IMG/VR virus record: IMGVR_UViG_3300035691_000014 | Location: 1 to 38,795 of that record | Length of the DNA stretch: 38,795 nucleotides | Strand: one strand, 5' to 3' | Source of the DNA: a virus | Part shown: positions 1 to 38,795 of the stretch, in pieces | How the letters are laid out: every line of letters begins with the position of its first letter | Numbering within the stretch: the first letter of the stretch is position 1 | The notes under the pieces: model-generated | The model's input: only the letters and a program-made list of their open reading frames with translations | The model's database searches: none | What the model was told of the DNA's origin: nothing | Made by a program: the position numbers and the translations under genes

Positions 1-603
1 GTCCAGGAGCTCGATCTCATAGCTCACCACCGACTCGCGCGTGCCGACGAGCTTCGCGACCGCATACGCAGCGATGATCTCGCCGCGCGGTCGGCGGAGG
101 TCGATCTTGTGGTGCGGCGGCATGCCGGAGCCAACGTCCAGATCGAAATCGTCGTTCTCGTAGACCAGGTTCGGCGTGAGTTGCACGACCTCGCGCGTGC
201 GCCGTGCCTGTACCACGTATCCTTTCCAGCCGGCCATGTACTGCGCCTTGCCTGCAAACGGCACGAGGAACGCGTGCCCCTTCAGAGAGCCCGGCTCCAG
301 CCCAGCGACGGCGCAGGCCAGCAGACCAAGGTAGATGCTTTCGCGGGTCGCGGTGCGGAGCTTGTCCGCCTTTGGCGCGGACATGTCGAGCAGGCAGAAG
401 CGCACGAGAGCGCGCGGATCGATACAGCCGGTAATCCAGCGCTCCAGCGCTGGGAGCTTCTGCTCGAGATAGGTCTGGTGTTCGGCGACTTGCCGTCGCG
501 CGAGGGCCATCGGATCGCGTGCTGCCTGGTCCTGCATGCGCTGCCCGGACTGCTCGTAGCCGAGCTTGCTCGCGGTGCGTTGCGGTTCTCGCTTGTCGGT
601 CAT
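1..603 (-). CDS. recT: RecT-family single-strand annealing recombinase (3' end cut off by window)
   Basis: The leftward frame from the ATG at 603 stays open for 201 codons to the window edge, so the C-terminus is missing. RecT-family proteins bind ssDNA and anneal complementary strands after an exonuclease has resected double-strand ends. The recognisable family blocks are SIYLGLLACAVAGLEPGS (about residues 89-106), a following GHAFLVPF, YMAGWKGYVVQARR, LVYENDDFDLDVGSG and RGEIIAAYAVAKL, in the usual RecT order. The ATG overlaps the stop of the small upstream gene (ATGA), and the SD AAGGAG lies in that gene's end. The YqaJ-type nuclease gene is just upstream in the same operon, the normal exonuclease/annealing-protein pairing. 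I see no internal disruption. Confidence 0.9.
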   Translation of the reverse strand, partial: MTDKREPQRTASKLGYEQSGQRMQDQAARDPMALARRQVAEHQTYLEQKLPALERWITGCIDPRALVRFCLLDMSAPKADKLRTATRESIYLGLLACAVAGLEPGSLKGHAFLVPFAGKAQYMAGWKGYVVQARRTREVVQLTPNLVYENDDFDLDVGSGMPPHHKIDLRRPRGEIIAAYAVAKLVGTRESVVSYEIELLD

Positions 604-767
604 GCTGCTCCTTGCTGTGGTACCCGCTCTGGGGCACAGAGCAGGCACGGATGGACGTTCGACGACCGCACGCGCCGGTGACATCGCGGGCAGCGATCGC
701 CGTCCAGTGGACGCGGCGCGCTCGGATGCGGTCCCTTCGCAATTCGGTCAAGCTCACGCGTGGTCAT
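600..767 (-). CDS. Small Cys-pair protein between exonuclease and RecT
   Basis: A 55-residue leftward ORF fills the gap between the nuclease and recT. Its stop overlaps the recT ATG (ATGA) and its start lies inside the end of the nuclease gene. Two adjacent in-frame ATGs (770 and 767) follow GGAGGG; the second gives the better spacing. It has a CPRC pair and a CLLC pair about 15 residues apart, so it may be a one-zinc knuckle. The overlaps at both ends and the strong SD support expression. No family is recognised. Its place inside the recombination pair suggests an accessory or regulatory role, which is inference only. Confidence 0.6.
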   Translation of the reverse strand: MTTRELDRIAKGPHPSAPRPLDGDRCPRCHRRVRSSNVHPCLLCAPERVPQQGAA

Positions 768-1728
768 CATCCCTCCAGAAGTTTGGGCAACGCAACGCCC
801 ATGTACCGCTCTTGGCTACACGGTACGCGCTGGGCTTGCCGAGCTCTCCGGCGTCAACGCGGGTGGCGCCAGAACTCGCGAGCTTGAGCAGGACCTCGTT
901 CCGCACGGATTCCTCCGCGCGCTCGGCCGCCTTGCGCTCGTTGCGGCGCGCTCGCCAGCGCAGCAGGATCTCGCGCCAGGCATCATCCGCGACGACCTCG
1001 ACAGGTTCCGCGCGCCCGAGCTTCTCGCTCACGTGGAGGCGCCAGGCGTCGCTGTCGTCGACCGTGGGCTCGGTTCCGGACTGGACCATGTCCCAGAAGG
1101 AGCGGAGCCGGGCGAGGATCTGGCGCTCGATGGCGGCATCACGTTCGATGCGGAACGGCCCCACGAGTTTCTGGCCGCCGATCAAGCACACGATGTCGAC
1201 CCACGGGAGGCCGACCACGGCCATCTCGACGCGGCACTGCGCCTCGTACTGCGCCGGCGGGCCGCCGATCCAGTCCTCGGAGAGCCACGCGGAGCACGTC
1301 TTGACCTGCAGGAGACCAGACAGCCCGCCGGAGATGAGCTTGCGCACCCACGGCGCATGTCCCTCGGCGTTGGGGTTGAACTCGACGACTCCGACCTGAC
1401 TCGCGAAGCACGGTGGTTCCTCGACGATGCCATCGGGCGTGGCGCGTACCCACCTATCGAGCGTGTAGCTCGCGGTCGGGACGTAGATGCGGCGCTGGCG
1501 GTCCAGCGCGTACTGGCCGCGGATGACAGGTTCCAGTCGCTGTCCCCAGAGCGCCGGCTCGCTCTCCTTGTCGTCGGTCGGCAGCCCGCGGTGCTTGCGC
1601 CACACCTTCATCGGGCTCGAGTACTTGTCTAGCCCAAGCACGGCGCCCGCCTCGCTAGCGCCGAGCATGGACTCCTCGCGCTGCTGCTCGACCGCGAGGG
1701 CGAGGGTGCGCGGCTGCGGGTCAGCCAC
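754..1728 (-). CDS. YqaJ/lambda-exonuclease-like recombination nuclease, catalytic Glu replaced by Gln
   Basis: This 324-residue protein resembles the YqaJ viral recombinase family (PD-(D/E)XK fold), which degrades one strand of dsDNA ends to supply ssDNA for RecT. Visible in order are the N-terminal substrate block GASEAGAVLGLDKYSSPMKVW (about 23-43, abbreviated here by its ends), WGQRLEPVIRGQYA (61-74), the metal-binding ATPDG (Asp99), LLQVKT (139-144) and the helical AQYEAQCRVEMAVVGLPW. The family motif is normally E-x-K, but here it is Gln141-Val-Lys143 (codon CAG), and about 40 residues separate Asp99 from it. It starts with GTG at 1728 after GAGGG. It is immediately upstream of recT with one small gene between. 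The protein may be less active or use another acidic residue; a sequence error is possible. Confidence 0.82.
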   Translation of the reverse strand: MADPQPRTLALAVEQQREESMLGASEAGAVLGLDKYSSPMKVWRKHRGLPTDDKESEPALWGQRLEPVIRGQYALDRQRRIYVPTASYTLDRWVRATPDGIVEEPPCFASQVGVVEFNPNAEGHAPWVRKLISGGLSGLLQVKTCSAWLSEDWIGGPPAQYEAQCRVEMAVVGLPWVDIVCLIGGQKLVGPFRIERDAAIERQILARLRSFWDMVQSGTEPTVDDSDAWRLHVSEKLGRAEPVEVVADDAWREILLRWRARRNERKAAERAEESVRNEVLLKLASSGATRVDAGELGKPSAYRVAKSGTWALRCPNFWRDDDHA

Positions 1729-1864
1729 GGTCGACCCTCACCGTGGAGGTCGCGCGGCTCAGCGTCCAAAGGCGGAACCGCAAGATCGCGTGAAGCGGTA
1801 CACCGGCGACATCGTGGACCGCGAGCCAGAAGCGGGCGCGACGGGTGAGGATGTGGTCGCTCAT
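1721..1864 (-). CDS. Small basic hypothetical protein (47 aa)
   Basis: A 47-residue ORF starts at an ATG that overlaps the stop of the upstream Gp37/Gp68-type gene (ATGA), with CAGGAG 8 nt before it. It ends inside the first codons of the nuclease gene. The middle is amphipathic to hydrophobic (FWLAVHDVAGVPLHAILRF), bounded by Arg residues, so a membrane-surface helix is conceivable. No family is recognised. The overlaps on both sides and the SD are the reasons for calling it. Confidence 0.55.
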   Translation of the reverse strand: MSDHILTRRARFWLAVHDVAGVPLHAILRFRLWTLSRATSTVRVDRG

Positions 1865-2784
1865 CGCGGAAACTCCTGCCGGCCCGGGAAGTCGTGCACG
1901 AGCTTGCCGTCGATGATCTCCTGCTTGTGGAAGTAGGCCACGCCGGCCACGCGGCATTGCTCCTCGAGCGACGCGAACCATTCGGGCAGTGCCGGCCGCG
2001 CCTCCTTGCCGCTCTCGCAGCCGTCGATCAGCCAGTCGATGCCGGGCGTGCGGCGCGACCCGCCGAGCTTCTCGAGGCACTCGTTGCGCAGAGCGCCATT
2101 GAGGAACGCGAACAGCGACACGTCACCGAGCAGCGGCTCACAGGACAGGAATCGGACGACCGCTGGCGTGTCGAGCAATTCAGGGATCCGCTCGTCGGCC
2201 GCTCCCTGATTCTCCACCGAGACGCCGAGCCAGACGTTCGGCAGCGGCCACGGCATCTTGCGTCCGGTCAGCCCAAGATGGCAGCAGTCGAAGTTCCCGG
2301 CGATCGCGTCGCAGGTAGCGTCGTCGAGATAGTAAGCGATGTCCTCGCTATCGTTCGGAGAGTCGTCATCGCCGCGCGCGATCCACTCGAACCACTCGCG
2401 CATCCGGCGCGCGCGCTTCGTGAGCACCTGGAACGTGTGCCGCGGGCACGCCGCCATCACGCCGAACACCGCTGCGATCTGCTCGTTGGTCAACGACTCG
2501 TGGAACAGATCGGACATCGAGTTCACGAACACCCTGCGCGGCTGACGCCACCGCAGCGGGTCGGCGAGGCGCTCGGGCACCAGACGGACGACGCCGGTCC
2601 AGCGCGGCTCGCCGTTGACCAGCTTCACGAGCCCGTCGTAGGGCGTCGGCTTGCCCTTGCCCATGCGGACGATGCGCGCGGCCTGCTGCTCGGCGTAGCA
2701 GTGCCGGCAGCCCTCGCTGACTCGCGAACAGCCGCGCACCGGATTCCACGTCTCGTCGGTCCAGCCGATGGCGGTCTTACCCAC
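1861..2784 (-). CDS. Phage Gp37/Gp68 family protein (DUF5131), radical-SAM-like Cys motif
   Basis: The 307-residue protein opens with a TAIGWTDETWNPVRGCS block and SEGCRHCYAE. Its three cysteines, Cys19, Cys26 and Cys29, form the C-x6-C-x2-C signature of the mycobacteriophage Gp37/Gp68 (DUF5131) family. Spacing and context resemble radical-SAM iron-sulfur proteins, but the reaction is unknown. Further family-like segments are RRVFVNSMSDLFHE, TFQVLTKRARRM, LPNVWLGVSVENQ and RFLSCEPLLG, in the order seen in full-length members, so the protein looks complete. It starts at GTG 2784 after GGAGGG, overlapping the upstream coiled-coil gene. Its operon with RecT and the exonuclease suggests a DNA-modification or repair role, which is inference. 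Confidence 0.85.
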   Translation of the reverse strand: MGKTAIGWTDETWNPVRGCSRVSEGCRHCYAEQQAARIVRMGKGKPTPYDGLVKLVNGEPRWTGVVRLVPERLADPLRWRQPRRVFVNSMSDLFHESLTNEQIAAVFGVMAACPRHTFQVLTKRARRMREWFEWIARGDDDSPNDSEDIAYYLDDATCDAIAGNFDCCHLGLTGRKMPWPLPNVWLGVSVENQGAADERIPELLDTPAVVRFLSCEPLLGDVSLFAFLNGALRNECLEKLGGSRRTPGIDWLIDGCESGKEARPALPEWFASLEEQCRVAGVAYFHKQEIIDGKLVHDFPGRQEFPR

Positions 2785-3022
2785 GTCCGCCCTCCTTCAT
2801 CCGCGCGATCTCCTCGCGCAACATGCGAAGCTGGCGCTGGCTCTCGCGCCAGGCGTGGAACCAGATGCGGGACTGCGCTCGCTCGGCAGCCTCGGCATCC
2901 TCGCCGAGACGCTGCACCCGCTCGTCCAGCGCGAACCGCAGACCGTCGTTCTCGGCGCGCAGCTTGCGCAGCTCGTGCACGAGCTCGGAGTACGTCGGCG
3001 TGACCACCAGGTTGGGGCTCAC
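2777..3022 (-). CDS. Small coiled-coil protein (81 aa)
   Basis: The frame is open further upstream, but the GTG at 3022 overlaps the previous stop (GTGA) and has AGGAAG just before it, so I start there. The 81 residues are rich in Glu, Arg and Leu with heptad-like spacing, for example ELVHELRKLRAENDGLRFAL and RQLRMLREEIARMKEG. A parallel coiled coil or helical hairpin is likely. No enzyme motif is seen. It sits between two other small genes in the leftward recombination operon. A bZIP-like or scaffolding role cannot be told apart from sequence alone. Confidence 0.65.
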   Translation of the reverse strand: MSPNLVVTPTYSELVHELRKLRAENDGLRFALDERVQRLGEDAEAAERAQSRIWFHAWRESQRQLRMLREEIARMKEGGRG

Positions 3023-3234
3023 AGCTTCCTGGCCTTGCTGATCGCGCCCGCCCGCGAGTCGTGTCGGCTGACTCTCTTTCCGCGCACGGATAGCGTCCAT
3101 ATCCCACCACCGGAGTACCGGACGCGAACGGATCCGTTGGTGACGTCTCTCCACGTCCCCCACCAGCCGCGCGGGATCAGAAGTGAGCGCTCGATGATGC
3201 GAAGCGCCCGCTCGATGAACTGCTTCCTTGTCAT
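3019..3234 (-). CDS. Small hypothetical protein (71 aa)
   Basis: A 71-residue basic protein begins MTRKQFIERALRIIERSLL, then has a Trp/Gly-rich beta-like section (WWGTWRDVTNGSVRVRYSG, GGGIWTLSVRGKRV). Its ATG at 3234 overlaps the upstream stop (TGATG); a GTG three bases earlier is possible. It ends in the GTGA overlap with the coiled-coil gene. Family unknown. The helix followed by beta strands could be a small nucleic-acid-binding fold, but that is inference. Confidence 0.65.
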   Translation of the reverse strand: MTRKQFIERALRIIERSLLIPRGWWGTWRDVTNGSVRVRYSGGGIWTLSVRGKRVSRHDSRAGAISKARKL

Positions 3235-3413
3235 CACGACGCACTCCCCGTGGGCGCGTACCGGCCCTCCATGACCGCGCGGACCTGTGCCAGCACGCGT
3301 CGCTCGGTCACGTGCTCGTGCGCACCGACCGGGCCGACTTCGCGCACGGCCTTGTCGCAGATCGCCTCGCGGGTGTGCATGTACTCCCGCAGATCCTTCT
3401 CGAGATCCAGCAT
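3234..3413 (-). CDS. First gene of leftward operon, small helical protein (59 aa)
   Basis: The open frame extends upstream across the control region, but the ATG at 3413 is preceded by AAAGGA at good spacing, giving 59 residues. The sequence is charged and helical (LDLEKDLREYMHTREAICDK). It is the promoter-proximal gene of the leftward recombination operon and ends in a TGATG overlap with the next gene. No family is recognised. First position behind an apparent repressor-controlled promoter is typical of early regulators, but nothing in the sequence proves that. Confidence 0.6.
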   Translation of the reverse strand: MLDLEKDLREYMHTREAICDKAVREVGPVGAHEHVTERRVLAQVRAVMEGRYAPTGSAS

Positions 3414-3475
3414 CGCTGTCCTTTCGCTGTGCTCCCGTTCTCGGTCACCGCCGAAGTATCCGGAGCGCACACACG

Positions 3476-3505
3476 TTCTTACGACAGACCGAGCGCGGAC
3501 GTCAA
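3476..3505 (-). promoter_or_regulatory. Candidate leftward early promoter
   Basis: On the minus strand TTGACG (3505-3500, 5 of 6 to consensus) is followed after 18 nt by TAAGAA (3481-3476, 3 of 6). It points at the gene starting at 3413. Its -35 overlaps the right-hand arm of the dyad at 3503-3527, so a protein bound there would block it. Confidence 0.4.
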
Positions 3506-3527
3506 CAACATTTGCAATTCGTTGTTG
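3503..3527. promoter_or_regulatory. 25-bp dyad operator between divergent operons
   Basis: CAACAAC and GTTGTTG form perfect 7-bp arms around an 11-nt centre with a TGCA core. It is AT-richer than its surroundings and lies between the leftward recombination operon (start 3413) and the Xre-type regulator (start 3561). It is the natural binding site for the adjacent HTH regulator. Binding is inferred from symmetry and position. Confidence 0.65.
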
Positions 3528-3560
3528 CCTGCGCGCACGCTCCCGTGCGAATGTGCCGAC

Positions 3561-3785
3561 ATGGATGTCATACCTCTCAAGCGCAGGATGCGCGCATGGC
3601 GCGCACATCGAGGGCTGTCCCACACCCAGACCGCGGAGCCCGTCGGTTGGACCCGCCAGGCCATCGGCCAGATCGAGCGAGGCAAGTCCGACATCACGGT
3701 CGCCAAGCTCAACATCATCTGCCGCAAGGCGTTCAAGTGCTCGCTCGCCGAATTCTTCGGCCCGCTGCCGGAGCGTGCGGCGTGA
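3561..3785 (+). CDS. Xre/Cro-type HTH transcriptional regulator
   Basis: The 74-residue protein is a single lambda-repressor-like HTH domain. RRMRAWRAHRGLSHTQTAE is helices 1-2, TRQAIGQIERGKSDITVAKL covers the recognition helix and the following loop and helix, and NIICRKAFKCSLAEFF closes the fold. There is no C-terminal peptidase domain, so it is Cro- or small-repressor-sized, not LexA/CI-like. The ATG at 3561 has no SD in front, so a leaderless or poorly translated message is possible. It is divergent from the recombination operon across a 25-bp dyad, the usual arrangement of a phage early switch. Its stop overlaps the next start (GTGA). It could repress the leftward operon, itself or both. 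Confidence 0.85.
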   Translation: MDVIPLKRRMRAWRAHRGLSHTQTAEPVGWTRQAIGQIERGKSDITVAKLNIICRKAFKCSLAEFFGPLPERAA

Positions 3786-4087
3786 CGCTCGCCGACAAGC
3801 GCAAGGTCATCGAGGTGCTGCTGGCAACAGCAGACCGGATGGCGCCGACTATGGACGAAATGATCGACGAGGACTTCGACGCATGTAACGCGTGGTTCAG
3901 CCGCGATGCTATCAAGGACGCGCAGGTGGAATCCGATAAGGTGCTTGCGGAGCTACCGTTTTGCTTGGTCGATGGGGGACTGACCACGTACGACACGTGC
4001 GCCATCACTGCCGCCTATCGCTTGATCGAGTCTTCGGAGACGCTGCGGCGGGAATGGTTCTCGATGCCGGAGCGGCGCCGTGGGTGA
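3782..4087 (+). CDS. Hypothetical protein coupled to the Xre regulator (101 aa)
   Basis: GTG at 3782 overlaps the regulator's stop. The 101 residues are mainly acidic and helical at the start (ADRMAPTMDEMIDEDFDAC), with no recognised motif and no membrane segment. Translational coupling to the HTH gene suggests a partner or antirepressor-like role, but that rests on position only. Its last 19 bases, including the stop, are repeated at the end of the next gene (4223-4241). Confidence 0.7.
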   Translation: MTLADKRKVIEVLLATADRMAPTMDEMIDEDFDACNAWFSRDAIKDAQVESDKVLAELPFCLVDGGLTTYDTCAITAAYRLIESSETLRREWFSMPERRRG

Positions 4088-4241
4088 CGTGCAACGCTCC
4101 ATCGCGAACGCGTACCGCGACGCCGCGCTGAAAGAGCAGCGCAGATCCGCGCGCGCGGCATGCAAGGCACGCTTGGCCATGGAGGAATGGGAGCGAGAGG
4201 AACGGATTGCTCTCGATGAAGAGGAGCGGCGCCGTGGGTGA
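4069..4241 (+). repeat. Pair of 19-bp direct repeats at consecutive gene junctions
   Basis: The same 19 bases occur at 4069-4087 and 4223-4241, each covering the last codons and stop of one gene plus the GTG start of the next. The unit carries GGAGCGG, which can serve as SD, and the GTGGGTGA stop/start overlap. It looks like a reusable junction created by duplication or recombination. Confidence 0.75.
4080..4241 (+). CDS. Small charged helical protein (53 aa)
   Basis: GTG 4080 overlaps the previous stop; GTG 4089 is an alternative. The product is almost entirely charged helix (LKEQRRSARAACKARLAMEE, then REERIALDEEERRRG). No family is seen. It ends in the same 19 bases as the preceding gene and hands over to another GTG start, so the junction looks copied. 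Confidence 0.6.
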   Translation: MGDVQRSIANAYRDAALKEQRRSARAACKARLAMEEWEREERIALDEEERRRG

Positions 4242-4404
4242 GCGGGTCGGTCTGAGCAGCTTCGCCGAACTGTGCCCGCCGCCCGGCATCTACCGGTTGC
4301 GCGAGCAGACCTACCGCGACCGCTACGACCGAGAACGCGCCGCGGAGATCACCACGGAAGAGGGGGTTTCGTGGCCCATCGACCTCGGTGAGGCCGGATG
4401 CTGA
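4234..4404 (+). CDS. Small hypothetical protein (56 aa)
   Basis: GTG 4234 inside the second junction repeat, with GAGGAG upstream, starts a 56-residue protein; an in-frame ATG further upstream lies in the preceding gene. It contains LCPPPGIYRLREQTYRDRYDR, given here only to show a Pro-rich turn followed by a charged helix. Family unknown. It ends in an overlap with the membrane-protein gene (ATG 4398). Confidence 0.6.
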   Translation: MGERVGLSSFAELCPPPGIYRLREQTYRDRYDRERAAEITTEEGVSWPIDLGEAGC

Positions 4405-4598
4405 CCCGCCTCGTCGAGGCCCTGGTGTTCGGACCACGCTGGCCCGTGGTCGCCGCGCTCTGCTGCATCAGCGCGCCCGGCTGGATCCCCATCGTCGCGC
4501 TGGTCGGCTGGTGGGGCGCTCTGGCGATCGCCGCGCTGGGCATGTTCGGCTACGTGTACCTGGCCGCGAATGCGTTCGGAGGGTGGAGACCATGGTGA
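4398..4598 (+). CDS. Small membrane protein, two predicted TM helices
   Basis: The 66-residue protein has a short basic N-terminus (MLTRLVEALVFGPRW) and two hydrophobic segments, about residues 16-37 (PVVAALCCISAPGWIPIVAL) and 38-58 (WWGALAIAALGMFGYVYLA). A two-helix hairpin in the inner membrane is likely. The size fits a class II holin, but it sits in the early region beside regulators, not beside an endolysin, so a superinfection-exclusion or other early membrane role is equally possible. The ATG overlaps the preceding stop region. Confidence 0.65.
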   Translation: MLTRLVEALVFGPRWPVVAALCCISAPGWIPIVALVGWWGALAIAALGMFGYVYLAANAFGGWRPW

Positions 4599-4605
4599 GG
4601 TTCAG

Positions 4606-4986
4606 GTGGGCCACCTGAAGCGCGAGACCAGCGCGGACACCGCGGGCCGGTTCGTGGCGAGGCGCGAGCGAGCTCGAGAACGCCAACAGGAGCGACGCCA
4701 GGAGCGCAGGCGCAGGCGCGCGCGTCAGCGACAGGTCGTGCTGAGTCGTGGCCCAGCAGCTCCGCCTGAGCGCCCAACGCCGCGCAGGATCGCGCTCGAC
4801 CTGGCGGAACCCACCGCACGACTGATCCACGACGTCCTCCTTGACGCGCTGCACGCCAACGTTGACTTCGGCGACCGCGGCGCGCTGCTGATGATCGCCG
4901 AACAGATGGTCGCGCAGGCGCTCGGCATGCCGGCATGCGATGACCCGCCGCTCACCGACCGCCCCGTGCCAACCCGCCTCACTTGA
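4606..4986 (+). CDS. Hypothetical protein with very basic N-terminal helix (126 aa)
   Basis: The frame opens before 4606, but GTG 4606 has GAGG at normal spacing and is chosen. Residues about 10-45 are a near-continuous run of Arg, Gln and Glu (RRERARERQQERRQERRRRR), typical of RNA- or DNA-contacting helices. The C-terminal half is a neutral helical region (LAEPTARLIHDVLLDALHA, ALLMIAEQMVAQALG). No family is recognised. It is the last gene before the ribbon-helix-helix promoter. Confidence 0.6.
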   Translation: MGHLKRETSADTAGRFVARRERARERQQERRQERRRRRARQRQVVLSRGPAAPPERPTPRRIALDLAEPTARLIHDVLLDALHANVDFGDRGALLMIAEQMVAQALGMPACDDPPLTDRPVPTRLT

Positions 4987-5035
4987 GAGATCTCCCCGCG
5001 GGATCTGCCGAGCGCGCGAGGGCTCACGTGCGGGC

Positions 5036-5065
5036 TTGACACGCTCCCGCACCGGGAGTGATTAT
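5036..5065 (+). promoter_or_regulatory. Promoter with a dyad inside the spacer
   Basis: A perfect TTGACA (5036-5041) is followed after 18 nt by GATTAT (5060-5065, 4 of 6). The spacer holds the perfect dyad CTCCCG-CAC-CGGGAG (5044-5058). A protein bound there would block RNA polymerase directly. With this -10, transcription should begin near 5072-5073, at or next to the in-frame ATG 5073, so the message may be leaderless. Confidence 0.65.
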
Positions 5066-5234
5066 GGACGTCATGGCATGTAAGGCAGTGAACGGTAAGT
5101 GTAGAGCTGTCGTCCTCCTGCCCGAGGAGGAATTCCGCGTACTTGAGCAGGTAGCGGAGCAGGCTGGCCTGAGCGTGAGTGCGGTCATCCGCATGAAGCT
5201 GAAGGGGATCGAGACCACCCGCAAGGCCGCCTGA
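5064..5234 (+). CDS. Ribbon-helix-helix (Arc/CopG-type) regulator
   Basis: The 56-residue protein has the RHH layout: a beta strand (CRAVVLLPEEEF), helix A (RVLEQVAEQAGL) and helix B (SVSAVIRMKLKGIE). Two such chains pair their strands to fill the DNA major groove. Starts at ATG 5064 (56 aa, GGGAG 5 nt upstream) and ATG 5073 (53 aa, leaderless from the predicted promoter) are both possible. The 15-bp dyad in its own promoter makes autoregulation likely, as in Arc, CopG and MetJ-type repressors. It precedes the replication genes and could set their timing. No toxin partner is seen next to it. Confidence 0.8.
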   Translation: MDVMACKAVNGKCRAVVLLPEEEFRVLEQVAEQAGLSVSAVIRMKLKGIETTRKAA

Positions 5235-5236
5235 CC

Positions 5237-5455
5237 ATGACTGGTCTTACCGCGCGCGCCCTGGTTCGCGCTGGGCTCGGGCTCGACCGACAACCGTTGC
5301 CCCGTGCGCCGGACCGAGATCCGGAATTCCCATGCCCGTCGAGAGCATTCGAGGCTGGCGAGCCGGCGGGCGACTGCGACACCGACGGGCACTACATGTG
5401 CGCGGAGTGCGTGAACTGCCGACCCGGGGTGCTCGAGGAGCGATATCAGCCGTGA
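5237..5455 (+). CDS. Small Cys-rich protein (72 aa)
   Basis: It starts 2 nt after the RHH stop and ends in a GTGA overlap with the replication gene. The N-terminal half is basic. The C-terminal half has CDTDGHYMCAECVNC, a probable one-zinc site with a C-x7-C-x2-C-x2-C pattern. Only a weak SD (AAGG) is seen, so it may depend on coupling. Family unknown; a DNA- or protein-binding knuckle is the likeliest reading. Confidence 0.65.
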   Translation: MTGLTARALVRAGLGLDRQPLPRAPDRDPEFPCPSRAFEAGEPAGDCDTDGHYMCAECVNCRPGVLEERYQP

Positions 5456-6324
5456 GCGCGCCGGTCCGCATCGAGGCGCGCGCATGGAGCGATCTTCGCT
5501 TCGCTACGCTCGCCCGGCTGCTCGGGCTGGCTGACGCCGATCACGCGCTGATCAAGGTCGCCCGGCTGTGGAGCTGGCAGACCGAGCACTTCGCCCCCGA
5601 CGCCCCGACGTACGAGGTCGACGCCGACACGATCGAGAGCGTGCTCGGCCCCGGCGGCCCGGCGGCCCTGGTCCGCGCCAAGCTCGCTGACGAGACCCTG
5701 ACCGGCTATCGGATCAAGGGGACCGAGGGCCAGATCGAGTGGTGCGACAACCTGTCCAGCAAACGCCAGCAAGCTGGACGAGCGCGGGCCGAGGGCGCAC
5801 GCCGTGACGCGAAAGGTAGGCTGCTGCCGCACTATTCTGGTGAGCAAGAAGACAATTATCCAGCACACGGTCCAGCAAACCACCAGCACGCGTCCAGCGC
5901 TCAACCAGCAAGGTCCAGCGCTCCGTCTCCGTCTCCGGCTCCGTCTCCGGAAGAAGATCTAGAAGCCGGTTCGCCTGACGCCGAACCGGCCGATCCACCG
6001 GCCGCGCCACTGAGGCTGCTTCCGGAGCCTCCGGTCAAGCGCCGGAAGAAGGCCAAGCACGACATGCCCGAGGACTGGCATCCGACGGCGCGCCAGCGCG
6101 AGACCTGTAGGCAGATGGGGCTCGACGTTGAGGATCAGGTGCGCCGGTTCAGAAACCACCACCTCGCGAAGGGCAACCAGTTCGCGAGCTGGGACCGGGC
6201 GTTCGACACGTGGCTCGACAACGCGCTGAGGTTCGCCGAGGGGACCCGCGCCGGCCCTCACAGCAGCGCGGCGCGCGCGAACCTGCCGCCCGAACGACCG
6301 AACCCGTTGCGACCGATGGATTGA
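5452..6324 (+). CDS. Phage replication initiator / helicase loader (DnaT-like C-terminus)
   Basis: GTG 5452 overlaps the preceding stop, giving 290 residues; the longer frame has no better start. Residues 1-110 look like a winged-helix-type domain (ARLLGLADADHALIKVARLW is one helix pair). About 120-200 is a low-complexity linker of Ala, Pro, Ser and Gln. The C-terminal part (MPEDWHPTARQRETCRQMG, QVRRFRNHHLAKG, ASWDRAFDTWLDNAL) matches the DnaT-like replisome-organiser domain that brings DnaB to the origin. Immediately downstream is the DnaB gene. The linker DNA carries phased repeats that resemble a lambda-O-type origin, so this protein probably binds within its own gene. Confidence 0.78.
   Translation: MSAPVRIEARAWSDLRFATLARLLGLADADHALIKVARLWSWQTEHFAPDAPTYEVDADTIESVLGPGGPAALVRAKLADETLTGYRIKGTEGQIEWCDNLSSKRQQAGRARAEGARRDAKGRLLPHYSGEQEDNYPAHGPANHQHASSAQPARSSAPSPSPAPSPEEDLEAGSPDAEPADPPAAPLRLLPEPPVKRRKKAKHDMPEDWHPTARQRETCRQMGLDVEDQVRRFRNHHLAKGNQFASWDRAFDTWLDNALRFAEGTRAGPHSSAARANLPPERPNPLRPMD
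5754..5925 (+). repeat. Iteron array inside the initiator gene, candidate replication origin
   Basis: CCAGC starts at 5860, 5872, 5883, 5894, 5905 and 5915, spaced 12, 11, 11, 11 and 10 bp, so all face one side of the helix. Since the spacing is not a multiple of three, a peptide repeat cannot explain it. GTCCAGCAAAC occurs exactly twice (5754 and 5870) and GTCCAGCGCTC twice (5892 and 5913). At 5754-5779 GTCCAGC is also mirrored by GCTGGAC. An AT-richer stretch (5829-5860) adjoins the array. Lambda-type origins have the same layout. Confidence 0.62.
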
Positions 6325-6327
6325 CGC

Positions 6328-7692
6328 ATGAACACCGACGACAACAAACGCGCGCTCCTCTCCCTGGAGGCCTCGATCCTCGGGGCGATCCTTGTCGACA
6401 ACAGCGTCCTTGCGCAGTTCCCGACGCTCGAGGTCGTGGACTTCTTCGACCTGCGCCATCGGGCCGTGTTCGCGGCGGTGCGGAACCTCGAGTCCGCAAA
6501 CCAACCCATGGATCCGGTGACCGTCGAGGTGGAGCTCGCGAAGTCCGGCAAGCTGGACGCAATCGGGGGGCCTGGGTTCCTCGGCGAGCTCGCGCTGCAT
6601 GTCCCGACGACCGAGAACGCCATCGAGTACGTGCGGCAGATCCGCAACGCCTCGCTCGGTCGACGGATCCGACTCGTCGTGAGCGAGCTACTTGAGCAGG
6701 ACCCGAACGACGGCGCCGAACTGCTCTCGATGGCGTGGTCCGCGCTCTCGAAGCTCGACGAGGACCAGCCGGACGCTACGCGGTCCATCTCGGACCTGGT
6801 GCGCAAGCGGTTCAAGCAGCTCGAGCAAATTGCCCAGGAGCGCGAGAGCGGCGTACGGACGATGACCGGGTTCCCGACCGGCGTCGCGGGGCTCGACGAG
6901 AAACTTGGAGGGTGGCAGCCCGGAATCGTGAGCATCGTCGCAGCGCGTCCTGGGATGGGGAAGTCAAGCCTCGGGCTCGCGACCGCGCGCGCGGCATCGG
7001 AAGCGGGCTTCGGGGTCCACGTGTTCTCGCTCGAGGACACGGAGGACGCGTACGCCGATCGCTCGCTGTCGGGGGAGAGCGACGTTCCAGCCGAGAACCT
7101 GCGCAACGCCGCGCTGAATCGCGGGCAGATGAGCGACCTCACCAAGGCGTTCGTGAACCTGCGCGGCCGGCGCTGGGTCATCGACGACCGGAGCGGGATC
7201 ACCGCCGACGAGATCGTGCGCTCGGTGCGTCGGCACAAGCGGACGAACCAGACGCGGGTGGTTATCGTCGACTACGTGCAGCTCGTCGCACGCCCCCGCG
7301 GCTCCCGGCTCTCCCGCCACGAGGAACTGACCGAGATCGTGACCACGCTGGCCAACGCGGCGAAGCACGACGGCATGGCCTACGTGGTCATGAGCCAGCT
7401 CAACCGCGAGCTCGAGAAGCGGAGCGACAAGCGCCCACAGCTCGCTGACCTGCGCGAGAGCGGATCGCTCGAGGAGCGCGCCAAGTGCGTCGTCGGCATG
7501 TACCGCGGCTCGATCTACGGGTCTCCGGTGCGCGGCGTCGACTGGGACCCAACCTGGGGCGGTGACCTGTCGTTCGAGCCGACGCGCGACGCGTTCACGC
7601 GAACCGCGCAGCTCTGCGTGCTCAAGAACAGCAACGGGAGAACAGGGCTCGTGTTCGCGAACTGGGACGGGTCCCTGACCAAGGTCTGGTGA
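6328..7692 (+). CDS. dnaB: Replicative DNA helicase, DnaB family
   Basis: The 454-residue protein has an N-terminal DnaB domain (SLEASILGAILVDNSVLAQF, short N-terminal helical hairpin) and a RecA-like C-terminal helicase domain. Walker A is ARPGMGKSS (about 206-214, Lys212), Walker B VVIVDYVQL (311-319), and the H3/H4 region is SQLNRELEKR followed by PQLADLRESGSLE. It forms a hexamer that unwinds DNA 5' to 3' at the fork. DnaB-typical FPTGVAGLDEKLGGW precedes Walker A. It follows the initiator/loader by 3 nt, consistent with joint expression. Length is normal for the family. The LRESG-x-E segment is retained, although the usual following QDAD is altered to ERAK. Confidence 0.95.
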   Translation: MNTDDNKRALLSLEASILGAILVDNSVLAQFPTLEVVDFFDLRHRAVFAAVRNLESANQPMDPVTVEVELAKSGKLDAIGGPGFLGELALHVPTTENAIEYVRQIRNASLGRRIRLVVSELLEQDPNDGAELLSMAWSALSKLDEDQPDATRSISDLVRKRFKQLEQIAQERESGVRTMTGFPTGVAGLDEKLGGWQPGIVSIVAARPGMGKSSLGLATARAASEAGFGVHVFSLEDTEDAYADRSLSGESDVPAENLRNAALNRGQMSDLTKAFVNLRGRRWVIDDRSGITADEIVRSVRRHKRTNQTRVVIVDYVQLVARPRGSRLSRHEELTEIVTTLANAAKHDGMAYVVMSQLNRELEKRSDKRPQLADLRESGSLEERAKCVVGMYRGSIYGSPVRGVDWDPTWGGDLSFEPTRDAFTRTAQLCVLKNSNGRTGLVFANWDGSLTKVW

Positions 7693-7695
7693 CCG

Positions 7696-7833
7696 TTGAG
7701 TGTCGAAGCGGAGAGGCTGCGAGAGGCGCTGGACCTGTATCGCCAGCACGAGCACACCGACCGACGAGAAGAGATGTACAACAACCTGCGCAGCGTCGTA
7801 GAGTCGATCAAGCGTAGACGGAGGAACGCATGA
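7696..7833 (+). CDS. Small helical protein after DnaB (45 aa)
   Basis: Starts with TTG at 7696, 3 nt after dnaB, with only a weak SD, and ends in an ATGA overlap with the next gene. The product is one charged helix (AERLREALDLYRQHEHTDRR, VVESIKRRRRNA). No family. The overlap and the good helical pattern support it, but the rare start codon lowers confidence. Confidence 0.5.
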   Translation: MSVEAERLREALDLYRQHEHTDRREEMYNNLRSVVESIKRRRRNA

Positions 7834-8084
7834 CACCGAAGCCCCACAAGACCACGACAGAACTTTGGGCGACCGAGCACGCGCGTGGCGGACCCGAGGA
7901 CAAGAAACACCGCGTGCGCTGGTATTGTTCGTGCGGCCGGCTTGGGCCATCGATCCCGATCGGCGAGGTCAAGAACGGCAAGAGCGCTGAGCGTCGCGCG
8001 AGGACTGGCGGCGAGCGCCATGTTGCGGCGATGGAGCGCGGAGAGACAACCAACGAGCGGCCGACGACGGCCGGAAAGGGATGA
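7830..8084 (+). CDS. Small basic protein with WYCSCG motif (84 aa)
   Basis: ATG 7830 follows GGAGGAACGC, a strong SD, and overlaps the previous stop. The protein has HRVRWYCSCGRLGPSIPIG near the centre and HVAAMER near the end. Two cysteines and two or more histidines could bind zinc, as in small phage C-x-C ... H proteins. Family not known. The next start (ATG 8081) overlaps its stop. Confidence 0.65.
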   Translation: MTPKPHKTTTELWATEHARGGPEDKKHRVRWYCSCGRLGPSIPIGEVKNGKSAERRARTGGERHVAAMERGETTNERPTTAGKG

Positions 8085-8575
8085 CCGTGAACCACGGACT
8101 GGATACCGACGAGCGCGTCTGCTTTTACGAGCAGGAGTTCTACCCGCTGAGCAACTTCTCGGCGTTCACGCTGATGTGGAATGGGCTTCGGTTCGACACC
8201 TCGGAGGCCGTGTACCACTGGGAGAAGTTCCAGCCACGCGGAGACATGTACGACGGCGATCGAGCGGCGGTCGCGGATAGCATCCGCGTGGCAGCGTCCG
8301 CGCACGAAGCGTTCCGCATCGCGCAGGGTGCGCGCCGAGCATTCGGGCGGCCCGACTGGTCTACCGTTCGCGTCGACATCATGCGCCAGATCCTCCGCGC
8401 CAAGGTCGAGCAGCACGAGTATGTGCGCCGCAAGCTCCTCGAAACCGGGGATCGCGAGCTGGTCGAGAACAGCTGGCGCGACAGCTTCTGGGGCTGGGGT
8501 CCGAACCGCGACGGGCAGAACATGCTCGGCAAGCTCTGGATGGAGATCCGGGCGGAACTGAGAGGTCAGTCGTGA
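8081..8575 (+). CDS. NADAR family N-glycosidase (YbiA-like), possible anti-DarT factor
   Basis: The 164-residue protein aligns with NADAR/YbiA by motif: CFYEQEFYPLSNFSAF (about 14-29), RFDTSEAVYHWEKFQP (37-52), RPDWSTVRVDIMRQILRAKV, LLETGDRELVENS and FWGWGPNRDGQNMLGKLWME. The aromatic and acidic residues of the N-glycosidase pocket and the final WGxG and NMLGK blocks are present, so it should be active. NADAR enzymes act on ADP-ribose-like N-glycosidic bonds. Some remove ADP-ribose from guanine in DNA and let phages escape DarT toxins; applying that here is inference. It lies among replication genes, suiting protection of replicating DNA. Length is normal. SD is weak, so coupling to the upstream gene is likely. 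Confidence 0.9.
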   Translation: MTVNHGLDTDERVCFYEQEFYPLSNFSAFTLMWNGLRFDTSEAVYHWEKFQPRGDMYDGDRAAVADSIRVAASAHEAFRIAQGARRAFGRPDWSTVRVDIMRQILRAKVEQHEYVRRKLLETGDRELVENSWRDSFWGWGPNRDGQNMLGKLWMEIRAELRGQS

Positions 8576-8739
8576 CCAAGCCCCGCGGCTCCGTCATCGT
8601 GCGCCGGTTCCTCGCCGGGGAATCTCTCGACGATCTCGTGATGCTCTGCCGCGATAGCGGGATGTGGCGAGACAAGGCGCTCGCCCACGTCGAGAACTGC
8701 ATCCGCCGGGCGCTGAACCAGAGGCGGGCGCGGCGATGA
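8572..8739 (+). CDS. Small HTH-like protein (55 aa)
   Basis: GTG 8572 overlaps the NADAR stop; the gene ends in an ATGA overlap. The 55 residues contain GESLDDLVMLCRDSGMWRDK followed by HVENCIRRALNQRR, a pattern of two helices and a turn that resembles small phage HTH proteins used to switch transcription. No family can be assigned. It could equally be a structural helix pair. Confidence 0.6.
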   Translation: MTKPRGSVIVRRFLAGESLDDLVMLCRDSGMWRDKALAHVENCIRRALNQRRARR

Positions 8740-8909
8740 CCGACCCCGAGCGCACCGCGTGGCTCGCACTGTACGCTGTGGCGTGGTTCCAGCCGACGGG
8801 TGACGCGCCAGGTGTATTGTCCTGCGAGCGCCGCGCGTGGATCGCAGCCGAGCGCGCGGACGTTGCGCTCGAGGCACTGAAGCGCGCGCGGCCGGAGGTC
8901 CTGCGGTGA
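8736..8909 (+). CDS. Small hypothetical protein (57 aa)
   Basis: ATG 8736 overlaps the previous stop; its own stop overlaps the next GTG. Predicted helical with aromatic N-terminus (ERTAWLALYAVAWFQPTG) and a second helix (RRAWIAAERADVALEALK). No motif recognised, no clear membrane segment. Confidence 0.6.
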   Translation: MTDPERTAWLALYAVAWFQPTGDAPGVLSCERRAWIAAERADVALEALKRARPEVLR

Positions 8910-9103
8910 GCGACGTGACGCGCCTCGGGTACAGCGATGCCGACTGGGTCACCAAGGTCGCTCGCCCCAGGGTGCGCACCACACTACTCTGGGCAGGTGC
9001 GCGCCGGGCGCGCGGCTCACTGAACGGTCAACTGCCGGAGCCGAGCCGGTCGCGGATCTTCGCCGCGATGGGCCGGGCCGCCGTGCTGGAGGCGTGGCGG
9101 TGA
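8906..9103 (+). CDS. Small basic hypothetical protein (65 aa)
   Basis: GTG 8906 overlaps the previous stop (GTGA). The product is Arg-rich (KVARPRVRTTLLWAGARRAR) and ends with a helix (IFAAMGRAAVLEAWR). No family. It precedes the resolvase gene, whose SD GGAGG lies in its last codons. Confidence 0.6.
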   Translation: MSDVTRLGYSDADWVTKVARPRVRTTLLWAGARRARGSLNGQLPEPSRSRIFAAMGRAAVLEAWR

Positions 9104-9513
9104 TCTGCCCGAAGTGCGGCCACGACCCCGATGCCGAGGTTGGTGGCCGGTGGACGCTCACGCTCGATGAGGCGCTGACCAGCGCGAACCTGCGCGTGGT
9201 CAACGCCAGTGGGTCGCGGTGGCGCTACGCCAAGGAGCGCGACGCGTGGCAGTGGCTCGTGAAGGCTGCGCGCGTGAACCAGCGCGTGGCGACTGCGCGG
9301 CCATCTGGCAAGCGCCGAGTGACCATCGAGCGCGTGTACGCCGGCCGGTGTCGAGAACTCGACCGCGACAACGTCCATGTGAAACCGTTGGTCGACGCGC
9401 TGGTGCGCGAGCAGATCGTGCACGACGACGGACCAGCGTGGCTCGAGCTCCACGTCACGCAGCGGCGCGGTGACCGGAACCAGACCGTGGTGACCGTCGA
9501 GGAACTGCTCTAG
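9100..9513 (+). CDS. RusA-like Holliday-junction resolvase with N-terminal zinc knuckle
   Basis: GTG 9100 is 7 nt after GGAGG and overlaps the previous stop; GTG 9094 would sit too close to the SD. The product has an N-terminal ICPKCGHDP half-ribbon, then a domain with RRVTIERVYAGRC, RELDRDNVHVKPLVDALV and EQIVHDDGPAWLEL. D-x-DN, the following Lys and the DD pair are the RusA metal-site pattern (D-x-D-N ... K ... DD). RusA dimers cut four-way junctions, which suits a phage that recombines and packages branched DNA. It ends the rightward replication operon and converges with the leftward island 6 nt later. A more distant endonuclease of the same fold is the alternative. Confidence 0.72.
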   Translation: MICPKCGHDPDAEVGGRWTLTLDEALTSANLRVVNASGSRWRYAKERDAWQWLVKAARVNQRVATARPSGKRRVTIERVYAGRCRELDRDNVHVKPLVDALVREQIVHDDGPAWLELHVTQRRGDRNQTVVTVEELL

Positions 9514-9518
9514 AGCAG
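9505..9518. other. 14-bp perfect palindrome where two operons converge
   Basis: CTGCTCTAGAGCAG spans the TAG of the resolvase gene and the start of the 6-nt gap before the opposing stop. It can form a 5-bp stem with a CTAG loop in transcripts from either side. There is no U-tract, so it is only a weak terminator candidate. Confidence 0.4.
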
Positions 9519-9519
9519 G

Positions 9520-10272
9520 TCACCGCGGCCGGAGCGCCGGTGGCAGCGGGATCTCGATGTCGCCGGGTCGCTCGGTCACGGTGGTCGCTGCGGCGACCGC
9601 CGCTTCGCGCTCTGCCGGCCGTGCGTCGTTGCAGGTCGCACCGGCGCTTGCCAGGAGCGCGTATGCGGCGTCCATCTGCTCGACGGTCGAGAAGGGGACG
9701 CCGGTCAGGTGCACGCCGCGACCCTGGCGCGTCGAGCAGAAGAACGTTGCCTGGTCACCAGGACGCGCGGCGATCGTCGCCGGCTCGCGGAGCACGGCCG
9801 AGGCATAGTTTCGCGCGTAGCGTCCCAAGTGTCCGGGCTCGCGCTCGGCGTGAACATCGCTCGAGCCGCCTTGGCGCAGGCATTCCGCGACGAACGCTTC
9901 ACGCTGATCGCGCCAGCGGAAGACCGGGATGCCACGGCCGACGCGCGTGAGGCTCTTGCAGCCGATGATCCTCCCGGTCGCGTCGCGGACTTGCTCGCCA
10001 GGTGTGAGCAGGTCGGCGGTCGAGCGATGCATGGCCGCAGCGGTCTGCGCCACCACGAGCGAGACGACGTAGTAGACGTCCGGTGCCGGGTCGGGCAGGT
10101 CCTCGAGCCGGGTGTAGGTCACCCAGCTTGTGGGGATCGTGGTGCCATCGTCCGCGGCGATCGGGCCCGCCGCCTCGACCCACTCGCCAGCGCGCGCCGG
10201 TGGAGACGTTGGTGCGATGGTGAGCGAGCCGATGGTGATAGGATGCGGGGTGAGATTGATGATCTTGGACAT
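9520..10272 (-). CDS. Phage NLTPHP-motif protein (250 aa)
   Basis: The N-terminus IINLTPHPITIGSLTI is a recurring opening of phage hypothetical proteins (INLTPH). A conserved-looking centre follows: VYYVVSLVVAQTAAAMHRS, then DLLTPGEQVRDATGRIIGCK. These look like one compact beta-rich domain of about 115 residues. The rest contains a RGVHLTGVPFSTVEQMDAAY block and a poorly ordered Ala/Glu-rich tail. The ATG at 10272 follows AAGGAT at good spacing. Function unknown; it is the last and longest gene of the leftward island, separated from the next gene by an 87-nt gap with two hairpins. Confidence 0.8.
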   Translation of the reverse strand: MSKIINLTPHPITIGSLTIAPTSPPARAGEWVEAAGPIAADDGTTIPTSWVTYTRLEDLPDPAPDVYYVVSLVVAQTAAAMHRSTADLLTPGEQVRDATGRIIGCKSLTRVGRGIPVFRWRDQREAFVAECLRQGGSSDVHAEREPGHLGRYARNYASAVLREPATIAARPGDQATFFCSTRQGRGVHLTGVPFSTVEQMDAAYALLASAGATCNDARPAEREAAVAAATTVTERPGDIEIPLPPALRPR

Positions 10273-10293
10273 GATGAATCCTTGTGGTTGTGC

Positions 10294-10339
10294 GCCGGCG
10301 GGAGTGCCGGCTCAAAGGGGCCGCGCAGTAGACGCGCGG
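10294..10339 (-). promoter_or_regulatory. Two tandem GC-rich hairpins ahead of the NLTPHP gene
   Basis: CCGCGC/GCGCGG (10321-10339, 7-nt loop) and GCCGGC/GCCGGC (10294-10311, 6-nt loop) lie in the 87-nt gap between two leftward genes. They could attenuate or stabilise the transcript. The second arm pair is self-palindromic and so less telling. No U-tract follows either. Confidence 0.4.
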
Positions 10340-10359
10340 GTAGGTCGAGAGCGAACAGG

Positions 10360-10581
10360 TCAGCGGTCAGGATCGTACGCTGTGTATCTATCGCGGTACG
10401 CGCGAACCGGACGCGCCGGCGGGCGTGGTGCAGACTGGGCTGCGCAGACCTCTATGAGCGTCATCTCGCTCTCGTCGACACCCGCATTCGTTGCCGCGAC
10501 GCGGCGGGCGGTTGCCTCGTCCGCGGCAGAAGCACTCCAGTACTGTTTGATGGTGATATCGCAAGAAAATGTATAGACCAT
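10360..10581 (-). CDS. Small hypothetical protein (73 aa)
   Basis: The protein begins MVYTFSCDITIKQYWSASAA, then DEATARRVAATNAGVDESEM and ends in a basic Pro/Arg tail. The first half is a plausible beta-alpha fold, similar in style to small phage proteins with a strand, a helix on Ala-Asp-Glu residues and a second strand. No family. It starts 4 nt after the preceding stop with no strong SD. Confidence 0.65.
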   Translation of the reverse strand: MVYTFSCDITIKQYWSASAADEATARRVAATNAGVDESEMTLIEVCAAQSAPRPPARPVRAYRDRYTAYDPDR

Positions 10582-10585
10582 GATG

Positions 10586-10921
10586 TCACGCGGTGCGCTC
10601 GTCTTCGCTCGGCCCCGCGGCGGACAGCGCGCTGACCACCTGGGCGCGGAGGTCGGCGAGTTCGCGCTCGAGGTCGGAGATGCGCTTGTGCTGCTCGAAG
10701 ATGCCGCGCTCGATGCGGCTCATCGTGGCGTCGGGTGGCTCGACTGGGCCGAGCCCGAACGCCTCGTCGGCGATCGTCACGGCCCGGTCGAGAGCCTGCC
10801 GCGCCTCGCGGAGGTCGGCGACCAGGCCGCGCAGGACGGCGGACATGTTGTTGCCGGGTGCTGCGAGCTCGTGGATGCGAGCCAGCGCCTCGGCGCTGGC
10901 CATGCGCTCGTCGGGAGTCAC
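10586..10921 (-). CDS. Coiled-coil hypothetical protein (111 aa)
   Basis: The open frame is longer, but GTG 10921 overlaps the upstream stop (GTGA) and gives a protein with sensible composition. Helical segments are SAEALARIHELAAPG, LVADLREARQALDRAVTI and a C-terminal heptad run (IERGIFEQHKRISDLERELA, then DLRAQVVSAL). Probably a dimeric coiled coil. No enzyme motif. Confidence 0.65.
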   Translation of the reverse strand: MTPDERMASAEALARIHELAAPGNNMSAVLRGLVADLREARQALDRAVTIADEAFGLGPVEPPDATMSRIERGIFEQHKRISDLERELADLRAQVVSALSAAGPSEDERTA

Positions 10922-11184
10922 GGCCTCGGTCTCCCCGCGGGGTGCGCCTTGATCGCGCGCTCGATGTCGAGCTTCGACTTGGCGGCAAGGAGTGCGGCCT
11001 GGGTGCACTGCTCGCACGCTGCGCGCTCGGCACCGAGGATGATGGAGATCGAGGCCCGGGCGTCGGTGAGAAGTTTCATCGCCAGCTCGATCTGCGCGCG
11101 GGCGACCCACAGGCCGGCGTAGTCTTGGACCTCCGTGGGGCGCCCGGGGAGGCTAGCCTGGAGCTGCTTCTCGAGGTCGGTCAT
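10918..11184 (-). CDS. Hypothetical helical protein (88 aa)
   Basis: ATG 11184 follows GGTGACCC. The protein starts MTDLEKQLQASLPGRP and continues as helices (LWVARAQIELAMKLLTDARA, ERAACEQCTQAALLAAKSKL). A single C-x2-C pair is not enough for a zinc site alone. The gene lies in the leftward island and ends in a GTGA overlap. Confidence 0.65.
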   Translation of the reverse strand: MTDLEKQLQASLPGRPTEVQDYAGLWVARAQIELAMKLLTDARASISIILGAERAACEQCTQAALLAAKSKLDIERAIKAHPAGRPRP

Positions 11185-11187
11185 GGG

Positions 11188-11337
11188 TCACCAGTACTTT
11201 CCGATGAAGTGGACGGCCACCCAGATCGTGCCGATCGGGACCGCGACGCATGCGGCGATGAAGGCCACGATGACGATCGTCTGGATGATGCCGCCGGCGG
11301 CGCTGGCGATCTTGTTGCCCTTGGTTCGGATGTCCAC
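11188..11337 (-). CDS. Single-TM small membrane protein (49 aa)
   Basis: GTG 11337 with AGGAGG upstream. A basic start (VDIRTKGNKIAS) is followed by a hydrophobic run of more than 25 residues (GGIIQTIVIVAFIAACVAVP, then IGTIWVAVHFIG) and a short KYW tail, so one long or two short TM helices. Unknown function. It is next to a 34-aa membrane protein, and the pair could act together, for instance in membrane signalling or lysis control. Confidence 0.6.
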   Translation of the reverse strand: MDIRTKGNKIASAAGGIIQTIVIVAFIAACVAVPIGTIWVAVHFIGKYW

Positions 11338-11339
11338 GG

Positions 11340-11444
11340 TCAGTGCCTCCTGTAGAGGTTGCGCGCGGCGAGCCAGCCGGCGGTGAATCCCGCGGCGCCG
11401 ACGGCGAGCGCGAGGGTGAGCCAGAGACGGGTCAGGTGGTACAT
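11340..11444 (-). CDS. Very small membrane protein (34 aa)
   Basis: ATG 11444 with AAGGAA 4 nt upstream starts 34 residues: MYHLTR, then WLTLALAVGAAGFTAGWLAA and RNLYRRH. It is a signal-anchor-like TM helix with a positive C-terminal tail. The longer open frame upstream is not used because the SD fits this ATG. Two nucleotides separate it from the next membrane protein. Function unknown. Confidence 0.55.
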   Translation of the reverse strand: MYHLTRLWLTLALAVGAAGFTAGWLAARNLYRRH

Positions 11445-11467
11445 GGTTCCTTTTCGGGTGGTAGACC

Positions 11468-11671
11468 CTACGGTCTGCGTCGGGATGACGGTTGCGGTTG
11501 GCCAGGTTCGTTGGCCAGGTACGCGCGCCGCTGTCGCGGCTTGTGAACGCCAAGCACGACGATCGACACGGTGCGTCGGTCGACGCTGCATGGTTCGCCG
11601 ATCGCTGCCTTGCAGTAAGGACACACGACGCTCAACAGGATCGGGATCCGCTTGCTCACGGCGCGACTCAC
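11468..11671 (-). CDS. Small zinc-knuckle protein (67 aa)
   Basis: GTG 11671 overlaps the upstream stop. VVCPYCKAAIGEPC, then SIVVLGVHKPRQRRAYLANE, gives C-x2-C ... C with a downstream His and Arg-rich helix. This CPxC ... G-PC ... H-x-x-R layout recurs in actinobacterial and phage zinc-binding miniproteins. Probably nucleic-acid or protein binding. Confidence 0.7.
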   Translation of the reverse strand: MSRAVSKRIPILLSVVCPYCKAAIGEPCSVDRRTVSIVVLGVHKPRQRRAYLANEPGQPQPSSRRRP

Positions 11672-11862
11672 GGCGCGATCCGATCATGCCAGCGCGCGAT
11701 CGAGCGGAAGGTGCGCAGCGCGACGCCGTTGTTCTTGCGGCGGTAGTGGTCTCCGCGCGACCACTTCACGCCGCGCCGCGCGACCCGGTTGTCGATCGGA
11801 TGCTGCGCAGCCTGGCGCGCGCGATCCTCGATCCACTGCTCGATGCCGTCTCTGGTCAGCAT
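11668..11862 (-). CDS. Small basic hypothetical protein (64 aa)
   Basis: ATG 11862 has AAGGAG 9 nt upstream; an upstream TTG (11883) lacks an SD. The N-terminal helix (LTRDGIEQWIEDRARQAAQH) is followed by a very basic, aromatic segment (VARRGVKWSRGDHYRRKNNG, then ALRTFRSIARWHDR). It could be nucleic-acid binding. No family is recognised; it is GTGA-coupled to the zinc-knuckle gene. Confidence 0.6.
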   Translation of the reverse strand: MLTRDGIEQWIEDRARQAAQHPIDNRVARRGVKWSRGDHYRRKNNGVALRTFRSIARWHDRIAP

Positions 11863-11916
11863 TGGACAACGCTCCTTGGACAACAGGTTCAGATCTTCGA
11901 CGGTGACCGTGGGGTA

Positions 11917-12204
11917 CTAAGCCCGAAGGAACGCCTCGGGCTCCACGACCCAGCCCCAGGCCGCCAGCACGGCGCGGGACTTCAGGACGTGCTCCGGCTG
12001 GCTCGGGTCGGCGAGCCACGCGGCGCACATCTGCCAGGCCACCGAGTCGCGGTGTGCGGCGCCCGCGTAGTGCACGAGGTGCTCGGCGCCGGCGGCCCGC
12101 ATCGCTCGGATCACGGCGCCGGAGTCGATGCGGCGGTAGCGGTTGAGGGTCTGGCGCGCCTGATGGAATGCCGATTCGGTGATGGTCGAGGTCGGGCTCT
12201 GCAT
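11917..12204 (-). CDS. Hypothetical protein (95 aa)
   Basis: ATG 12204 is used because GGGGTGG lies about 5 nt upstream; GTG 12213 (98 aa) is the alternative. The protein contains a helical domain (ITESAFHQARQTLNRYRRI, AVIRAMRAAGAEHLVHYAG, then DSVAWQMCAAWLADPSQP). A HYAGAAHRDSVAWQM region looks compact and possibly conserved, but I recognise no family. Leftward island. Confidence 0.65.
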   Translation of the reverse strand: MQSPTSTITESAFHQARQTLNRYRRIDSGAVIRAMRAAGAEHLVHYAGAAHRDSVAWQMCAAWLADPSQPEHVLKSRAVLAAWGWVVEPEAFLRA

Positions 12205-12206
12205 GG

Positions 12207-12362
12207 CTACCACCCCGTCGGCATGAAGTGCGGGTGATGGGCCGCCATGCTGCGAAACTCGCGCTTGGCCGTCCTCTTGTTGATGTGCCGGAGCTTGCGG
12301 GCCGCGCGCTTAACGCGGCGGCGGATGTTCTGCGGAAGGTGGGAGGTCTGCATGCCCTCCAT
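12207..12362 (-). CDS. Small very basic protein, first gene of leftward island (51 aa)
   Basis: ATG 12362 or ATG 12353; the GGAGGG between them is too close to the second, so the first is preferred. The product is dominated by Lys/Arg (LPQNIRRRVKRAARKLRHIN, then KRTAKREFRSMAAHH). Possible DNA or RNA binding. It is promoter-proximal in the leftward island and faces the control region with the dyads at 12408 and 12444. Confidence 0.55.
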   Translation of the reverse strand: MEGMQTSHLPQNIRRRVKRAARKLRHINKRTAKREFRSMAAHHPHFMPTGW

Positions 12363-12407
12363 ATCTACACGCCCCGTGCCAAGGCGCGCACCATCGCAAC
12401 CGCGCGA

Positions 12408-12428
12408 AGGTCCATCTATAGAGGACCT
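12408..12428. promoter_or_regulatory. 21-bp dyad near leftward start
   Basis: AGGTCC and GGACCT are perfect 6-bp arms around ATCTATAGA. The AT-rich centre contains TATAGA, a possible leftward -10. It is 46 bp upstream of the first leftward-island gene, so it is a candidate operator. No good -35 is seen. Confidence 0.5.
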
Positions 12429-12443
12429 CGGCGACCCCGCGGA

Positions 12444-12495
12444 CCGTATCCGCGTTGCAACACGTCGAGAGGTACCCGGATACGGCTTGCAACAC
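12444..12495. promoter_or_regulatory. Composite repeat cluster in divergent control region
   Basis: CCGTATCCG (12444-12452) and CGGATACGG (12477-12485) are perfect 9-bp inverted repeats. TTGCAACAC is repeated exactly at 12455-12463 and 12487-12495, 32 bp apart, about three helical turns. The first copy lies in an 8-bp palindrome GTTGCAAC. All this lies within 52 bp of a non-coding 222-bp gap (12363-12584), which is what a multi-site operator would look like. Confidence 0.55.
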
Positions 12496-12584
12496 TCCGG
12501 GGATGCCGGAGACTTCGCGCGCTCGAGTTTCCGCGACGTTCGCAGGCTGCGCGCCTTGGCACACCGCGAGCAGTAGTTCGGGGC

Positions 12585-12785
12585 ATGACGACGAAGCTCA
12601 CCGCCGAGACCATCCACAACCGCCAGATCCGCGCCCTGGGGATCGCCGCGTTCGAGCGCAGCGACCTCGCCCTGTTCGACCTGACCGTCGCGGCGCTCGA
12701 GGGAGACGGCGCTGCCCGTCAGCGCTGCGCCGAGGCCATCAACGCCGAGAACGAGGCCCAGGCGAGCAAGGCCGGTGCGCTGTGA
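12585..12785 (+). CDS. Hypothetical helical protein, start of second rightward operon (66 aa)
   Basis: ATG 12585 has no SD. Upstream GTAGTTCGGGGC resembles the GTAG(A/G)TTGAG boxes before the ParB-like and tail-anchored genes, so the transcript may be leaderless. The protein is helical and acidic (MTTKLTAETIHNRQIRALG, AAFERSDLALFDLTVAALEG, RCAEAINAENEAQ). No family. Confidence 0.6.
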   Translation: MTTKLTAETIHNRQIRALGIAAFERSDLALFDLTVAALEGDGAARQRCAEAINAENEAQASKAGAL

Positions 12786-12982
12786 CCTCGCCCGATGCCC
12801 CCATCCCCGCCGGCACGCTCTGCCGGTTCGGCGCGCTGACGGTCCGCGCCTACGCCGACATCCGGATCGGCGAGGAGTGGAGCGGTCGCTACACGGTGTA
12901 CCTGACGGGCGAGCGCCCGTCGTCGGCCTCCCGGTCGTACGCGACGCGCGAGCAGCTGCAGGTGATCGGCGGTGCGCCGTGA
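12782..12982 (+). CDS. Hypothetical beta-rich protein (66 aa)
   Basis: GTG 12782 overlaps the previous stop (GTGA). Alternating strands such as LCRFGALTVRAYADIRIG, EWSGRYTVYLTG and a Ser/Arg helix suggest a small beta domain. Family unknown. It ends in a GTGA overlap. Confidence 0.6.
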   Translation: MTSPDAPIPAGTLCRFGALTVRAYADIRIGEEWSGRYTVYLTGERPSSASRSYATREQLQVIGGAP

Positions 12983-13152
12983 AGCCCGAATGGGAGGCGT
13001 ACGCGGAGAACGTGGAGCGGGTCGCCGTCGATGGCGGCTGGCTGTACCGCACCTGCTCATGGGTAGAGTTGCCGACCGCACCCGAAGATCCGCGCGACGG
13101 CTACTGGCACTGGTCGAATCCGGTGTTCGTTCCGCAGGCGGTGCGTCCGTGA
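12979..13152 (+). CDS. Small Trp-rich hypothetical protein (57 aa)
   Basis: GTG 12979 overlaps the previous stop. The product has several Trp and Tyr residues (GGWLYRTCSWVELP, GYWHWSNPVFVP), as in small beta-sandwich or SH3-like phage proteins. Family unknown. Confidence 0.6.
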   Translation: MKPEWEAYAENVERVAVDGGWLYRTCSWVELPTAPEDPRDGYWHWSNPVFVPQAVRP

Positions 13153-13961
13153 AGTCCTACCCACCAGCCTCCGAGATGTCGCCGGACGACCTGCTTGAGC
13201 TGTGCGCTGAGTTCGGGCGCAACCCGGCGTTGAGCTACGACCTCGCGGGGTCCCGCGAGCACCTCGAGACCGTGTGCCGGCTGGTGGTCCAGCAGGCGCA
13301 GGACCTGAGCGCCCGCACCGAGGAGCGCGATCAACTCAAACGGGACGAGCGACGCAACCTCGACCACATCGCGCGCGCCGAAGCGGTCGCGGGAAGTCTG
13401 CACGGGGAACTCGCAACGGTATCCGCTGCGGTGCTCGCCACCGAGCGCGACAACCGCGCGCTGCAGCTCCAGGTCGCCGCGATGACCAACGAGCGCGACC
13501 GCCTGGCCGCTGACCTCGACCAGGCCCGCAACGCGTGGCAGGCCGACATCCTGCTCCGCGACGCCGCCGAGGGGCGCAGGGAGGACGCCGAGACGACGGC
13601 GATGCTCTGGCAGACCATCGCAGACCGCGCGCTGCAGGACGCCAAGCGCGTGCCGGCGGAACAGCTCGTGGTCGACGCCGGGCTCGACTTGTCGCGCGCG
13701 CTGGTCGTCGAGCAGCGCCAGCACGCCAAGACCCGGGCCGAGCTCGCCAAGGCGTTGCGCCGGCTCGAGGAGAGCCAGCAGACCGTGGCGCACAACGACG
13801 CGCTGCACAGCGCGTTCTCGGGGGCCTGCGAGGCGGTGACCGGGTACTCGGTCGCCGAGGTCAACCTCCAACTCGACGCCGAACTCGCGGCGCACCCGGA
13901 ACCTGGCCCGCTGCACCACGCGCGGGACCAGCGCGATCATCAGGAGGACACGACGCCATGA
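13149..13961 (+). CDS. Long coiled-coil protein (270 aa)
   Basis: GTG 13149 overlaps the previous stop. After a 35-residue start (SPDDLLELCAEFGRNPAL) most of the protein is heptad-rich helix: ERDQLKRDERRNLDHIARAE, TERDNRALQLQVAAMTNERD, DLDQARNAWQADILLRDA, TRAELAKALRRLEESQQTVA. A long dimer or trimer rod is expected. No catalytic motif. Similar rods occur in phage scaffolds, tape-measure segments and SMC-like accessory proteins, but it is too far from the head genes to be called one of those. Confidence 0.7.
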   Translation: MKSYPPASEMSPDDLLELCAEFGRNPALSYDLAGSREHLETVCRLVVQQAQDLSARTEERDQLKRDERRNLDHIARAEAVAGSLHGELATVSAAVLATERDNRALQLQVAAMTNERDRLAADLDQARNAWQADILLRDAAEGRREDAETTAMLWQTIADRALQDAKRVPAEQLVVDAGLDLSRALVVEQRQHAKTRAELAKALRRLEESQQTVAHNDALHSAFSGACEAVTGYSVAEVNLQLDAELAAHPEPGPLHHARDQRDHQEDTTP

Positions 13962-14497
13962 TCACACCGAGACTGTTACGGGAATGGAATGCGTGCTGGA
14001 CCGATGAGGCGATCAGCGCGCGTATCTGCGATGCCGGTATCTCGCCGCGTGACGTCGCGACTGACGAGACGATCTCGCTCGACGATCGGCTGTGGGTGCT
14101 ATGCCGGTCGCTCTGGTACCTCGACGAGTCGGCTGCTCGCAGGTTCGCGATCGAGTCCGCGATGCTGGTCTCGCACCTTGCCGGCGACGAGGATGATCAA
14201 GCGCAGCACGCCGCGCTGTGCGCGCACCTGCTGGAGATCGAGGATCTGCCGGAAGATCAGAGGGCCGCCGCCAGGGCCGCCGCCAGGGCCGCCGCCTGGG
14301 ACGCCGCCTGGGACGCCGCCTGGGACGCCGCCAGGGCCGCCGCCTGGGCCGTCGCCAGGGACGCCGCCTGGGACGCCGCCAGGGCCGCCGCCAGGGCCGC
14401 CGCCAGGGCCGTCGCCTGGGACGCCGCGATCCGCAAGGCAATCGCTCGTGCGCTGGACTGGCTCGGCGAATATGCCGACGGATGGGAGGAGCCATGA
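13958..14497 (+). CDS. Protein with Trp/Arg-stripe tetrapeptide repeats (179 aa)
   Basis: ATG 13958 with CAGGAGG upstream. Residues 1-100 are a plain helical domain (RLLREWNACWTDEAISARIC, DRLWVLCRSLWYLDES, AMLVSHLAGDEDDQAQHAAL). Residues about 103-154 are thirteen 4-residue units of the type (A/D)-(A/V)-A-(R/W), encoded by 12-bp repeats. A period of four on an alpha helix places Trp and Arg as a slowly turning stripe. The last 25 residues (IRKAIARALDWLGEYADGWE) are a further amphipathic helix. AAWDAA-type repeats occur in scattered bacterial and phage proteins of unknown function. Copy number could change by slippage. Confidence 0.72.
   Translation: MITPRLLREWNACWTDEAISARICDAGISPRDVATDETISLDDRLWVLCRSLWYLDESAARRFAIESAMLVSHLAGDEDDQAQHAALCAHLLEIEDLPEDQRAAARAAARAAAWDAAWDAAWDAARAAAWAVARDAAWDAARAAARAAARAVAWDAAIRKAIARALDWLGEYADGWEEP
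14264..14419 (+). repeat. 12-bp coding minisatellite, 13 units
   Basis: Thirteen units of (GCC or GAC)(GCC or GTC)GCC(AGG or TGG) stand in frame without interruption and a fourteenth starts before GCGATC. Every unit keeps the third codon GCC and alternates Arg and Trp by A/T at one base. The near identity implies recent expansion or gene conversion. Confidence 0.9.
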
Positions 14498-14988
14498 TCA
14501 TCACCGATTGGGAGCCCGTGATCACCACGTACACGTCCGACTTGTTACTCGGTCACCTCCGCGGGTTGCGGGACCGCCGAGCCGCACTCGGATCGGACTG
14601 CATCGCCGAGATCCGCGCCTACGACCTCCGCATCGTGGAGGCCGAGCGCTGGCTCATGATCCTCAACCGGCGCGCGACCGAGGCGCTCGACGCGCAGAGC
14701 CCGGACGGTATCACCCAGCGCGAGGTTGAGGTGTTGTTCACCATCCTGCGCGAGCACGACGAGCCCGAGGCGCATGCGCTCGTGACCCGCATGTGGGCCG
14801 CCATCCAGACGATGCAGGTGGGGCAGCGCGAGGCGGAGTTGCGCGAGGCATGGATGACAGGCCACCGCGAGACCGTCAGGCACAGCGGCGTGACCGACGG
14901 CGGCGCCGGCCCGTCGCTCATGACGCCGAGCGAGAGCGACGCCGAGGAGTGGGCCGCCGAGTACGCGCGCTGCAAGGTGGGTGGGTGA
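14494..14988 (+). CDS. Hypothetical helical protein (164 aa)
   Basis: ATG 14494 overlaps the previous stop with GGAGG nearby. The product is helical and charged (LLLGHLRGLRDRRAALGSDC, EIRAYDLRIVEAERWLMIL, TQREVEVLFTILREHDEPEA, RMWAAIQTMQVGQREAELRE). No motif recognised. It ends with VGG and the GGTGGGTGATG junction that recurs one gene later. Confidence 0.65.
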   Translation: MIITDWEPVITTYTSDLLLGHLRGLRDRRAALGSDCIAEIRAYDLRIVEAERWLMILNRRATEALDAQSPDGITQREVEVLFTILREHDEPEAHALVTRMWAAIQTMQVGQREAELREAWMTGHRETVRHSGVTDGGAGPSLMTPSESDAEEWAAEYARCKVGG

Positions 14989-15197
14989 TGGCGGAGAGGA
15001 AGCCCGACCCGGTCTCGGTCCGCCTCGGACGACTGCTCGGCGCAGTCGAGGCAGCTCGCGCATCGCTTGACATCGCCCAGCAGCAGCGCGACTTGATGGG
15101 CAGCGTGGATGCGAGGATTCTCATACAGGCGTACGACCTGATCCTCGGTCTCCAGCAGCGCCTGGAGCCGAAGCTGTTCGGGAAGCGGGGTGGGTGA
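14988..15197 (+). CDS. Small helical protein (69 aa)
   Basis: ATG 14988 overlaps the stop (TGATG). Helices SVRLGRLLGAVEAARASLDI and RDLMGSVDARILIQAYDLI are joined by a QQQ turn. Family unknown. The end again reads GGGTGGGTGATG. Confidence 0.6.
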   Translation: MAERKPDPVSVRLGRLLGAVEAARASLDIAQQQRDLMGSVDARILIQAYDLILGLQQRLEPKLFGKRGG

Positions 15198-15562
15198 TGT
15201 TGCCGCCCAAGATCACCAAGCAGGCGAGGTTGAAGATCGCGCACCTAGCGCGCAAGCTCCTCGAGAAGGTCGACGACCCGGCGATCCCCGACAACATCGT
15301 CGCGCTGGGCGCGTGGGTCATCGGCCGCGCTGCGTGGCTGCTCGACCCGCAGTCCCTGGCTGAGAGCGAGGCCTGCCGTCGCGACATCGAGGCCCGCCGC
15401 CACTTCGGCGTCTGCACGTGGGAGCCGCCGTGTGACAATGACGCCGTGACCGACGACGGGCTGTGCGCGCACCACGCAGCAGAGCAGCGGCGGTTCGAGG
15501 ACGGCGTTGACGAGGAAGCTGAAGACCTCGCGGACCTGGAGGGAGACCCCGATGTCCACTGA
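15197..15562 (+). CDS. Hypothetical protein with Cys/His cluster (121 aa)
   Basis: ATG 15197 overlaps the stop (TGATG). N-terminal basic helix ITKQARLKIAHLARKLLEKV, then ALGAWVIGRAAWLL, and a probable zinc site FGVCTWEPPCDN ... DDGLCAHHAAEQRR (C-x5-C, then C-x2-H). An acidic tail follows. Phage proteins with C-x5-C and C-x2-H usually bind one zinc. Confidence 0.65.
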   Translation: MLPPKITKQARLKIAHLARKLLEKVDDPAIPDNIVALGAWVIGRAAWLLDPQSLAESEACRRDIEARRHFGVCTWEPPCDNDAVTDDGLCAHHAAEQRRFEDGVDEEAEDLADLEGDPDVH

Positions 15563-15806
15563 CCCCATCACCGACGACCGCCTCCAGGAGCTCGAGCTCG
15601 CCGAGTGCCTGTGCGTCGACTGCGAGCCCGGCATCACCGCGGAGGCGCGCGCCATGGCGACGGAACTGCGCGCGCTGCGGAAGATGCGGGTCACCGCCGA
15701 GGAGCGGCTCCAGATCGCCGGCCTGCGTCGCGAGTGGATCGCCAACGACTACCCCGCGGCGTGCGCGTGGATCGACCGGTATCTCGCGGCGATGGGGGAG
15801 CCATGA
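15552..15806 (+). CDS. Hypothetical protein (84 aa)
   Basis: ATG 15552 lies in the last codons of the preceding gene after GGGAG. The sequence has ELAECLCVDCEPGIT (C-x-C-x2-C), then a helical C-terminus (ARAMATELRALRKMRVTAEE, LRREWIANDYPAACAWI). No family. Confidence 0.6.
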   Translation: MSTDPITDDRLQELELAECLCVDCEPGITAEARAMATELRALRKMRVTAEERLQIAGLRREWIANDYPAACAWIDRYLAAMGEP

Positions 15807-16102
15807 GCGACGAGGACTGGCCGCTCACCGACGAGCGCATCGGCATCGTGCTCGACGAGATCCGCGCGCACCCGTGCCCGCAGTCGGCATGCTGCCTGAC
15901 CGACGAGGAGCGCACGAGCTTCGCGCTGTACGCGATCGGCGAGAAGGCGCTGACCGATCTGCTGCGCCTGCGCGCGATGGAGCGCCGTTTCGAGCAGTGG
16001 GTCAAGGCGCTGAACGCCCAGCCGTCGGACTGGCCCCTGTCGGCGCCGGTGGTCGCCGCAGAGGTCCGGCGCAGGATGGCGAGCGAGCCAGCGGGCCGGT
16101 GA
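15803..16102 (+). CDS. Hypothetical protein (99 aa)
   Basis: ATG 15803 after GGGGGAG overlaps the previous stop. Includes IRAHPCPQSACCLTDEERTS and helices (YAIGEKALTDLLRLRAMERR). Acidic-to-neutral composition, no motif recognised. Overlaps the next start (TGATG). Confidence 0.6.
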   Translation: MSDEDWPLTDERIGIVLDEIRAHPCPQSACCLTDEERTSFALYAIGEKALTDLLRLRAMERRFEQWVKALNAQPSDWPLSAPVVAAEVRRRMASEPAGR

Positions 16103-16524
16103 TGCGGGAGTTCGTGAGCACGTGCTCGGCCTGCGGAGGGTTCGGTCACAACGCCGGGCCCGATGGGCTATGCTCGCGAACCTCGCTGGCGCTGCGCGAC
16201 TACGAGGCCGGTGCACTTGCACGCGAGGCGGCGGAGCGCCACGGGCTCTCGCCGGGCAGCATCTGGAGCGCGGCCTACTTGCTGCGCAAGCAGCCGGACG
16301 TCAAGGAGCAGCGGCTGATGGTCATCCGGTCGCGCGTGATGCGGCGCTGGTACCGGCTCCGCCAGCAGGCCTGGGTTCAGGCGATGGTGATGGAGAACGA
16401 TCGCCAGGCCGAGCCACCAGAGGTTTCCGAGCTGCCGCCGATCCCCACTGCCGGCGCGGACCATGCCGAGATCCCCGACCCGCCCGCCCTGCTCGAGGTC
16501 GGATGGCGGACCGGGCGGCGGTGA
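16102..16524 (+). CDS. Zinc-ribbon plus HTH protein, putative regulator (140 aa)
   Basis: ATG 16102 overlaps the preceding stop; GTG 16099 is an alternative. A CSACGGFGHNAGPDGLC zinc half (C-x2-C ... C) opens the protein. A helix-turn-helix follows, DYEAGALAREAAERHGLSPG with SIWSAAYLLRK as candidate recognition helix. A basic helix (RVMRRWYRLRQQAWVQAM) and an acidic Pro-rich tail finish it. This may be a DNA-binding regulator of the downstream genes, whose promoter region starts 2 nt after its stop. Confidence 0.6.
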   Translation: MREFVSTCSACGGFGHNAGPDGLCSRTSLALRDYEAGALAREAAERHGLSPGSIWSAAYLLRKQPDVKEQRLMVIRSRVMRRWYRLRQQAWVQAMVMENDRQAEPPEVSELPPIPTAGADHAEIPDPPALLEVGWRTGRR

Positions 16525-16525
16525 G

Positions 16526-16588
16526 CGCTACCCCATCGCTACCCCAGACGTACCCCACGACTGCGTGGGGAGTGGGTAGATTGAGGGC
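16526..16588 (+). promoter_or_regulatory. Iteron-bearing control element A of the ParB-like gene
   Basis: TACCCCA starts at 16529, 16540 and 16551, exactly 11 bp apart. Bases 16526-16554 recur exactly at 17323-17351. CCCCACG/CGTGGGG (16553-16570) forms a perfect 7-bp hairpin with a 4-nt loop. A possible -10, TAGATT (16577-16582), ends 6 nt before the ATG, so the message may be leaderless. No usable SD is seen. Confidence 0.65.
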
Positions 16589-16924
16589 ATGGACATCACG
16601 GTCACCCGCGGCAACATCAAGCTGTCGCAACTCACCGCTGCGCATCGACAGGAGGTCCGCCGGATCGCCGAAGTGGATCGGCCCGAGGCTTGCTGGGCGC
16701 TTGACCCCGAGGAGTGCCGCTACCTGACGATTGTCCGCCAGACCCCGACTGGGCTCGCGATCGTGGACGGATTCCATCGCCTCGCCGGGATGCTGGTGTT
16801 CGGGGCCGAACAGGTCCCGGTCATCGTCGTCGATGCCCCTGACGCTTTGCTCGCGACCATCGACTGCGATAGCGAGATCGGCAGCCACGAGGTACTCGAC
16901 GCCATCTACGCTGCTGCCGCGTAA
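16589..16924 (+). CDS. ParB/sulfiredoxin-fold (DGxHR) protein
   Basis: The 111-residue protein has ITVTRGNIKLSQLTAAHRQE, then AIVDGFHRLAGMLVFGAEQV followed by PVIVVD. This matches the ParB N-terminal/sulfiredoxin-fold core, with DGFHR (60-64) as the phosphate-binding motif. It lacks the ParB HTH and the dimerisation domain, so it resembles the short single-domain ParB-like proteins of phages. Plain ParB would bind CTP; the DGxHR form can also be a nuclease or kinase-like enzyme. No ParA is adjacent. Its promoter element with three 11-bp repeats is duplicated before the tail-anchored winged-helix gene at 17387, hinting at shared control. Function is not assigned. Confidence 0.72.
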   Translation: MDITVTRGNIKLSQLTAAHRQEVRRIAEVDRPEACWALDPEECRYLTIVRQTPTGLAIVDGFHRLAGMLVFGAEQVPVIVVDAPDALLATIDCDSEIGSHEVLDAIYAAAA

Positions 16925-16933
16925 GGAGACACC

Positions 16934-17197
16934 ATGACGATCACACGAATTACCGACCTGCCACTGCCCGCGTTCCGCCTGCGTCGCTCTACTCCGATGG
17001 GCTGCGTCCATCGCAAGGTCGACGCAGGCGGAACCTGTACCGGATGCGGGTACAGTGCGGCGCGCATCGCTGCGGACATCGAGGATGCACTCACTCGGTG
17101 GGGTGACCTGACCGAGCGATATTGGCCGGCCAACCTCGCCGAGTGCATCTGGGATGCTGCGAGTCAGGAGCGCGCCCACCACAACGCGAGGGATTGA
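16934..17197 (+). CDS. Small zinc-ribbon-like protein (87 aa)
   Basis: ATG 16934 follows AAGGAGACACC. MGCVHRKVDAGGTCTGCGYS supplies C ... H ... C-x2-C for one zinc. The following helix (AARIAADIEDALTRWGDLTE) and an aromatic end region are conserved-looking but not recognised. Likely co-transcribed with the ParB-like gene. Confidence 0.65.
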   Translation: MTITRITDLPLPAFRLRRSTPMGCVHRKVDAGGTCTGCGYSAARIAADIEDALTRWGDLTERYWPANLAECIWDAASQERAHHNARD

Positions 17198-17199
17198 CC

Positions 17200-17382
17200 A
17201 TGACCCCCGCCGAGCGCCTCGCGATTTACCTGGAGGTCGCCGCGCGTCTCCGGGCCACGGGCGAACGCGGCTCCGAGGTTGCAGCCCTGCTGGTCGAGCA
17301 GCTGGCGGATGAGCACGAGGACCGCTACCCCATCGCTACCCCAGACGTACCTGATGTCCAACCCCAATCGCGCGTAGGTTGA
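17200..17382 (+). CDS. Small helical protein whose 3' end carries control element B (60 aa)
   Basis: ATG 17200 after GAGGG. The helical part is ERLAIYLEVAARLRATGERG, then SEVAALLVEQLADEH. The last 20 codons are read through the duplicated 29-bp element (17323-17351), giving YPIATPDVPDV. So the protein's tail is dictated by a regulatory DNA sequence, suggesting that the element was inserted or duplicated here. Confidence 0.62.
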   Translation: MTPAERLAIYLEVAARLRATGERGSEVAALLVEQLADEHEDRYPIATPDVPDVQPQSRVG

Positions 17383-17386
17383 GCAC
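17323..17386 (+). promoter_or_regulatory. Control element B, second copy before the tail-anchored winged-helix gene
   Basis: Bases 17323-17351 match 16526-16554 exactly and include two 11-bp-spaced TACCCCA sites. A similar distance downstream, TAGGTT (17375-17380) lies 6 nt before the ATG, as TAGATT does in element A. From repeat to ATG the distance is 64 nt here and 63 nt in A. Such matching spacing implies a shared promoter architecture. Confidence 0.65.
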
Positions 17387-18211
17387 ATGAAGAACGCACT
17401 CGACACCGCCAGCATCGCCAGCCTCATCCTGTCCGCGCTCGTCTCCGACGACGCCCAGACCGCGCGCGATCTCGCGGTCGCCATCGGCACCACCGCCGCC
17501 GCGCTCCGCCCCGCGCTCCGCCGGCTGGTCGAGAGCGCCGACGTGGTGACCTCAGGTCGCGCCGGCGCCACGCGCTACGTCCTGGCCGTGGTCGAACTGG
17601 TCGAGCCCGCCGGCACTACGCATCGCACCATGACGCTCGGCGATGGCTCGCAGGTCGTGTTCACGCGGCTGCCGTCGGCCAAGGACCCGATTCCGGCGCA
17701 GCCGGTAGCACTCGAGGTGAGCGCCGCGGTCCAGCAGCAGCGCGCCGAGCGCATGAGCACCGCCAGCCTGGTGCTCGCGGACGAGGAGCCGGCCACCAAG
17801 CCGATCCGCACGCGCCCGGCTCGCCCCGTCATCGCGGCCACGGTCGATGTCCTGGGCGCCCTCGAGCAGACCGCGGCGCGCCTCGCTGCCGGTGCCACGC
17901 TGCCCGAGCTGAGTGCCCGTCAGGCCCCGCCGCGTGTCGTCATCGCCGAGCTGGCTGCCGAGGTGGGGACGCTGCTGCCTGAGCCGCCGCCTACCAGCCC
18001 CAGCTCGCCGGTGCTGCGTCGCGAGTGCGCCACGCCTACCGAGGACGTCGCGGCCCGCCAGCTGGCCATGCAGGAGAGCGAGGTGCGCGCCGAGGCCTGG
18101 GATGCGCGGGTGGAGCGACAGAGCCGTCGCCAACAGCTCGCGCTGTCCCTGGTCAGCGCCGTGATGATGCTCGCGCCCGTCGCCTGGGTCGTTGCCCACC
18201 TCGCGCGCTGA
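17387..18211 (+). CDS. Winged-helix protein with C-terminal membrane anchor
   Basis: The 274-residue protein has an N-terminal winged-helix-like domain (SIASLILSALVSDDAQTARD, LAVAIGTTAAALRPALRRLV, DVVTSGRAGATRYVLAVVEL; about 1-70). A disordered Ala/Pro/Arg linker spans about 90-240. A hydrophobic helix (LALSLVSAVMMLAPVAWVVA, about 253-272) ends 3 residues before the C-terminus. It therefore looks like a tail-anchored inner-membrane DNA-binding protein, which is rare in phages. Its promoter element is a copy of that before the ParB-like gene. Tethering phage DNA to the membrane or membrane-coupled transcription control are the two readings. No signal peptide. Confidence 0.68.
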   Translation: MKNALDTASIASLILSALVSDDAQTARDLAVAIGTTAAALRPALRRLVESADVVTSGRAGATRYVLAVVELVEPAGTTHRTMTLGDGSQVVFTRLPSAKDPIPAQPVALEVSAAVQQQRAERMSTASLVLADEEPATKPIRTRPARPVIAATVDVLGALEQTAARLAAGATLPELSARQAPPRVVIAELAAEVGTLLPEPPPTSPSSPVLRRECATPTEDVAARQLAMQESEVRAEAWDARVERQSRRQQLALSLVSAVMMLAPVAWVVAHLAR

Positions 18212-18215
18212 GCCC

Positions 18216-18265
18216 TAGGGAGCGGATGGCGCGGCGCGCTTGCCCGGACGCTGTGCCGCTCCCTA
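18216..18265 (+). other. Long stem-loop behind the tail-anchored gene
   Basis: TAGGGAGCGG (18216-18225) and CCGCTCCCTA (18256-18265) are perfect 10-bp arms around a 30-nt GC-rich loop. It starts 4 nt after the stop codon. It could end or protect the upstream transcript, though no U-tract follows. Confidence 0.55.
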
Positions 18266-18290
18266 CCTGCAGAACCCGCGCAGCCCAGCG

Positions 18291-18560
18291 CTACCAGCCG
18301 CCCCAGCGCCGGCCCAGTCCGTGACCTCGCCCGAGCCGCGCTACCGCTCGGGACGTCGCCTCGGGGTCTGGTGCCCTCCCCTGGGGAGCCTCTGCGGTCG
18401 GCCTGTCGGCGCGGTGCGACCTCGGCAAGCGCTGGCGTATCGCGGCGGCGTCGCGCTGCCCGACCAGCTGCTCGAGGCCGATGCCGTAGCGGAGCTTCGT
18501 GACCAGCTCGGCTTGCTGGTCTGGGGTCAGGGGTGCGTGGCGTGGGGTTCGCGGCGGCAT
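18291..18560 (-). CDS. Possible leftward gene in control region (89 aa)
   Basis: An 89-residue minus-strand ORF, MPPRTPRHAPLTPDQQAELV, then TKLRYGIGLEQLVGQRDAAA, is more protein-like than the rightward frames of the same stretch. The second half is Arg/Gly-rich and less convincing. There is no clear SD. It would be transcribed against the main direction, like a switch gene next to a dyad. Family unknown, existence uncertain. Confidence 0.4.
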   Translation of the reverse strand: MPPRTPRHAPLTPDQQAELVTKLRYGIGLEQLVGQRDAAAIRQRLPRSHRADRPTAEAPQGRAPDPEATSRAVARLGRGHGLGRRWGGW

Positions 18561-18833
18561 GGTGGTCTGGGGAGCAGAGAGCAGAGGGAGCCTCGTCTCG
18601 AGAGGACCCGGAGAATGAAGAGGGTAAGGTTCAGCGACCTCACGTCACAATAGGTTGGCTGATGCATTGGCGGCGCTGCTAACTGGTTGGCCATCGCTTG
18701 ACGCTTGACGAGAGACCTGAATCTGTGCTCAGGTCACACCGTGGCGACCCCTAATGACGGTTCAGGTGCGCAGGATGGCGCCGGAATCGTCGCGGTGGTT
18801 CAGGCGCCTGGGAGAGCGGCAAATTCCGTGCCG
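18561..18833. other. AT-richer intergenic stretch
   Basis: This 273-bp region has no convincing coding frame in either direction. It holds overlapping TTGACG boxes at 18698-18703 and 18705-18710, a 22-bp dyad, and a GGTTGGC direct repeat near 18654 and 18685. It probably contains the promoters for the rightward genes from 18834. I can place no clear -10. A weak rightward frame open from TTG 18705 could extend the next gene. Confidence 0.5.
18714..18735. promoter_or_regulatory. 22-bp dyad operator candidate
   Basis: GACCTGA and TCAGGTC are perfect 7-bp arms with an 8-nt centre. It lies directly downstream of two overlapping TTGACG boxes, where a repressor would block the rightward promoter. 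Length and spacing suit an HTH dimer. The binding protein is not known. Confidence 0.6.
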
Positions 18834-19220
18834 ATGAGGTATGGGACCGTGGGTGGGGTGACGTTCGGCAAGCATGCCCTCGAGCTCGAGGCCGAGCGGA
18901 TGCAGTCGATCACGAAGAGCGTGGGGCTGCGGCTCAAGCACTGGCTGCGGCTGAATAAGCGCGTGCTTCCCGACGAGCAGTTCGTCGACATCTACCGCTA
19001 TTACCAGGCCTCGGTGCTCGCCCAGCTACGAGAGCAGCGCGAGCGCGCGGCAGCGGCGGGTCCTTCGACGATGAGCACCGAGCAGCTCGAGGCCCAGTTC
19101 CAGGTCGAGGTGCTGCGCGCGATCGAGAGCTTCACCGCGGCGGACTGGGAGATCGCGGACCGTGCGCGGTGCAAACGATTCGGCCCAGGCCGGTGGGTAC
19201 CGGCGACGGAGGAGCGATGA
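18834..19220 (+). CDS. Hypothetical helical protein (128 aa)
   Basis: The start is uncertain: ATG 18834 lacks an SD, GTG 18849 has GAGG 9 nt before it, and the frame extends up to TTG 18705 through the operator region. Helical segments are KHALELEAERMQSITKSVGL, RLKHWLRLNKRVLP, IYRYYQASVLAQLREQRERA and TEQLEAQFQVEVLRAIESF. No motif is recognised. A small terminase would have this size and helical character, but position 7 kb before terL and the lack of an HTH argue against it. Confidence 0.55.
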   Translation: MRYGTVGGVTFGKHALELEAERMQSITKSVGLRLKHWLRLNKRVLPDEQFVDIYRYYQASVLAQLREQRERAAAAGPSTMSTEQLEAQFQVEVLRAIESFTAADWEIADRARCKRFGPGRWVPATEER

Positions 19221-19714
19221 CGAGACTTTGCGATTGCTCAGGGCCGCACGCGCCCTCCACGGACCCGAACGTGATCCACATGGACCGCTGGGTGATTCAC
19301 AAGTACGCCGAGCGTGGCATCACGGTCGAACCCGACGGCGTCATGCGCATGTCACCCCGGGCCGCAGCGGTCTACGAGGGGTTCACTCGGGCGGTGGGGG
19401 ATGCGTTTGCCCCGCGACCAGGGATCCTCACGCCGGTGGTCGCGCGGACCATCGACGAGCGCGACTGCGAACCGCTGCGTCCCGAGGATGCGGACTGGGG
19501 CGAGGATGGTCCGGTAATGGGCAGCGACCGCATCTCGTGGGTCCGTGTCAGCGACGAGGACGAGGCGCCAGCCCTACTCGCCGCAGCTCGCGCGCGTGTC
19601 GCGGAGCTCGAGGCGGAGAACGCGGCCCTCCGCGCTGGGCTGGATTCGAGGGACGAGACGATCGCACGCTTGACTCGGCGGCTGCACGGGCTGGAGATGG
19701 AGATCACCCCATGA
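19217..19714 (+). CDS. Hypothetical protein with C-terminal coiled coil (165 aa)
   Basis: ATG 19217 after GGAG. The N-terminus has LCDCSGPHAPSTD, possibly one half of a metal site. The middle is acidic (RPEDADWGEDGPVM), and about 35 C-terminal residues form a Leu-zipper-like helix (VAELEAENAALRAGLDSRDE, TIARLTRRLHGLEM). Family unknown. It overlaps the next start (ATGA). Confidence 0.65.
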   Translation: MTRLCDCSGPHAPSTDPNVIHMDRWVIHKYAERGITVEPDGVMRMSPRAAAVYEGFTRAVGDAFAPRPGILTPVVARTIDERDCEPLRPEDADWGEDGPVMGSDRISWVRVSDEDEAPALLAAARARVAELEAENAALRAGLDSRDETIARLTRRLHGLEMEITP

Positions 19715-20085
19715 CCTGGTCACCAACCCCGACCCGCAAGCACACCGAGGTCACCCCGCTGGACACGCGCGGGCCCAAGCGCCTGTGGGACGCGCCGGCG
19801 GGCGTGGTGCAGCGCCACCGCGGCGACACGGGCCGCCTGGTCAAGCACGACTACCTGTGCCCGGTGCATGGCCGGTTCGAGATCGAAGTGCCCGCGAGCG
19901 ACGCGCCGGACGAGGTGCTCTGCCCACTGTGGTCGGATTCGTCGCCGATGGCGATGGTCGAACGACTGCTGACATCTCCGGCGGATGTCGTCGAGTCCGT
20001 GGCGGCCGCTGTCTGCGGTCAACCCTCCCCCTGGTCCCCGTCCACGTTCGGGATCTGGGCCAGCGCGGGGGAGGTGATGTCTTGA
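19711..20085 (+). CDS. FmdB-like zinc-ribbon protein (124 aa)
   Basis: ATG 19711 overlaps the previous stop. HDYLCPVHGRFEIEVPASDA, then DEVLCPLWSD, has the CP-x-HG ... CP layout of short FmdB/zinc-beta-ribbon proteins, though the fourth ligand is not clean. The C-terminus (MVERLLTSPADVVESVAAAV) is a helix. Function unknown. Confidence 0.62.
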   Translation: MTWSPTPTRKHTEVTPLDTRGPKRLWDAPAGVVQRHRGDTGRLVKHDYLCPVHGRFEIEVPASDAPDEVLCPLWSDSSPMAMVERLLTSPADVVESVAAAVCGQPSPWSPSTFGIWASAGEVMS

Positions 20086-20255
20086 TCGCCGATCTCGTGC
20101 AGCAGATCGCGGAGGCCGCGATTGTCGAGGCGCGCACGGTGCCAAAGTTGCTCGTGCGTGACGATGATCTGTACTGGCGCGCCGCCGACGGTCGCATGGT
20201 TCTGATGACCGATGCAGTGCGGATGGCGCCGGTCTGCTTTCTGGAGACCCCATGA
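20082..20255 (+). CDS. Small hypothetical protein (57 aa)
   Basis: Starts with TTG 20082 after GGGGGAGGTGATGTC, an unusually strong SD, overlapping the previous stop. Helix (IADLVQQIAEAAIVEARTVP) and a small beta end (LLVRDDDLYWRAADGRMVLM). Its start resembles the 46-aa protein at 24574 (IADLLRAFVEAVIV), so the two may be distant paralogues. Confidence 0.6.
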   Translation: MIADLVQQIAEAAIVEARTVPKLLVRDDDLYWRAADGRMVLMTDAVRMAPVCFLETP

Positions 20256-21625
20256 CCCGCACCATCGTCACCGCCATCGTGTCCACCGCGGCGCCAGGCG
20301 CCGAGCGGGGCGCGTTGGACGCGGCGATCGAGCTGGGCATCGGTTGGGGTGGGTGGATCCCGGAGGGGGCCGACTACGCCGACGAGGTCTACCGGGCTCA
20401 CGCTCACTGGACCACGGGGGATCGCGGCATGGCGGTCCGGCTCAACGCCCGGGACAGCGACGGGACGCTGGTCGTGTCGTTCGCCGAGCAGCTCACCGGG
20501 CGCTGCAAGCATGCCGCGGACCTGGCGCGCCAGCAGCGCAAGCACTGCCAACACCTCATCCTGCCGGCCGGCGGTCGCACGCGCATCACGGATCAGGTTC
20601 GCGCCGCGCTGCTGAAGTGGATCGACACCCACCACATCAGCGTCCTGCACGTCGTCGGGCCTGGTGAGGAGCAGGAGCCTGGCATTCAGCAGGCCACGCA
20701 CGACGCGCTCGTGTGGGTGTTCGAGGATCAGCCTGTGGTCCAGCAGCCGGGCATGCCGACCGCGATGGACGTGGTCCACGCCGTGTGCGAGCACGGGCTG
20801 TCGGCAGCGGGTGACGCGCTCATGGAGCGCTACCCGGAGGCGAAGCGGCGCTACGAGGAGAGCCTCGTGCTGACCGGCGGCGCGGTCTACCGCGCGGACA
20901 CCAGGGAACTGCTCGAACCCGACGCGGTGCCCGAGTCGACCGACAGCGACGCGCCGGCGGGCACGTTCGCCGGCGTCGACCGCTCGGTTGCCCCCAGGTC
21001 GCTGCAGCATGTCGCCGAGCCGCCGGACCTGACGCCCGAGCGGTTCGCGCAGCTTGCCGCCAAGGTCAACGCGACCGGCGCGCTCACCGCCGAGGCCCGC
21101 GCGAGGCTCGGGGCGAGCATCAGGCAGGCCGAGATCGAGGTGCGCGGCAAGGAGACTACGATGACCGAGACATCGCACAAGGGCCACAGCAAGCAGTGGG
21201 TCTCGGGACCGCTGCGCAGCACCGAACAGATCCTCGACGAAGACGGGCTACTCGGCTCGTTCACGCTCTGCCTGTACTGGAAGCCTGCAGGGCCGGACGA
21301 TCCCCGCGTGTACTGGGTCGACTTCGAGTTGTTCGAGGTGCACGGCGTGCCGCACCCCGAGGGCAAGCCGGCCGAGTACCAGCGCCGCGACTCGGACCAC
21401 GGTCCGGACCTCGTGCGCGACCTCGACGAGGCGGAGGTTACCGCGCAGGGCTTCGTGAAGTGGGATGGGTGCACGCAGTTCGATGTCACCTCGGTCCACG
21501 TCGACAGCAAGCGCCAGTTGGAGCGCCTGTTCGAGGCCATCGGTGAGGCGCGGCGGCGTTGCGCAGCGGTGATGAGCAGCAATTACGACCTCCGGCGAGA
21601 GTACCCGGAACTGGAGCTCGAGTGA
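20252..21625 (+). CDS. YpsA-like SLOG-domain (putative molybdenum carrier) protein with extra C-terminal domain
   Basis: The 457-residue protein starts with a SLOG-type Rossmann domain: TIVTAIVSTAAPGAERGALD, then AAIELGIGWGGWIPEG, a GMAVRLNARDSDGTLVVSFA block and KHCQHLILPA. These align with the putative molybdenum-carrier (cpYpsA) family. The normal SGGQTGADR loop is degenerate (STAAPGAER), so nucleotide binding may have changed. Residues about 100-145 resemble a sheet/helix end (DQVRAALLKWIDTHHISVLH). About 305-457 is a separate unknown domain (DGLLGSFTLCLYWKPAGP, VYWVDFELFEVHGVPHP). An in-frame ATG at 21161 has AAGGAG 6 nt before it, so this part may also be made alone. SLOG domains sense or process nucleotide-like ligands in conflict systems. 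Confidence 0.72.
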   Translation: MTRTIVTAIVSTAAPGAERGALDAAIELGIGWGGWIPEGADYADEVYRAHAHWTTGDRGMAVRLNARDSDGTLVVSFAEQLTGRCKHAADLARQQRKHCQHLILPAGGRTRITDQVRAALLKWIDTHHISVLHVVGPGEEQEPGIQQATHDALVWVFEDQPVVQQPGMPTAMDVVHAVCEHGLSAAGDALMERYPEAKRRYEESLVLTGGAVYRADTRELLEPDAVPESTDSDAPAGTFAGVDRSVAPRSLQHVAEPPDLTPERFAQLAAKVNATGALTAEARARLGASIRQAEIEVRGKETTMTETSHKGHSKQWVSGPLRSTEQILDEDGLLGSFTLCLYWKPAGPDDPRVYWVDFELFEVHGVPHPEGKPAEYQRRDSDHGPDLVRDLDEAEVTAQGFVKWDGCTQFDVTSVHVDSKRQLERLFEAIGEARRRCAAVMSSNYDLRREYPELELE

Positions 21626-21816
21626 TCGTCACGCGGACAGACCTCGACGGCAAGCCGGCGCTCCAGATCCTGCAGGCCGAGTACCTGCGCGCGCGGAACG
21701 AGGGCCAGGCCGATCGCCAGGTGGAGATCCGCGAGGCGATCGATCTGGTTCATGGCCAGTTCGGGATCGCGCTGGCGAAGATCGAGATCACCCGGACGAT
21801 GCGGGGGAACAGGTGA
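21622..21816 (+). CDS. Small hypothetical protein (64 aa)
   Basis: GTG 21622 overlaps the SLOG gene's stop. Predicted strand-helix-helix (VIVTRTDLDGKPALQILQAE, YLRARNEGQADRQVEIREAI, LVHGQFGIALAKIEI). No family. It ends in a GTGA overlap. Confidence 0.6.
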   Translation: MIVTRTDLDGKPALQILQAEYLRARNEGQADRQVEIREAIDLVHGQFGIALAKIEITRTMRGNR

Positions 21817-22463
21817 TCGCCACCGCCTCCGACACCGCAGGGCGCCCGCCGCCCATCCTCGCCGACCCGCTGCTCGCGCTGACCCTCACGCGCGTGCGCC
21901 TGGACGACCTGCCGCGCGTACGCACCGCGTTCGCCGAGGGCCACAAGCATGCGCCGGGTCGTGACCGCATGCCGTGGCGGTACTACAAGCGGTTCGTGGT
22001 GCCCGAGTTCGACGAGGTGCTGGCCCACCCGGATACGGAACTGCTCGGCGCGTACGCCACGCCTGTGCTCGGCCCGCCTGTGCCCGAGCTGTGCGGGTGG
22101 CTCGCGTTCGCGCGCGGCCGGAGCGTGGATACCGTGCACTGGGTCAGCGTCCCGTATTGGTTCCCAGTGCCGCACACGGAGTGCATCGGGTGCGCGCCGA
22201 GCGAGGACCCGCGCCAGCCGACGCGCCACGATGTCGCGTGCCCGCTCGCCGACGTCAACCGCACGCCGCTGCGCCACCGCGGCATCATGACCGCGCTGTT
22301 CGACGCCGCCGCGCTGCGCACGCACCTGGTCTACACGTTCCGCGGCGCCAAGCACGAGCACCGCAGCGACGGGCGCACGATGGACGAGCGCCTGTTGCCG
22401 TGGCTGCGCGCGCGCGGCCACCGGATTGGTGAACACGTGCCGTGGAAGGACTGGAGCCGATGA
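21813..22463 (+). CDS. Possible GNAT-fold acetyltransferase (216 aa)
   Basis: GTG 21813 overlaps the previous stop. Blocks reminiscent of phage GNAT proteins are LTLTRVRLDDLPRVRTAFAE, CGWLAFARGRSVDTVHWVSV (the strand before the acetyl-CoA loop), TPLRHRGIMTALFDAAAL (helix after the loop) and HLVYTFRG. The R/Q-x-x-G-x-A loop is altered (LRHRGIM). Substrate unknown. This reading is tentative: the typical acceptor-side pattern is only partly visible, and the PHTECIGCAPSED stretch may be an insertion. Confidence 0.45.
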   Translation: MIATASDTAGRPPPILADPLLALTLTRVRLDDLPRVRTAFAEGHKHAPGRDRMPWRYYKRFVVPEFDEVLAHPDTELLGAYATPVLGPPVPELCGWLAFARGRSVDTVHWVSVPYWFPVPHTECIGCAPSEDPRQPTRHDVACPLADVNRTPLRHRGIMTALFDAAALRTHLVYTFRGAKHEHRSDGRTMDERLLPWLRARGHRIGEHVPWKDWSR

Positions 22464-22903
22464 CGCTGACCACTACGTCGTTCGACCGGACGATGAAGGA
22501 CATGTACCCCGCGCCCGGCGAGCGTATCAAGCAGTGGGTCATCGACGAGCAACGGACCCACGCGTGGGAGCGCGAGACTTGCCCGAAATTGCTCGTCCCA
22601 TTCCACTACGAGGACCAGGACGACAGCGATGCAGAATCCGGCACCATCGTCGCTTGCCCGAGCGTCGGCACCACCAGCTTGCTCGACATCCACGCGCGCG
22701 GCGGAGACGGCTGTCGGTTCTGCGACGGGTTCGCGCAGGCAGCCCAGCAACTGCCGACAGTCCGCGAGTGGTTCGTGGCGCGCGCCCGGTACAAGGTCGA
22801 GCACCCCATCTGCAGCGACCGCGAGAAGCTGAGCGACGAAATCGCGCCGGACATCTCGCTGGCCGAGAACCCCATCTTTGCATTACTCAAGAGGAGCCGA
22901 TGA
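22460..22903 (+). CDS. Hypothetical protein with Cys/His residues (147 aa)
   Basis: ATG 22460 after GGAAGGACTGGAG overlaps the previous stop. It has ERETCPKLLVPFHYEDQDDS, TIVACPSVGTTSLLDIHARG and DGCRFCDGFAQAAQQLP; the C-x2-C pair and other Cys suggest a metal site. The rest is mixed helix. No family. Confidence 0.62.
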   Translation: MTLTTTSFDRTMKDMYPAPGERIKQWVIDEQRTHAWERETCPKLLVPFHYEDQDDSDAESGTIVACPSVGTTSLLDIHARGGDGCRFCDGFAQAAQQLPTVREWFVARARYKVEHPICSDREKLSDEIAPDISLAENPIFALLKRSR

Positions 22904-23196
22904 CAGAACGAGAACTGAACGACAAGTTCCAGGCGCTGCAGGATGCCGCGCGCGCGCGTCGGCACGAGATGGCCGAGGCTATCAAGCTCGCGAAGGAGGG
23001 CGGACCGCAGCCGCCACCGTCCGAGACCGTGTCGGCCCACATCGAGCGCACGGTACACGCGCTCCTCGACCAGATTGCCGGTGAACTGCGCACCATCGGC
23101 GTCACAACCGAGACATCGTCACGCATCGAGAAGCTAGCCCAGGCCGTCGCCTCGCTCTCGTGCTGGCCGAACTACCATCAGATCGGAACCCCATGA
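22900..23196 (+). CDS. Hypothetical helical protein (98 aa)
   Basis: ATG 22900 after GAGGAG. Helices MTERELNDKFQALQDAARAR, HEMAEAIKLAKEGG, then SAHIERTVHALLDQIAGELR and SSRIEKLAQAVASLS. Likely two helical hairpins joined by a Pro-rich turn. No family recognised. Confidence 0.65.
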   Translation: MTERELNDKFQALQDAARARRHEMAEAIKLAKEGGPQPPPSETVSAHIERTVHALLDQIAGELRTIGVTTETSSRIEKLAQAVASLSCWPNYHQIGTP

Positions 23197-23591
23197 GCAA
23201 CGACAAGAACCAACCCACCGCCCGCCTCGTCGGGTTCTCCGTGCAACCCGCCCACCCGCTGCCGCCTCCGCTGCATCGCATCAGTAACGTCAACTTCGAC
23301 ACGCTCGACGGCCAGCTCGACGGCTGGGGCGTCGAGATTCGCGGCGCCACGATGTTCCTGGTCTCGCCGCCAGGCTGGAAGCACGGGATGCCGAGCGTGT
23401 CATGGCGCAAGGACGGCGAGCGGACCCTGGTTGGGCCGATCTCGCTGGCCCACGTGACGCTGTTTTGGAAGGGCGCGAGCGCGGAGGCCGTCGACAAGTG
23501 CGCGCGCTACAGCCTGCCCGAGATGCGGGTCACGCGCCCGGCGCCCGAGTCCGGCCCAGCGATTCCCCCGAGCCAGATGGGGGACCCGTGA
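23193..23591 (+). CDS. Hypothetical protein (132 aa)
   Basis: ATG 23193 overlaps the previous stop. After a Pro-rich start (VQPAHPLPPPLHRI) it has alternating strands (FDTLDGQLDGWGVEIRG, ATMFLVSPPGWKHGMPSV) and a helical end before a Pro-rich tail. Beta-rich small domain, no motif. Confidence 0.65.
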   Translation: MSNDKNQPTARLVGFSVQPAHPLPPPLHRISNVNFDTLDGQLDGWGVEIRGATMFLVSPPGWKHGMPSVSWRKDGERTLVGPISLAHVTLFWKGASAEAVDKCARYSLPEMRVTRPAPESGPAIPPSQMGDP

Positions 23592-23806
23592 TCGGCAAAA
23601 CCGAGCGTCGGCGGCGCTTCCGTAAGCACGCTCAGGGGTGGCGGCTGAACCACATCGCCCTCAGTCACCGCGTCCCCCGGCTCCGCACCGACATCAACCT
23701 GCCGCGCCGGATGAGCAAGGCAGCTCGCCGGCTGGCGCGATCGACGGACACGTTCGAGCGCCGCTACATCGGCGGCATGCAACTGCGCACCTGGAGGTAC
23801 GGATGA
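23588..23806 (+). CDS. Small very basic protein (72 aa)
   Basis: GTG 23588 overlaps the stop of the preceding gene. Its composition is dominated by Arg and Lys (KTERRRRFRKHAQGWRLNHI, RRMSKAARRLARSTDTFERR). It should bind nucleic acid, such as RNA or phage DNA. No family. Confidence 0.6.
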   Translation: MIGKTERRRRFRKHAQGWRLNHIALSHRVPRLRTDINLPRRMSKAARRLARSTDTFERRYIGGMQLRTWRYG

Positions 23807-24078
23807 GGCAACGATTCGCCCTGTACGCGGGCATTCACCTCGGCCATTTCGCCGTGGCTGATGCAGTCTACGACACGCCGGAGGAGGCCGCGGACGCCGC
23901 GCGAGCGCTGGTTCTCGAGAACCTCCGCACCAAGCGCATCGAGACCAACGGCGACCCGATGGCCCTCGCAGTTCTCGTGCTGCCAGTGCCGGTGAACCCG
24001 ATCTGGATCCCGGACTGCCTGAAGGACAAGGAGCCATCGCTGCCTGATAACGGTGTCGCTCTGAAGGAGACCCCGTGA
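23803..24078 (+). CDS. Hypothetical protein (91 aa)
   Basis: ATG 23803 after TGGAGG overlaps the previous stop. It begins MRQRFALYAGIHLGHFAVAD, then AVYDTPEEAADAARALVLEN. This strand-then-helix pattern is common in DUF2188-like phage small proteins. The end is a Pro-rich extended segment. Function unknown. Confidence 0.65.
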   Translation: MRQRFALYAGIHLGHFAVADAVYDTPEEAADAARALVLENLRTKRIETNGDPMALAVLVLPVPVNPIWIPDCLKDKEPSLPDNGVALKETP

Positions 24079-24257
24079 AGACCATCGAGCGCCAGATCCG
24101 CAACCACACGCTGACCGCCGCGATCGCGACGAACCAGACCACCGAGGACGCAGGACCCGTCAATTGGGGTGTGGTGTTCCGAGTTGACGGCGTCCTCGTG
24201 GGGCGTTCTGACTTCGAGGCGATCATCGCCCTGCTCAGCGCGGAGGCGCCGAAGTGA
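24075..24257 (+). CDS. Small hypothetical protein (60 aa)
   Basis: GTG 24075 overlaps the previous stop with AAGGAG upstream. The pattern is beta (RQIRNHTLTAAIATN, VVFRVDGVLVGR) and a helix (DFEAIIALLSAEAP). No motif recognised. Confidence 0.62.
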   Translation: MKTIERQIRNHTLTAAIATNQTTEDAGPVNWGVVFRVDGVLVGRSDFEAIIALLSAEAPK

Positions 24258-24577
24258 AGGACCTCGAGCCGGCCGAGAGGCTGCTGATCGAGGTCTCGCG
24301 CTCGATGGGGCTTGTCCCTTGCGCCAAGAAGTACGGGCGCCGCGCGATCCAAATCGCGGAGGACTTCGACGGGTTCGACGTGTGGCTGGAGACCGCCAGG
24401 TCGATGCCCGTGCGAGCCCGCGCGCGAGTCCTCTTCGCGCACGAGGAACTCACCACCGGGACTCCGCAGGCGATCGCGGCGGCGGTGCAGAAGCGCTGCG
24501 CCGAGGCCAAGGCTGCCATCGTCGCGAACCTGAAGGCCACGCTGGCCACGCTGGCCGCGCTGGAGGCCAAGCCATGA
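24254..24577 (+). CDS. Hypothetical helical protein (107 aa)
   Basis: GTG 24254 overlaps the previous stop. The sequence has PAERLLIEVSRSMGLVPC, RAIQIAEDFDGFDVWLETAR and a long C-terminal helix (AVQKRCAEAKAAIVANLKAT, LATLAALEAKP). No family. Confidence 0.65.
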   Translation: MKDLEPAERLLIEVSRSMGLVPCAKKYGRRAIQIAEDFDGFDVWLETARSMPVRARARVLFAHEELTTGTPQAIAAAVQKRCAEAKAAIVANLKATLATLAALEAKP

Positions 24578-24714
24578 TCGCCGACCTGCTGCGCGCGTTC
24601 GTCGAGGCGGTCATCGTGCGCGAGATGCGCCCGGGTCTGCCGCCGGGTGCCCGTGCCGAGCGCGTGTTCATCGCTCGGAGCGGCTTCCCGGTCCTCGAGT
24701 GGAGCGCTCGATGA
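24574..24714 (+). CDS. Small hypothetical protein (46 aa)
   Basis: ATG 24574 overlaps the preceding stop after GGAGG. IADLLRAFVEAVIVREMRPG, then GARAERVFIARSGFPVLEW. Similar in opening to the 57-aa protein at 20082. No known family. Confidence 0.55.
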   Translation: MIADLLRAFVEAVIVREMRPGLPPGARAERVFIARSGFPVLEWSAR

Positions 24715-25190
24715 TCTCCCCCGCCCAGCAGCAACTCGACGAGGCCCTGACCAACGCCGGCCACAACGACACCTGCCCCGCGTTCGAGGGCCACCGCTGC
24801 CCGGGGTATCCGGCGTGCGGCGGGAACCCGGTGGATGACGCGCTGTACGCTGCAGTCGGCGCGGACCGGGCGGCCGAGCAGGCCAAGCGCCCGCGCCTGG
24901 TCAGCGAGGTCAAGGACCACATCGCGGCCGGCGTCAACGAGATGCGCGCGCGCATCGCCGCGGGGGAGGGCCCGAAGTGCAGACTCTGCGGCGCGCCGTA
25001 TGGAACCGATGAGCCGCACCACTGCATCGGCGAGAATGCCCTGGTGTTCACCGGAGCCCAGGCAGCCGCGATCGAACGCTGGAAGGTCGCCGCGCGAAGG
25101 CTGAAGGCGATCAGCGCCGAGCACCAAGCTGCGCAGCGCGAGTACCAGGAGGCGCATCAGGCAGCAGCCGATGCGGTCGCGGGGGCATGA
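24711..25190 (+). CDS. Cys-rich zinc-binding protein (159 aa)
   Basis: ATG 24711 overlaps the previous stop. The N-terminal half has HNDTCPAFEGHRCPGYPACG, then the centre KCRLCGAPYGTDEPHHC (C-x2-C ... H-H-C). These give one or two zinc sites. A helical tail rich in Ala, Glu and Gln (RRLKAISAEHQAAQREYQEA) follows. No family. Confidence 0.65.
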   Translation: MISPAQQQLDEALTNAGHNDTCPAFEGHRCPGYPACGGNPVDDALYAAVGADRAAEQAKRPRLVSEVKDHIAAGVNEMRARIAAGEGPKCRLCGAPYGTDEPHHCIGENALVFTGAQAAAIERWKVAARRLKAISAEHQAAQREYQEAHQAAADAVAGA

Positions 25191-25396
25191 GGAAGCCAGC
25201 AACCACCGTGCTCACGCGGGATATCTGCAGCGATGACCTCGACGATGAGGACGCGAGCATTCGCATCTACCACAGGTTCAGGATGGTTATCACCAACAAG
25301 GGCACGACCTACATCATCAACGACATGAAGGTATCAGCCGAGGTCTATCGAGACGCCCTCGCTACGCTCGCAGCTGGACCGGGGCAGCGCGCATGA
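25187..25396 (+). CDS. Small hypothetical protein (69 aa)
   Basis: ATG 25187 overlaps the previous stop. It starts with an acidic stretch (LTRDICSDDLDDEDASI) and continues as strands (YHRFRMVITNKGTTYI, NDMKVSAEVYRDALATL). Family unknown. Confidence 0.62.
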   Translation: MRKPATTVLTRDICSDDLDDEDASIRIYHRFRMVITNKGTTYIINDMKVSAEVYRDALATLAAGPGQRA

Positions 25397-25836
25397 CCCG
25401 CATCGTCATCTGCGGCGGCCCGCGCACCGGGAAGACGACGCTGGCGCGCGACCTCTACCGCGGTGCCGTGCCGGGCTTCGCGGACCACGGGCTCATCTCC
25501 AGCGATGCCATCCACCACACCGACACCGTGATGGGGATAAGCGGAATGGACTGGTCAGGGGCGTCCCGGTTCGTGGCCTACGAGTGGTTCACTCTGCCCG
25601 GCCCCTGGATCATCGAGGGCGTCGCGGTCTCGCGCGCGCTGCGGAAGTGGCGCGAGGCTCACCCCGGTGAACCACCGCCGGTCGACCGCGTCATCCGCCT
25701 GACCACGCCGCACGTCGAGCTCACGCGGGGCCAGGCTGCCATGGACAAGGGCGAGGCGACCGTCTGGGCCGAGATCGAAGACTGGCTGCTCGAGTCCGGC
25801 GTGGAGGTCGAGTACCGCGCGGAGGCAGCGGCGTGA
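25393..25836 (+). CDS. P-loop kinase-like protein (AAA_33/zeta-toxin-like fold)
   Basis: The 147-residue protein has IVICGGPRTGKTTLARDLYR, a Walker A GGPRTGKTT at residues 8-16, followed by LISSDAIHHTDTVMG, WIIEGVAVSRALRKW and a VDRVIRLTTPH strand end. The layout is that of small nucleotide or polynucleotide kinases with a short LID. No clear Walker B Asp is obvious beyond IISSD/IIEG, so substrate cannot be given. It could act in nucleotide metabolism, end repair or as a kinase toxin-like factor. ATG 25393 overlaps the previous stop. Confidence 0.75.
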   Translation: MTRIVICGGPRTGKTTLARDLYRGAVPGFADHGLISSDAIHHTDTVMGISGMDWSGASRFVAYEWFTLPGPWIIEGVAVSRALRKWREAHPGEPPPVDRVIRLTTPHVELTRGQAAMDKGEATVWAEIEDWLLESGVEVEYRAEAAA

Positions 25837-26051
25837 GCGAGCGCTGTCCGTTCTGCGACCGGGACACGGGAGGCCAGCGCGGGCACATCACGCCGCGCAC
25901 GTTGCCGGTCGATGTGTCGCTCAAGCTGTTCACAGTGCCGGTCACGCCTGACCTGAAGACGTGGATCGACGTGCGGACGTGCAAGCGGCCCGAGTGCCGC
26001 TACGCCGCGCGGACGTTGCCGCTGGACCGCATTCCAGAAGCAGGGGCGTGA
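25833..26051 (+). CDS. Small zinc-finger protein next to terL (72 aa)
   Basis: GTG 25833 overlaps the previous stop. ERCPFCDRDTGGQRGH and VRTCKRPECRYAARTL give C-x2-C and C-x4-C pairs. A two-pair zinc ribbon fits. It directly precedes terL, where a small terminase or DNA-binding packaging factor often sits, but it has no HTH. Confidence 0.65.
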   Translation: MSERCPFCDRDTGGQRGHITPRTLPVDVSLKLFTVPVTPDLKTWIDVRTCKRPECRYAARTLPLDRIPEAGA

Positions 26052-28000
26052 CCCGCGGGCACGCGGTTACGCTCCTCGTCCTCATCCTCGCCATGGCCCA
26101 CCTACCCGCCAGCGGACGCGACGTCCTCGCAGCCCTCGGAGCCAAGCGGCCGGTCGAGACCGACGCCGGGCGCGCCGCGGAGACCCAGACCGCCACCGCT
26201 CTGCTGCGGTCCATCTACGCGCCGAAGCAGGCCGCGTTCTTCCGGCCCGGCAAGCCCTGGAAGGCGACTCGCAAGACGCGCCGCGCCGGCATCACCACCA
26301 TCGGCGTGCGCGAGCTATTGGCGCGCTGCATCGAGACCCCAGGGTATCGCGCCACGTACTTCGCGAGCACCCGAAAGGAGGCTGAGGATCGCGCTTGGAG
26401 GTCCGACACCAAAAGTGGTCTCGTCGATGTGCTGCTCAAGCTCGCCGAACCCGTCGACCACCCGACGCTCCAGGCGTACAAGCTCGGCGGCGTCACCATC
26501 GAGGTCCGCGAAGGTGACCTCAAGCTCGTGTTCTCGAACGGCTCCGAGATCGAGCTGTTCGGCGTCGACAACCAGCGCTCCCATCGAAAAAAGCGCGGCG
26601 GCGCCAAGCACCTGATCTGGATCGACGAGGCGCAGGACTTCGCGCTCCTCGAAGAGTTCTTCGACGCGGTGATCGTGCCGATGTCGGACTTCGGCATCGA
26701 GGTCTGGATGACCGGGACCCCCGGCGTCGACTGCGCCGGCATGTTCTACGAGATCACCAAGGAGCCCGAGGAGGGCGAGGAGCCTCTATCCGGCTGGGAC
26801 GTCCACACGCTCGCCCAGGTCGACAACCCGTTCTTTGGTCACGTCGTGGACTCGACCGATCCCGAGGGCCGCACGGTCTACTACGTCGAGGACAACCTCT
26901 ACGCTGACTCGCGGCTCTCCGCGGAGAAGCGCGCGGCACACCGCTACGGCCCGTTTGATACCACGGCCGACGCTGAAGCCGAGGCAGTGCGCGTGCGATG
27001 GGAACAGACCGCCGGCGAGGCGATGCGCGCCAAGGGCTGGAAGGGCGACGAGCCCCAGTTCGTGCGCGAGTTCCTCGGCAAGTGGGTCAAGGAGGACGCG
27101 CGCTATGTCTACCCGGTGCACGGTCGGCCGAAGCACGATCTGTTCTTCGCGCCGCAGCGCCTGTGCCCGAACCCGTTCGTCGGCACCGATCCACGCTTCG
27201 ACGGCCACCCACCCTGGTACGATCACCACGCTGCGGTGCGTGACCTGCCGCGGCTCGGTCGCGACCGACGGCCGCACGAATGGCTCTACTCGCTGTGGTT
27301 CGACTTCGGCTTCTGGCCTGACCCGTTCGCCTGCGTGCTGTGGGCGTTCACCACGACGCTGAACCACGTCTACGAGATGTTCAGCTGGAAGCAGACGAAG
27401 GTGCACGCCGACGATCAGGCCAGGTACATCAGGCTCCTGTGGGACGTCGAACCGGCGATCGTGTCGTTCGGCGGAGATTCCGCGGGGAAAGAGGCCGACT
27501 TCGCCGAGTGGAAGCGTCGCCTCAACCTGCCACTGGAACCAGCGAACAAGCAGGGGAAGGAGACGCTCGAGGAGCTGCTAGCGGGCGACATTCGCGGCGG
27601 GCTGGTCCACTTCCGTGATGGCTCGCCGGTCTACAAGGACAAGGACGGCAAGCCCTTGCAGTCACCGCTCTACACCGAGATGCGACACCTGACCTACCTG
27701 CCGACGGCACCGGGCAAGCCGCGCAAGGTCCACAAGCACCGCAAGGTCAACGGCGTGGTCCATGGTGATCACTGCTGTGACGCGGGGCGCTATGGATTCG
27801 CAGACCTGACCCACTACCTGTCGAAGCTTGCGTCCGACAAGCCCCAGCCCGGCTCCCGCGAGGCGTACGCGGCCGAAGAGGAGCGCGAGCAGCGCGCGAT
27901 CGAGAACGCCGAGCTCCGCCGCGCCCGCGAGATGGCTGAACACGACGAGCTTGCGCGCGAGTACGGCGGCGGTGATGATGCGGGGTACCCATGGCAATAA
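26048..28000 (+). CDS. terL: Terminase large subunit (ATPase-nuclease)
   Basis: GTG 26048 overlaps the previous stop (650 residues, AGGGG upstream); ATG 26093 (635 residues) would remove an odd hydrophobic leader. The packaging motor's ATPase shows RKTRRAGITT (75-84) in place of a classical Walker A. Its Lys is at the front, as in the deviant lambda gpA motif KSARVGYSK. Walker B is LIWIDEAQD (189-197), and the coupling motif TGTP is at 222-225. The nuclease part has LWFDFGFWPD (Asp419), GGDSAG (Asp477) and HGDHCCDA (Asp574 and 578). It cuts concatemers and drives DNA into the procapsid. Eleven small genes separate it from the portal. Confidence 0.88.
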   Translation: MTRGHAVTLLVLILAMAHLPASGRDVLAALGAKRPVETDAGRAAETQTATALLRSIYAPKQAAFFRPGKPWKATRKTRRAGITTIGVRELLARCIETPGYRATYFASTRKEAEDRAWRSDTKSGLVDVLLKLAEPVDHPTLQAYKLGGVTIEVREGDLKLVFSNGSEIELFGVDNQRSHRKKRGGAKHLIWIDEAQDFALLEEFFDAVIVPMSDFGIEVWMTGTPGVDCAGMFYEITKEPEEGEEPLSGWDVHTLAQVDNPFFGHVVDSTDPEGRTVYYVEDNLYADSRLSAEKRAAHRYGPFDTTADAEAEAVRVRWEQTAGEAMRAKGWKGDEPQFVREFLGKWVKEDARYVYPVHGRPKHDLFFAPQRLCPNPFVGTDPRFDGHPPWYDHHAAVRDLPRLGRDRRPHEWLYSLWFDFGFWPDPFACVLWAFTTTLNHVYEMFSWKQTKVHADDQARYIRLLWDVEPAIVSFGGDSAGKEADFAEWKRRLNLPLEPANKQGKETLEELLAGDIRGGLVHFRDGSPVYKDKDGKPLQSPLYTEMRHLTYLPTAPGKPRKVHKHRKVNGVVHGDHCCDAGRYGFADLTHYLSKLASDKPQPGSREAYAAEEEREQRAIENAELRRAREMAEHDELAREYGGGDDAGYPWQ

Positions 28001-28167
28001 CGCTCGACGACATCCGCAAGACGAAGACCAGCGACCTGCTCTGTCTGCTGAACCCCGACGTGATGATCGCCGCGATCGGCGATGCCGAGGTGAACCAGGA
28101 ACAGTTGAAGGTGCTCTACGTCGCCATCGCCGCGGAGATCGACCGCCGCATCCCGGTGCCCGCATGA
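27991..28167 (+). CDS. Small hypothetical protein (58 aa)
   Basis: ATG 27991 overlaps the last codons of terL. Helical (LDDIRKTKTSDLLCLLNPDV, NQEQLKVLYVAIAAEIDRR). No family. First of a run of small genes between terminase and portal. Overlaps the next ATG. Confidence 0.62.
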   Translation: MAITLDDIRKTKTSDLLCLLNPDVMIAAIGDAEVNQEQLKVLYVAIAAEIDRRIPVPA

Positions 28168-28427
28168 TCCGCTGGTGGAACGCCGGGCGCTACGAGCGCG
28201 AGTGCGCCGAGTTCGACGCCGCGCACCCGCTCTCGCGTCAGGTCTGGGAGTCGCTGCAGCGGTCGGAGCGGTGGTGGTGGTTCGCCGACTTCTTCGTCTA
28301 CCCGCGCGACTCGCTCCTCGGGCGCGAGCCGGCGCCGGACCCGTGGGAGGAGTTCGCGAACCGCGTCTACCTCGAGATGTGGGCCAAGTGGTCCGCGTAC
28401 AACCCCGTGCTCCTCGTCGGAGTGTGA
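28164..28427 (+). CDS. Hypothetical Trp-rich protein (87 aa)
   Basis: ATG 28164 overlaps the previous stop. Aromatic, helical sequence: MIRWWNAGRYERECAEFDAA, WESLQRSERWWWFADFFVYP and VYLEMWAKWSAYNPVLLVGV. Amphipathic, possibly membrane-associated near the end. No motif. Function unknown. Confidence 0.62.
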   Translation: MIRWWNAGRYERECAEFDAAHPLSRQVWESLQRSERWWWFADFFVYPRDSLLGREPAPDPWEEFANRVYLEMWAKWSAYNPVLLVGV

Positions 28428-28431
28428 CCCT

Positions 28432-28611
28432 ATGAAGCGCAGCATCAACGCCCACGAGCCCCGGGTCTCCACTCGCGGCGGACAGACCTCGATGTCCTGC
28501 CGCTGCGCTCTGCTGCCGACGAAGAAGTTCAACCGACCGGACAGAGCGTGGCGCTACTACGACCAGCACGTGCAGCGGGCCGAGCGGTCCGCTCGGAGGC
28601 CCAGCACATGA
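28432..28611 (+). CDS. Small basic protein (59 aa)
   Basis: ATG 28432 follows the previous stop by 4 nt. QTSMSCRCALLPTKKFNRPD, then RAWRYYDQHVQRAERSARRP. C-x-C pair and many Arg/Lys. No family. Its stop overlaps the 12-codon ORF at 28608. Confidence 0.58.
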   Translation: MKRSINAHEPRVSTRGGQTSMSCRCALLPTKKFNRPDRAWRYYDQHVQRAERSARRPST

Positions 28612-28646
28612 GCAAGATCGTCCGCTACTCGAACGGAGACGAATGA
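28608..28646 (+). CDS. 12-codon micro-ORF (MSKIVRYSNGDE)
   Basis: ATG 28608 overlaps the previous stop and its own stop overlaps the next ATG, an ATGA junction at both ends. GGAGG is 9 nt upstream. It is either a genuine micropeptide or a coupling element for the gene at 28643. Confidence 0.45.
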   Translation: MSKIVRYSNGDE

Positions 28647-28894
28647 CCACCCCCGCACACGACGAGGCCGGCAACGTCATCCCGATCGACCCGTGCTCGA
28701 CGGTCGGGCAACTGGTCCAGTTACTCGAGTACTGCCGCGCCAAGGACTACCGCATCGGGCCCGTGGTTCGGATCGACGGTCTCGCGGTCCAGATCGAGGA
28801 CCTGAGGCAGTCGCGCAACTTCGGCGCGCAGCCGATGCCCGACGAAGGTCCGTGGAAGGCAGTGGGCTACGACCCCGACAAGGAGGGCGGATGA
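28643..28894 (+). CDS. Hypothetical protein (83 aa)
   Basis: ATG 28643 after GGAGACGA overlaps the micro-ORF stop. The sequence has DPCSTVGQLVQLLEYCRAKD, then a short beta/helix pattern (RIGPVVRIDGLAVQIEDLRQ) and an acidic end. No family. It overlaps the HTH gene (ATGA). Confidence 0.62.
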   Translation: MTTPAHDEAGNVIPIDPCSTVGQLVQLLEYCRAKDYRIGPVVRIDGLAVQIEDLRQSRNFGAQPMPDEGPWKAVGYDPDKEGG

Positions 28895-29067
28895 AGGCGA
28901 GCAAGTGGCAGCATCGCGCCGGGCCGCATCCAAACCTGAAGCTCATCGGTCGCAATAGGGCCATCGTGCGCAAGGTGGCCGAGGGCTCTACCCTGCAGCA
29001 GGTCGCGGATGAATTCGAGCTCAGCCGCGACCGCATCAGGCAGATTCTCGCGAAGGAGGGCAGATGA
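28891..29067 (+). CDS. Small HTH protein, sigma-70 region 4-like (58 aa)
   Basis: ATG 28891 overlaps the previous stop. RNRAIVRKVAEGSTLQQVAD with EFELSRDRIRQILAKEG matches a region-4 type HTH: first helix, turn at STLQQVADEF and recognition helix SRDRIRQIL. It may bind DNA or, as small phage late activators do, the transcription machinery. It sits just before the virion genes, so control of late genes is a natural guess. Confidence 0.7.
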   Translation: MKASKWQHRAGPHPNLKLIGRNRAIVRKVAEGSTLQQVADEFELSRDRIRQILAKEGR

Positions 29068-29216
29068 CCCCCGGCAACGAGAGCGACGGGCGCCACGACC
29101 GCTCGAATTGGGCGCCCATCGAGGAACGCCGTGCGCAGGTCGAGCGCTGGAAAGCGGAGGCGCGCCAGCGGCGGCAGGAGATCGACCGCTGGGTCAACGA
29201 CGGAGGACGAGCATGA
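29064..29216 (+). CDS. Small helical protein (50 aa)
   Basis: ATG 29064 after GGAGG overlaps the previous stop. One charged helix (IEERRAQVERWKAEARQRRQ) follows a polar start. No family. Confidence 0.58.
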   Translation: MTPGNESDGRHDRSNWAPIEERRAQVERWKAEARQRRQEIDRWVNDGGRA

Positions 29217-29380
29217 ACGACACGCCGATGTGCTACGGAGCGGAGACCGCGCTACCCGCGCGCTCCATCCGCGCCGCGCACTTTTTCGATCGCGACAGCA
29301 CGACGTGCCGATGCGGCGCGCGGACGCGGGACCTCCGCAACAGCCCTGGCCACGCACTTCCCGGCGACGAGGACCGATGA
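29213..29380 (+). CDS. Small Cys-rich protein (55 aa)
   Basis: ATG 29213 overlaps the previous stop after GGAGGACG. C-x-C in STTCRCGARTRDL plus Cys7 and His23 could bind zinc. Its last codons (PGDEDR) come from a 19-bp sequence repeated at 29571. The end overlaps the next gene (ATGA). Confidence 0.58.
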   Translation: MNDTPMCYGAETALPARSIRAAHFFDRDSTTCRCGARTRDLRNSPGHALPGDEDR

Positions 29381-29589
29381 TGATGCTCGCGCTTCATCCA
29401 GACCCCGGGACCGGGAAGTACTGGCGCCTGACGCTCGTGGTAGGTGACATCGAGCTGTCGAGCGACGTCGCGCTGCGCGATGAGCCGGCGCACGCGTTGG
29501 CGGCTGCCGGGAGGGTCGCCGAGGAGCTCGGCCTCACCGTGACCGGACCGGACCAGTGGGAGCGGCTCAGTCCCGGCGACGAGGACCGA
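29359..29589 (+). repeat. Pair of 19-bp junction repeats
   Basis: The same 19 bases (29359-29377 and 29571-29589) cover the last codons of two consecutive genes and supply the CGAGGAC SD of the following ones. It has the same design as the repeat pair at 4069 and 4223 but a different sequence. Confidence 0.75.
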
Positions 29590-29595
29590 CGATGA
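29377..29595 (+). CDS. Small beta-rich protein (72 aa)
   Basis: ATG 29377 overlaps the previous stop. Strands (YWRLTLVVGDIELSSDVALR) and a helix (HALAAAGRVAEELGLTV) give a small beta-alpha domain. Ends PGDEDRR through the repeated 19 bases. No family. Confidence 0.6.
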   Translation: MMMLALHPDPGTGKYWRLTLVVGDIELSSDVALRDEPAHALAAAGRVAEELGLTVTGPDQWERLSPGDEDRR

Positions 29596-29885
29596 GCATC
29601 ACCACCGCCCTATACAACTTCGAGAGCCCGCAGTACACAGGCTGCATCTGCAAGATCCACCCGTGGGGTGCACGCGCCGATGGTTGCCCGGAACACGGGC
29701 TGCAGCCGTTGACCACCGACCGCGTGACCCTCACTGACACCTTGCGCCAGGCGGTCAAGCGCGGTGACCTGCTCAAGATCTTGCCCCGGATGACCGCAGA
29801 CGAGGTTGCGATTGCCGAGCGCGGGCTGCCGAGCGAGTGGTTCCGCGCGCAGGTCCGCGCCGCGTGGAAGGCACTGCGACGATGA
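29592..29885 (+). CDS. Hypothetical protein with zinc knuckle (97 aa)
   Basis: ATG 29592 overlaps the previous stop. TGCICKIHPWGARADGCPEH has C-x-C, His and C-x2-H, one zinc site. The C-terminus has helices (LRQAVKRGDLLKILPRM, EVAIAERGLPSEWFRAQVRA). Function unknown. Confidence 0.62.
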   Translation: MSITTALYNFESPQYTGCICKIHPWGARADGCPEHGLQPLTTDRVTLTDTLRQAVKRGDLLKILPRMTADEVAIAERGLPSEWFRAQVRAAWKALRR

Positions 29886-30139
29886 CCGCCTTCACCGCGA
29901 CCGGCCGCTGGAGGGTCTACTTCAACCGGCACAGCGCGGCGGGGCTGCCCTGGTGCGTTGCGCCGGACGAGGGCGGGTGGGAGCTTGCGACGCCGGCCGT
30001 GGTCTTGTTCGCCAAAGCCGAGACCGTCTATCAGCCCAAGGCCACGCCGGACGACGAGGACGGCCGTCCGAGCGCCTGGTTTCTCGTCGAGGGCTGCCTG
30101 ACCGTCTTCCCGGACGGCCGCGTCCGCATCGGTGGCTGA
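29882..30139 (+). CDS. Hypothetical beta-rich protein (85 aa)
   Basis: ATG 29882 overlaps the previous stop. It has GRWRVYFNRHSAAGLPWCVA, WELATPAVVLFAKAETVYQP and WFLVEGCLTVFPDGRVRIGG, a small beta barrel by pattern. It is the last small gene before the portal; an 79-nt gap follows. Confidence 0.6.
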   Translation: MTAFTATGRWRVYFNRHSAAGLPWCVAPDEGGWELATPAVVLFAKAETVYQPKATPDDEDGRPSAWFLVEGCLTVFPDGRVRIGG

Positions 30140-30200
30140 TCGATGACCTAGACTCACGTCCCAACCTCTGGTAATCTCTCACCGCTCGCTTGAACAAGTC

Positions 30201-30221
30201 CGTGGGCGCTCTCCGCCCATG
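30201..30221 (+). promoter_or_regulatory. Hairpin enclosing the portal start codon
   Basis: CGTGGGCG (30201-30208) pairs with CGCCCATG (30214-30221) around a 5-nt loop, giving eight pairs including one G-U, and the whole ATG lies in the 3' arm. No SD precedes it. The gap 30140-30218 also has TGGTAATCT, a possible extended -10. Translation of the portal may thus depend on opening this structure. Confidence 0.5.
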
Positions 30222-32237
30222 GCATCACGACGACGAAAGCAGAGCGATTCGATCCAGCGCGACCAGCACTGGCATCGGCTCCCCGTCGGAAGCGACGACT
30301 TCCACAGCTACGTCGTCCCGTTCGCCAAGGACCTGCTCCGCATCGAGAGCGGGTTCCACGCGTTCAACGCGGCGAAGGTGCGCATGTACCGCGGCGTCGA
30401 CATCGAGCTCTCGCGCGCCCGCGAGGCGATGCTGACCCTCGAGCGGATGGGTCGCGGCATCGCCAGGCTCAACGCGCTCAAGGCCATCTGCGACACGTTC
30501 TCCAGCCGGCTCTCGAAAGACCGCCCCATGCCCGGGTTCGTGGTCGACGGCGCGGACTGGGACCTGAAGCAGAAGGCCCACAAGTTCCGCGAGTTCATCG
30601 TCGGGCAGATGCTCGAGACCGAGTTCGACGACCTGTCGCGCGACGCGCTCCATGACGGGACGCGGCTGGGCTGGGGCTGGACCCGCATCGATGACGACGG
30701 CGAGGGCATCATCGCCGAGCGGATCCCGTTCAACGACCTGCTCTTCGATCGACGCGAGTGCAAGTACGGCAAGCCGCAGAACGCGATCCGCGTGCACCGC
30801 GTGGCCCGCGATCACCTGGCCGAGCTCTACCCCGACGAAGAAGACTGGATCCTGCACGAAGCTCCGAGCGCGGTGCGGCGCAAGGACGACGAGGACGCGA
30901 CCAGCGGCCCGCGCATGGGGGATCTCGAGGACTACGTGGACGTCTTCACGGCGATCCACCTGCCGAGCACGCCGACGAGCGACCGCGGCCGGCGCGTGGT
31001 CGTCATCGATGGCGCCACGCTGGCGAGCGAGCGGTGGCACGAGCCGCGGTTTCCGTGGTCCCAGTTCCAGTTGATGAAGCCCGACGAGGGCCTGTTCCCC
31101 GACGGGTTCGTGGTGCAGCTGGCGCACCTACAGCACCGGGTCAACTGCATCGTGCGCGACCTGCAGTTGAACCTGACCGCGACCGGGCGGGGCTTCTTCC
31201 TCCAGAACGAGGCGAATCGCATCCCCGTCGAGCAGATGACGGGCATGCAGCCGTTCGTGATGACCTACAAGGGCTCGCAGGCTCCGACCTGGCAGACGCC
31301 GGCGCCGGTCAACCCCGCGCAGGTCAGCCTCTTGGACAAGTTCATCGAGGAGATGTTCAACATGACCGGCGTGTCGCGCGCGTCGGCGGAGAGCCGCTCG
31401 ACGCTCGGCCCCGGGGCATCCGGCGTGGCGTTGGACACCCAGTACGACATCGACAGCGACCGCTTCCGCATGCCCCAGGCGAACTACGCGCGGTACCGGC
31501 TCGACGCCTCGCAGCGCTACCTCGATGCCGCCGCGCGCGTGGCCCGGCGCCGGCAGGAGGGGAAGGGCGGCAAGCGCTCGTGGGTCGCGACGACGTGGAA
31601 GGGCCGCGACGCCATCCAGCGCCTCGACTACGACAAGGTGACCCTCAAGGAGGGCACGTACCGCCTGCGCATCGAGCCCGTGGGCTTTCTGCCCGACACG
31701 CGCGCGGGCAAGCTGAGCGTGGTCGAGCAGCTCGCCAAGGCCGGCGTGATCCCGCGCTGGATGGTGCCGGCGCTGATGCTCGACTCGCCGGACCTCGTCG
31801 AGGCGCAGCGGATCATCCTCGCCCCGTACCGGAACTGCCTGCGCAAGATGGACGAGCTCATCGACGTGGACCTGCCGGCGCCGATGCCCGAGGCCTACAA
31901 CGACCTCGACCTCGAGCTCAACATCTCGGTCGCGTTCTACAACTGGGTGCAGACCGAGAAGGCCCCCGAGGAGGTGCAGACGCGGTTCCGCACCTACTGC
32001 GATCTGGTCACCGACGCCATCAAGCAGCGCGACGCGGCCAAGGCGCAGGCAGCCGGCCCCGCCCCCGGCGCGATGCCCGGCCCGGCCGACGCGTTCCCGG
32101 GGGCCTCGATGCCCCCCGCCCCGCCCGGTGGCGGCGCGCCCTCCCCGCTCCAACCCATGCCGGGCGGCGTCCCCCTGATGCCCCAGGGCCCGCTTCCCCA
32201 GCCACCCATGATCGGCGCCATCCCGGCTGCCGCCTGA
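30219..32237 (+). CDS. Portal protein
   Basis: The 672-residue protein is recognised from size, position after terL and its composition. The N-terminal part (RIESGFHAFNAAKVRMYRGV, DIELSRAREAMLTLERM) is followed by a core with RLGWGWTRIDDDGEGIIAER and PFNDLLFDRRECKYGKP. A later block (LLDKFIEEMFNMTGVSRASA) is the usual portal stretch near the crown. The C-terminal 60 residues are Pro, Gly and Met-rich. Portals form a dodecameric ring through which DNA is packed and to which the neck attaches. The start has no SD and is enclosed in a hairpin. The scaffold and capsid genes follow. Confidence 0.85.
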   Translation: MASRRRKQSDSIQRDQHWHRLPVGSDDFHSYVVPFAKDLLRIESGFHAFNAAKVRMYRGVDIELSRAREAMLTLERMGRGIARLNALKAICDTFSSRLSKDRPMPGFVVDGADWDLKQKAHKFREFIVGQMLETEFDDLSRDALHDGTRLGWGWTRIDDDGEGIIAERIPFNDLLFDRRECKYGKPQNAIRVHRVARDHLAELYPDEEDWILHEAPSAVRRKDDEDATSGPRMGDLEDYVDVFTAIHLPSTPTSDRGRRVVVIDGATLASERWHEPRFPWSQFQLMKPDEGLFPDGFVVQLAHLQHRVNCIVRDLQLNLTATGRGFFLQNEANRIPVEQMTGMQPFVMTYKGSQAPTWQTPAPVNPAQVSLLDKFIEEMFNMTGVSRASAESRSTLGPGASGVALDTQYDIDSDRFRMPQANYARYRLDASQRYLDAAARVARRRQEGKGGKRSWVATTWKGRDAIQRLDYDKVTLKEGTYRLRIEPVGFLPDTRAGKLSVVEQLAKAGVIPRWMVPALMLDSPDLVEAQRIILAPYRNCLRKMDELIDVDLPAPMPEAYNDLDLELNISVAFYNWVQTEKAPEEVQTRFRTYCDLVTDAIKQRDAAKAQAAGPAPGAMPGPADAFPGASMPPAPPGGGAPSPLQPMPGGVPLMPQGPLPQPPMIGAIPAAA

Positions 32238-32249
32238 GGACCACCCCAG

Positions 32250-32576
32250 ATGAAGCTCGACACCATCATCCCCATCGACCAGGCGCAGGTCGCCGAGGTC
32301 GGCCAGCGCCGACTTGGCAAGTACCAGGTTCTCGGCACGTGGAAGAAGACGGCCATCTCGGCCGCCGACTTCGGCACCACGTTTACCCCGCGGACTCCAG
32401 AGGACGAGCAACTCTGGCGCGAGGCCGCTGCCCGGGACGCCGCGCGCTTCGCACCGTTCGCCGCGGAGCACGGGAACTGGGGCGAGCAGGACGACGGCCG
32501 CGGGCTCCGCGCCGCCGTCCCGGTCTCGATCCGCCTCGCCATCGACCCGACCCTGGCCCCGGAAGGTGACGAGTAA
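32250..32576 (+). CDS. Hypothetical virion-region protein (108 aa)
   Basis: ATG 32250 is 12 nt after the portal stop with GAGGACC upstream. Content: MKLDTIIPIDQAQVAEVGQR, KTAISAADFGTTFTPRTPED and an acidic, helical end. Often a small head protein lies here, perhaps a protease or cargo factor, but no protease motif is visible. Its TAA overlaps the next ATG by one base (TAATG). Confidence 0.62.
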   Translation: MKLDTIIPIDQAQVAEVGQRRLGKYQVLGTWKKTAISAADFGTTFTPRTPEDEQLWREAAARDAARFAPFAAEHGNWGEQDDGRGLRAAVPVSIRLAIDPTLAPEGDE

Positions 32577-33850
32577 TGCCGGAGATCGTGTCCGAGGTCA
32601 CCCAGCGCGCCACCGGCGGCGTTGGCAACAGCGCGGCCGCGCGCCCGGTCATCAGCCAGGCCGTGACCGTCGGCGGCGCCGTCACGAACCTGCCGTCCGC
32701 CCGGGACCGCGGCGACCGCGACGCCCCGGCCCCCGGCGGGACCATTCAGCACGAGGTCCGCGCGAACGCCGCGCGCCCGCTCCCCGAGTCCGCCCGCAAG
32801 CTGCTCGAGGTCCTGGACCGGCCCGCGGACGACAAACCGGCGCCGGCCGGCGACCTGAAGCCAGCCGCGGCGACACCGGCGGCTCCGCCCGCAACGCCAC
32901 CGCTCGGAGCCCCCGCGCAGCCCGCCGCGCCGGAAGCCAAGGCAGAGCCCGAGAAGCAGCCCGCGGCAGCCCCCCATGCCGCCGAGCTCGAGCGCGTGCT
33001 CGCGCAGAACCGCGCCCTGACCGAGGAGGTCGGCCGGCTCAAGACCGCGCCGCGCCACGAGCCCTCGCCCCGCGACAAGGCCCTCGATGAGATCGAGCGC
33101 ACCTACCTCGAGAACCCGCGCGCATCGGTCCGCCGCCTGATCGCGGTCGCGCTCGGACACGAGGACCCCAAGCACCCTGACGTCGACAGCGAGATGAAGG
33201 GCCTTCTGCAAGAGCTCTTCTCCGACGACGCCGGCGTGCCCATCGACGACACCCGACAGGCCAAGATCGAAGCCGCTCGCACGAGGCACCTCCTCGCGCG
33301 CGACAAAAGACAGCGGACGGCCGAGCAAGCAGCTGCGAGCGCGCCCCCGGAATCCTCCGAGGACAAGCAGACGGCTGCCGATACGCAGGTGCTCAGCAAC
33401 CTGCTCGACACGCACAAGGTGGACGGCAAGTCGTTCGCCGAGCGCTACCCGCTCATGATGAGCGTGTCGCAGAAGGTCCATGGCATCAAGCCGGCGGACC
33501 TCCTGCGCACGTTCATCTACGAGGGGTTTGCGACCGGGGAATACGACCGCGCCAAGCCTGCCGGAGAGCTGATCGAGCTGGCTGCCAAGCGCGCCGAGGC
33601 ACTCTACCAAGACCTGCACGACACGCTCGGGCGGGCACGACCAACCAGCACCGCACAGCCGACCACCGCACCCGAGATCGCGAACAAGGAGGGGCAAGGA
33701 CAAGCGCCCCGATCGATCACGAATGCAAGCGCGAGCGTGGCACCCGCCACGCCGCCGGCAAAGCCAGACACCAGCGCACCACCCAAGCGGTACCGGACGA
33801 CCGAGGAGAAACGCCTCGCCATCATCCAGCGCCACACGGGGGAGCGATGA
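32576..33850 (+). CDS. Scaffolding protein
   Basis: The 424-residue protein has the classical scaffold profile: Ala/Pro-rich disordered start (about 1-130; KPAAATPAAPPATPPLGAP), a coiled coil (AAELERVLAQNRALTEEVGR), charged helices (DKALDEIERTYLENPRASVR, DTRQAKIEAARTRHLLARDK), a compact segment (VLSNLLDTHKVDGKSFAERY) and a short basic C-terminal tail (YRTTEEKRLAIIQRHTGER) of the kind that docks on the capsid. It precedes the capsid gene and lacks any protease signature. It guides procapsid assembly and is usually lost before DNA fills the head. ATG 32576 overlaps the previous stop. Confidence 0.78.
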   Translation: MPEIVSEVTQRATGGVGNSAAARPVISQAVTVGGAVTNLPSARDRGDRDAPAPGGTIQHEVRANAARPLPESARKLLEVLDRPADDKPAPAGDLKPAAATPAAPPATPPLGAPAQPAAPEAKAEPEKQPAAAPHAAELERVLAQNRALTEEVGRLKTAPRHEPSPRDKALDEIERTYLENPRASVRRLIAVALGHEDPKHPDVDSEMKGLLQELFSDDAGVPIDDTRQAKIEAARTRHLLARDKRQRTAEQAAASAPPESSEDKQTAADTQVLSNLLDTHKVDGKSFAERYPLMMSVSQKVHGIKPADLLRTFIYEGFATGEYDRAKPAGELIELAAKRAEALYQDLHDTLGRARPTSTAQPTTAPEIANKEGQGQAPRSITNASASVAPATPPAKPDTSAPPKRYRTTEEKRLAIIQRHTGER

Positions 33851-33863
33851 TGCTCTGACTCGC

Positions 33864-33885
33864 GGTGCTCCCCAAAAGGAGCACT
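33864..33885 (+). promoter_or_regulatory. Hairpin over the capsid Shine-Dalgarno
   Basis: GTGCTCC (33865-33871) and GGAGCAC (33878-33884) form a perfect 7-bp stem with loop CCAAAA, plus one outer G-U pair. The SD AAGGAG lies in loop and 3' arm, just before GTG 33889. Opening this hairpin would be needed to make capsid protein; it could also shield the 5' end of a processed mRNA. No U-tract follows, so it is not a terminator. Confidence 0.62.
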
Positions 33886-33888
33886 CTC

Positions 33889-35157
33889 GTGACCGATTTT
33901 ACCACGACCAATCAGGACGCGATCCTTCGCGAGGTCTACACCGACGAGGCTGTTCAGCAGCAGTCGTACGGTGAGAACCCGCTGTTCGCGTTCATCCAGA
34001 AGAAGCGCGGGAAGATGGCCGGCGGTCGCCGGTACATCCAGCCCGTCGAGTTCGGCAACCCGGGCGGAACCAGCGCCGGCTACGCGGAGGCGATGACCTA
34101 CAACACGGTCAGCTCGTACGAGGACTTCGCGATCCCGCGCAAGTTCCAGTACCAGCGCGTCAAGATCGCGCACGAGCTGCTGTTCGCGACCGAGAAGAAG
34201 AGCGAGGCCGCGGTCAATGCGCTCGCCGAGTTTGACCGAGGCTTCAAGAGCTTCGGCGAGAAGATCGGGCGCCGGTTGTACCGCACCCAGGGCGGCTCGC
34301 TCGGTCAGCTCGCGCTGTCCAGCACCACCACGACCACGCTGTCCTTCACCGACAACGCGGCCGTCTTCAACTTCCAGATCGGCCAGACCATCGTCTTCTC
34401 GACCACGGACGGCACCGGCTCGCTGCTCGACAGCGGCGACAGCACGACCGTGACCGCGGTCGACCACGAGGCCGGGACCGTCACGATCGCGGACGACCTC
34501 GGCACGAAGATCGCCGGCATCACCACGAGCTCGTTCGTCTTCCAGATCGGCGACTACAACGCGTGCCTCGCCGGCACCGAGGACTGGCTGCCCGTCGACA
34601 ACCGGGCGACCAAGCTGGCGGCGAGCTTCAACGCGGTGACGCGGTCCGCGGCCCCGGTCTACCTGGGCGGCGTCTACATGGACGGGACCACGTTCGGCGC
34701 GCTCGACGAGGTCTTCATCAAGCTCGCGGGCAAGACCGGCAAGTACGGCGGCAAGCCGGACTATGCCTTCGCGAACCACGAGAGCCTGTCGGACCTCGAG
34801 CTGGTGTCGAACAGCCGCGTGCGCATCATGGGCGCGCTCGACACCAAGATCATCGGCGGCGATGGCGACATCATCGTCGGGTTCGGCGGCTATCGCGTGC
34901 TCGTCGGCGGGCGCCCGGTCGATGTCTACCCGGACCGCAACTGCCCGTCCAACCGCTTCCTGCTGCTCCAGCTCTCGACGTGGACGCTGTGGCACACGGG
35001 CGACCTCATCAACTGGCTCGGCGAGTCCTACACGGGCAACAAGATGCAGCCGTCCCGCGAGGACGACAGCGCGGAGTCGCGGCTCGGCGGCTACATGAAC
35101 CTGGGGTGTTCGGCCCCGGGCTTCAACGGCGTGGCCAAGATCAACCCGAGCACCTGA
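33889..35157 (+). CDS. Major capsid protein
   Basis: GTG 33889 follows AAAAGGAGCACTCTC (SD at 33876-33881), preferred over GTG 33865. The 422-residue protein follows the scaffold. It has FAFIQKKRGKMAGGRRYIQP, an EDFAIPRKFQYQRVKIAHEL stretch and KKSEAAVNALAEFDRGFKSF, reminiscent of phage coat proteins of the HK97 fold. A Thr/Ser-rich beta insertion lies at about 150-210 (LSSTTTTTLSFTDNAAVFNF). The C-terminal part (GYRVLVGGRPVDVYPDRNCP) is a plausible P-domain. It builds the head. The call rests mostly on position, size and abundance-type regulation; the family is not certain. Confidence 0.8.
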   Translation: MTDFTTTNQDAILREVYTDEAVQQQSYGENPLFAFIQKKRGKMAGGRRYIQPVEFGNPGGTSAGYAEAMTYNTVSSYEDFAIPRKFQYQRVKIAHELLFATEKKSEAAVNALAEFDRGFKSFGEKIGRRLYRTQGGSLGQLALSSTTTTTLSFTDNAAVFNFQIGQTIVFSTTDGTGSLLDSGDSTTVTAVDHEAGTVTIADDLGTKIAGITTSSFVFQIGDYNACLAGTEDWLPVDNRATKLAASFNAVTRSAAPVYLGGVYMDGTTFGALDEVFIKLAGKTGKYGGKPDYAFANHESLSDLELVSNSRVRIMGALDTKIIGGDGDIIVGFGGYRVLVGGRPVDVYPDRNCPSNRFLLLQLSTWTLWHTGDLINWLGESYTGNKMQPSREDDSAESRLGGYMNLGCSAPGFNGVAKINPST

Positions 35158-35168
35158 GGAGGAGCACC

Positions 35169-35561
35169 ATGACCGCACAGGGCTCCAACCGAGGACACAA
35201 CCCAGTCGAGACGCCGCGCACGGCAGTGAAACTGCTGTTCGCGCACGCGACCGGCGGCGGCTCGGGCAACTGCACCTTCGACACCGCGGAGGGCCAGAAC
35301 GGCGAGATCGTCTCGATGACGCGCTCGTCGGCTGGCACCTACGCAGTCGTCTTCCGGTACGCGTATCCCGAGCTGAAAGATGCATTCGATTTCAAGTTCG
35401 TCGGCGCCACCGCGAACATGAACGGCCGAGCGTCGGCGGTGGATGTCACCGCGGCAACGGCCACGTTCGTGTTCTGCATCGGCGGCACGCCGACGGATAT
35501 CCCCACCACCGACACCGTCTATGTCAGCTGGGCCGTCCGGTCCAGCGGGAAGAACAAGTGA
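35169..35561 (+). CDS. Head-associated protein (130 aa)
   Basis: ATG 35169 after GGAGGAG. Beta-rich, Gly/Thr-rich sequence with SMTRSSAGTYAVVFRYAYPE and LKDAFDFKFVGATANMNG, then FVFCIGGTPTDIPTTDTVYV. Placed directly after the capsid gene, it may be a decoration or head-stabilising protein. No family recognised. Confidence 0.6.
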   Translation: MTAQGSNRGHNPVETPRTAVKLLFAHATGGGSGNCTFDTAEGQNGEIVSMTRSSAGTYAVVFRYAYPELKDAFDFKFVGATANMNGRASAVDVTAATATFVFCIGGTPTDIPTTDTVYVSWAVRSSGKNK

Positions 35562-35565
35562 TTCC

Positions 35566-36276
35566 ATGCTGAGCGAAACCCATCTCTCCGAGGTCGGCAA
35601 CTTCAACTCCGAGGTCACCGGCCAACTGCGCCCGGCCCTCGGCGGCGGCATCGACGCGGTCTCCGCGGCCGGCGCGTGCGATCTCACCAAGTACCTCACC
35701 GAGCTCACCATCTCTGGGACGAAGGCGTACACGCTCGCCGCGCCCACCGTGGCGGGCCAGCGCAAGCGGGTCCGGTGCGTCTCTGCGGCGAGCACTCCGG
35801 CCGGCACGCTGACCGTGTCCTCGCCCGACGACACGACCGGCTTTGTCTGTCCGGCAACGTTCTTCTTCGACAACGTGGGGCAGACGATCGAATTCCAGGC
35901 CACCACCGGGCTCAAGTGGCGCTGCATTCAGAAGATCCGCACCGGCGTCAAGGCGATCGTCATCGGCACCACGGTGCTCACCGGCATCTGCGACATGAGC
36001 CACGTGGACGTGTCGGTGACCGGGACCGTCGCGTCCACGTCCACCAAGGCCCTGCCCAACGGCGCTGCGATCGGCGAGATCTGCGCGATCACGTGCAGCA
36101 CCGCCGCGAGCACGCCCCATGGCGACCTCGGCGGCACCTTCGTGAAGAAGGACGGCACCGAGACCGGCGTGCAGCTCGATGATTTCACGCTCGTGACCGA
36201 CATGGCGCTGATCATGTGGACCGGGTCGGCGTGGAAACCGCTGATGCTGACCGGCACCACCCTGACCATCGCGTGA
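35566..36276 (+). CDS. Beta-rich structural protein (236 aa)
   Basis: ATG 35566 is 4 nt after the previous stop with no good SD. The content is strand-rich and Thr/Ala-rich (KAYTLAAPTVAGQRKRVRCV, TVSSPDDTTGFVCPATFFFD, GTVASTSTKALPNGAAIGE, ALIMWTGSAWKPLMLTGTTL). WTGSAWKPLMLTGTTLTIA is a pattern of beta-propeller or tail/fibre-type repeats. A head decoration, tail-tube or neck protein is possible. Family unresolved. Confidence 0.6.
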   Translation: MLSETHLSEVGNFNSEVTGQLRPALGGGIDAVSAAGACDLTKYLTELTISGTKAYTLAAPTVAGQRKRVRCVSAASTPAGTLTVSSPDDTTGFVCPATFFFDNVGQTIEFQATTGLKWRCIQKIRTGVKAIVIGTTVLTGICDMSHVDVSVTGTVASTSTKALPNGAAIGEICAITCSTAASTPHGDLGGTFVKKDGTETGVQLDDFTLVTDMALIMWTGSAWKPLMLTGTTLTIA

Positions 36277-36280
36277 TGTC

Positions 36281-36361
36281 ATGGCTCTCCTCGTCGCCGA
36301 CATTGCAGGCTTGACCGCGGTGCCGCGCGACGAGGCGCTGCAGATCCTGGAGGACCGATGA
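36281..36361 (+). CDS. Micro-ORF (26 aa) before the adaptor gene
   Basis: ATG 36281 starts 26 residues (MALLVADIAGLTAVPRDEAL, then QILEDR) ending in an ATGA overlap with the adaptor gene. The SD of the adaptor (GGAGGACC) lies inside it. It may be a real micropeptide or only a coupling leader. Confidence 0.45.
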   Translation: MALLVADIAGLTAVPRDEALQILEDR

Positions 36362-37029
36362 GCTTCACGCTCGCGCAGATCATCACGACGATCCGCAACC
36401 GCGGGAACCTGCGCAACACGGTGCGCTTCCCCGACTCGGTGATCACCCCGGAGGCGCAGGCCGCGTTCGGCGAGCTCTACGGGCTCATCGTCCAGCACCA
36501 CCGCGGGTTCTTCGACACGGACACCACGGTGCCGACGGTCGCGGCGCAGGCCTACGTCGCGCTGCCCACCGGCACCTGGTCCATCCGTGCGGTCGACCTG
36601 CTCGACGGGACCCGCTACGTGCCGCTGGTCAAGGTCGGGATCAAGGACCGCAACCGCTACGGCTCGCCGAGCGAGACCGCGCAGCCGGTCGCGTACCGGC
36701 GCACCGCGCGCGGCATCGACCTGTTCCCGGTGCCGAACGCCATCTACACGCTGCGCATCACCTACACCCCGGTCGCGCCGACGCTCGATAGCAACGCGCG
36801 CGACTACTACAACGGGTGGGAGGAGTACGTCATCAGCGGCGCGCTCATCCGGCTCTGCGGCACGCAGAAGACCGAGTCGAGCACGTGGCAGAAGGTCATC
36901 GCGGCGACCGAGGCGCGCATCATCAACGAGGCCAGCGAGAGCACGACCCAGGGCCCCGAGTATCTGAACCTGTACGGTGACGGGGACGGGATCGAGGACT
37001 GGGACCGCCCGGTCGACTGGAGCTGGTGA
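36358..37029 (+). CDS. Podovirus-type head-tail adaptor
   Basis: The 223-residue protein has MSFTLAQIITTIRNRGNLRN, an ITPEAQAAFGELYGLIVQHH helix and a strand-rich middle (TVAAQAYVALPTGTWSIRAV, DGTRYVPLVKVGIKDRNRYG). QPVAYRRTARGIDLFPVPNA and YTLRITYTPVAPTLDSNARD follow, with acidic DGDGIEDWDRPVDWSW at the end. This order (RFP-DS-I-Q-F, Y-V-LP, YG-S-A-Y-G-L-PVP) is typical of short-tailed phage adaptors, which extend the portal ring and bind the tail. ATG 36358 after GGAGGACC, overlapping the micro-ORF stop. Confidence 0.7.
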   Translation: MSFTLAQIITTIRNRGNLRNTVRFPDSVITPEAQAAFGELYGLIVQHHRGFFDTDTTVPTVAAQAYVALPTGTWSIRAVDLLDGTRYVPLVKVGIKDRNRYGSPSETAQPVAYRRTARGIDLFPVPNAIYTLRITYTPVAPTLDSNARDYYNGWEEYVISGALIRLCGTQKTESSTWQKVIAATEARIINEASESTTQGPEYLNLYGDGDGIEDWDRPVDWSW

Positions 37030-37223
37030 TGGGCCGCGATACCCTCACGTTCGACACGCTCGACGAGGCCATCGCGGAGGCGCTGCGAGGCGCGCCGGCC
37101 GGTTCGGTCATCGAGATCCACGGCGAGGCCTGCGAGGGCCGCGAGGAGCCAGACCCGCCGTACGACGTCATCGGCTGCACCTGCATGCCCATGGTGTTCG
37201 TCGCGCAGGAAGCAAGCGCGTAG
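37029..37223 (+). CDS. Small hypothetical protein with Cys motif (64 aa)
   Basis: ATG 37029 overlaps the adaptor stop (TGATG) after TGGAG. FDTLDEAIAEALRGAPAGSV, then DVIGCTCMPMVFVAQEA. A strand-helix-strand layout with C-x-C. Its TAG is immediately followed by the fibre ATG. Confidence 0.6.
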   Translation: MGRDTLTFDTLDEAIAEALRGAPAGSVIEIHGEACEGREEPDPPYDVIGCTCMPMVFVAQEASA

Positions 37224-38081
37224 ATGGCGGGCCGCCGCGCGCAGCCCCCCGGCCCGGTGCCGGCGCTGTCCCTGGCCGCGACCGGGCACCCGCCCACCGA
37301 CCGCGTCAACAAGCAGGTGGAGAGCGCCGTCCAGGACCTGCAGACCAAGGCCCGGGACGCGGCGTCCGGCATCTCCGCGCTCACCGCCCGGGTGACCACG
37401 CTCGAGGGCGAGGTCAGCGGCCGGCTGCTGGCCGCGCCGATCCGGCTGACCGGCACCGGGTCCGGCACCCTGCCGGCGGGGACGTGCCTCGTCGACCTGG
37501 AGGGCGTCGGCGGTGGTGGCGGTGGTGGAGGTGCGAACGGCAATGGCGGCGGGAACATCGCGGCCGCGGCCGGCGGCTCGTCCGGTGTCCGGCTGCACAC
37601 GCGGATTGGCACCCCCGGCGTCCCGTTCACGACCCTGGCCTACTCGTGGTCTGCCGGCGCGGGCGGCGGCGGGGGGAATGGCACGCCGACCAACGGCGCC
37701 GTCGGCGGGGACACGACCGTCACGCTCAACGGCACGGCGTACACGATGAAGGGCGGCGGGGGTGGCGCTGGCGCGACCGGGATCGCCGGGTCGGGGAACT
37801 ACGCCCCCACGGCGCCCGCCGGCGGCACGTCCGGCGTGGCCGGCGAGTCGTCCTACGGCAACGGCGAGAACGGCATCATGATCGGCGGCGCCGCGTGGTT
37901 CTCAGGATCCGGTGGCGAGACGCCGATGGGCGCGGGCGGGCTGTCGGTTGGCGGCACGACGAACGGGGTCAACGGCGCCGGCATGGGCGGCGGCGGCAGC
38001 GGCGCTGCTGCCTCGGGCGCAGGCACGGCCACCGGCGGCAACGGCGCTGCCGGCGGAGCCTTCATCACGCCGTATAGCTAG
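37224..38081 (+). CDS. Glycine-rich tail-fibre-like protein
   Basis: The 285-residue protein opens with a Pro-rich leader and a coiled coil (VNKQVESAVQDLQTKARDAA, SGISALTARVTTLEGEVSG), then turns into a long Gly/Ala/Thr/Asn-rich C-terminal region. It includes eight consecutive Gly (GVGGGGGGGGANGNGGG) and repeated GGGG and GGNG turns. Phage fibre tips with polyglycine-II helices and collagen-like fibres show this kind of composition, used as a sandwich for receptor binding. It follows the adaptor and precedes another fibre gene. It starts directly after the TAG of the preceding gene, without gap or clear SD. Confidence 0.68.
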   Translation: MAGRRAQPPGPVPALSLAATGHPPTDRVNKQVESAVQDLQTKARDAASGISALTARVTTLEGEVSGRLLAAPIRLTGTGSGTLPAGTCLVDLEGVGGGGGGGGANGNGGGNIAAAAGGSSGVRLHTRIGTPGVPFTTLAYSWSAGAGGGGGNGTPTNGAVGGDTTVTLNGTAYTMKGGGGGAGATGIAGSGNYAPTAPAGGTSGVAGESSYGNGENGIMIGGAAWFSGSGGETPMGAGGLSVGGTTNGVNGAGMGGGGSGAAASGAGTATGGNGAAGGAFITPYS

Positions 38082-38089
38082 GAGTACAC

Positions 38090-38795
38090 ATGACCACGCT
38101 ACCCCAGATCGGATTGACTCTTCCCACGCGCGGACCCTCGGGCTCCGGGCACTGGGCCGACGTGCTCGACGCGAACCTCGCGCTGCTGGACTCACATACG
38201 CACCAGAGTGGGAGCGGAGCCCGCATCACACCACTCGCCATCAACATCGACCGGGACCTGTCGTTCAATTCCTCGTGGGCGGCGACCGCGCTCAACCGGG
38301 TGACCTTCACGGCCGTCACGCCGCCCGCGGTCAACCGCTCCGTCTTCGTGGGCGACGGGACCGGCGGCACCACCGCGAACGAGCTCTACTGGACCAGCAG
38401 CGGCGGCACGAACGTCAAGATCACGTCGGGCAACGCGCTCAACGTCGGGGCGTTCGTCGGCGGGATCGTGGACGACTACGCCAGCGTCGGGGCGCAACTC
38501 GGCTACGACAACGGAGCGAAGCGGTACACGTTCAAGGAGGGCACCGGCGACTCGAACCGATGGGCGCGGGTCTACTGCGGCGGGGTTCGCCTGGCCGAGT
38601 TCAACACCACGGAGGCGTTCTACATCGAGCAGGTGGTGCCAGCCGCGCTGGCCGTTTCCTACACGATGACCTGGCCCACGGCGCTCCCTGGCACGACCGC
38701 GCTGCAGCAGATCGACAACACCGGTCAGATCATCTGGAGCAACACTGTACCCAACGCGCTCACGATCTCATCTGGCGGAGCTGCGATCACTGGCA
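38090..38795 (+). CDS. Tail-fibre/spike protein, truncated by window end
   Basis: ATG 38090 (GGAG upstream) opens a frame that runs to the window edge, 235 codons. It has SGHWADVLDANLALLDSHTH, then QSGSGARITPLAINIDRDLS, followed by Thr/Gly-rich strands (TGGTTANELYWTSSGGTNVK). The H-x-H-x-S-G-x-G-x-x-I pattern and the beta-rich body are typical of short-tail fibre or spike N-terminal regions. The C-terminus is missing. The transcript direction and neighbours fit a tail module. Confidence 0.65.
   Translation, partial: MTTLPQIGLTLPTRGPSGSGHWADVLDANLALLDSHTHQSGSGARITPLAINIDRDLSFNSSWAATALNRVTFTAVTPPAVNRSVFVGDGTGGTTANELYWTSSGGTNVKITSGNALNVGAFVGGIVDDYASVGAQLGYDNGAKRYTFKEGTGDSNRWARVYCGGVRLAEFNTTEAFYIEQVVPAALAVSYTMTWPTALPGTTALQQIDNTGQIIWSNTVPNALTISSGGAAITG

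Follow-up and report, generated by a model that had tools for sequence, protein, structure and literature searches.

Related elements in phages and bacteria

The nearest described counterpart of the element analysed here is the SAS/ESAS of the cluster K mycobacteriophages, a short conserved element that precedes the start codon in genes from various families, and in which the 13-bp SAS (GGGATAGGAGCCC) lies 3-9 nt before the start codon while the ESAS displays SigA-like -35/-10 hexamers 17-18 bp apart, a repeated motif and a 17-bp imperfect inverted repeat (PMC3203893, PMC11373665). The element of the present window, by which we mean the whole 38.8-kb stretch of DNA analysed (virus record IMG/VR IMGVR_UViG_3300035691_000014, here G000), similarly is repeated before various genes and has hexamers spaced by 17-18 bp. 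In contrast to SAS/ESAS, it consists of 7-bp direct repeats at 11 bp, places the -10 hexamer 6 nt from the ATG, in what would be a leaderless arrangement, and is common to unrelated phages together with a companion micro-ORF. The SAS sequence at 3-9 nt before the start codon was not found in the element copies, nor was an ESAS-type inverted repeat, since the inverted repeat of copy A is not kept in the others. Because the defining 13-bp SAS and inverted repeats are absent, the element is a distinct variant and not a member of SAS/ESAS.

Among mobile phage promoters, the closest counterpart is provided by the T4-type PeSL (promoter early stem-loop) cassettes (Arbiol 2010; Comeau 2014; both as cited in PMC4503421). 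The two systems share a promoter cassette conserved between phages with shuffled neighbouring genes, as illustrated by contigs G034 and G038, whose flanks are common and whose cargo is different; the right-hand partner in the present case is instead a coding micro-ORF, and the candidate promoter is leaderless with TACCCCA boxes. PeSL composites pair an early promoter with a terminator stem-loop; in the present element a promoter-like part is found, and no such stem-loop was noticed by eye beside it. Boxes of the PhoB/OmpR type are 7-bp direct repeats with 4-bp spacers, thus of 11-bp period, that replace the -35 hexamer. The 7+4 repeats of the present element run head to tail up to a weak -35 and display the same layout, although to our knowledge TACCCCA is not a known box of this family and no response regulator has been linked to it. 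Phage morons are additional genes lodged among those of the phage and equipped with a promoter of their own; the arrangement described here, which combines a shared promoter type, a conserved micro-ORF and exchangeable cargo, has more structure than is typical of a moron.

Source record and phage relatives

The large terminase encoded at 26048-28000 has 30 relatives in IMG/VR, no isolate match in INPHARED (tblastn) and no match in GTDB genomes at the sensitivity of the scan used. Several of the relatives are long or complete-looking, at ~58-60 kb, and the window is therefore probably a partial genome. Its closest relative is G001, with 84% terminase protein identity. WhiB, sought as an actinobacterial marker, is absent, and the relatives of DnaB and RecE are scattered over many hosts.

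The duplicated element of the window

An exact 29-mer is present at 16526-16554 and again at 17323-17351, with ~1e-7 exact 29-mer pairs expected at this composition. The window contains only one other non-tandem exact repeat of at least 20 nt, a 25-mer (GGACGCGCCGGCGGGCGTGGTGCAG) that lies outside predicted genes at 10409-10433 and inside predicted gene 19711-20085 at 19788-19812. The 29-mer starts 63 nt before the ATG at 16589 in copy A and 64 nt before the ATG at 17387 in copy B, in agreement with the distance of about 63 nt given for both copies in an earlier note made from this sequence. TACCCCA occurs seven times in the window against 0.74 expected, and its spacing of exactly 11 bp, with three units in copy A, is as that note had described; copy B has two units (Table 1). 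The string GTAG(A/G)TTGAG, also reported there, is present at both copies as GTAGATTGAG and GTAGGTTGAG, each ending 3 nt before the ATG; no other zero-mismatch match occurs in the window. The further proposal that TACCCCA is a binding site is retained, the heptamer being predicted as a probable protein-binding box. Copy A is intergenic, immediately past the stop codon at 16522-16524, and copy B sits within an ORF of 60 codons, at its 3' end. The two copies are alike in their 5' half only, with a third unit that reads TACCCCACG in A, against TACCTGATG in B. A hairpin in copy A (CCCCACG-ACTG-CGTGGGG) was dropped as a candidate operator because it is missing from the other copies.

Table 1 Coordinates of the two element copies and of the associated genes in the window
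Feature	Position	Strand	Description
Element A, candidate leaderless promoter	16526..16588	+	Three TACCCCA boxes, degenerate -35, -10 TAGATT, 6 nt, ATG; from direct sequence, aligned to the 16 further copies; first TACCCCA 60 nt before ATG
TACCCCA box 1 of A	16529..16535	+	~-60
TACCCCA box 2 of A	16540..16546	+	~-49
Box 3 of A / degenerate -35 position	16551..16559	+	TACCCCACG; TACCYGAYR in most other copies
-10 hexamer of A	16577..16582	+	TAGATT, 6 nt before ATG
Cargo gene 1, P0001	16589..16924	+	111 aa, ParB/Srx-like single domain (IVDGFHRLAGMLVFGAEQVPVIVVD)
Cargo gene 2, P0003	16934..17197	+	87 aa, CxxC-containing
Companion micro-ORF	17200..17382	+	MTPAERLAIYLEVAARLRATGERGSEVAALLVEQLADE..., 60 aa in the window; final third lies over element B
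Element B, candidate second promoter	17323..17386	+	TACCCCA x2, TACCTGATG, 18-bp spacer, TAGGTT, 6 nt, ATG; TACCCCA-to-ATG distance 61
TACCCCA box 1 of B	17326..17332	+	
TACCCCA box 2 of B	17337..17343	+	
-10 hexamer of B	17375..17380	+	TAGGTT
Cargo gene 3, P0002	17387..18211	+	274 aa; winged helix ~9-65, C-terminal TM helix ~251-269
Possible right-hand boundary of variable segment	18206..18289	+	79% identical to G001 36093-36179

Recurrence in other phage contigs

Beyond the window, seven or eight contigs of uncultured phages carry the element, giving 18 copies altogether. Element A is 86-88% identical over 64-70 bp to the elements of G001, G033 and G034; that of G001 (86% over 64 bp, with GTAGATTGAGGGCATG identical) precedes an unrelated 84-aa gene. 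Pattern scans of IMG/VR yielded the further copies of G031, G032, G033, G034, G035 and G039, together with G040/L261, the least certain of them. Seventeen copies were aligned, and the eighteenth (G039 34232), found separately, has weaker boxes and the same geometry. In the alignment, TACCCCA stands at positions 0 and 11 and is followed at 22 by TACCYGAYR, which merges into the -35 position, and then by a 17- or 18-nt spacer, TANNNT, 6 nt and the ATG. The first TACCCCA lies 60 nt from the ATG in 11 of the 17 copies and 61 nt in the remaining six, the extra base falling in the spacer in five of these. TANNNT is located exactly at -12 in 13/17 copies, the exceptions being G031, G032a and G035a, which are one base off, and G035c, which is shifted by one. 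The third unit is absent from G033a, L261, G035c and G035d, where TTGAC or TTGCAG is found instead.

A scan of the collection for the box spacing, the -10 and the ATG retrieved 10 contigs, two of which (L258 and L259) look like chance by context, against four contigs in a control scan with the -10 and ATG displaced by 5 bp. Strong PWM matches are confined to the element group. The exact promoter core has six scattered matches in bacterial genomes; the element has no match in INPHARED, and no publication on TACCCCA as a direct repeat emerged from a literature search. Tandems of TACCCCA across the viral collection are mostly unrelated to the element, several being near integrase-like ORFs or chance-like, and those at L098 159, L139 73, L142 193 and L150 359 are possible arm-type sites. 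The genes behind the element differ between contigs, and all-against-all blastp (E<=1e-6) revealed no gene family common to all contigs that carry it.

A candidate leaderless promoter

The element is likely to be a portable leaderless promoter of the sigma70 type, with regulator boxes in tandem upstream. In terms of sequence, the -10 hexamer lies 6-7 nt from the ATG and 16-18 bp from the -35 position, which is degenerate in most copies. Irrespective of TACCCCA, canonical sites of the form TTGA[CA]-N16-18-TANNNT placed 6-7 nt before an ATG are strongly enriched in these phages, with 14 in the element-bearing contigs against 0.4 in shuffles and 19 in the terminase relatives against 0.8 expected. 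One relative, G024, carries TTGACG-17-TAGGTT-GAGGGC-ATG, that is, the -10/start sequence of the window with a good -35 and without TACCCCA. The six bases before the ATG vary among the copies (gagggc, gagcac, ataaac and others), so that no conserved ribosome-binding site is present there. From this anatomy we infer promoter activity, with transcription starting at the ATG. In G033 (L242-L247) and G024 (L048-L050), many leaderless promoters display a palindrome TTGAC-N3-GTCAA over the -35, which is probably the operator of another regulator.

The mechanism that we propose is as follows. RNA polymerase would recognise the TANNNT -10 located 6 nt before the ATG together with the weak -35, and the transcript would begin at or beside the A of the ATG, resulting in a leaderless mRNA. 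Two to three TACCCCA boxes would occupy ~-60 and ~-49, and a third half-box would run into the -35; being 11 bp apart, the boxes lie on one helix face. A DNA-binding protein on the boxes would set the activity of the promoter, most likely as an activator contacting RNA polymerase, and could be encoded by the host or by some other gene. A host protein is plausible as the box binder given that no gene family common to all these phages was found at E<=1e-6.

Cargo genes

The earlier note had described the first gene as a DGxHR ParB-like protein and the second promoter-linked gene as a winged-helix protein with a single C-terminal TM helix. The former description stands in part: P0001 contains the motif as DGFHR and has a weak PHROG ParB-like match (E=0.006), confined to one weakly matched region with no match to a second domain or HTH, unlike ParABS proteins with a centromere-binding HTH and a C-terminal dimer domain, but ParB_N (PF02195) has no match in G000 at E<=1e-3. 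The latter agrees with our data, as P0002 gives a PHROG Ren-like match (E=1.4e-4) through its winged-helix-like N terminus and has one TM segment, at the C-terminus, with a hydropathy of 2.27. Single-sequence structure predictions, P0001 among them, were uninformative (pLDDT 47 and 50). The one relative found for either protein is that of P0002, which shares 60% identity over 43 aa, a short winged-helix match, with a 137-aa protein of G010, a contig without the element in which the gene for this protein carries a canonical leaderless promoter. Homologues of P0001 and P0002 were not found in the element-bearing contigs G001, G031-G035 and G039, nor by direct searches of IMG/VR and INPHARED, and P0003 has no relative among the contigs compared. 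Since neither P0001 nor P0002 recurs with the element, neither is the regulator common to all copies.

A conserved micro-ORF and a proposed exchangeable module

The micro-ORF that separates P0003 from P0002 belongs to a family (MTPAERLAIY..LRATGERGSEVAALLVEQLA) with ~40 conserved residues, whose other members are located at G001 35564, G031 60583, G033 93510, G034 26935, G038 1702 and G035 4427 (minus strand). All-against-all comparison placed the family near the element in five element-bearing contigs, and it was found in none of the element-lacking terminase relatives compared. The order element, variable cargo, micro-ORF occurs in six contigs including the window, the micro-ORF following the element on the same strand at a distance of 300-680 bp, and six of the seven contigs with the micro-ORF have a TACCCCA promoter ahead of it. 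Differences by codon position are 45/26/89 over 15 pairs. Because they fall mostly at third positions, the pattern suggests that the micro-ORF is probably translated. The family has no match in INPHARED and was not found behind the G032 elements; G039 has a very weak relative behind the cargo gene (E=0.017).

Three pairs of contigs (window/G033, window/G034 and G031/G034) share no DNA at E<=1e-8 other than the promoter (66-70 bp) and the micro-ORF (98-115 bp). The close relatives G034 and G038, with ~28 kb of alignable DNA, share a left gene and the micro-ORF while the intervening DNA is different, G038 having the micro-ORF without the element. Contig G035 displays the order of the window (promoter, cargo, micro-ORF, promoter, cargo) with a micro-ORF of 50% identity (E=6e-4) and no nucleotide similarity to the window at E<=1e-8.

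The promoter would thus often form part of a small exchangeable module that comprises the promoter, one or more variable cargo genes and the conserved ~40-aa micro-ORF. In the window such a module would consist of promoter A, the ParB-like gene, P0003 and the micro-ORF, followed by promoter B, which overlaps the micro-ORF end and would drive the winged-helix/TM gene as a second promoter-cargo unit. The presence of the module in otherwise unrelated phages suggests that they share a host and may have exchanged it by recombination. A more tentative proposal, which we regard as doubtful, is that promoter and ~40-aa micro-protein are the ends of a cassette traded by phages of the same host, with the micro-protein modulating the promoter or the cargo. 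The signature itself (TACCCCA x2 at 11 bp, with the ATG 60/61 nt from the first box and 6 nt from the -10) offers a means of finding putatively co-regulated small genes, is applicable to uncultured phages and links these genes to the conserved micro-ORF. If the reading is correct, phages with almost no other common DNA exchange cargo genes that carry a ready-made promoter, and the hidden regulator becomes findable.

Alternative explanations

The main rival, which we consider rather unlikely, keeps the promoter unchanged and takes the TACCCCA boxes as operators of a repressor, acting in lysogeny or early-gene shut-off. The boxes indeed abut or overlap the -35, two of them are kept in G033a and L261 despite a good -35 (TTGACG and TTGACC, respectively), and the palindromes over the -35 in G033 and G024 are operator-like. 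The poor -35 of most copies is nevertheless what activator-dependent promoters would have, repeats arranged head to tail at 11 bp are seen more typically at activator sites of the PhoB/OmpR type, and among the element-bearing contigs a tyrosine integrase is found in G031 only. The possibility that the exact 29-mer common to A and B reflects a recent local duplication or chance, with no function, is negligible, as the geometry is conserved in seven or eight other contigs, the expected number of exact pairs is minute and copy B keeps the family consensus TACCTGATG while copy A does not.

Two further explanations assign the element to a dedicated DNA-binding system, and both appear very improbable. 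In one, put forward in the earlier note, the ParB-like and membrane winged-helix proteins form a regulon of their own for DNA tethering or partition. An element copy ahead of both genes, the weak ParB-like and winged-helix similarities and the one strong TM segment of P0002 are in its favour, and the shared regulatory sequence would indeed co-regulate the two genes. Comparison across contigs largely refutes the wider claim: elsewhere, in seven or eight contigs, the element precedes different genes; in the seven contigs searched, the pair does not accompany the element, neither protein having a homologue there; and P0001 misses ParB_N. The absence of ParA that the note had pointed out agrees with our search, AAA_31 having no match in G000, probably a partial genome. 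In the other explanation, TACCCCA is bound by a recombinase or a replication initiator, at integrase arm-type sites or at an origin iteron, iteron being the term first given to the repeat. By eye, TACCCCA tandems of 11 bp occur in other phages just upstream of ORFs resembling the starts of tyrosine integrases, but these sites (in L098, L139, L142 and L150) do not have the -10/ATG geometry and the window contains no integrase. The elements are dispersed and oriented with genes, and the replication-initiation-like gene and DnaB (5452-7692) are ~9 kb off, with no adjacent initiator. The start-codon distance is fixed in 17/17 copies, and since the boxes hold a fixed distance to the -35, the -10 and the start codon, the element is not an iteron.

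Other features of the window

An array of 12-bp units (AGGGCCGCCGCC / TGGGACGCCGCC) extends over 14261-14428 inside predicted gene 13958-14497. The protein encoded at 20252-21625 matches cpYpsA, a circularly permuted SLOG domain, in Pfam (E=3.4e-20), and blastp identified its relatives in several other contigs.
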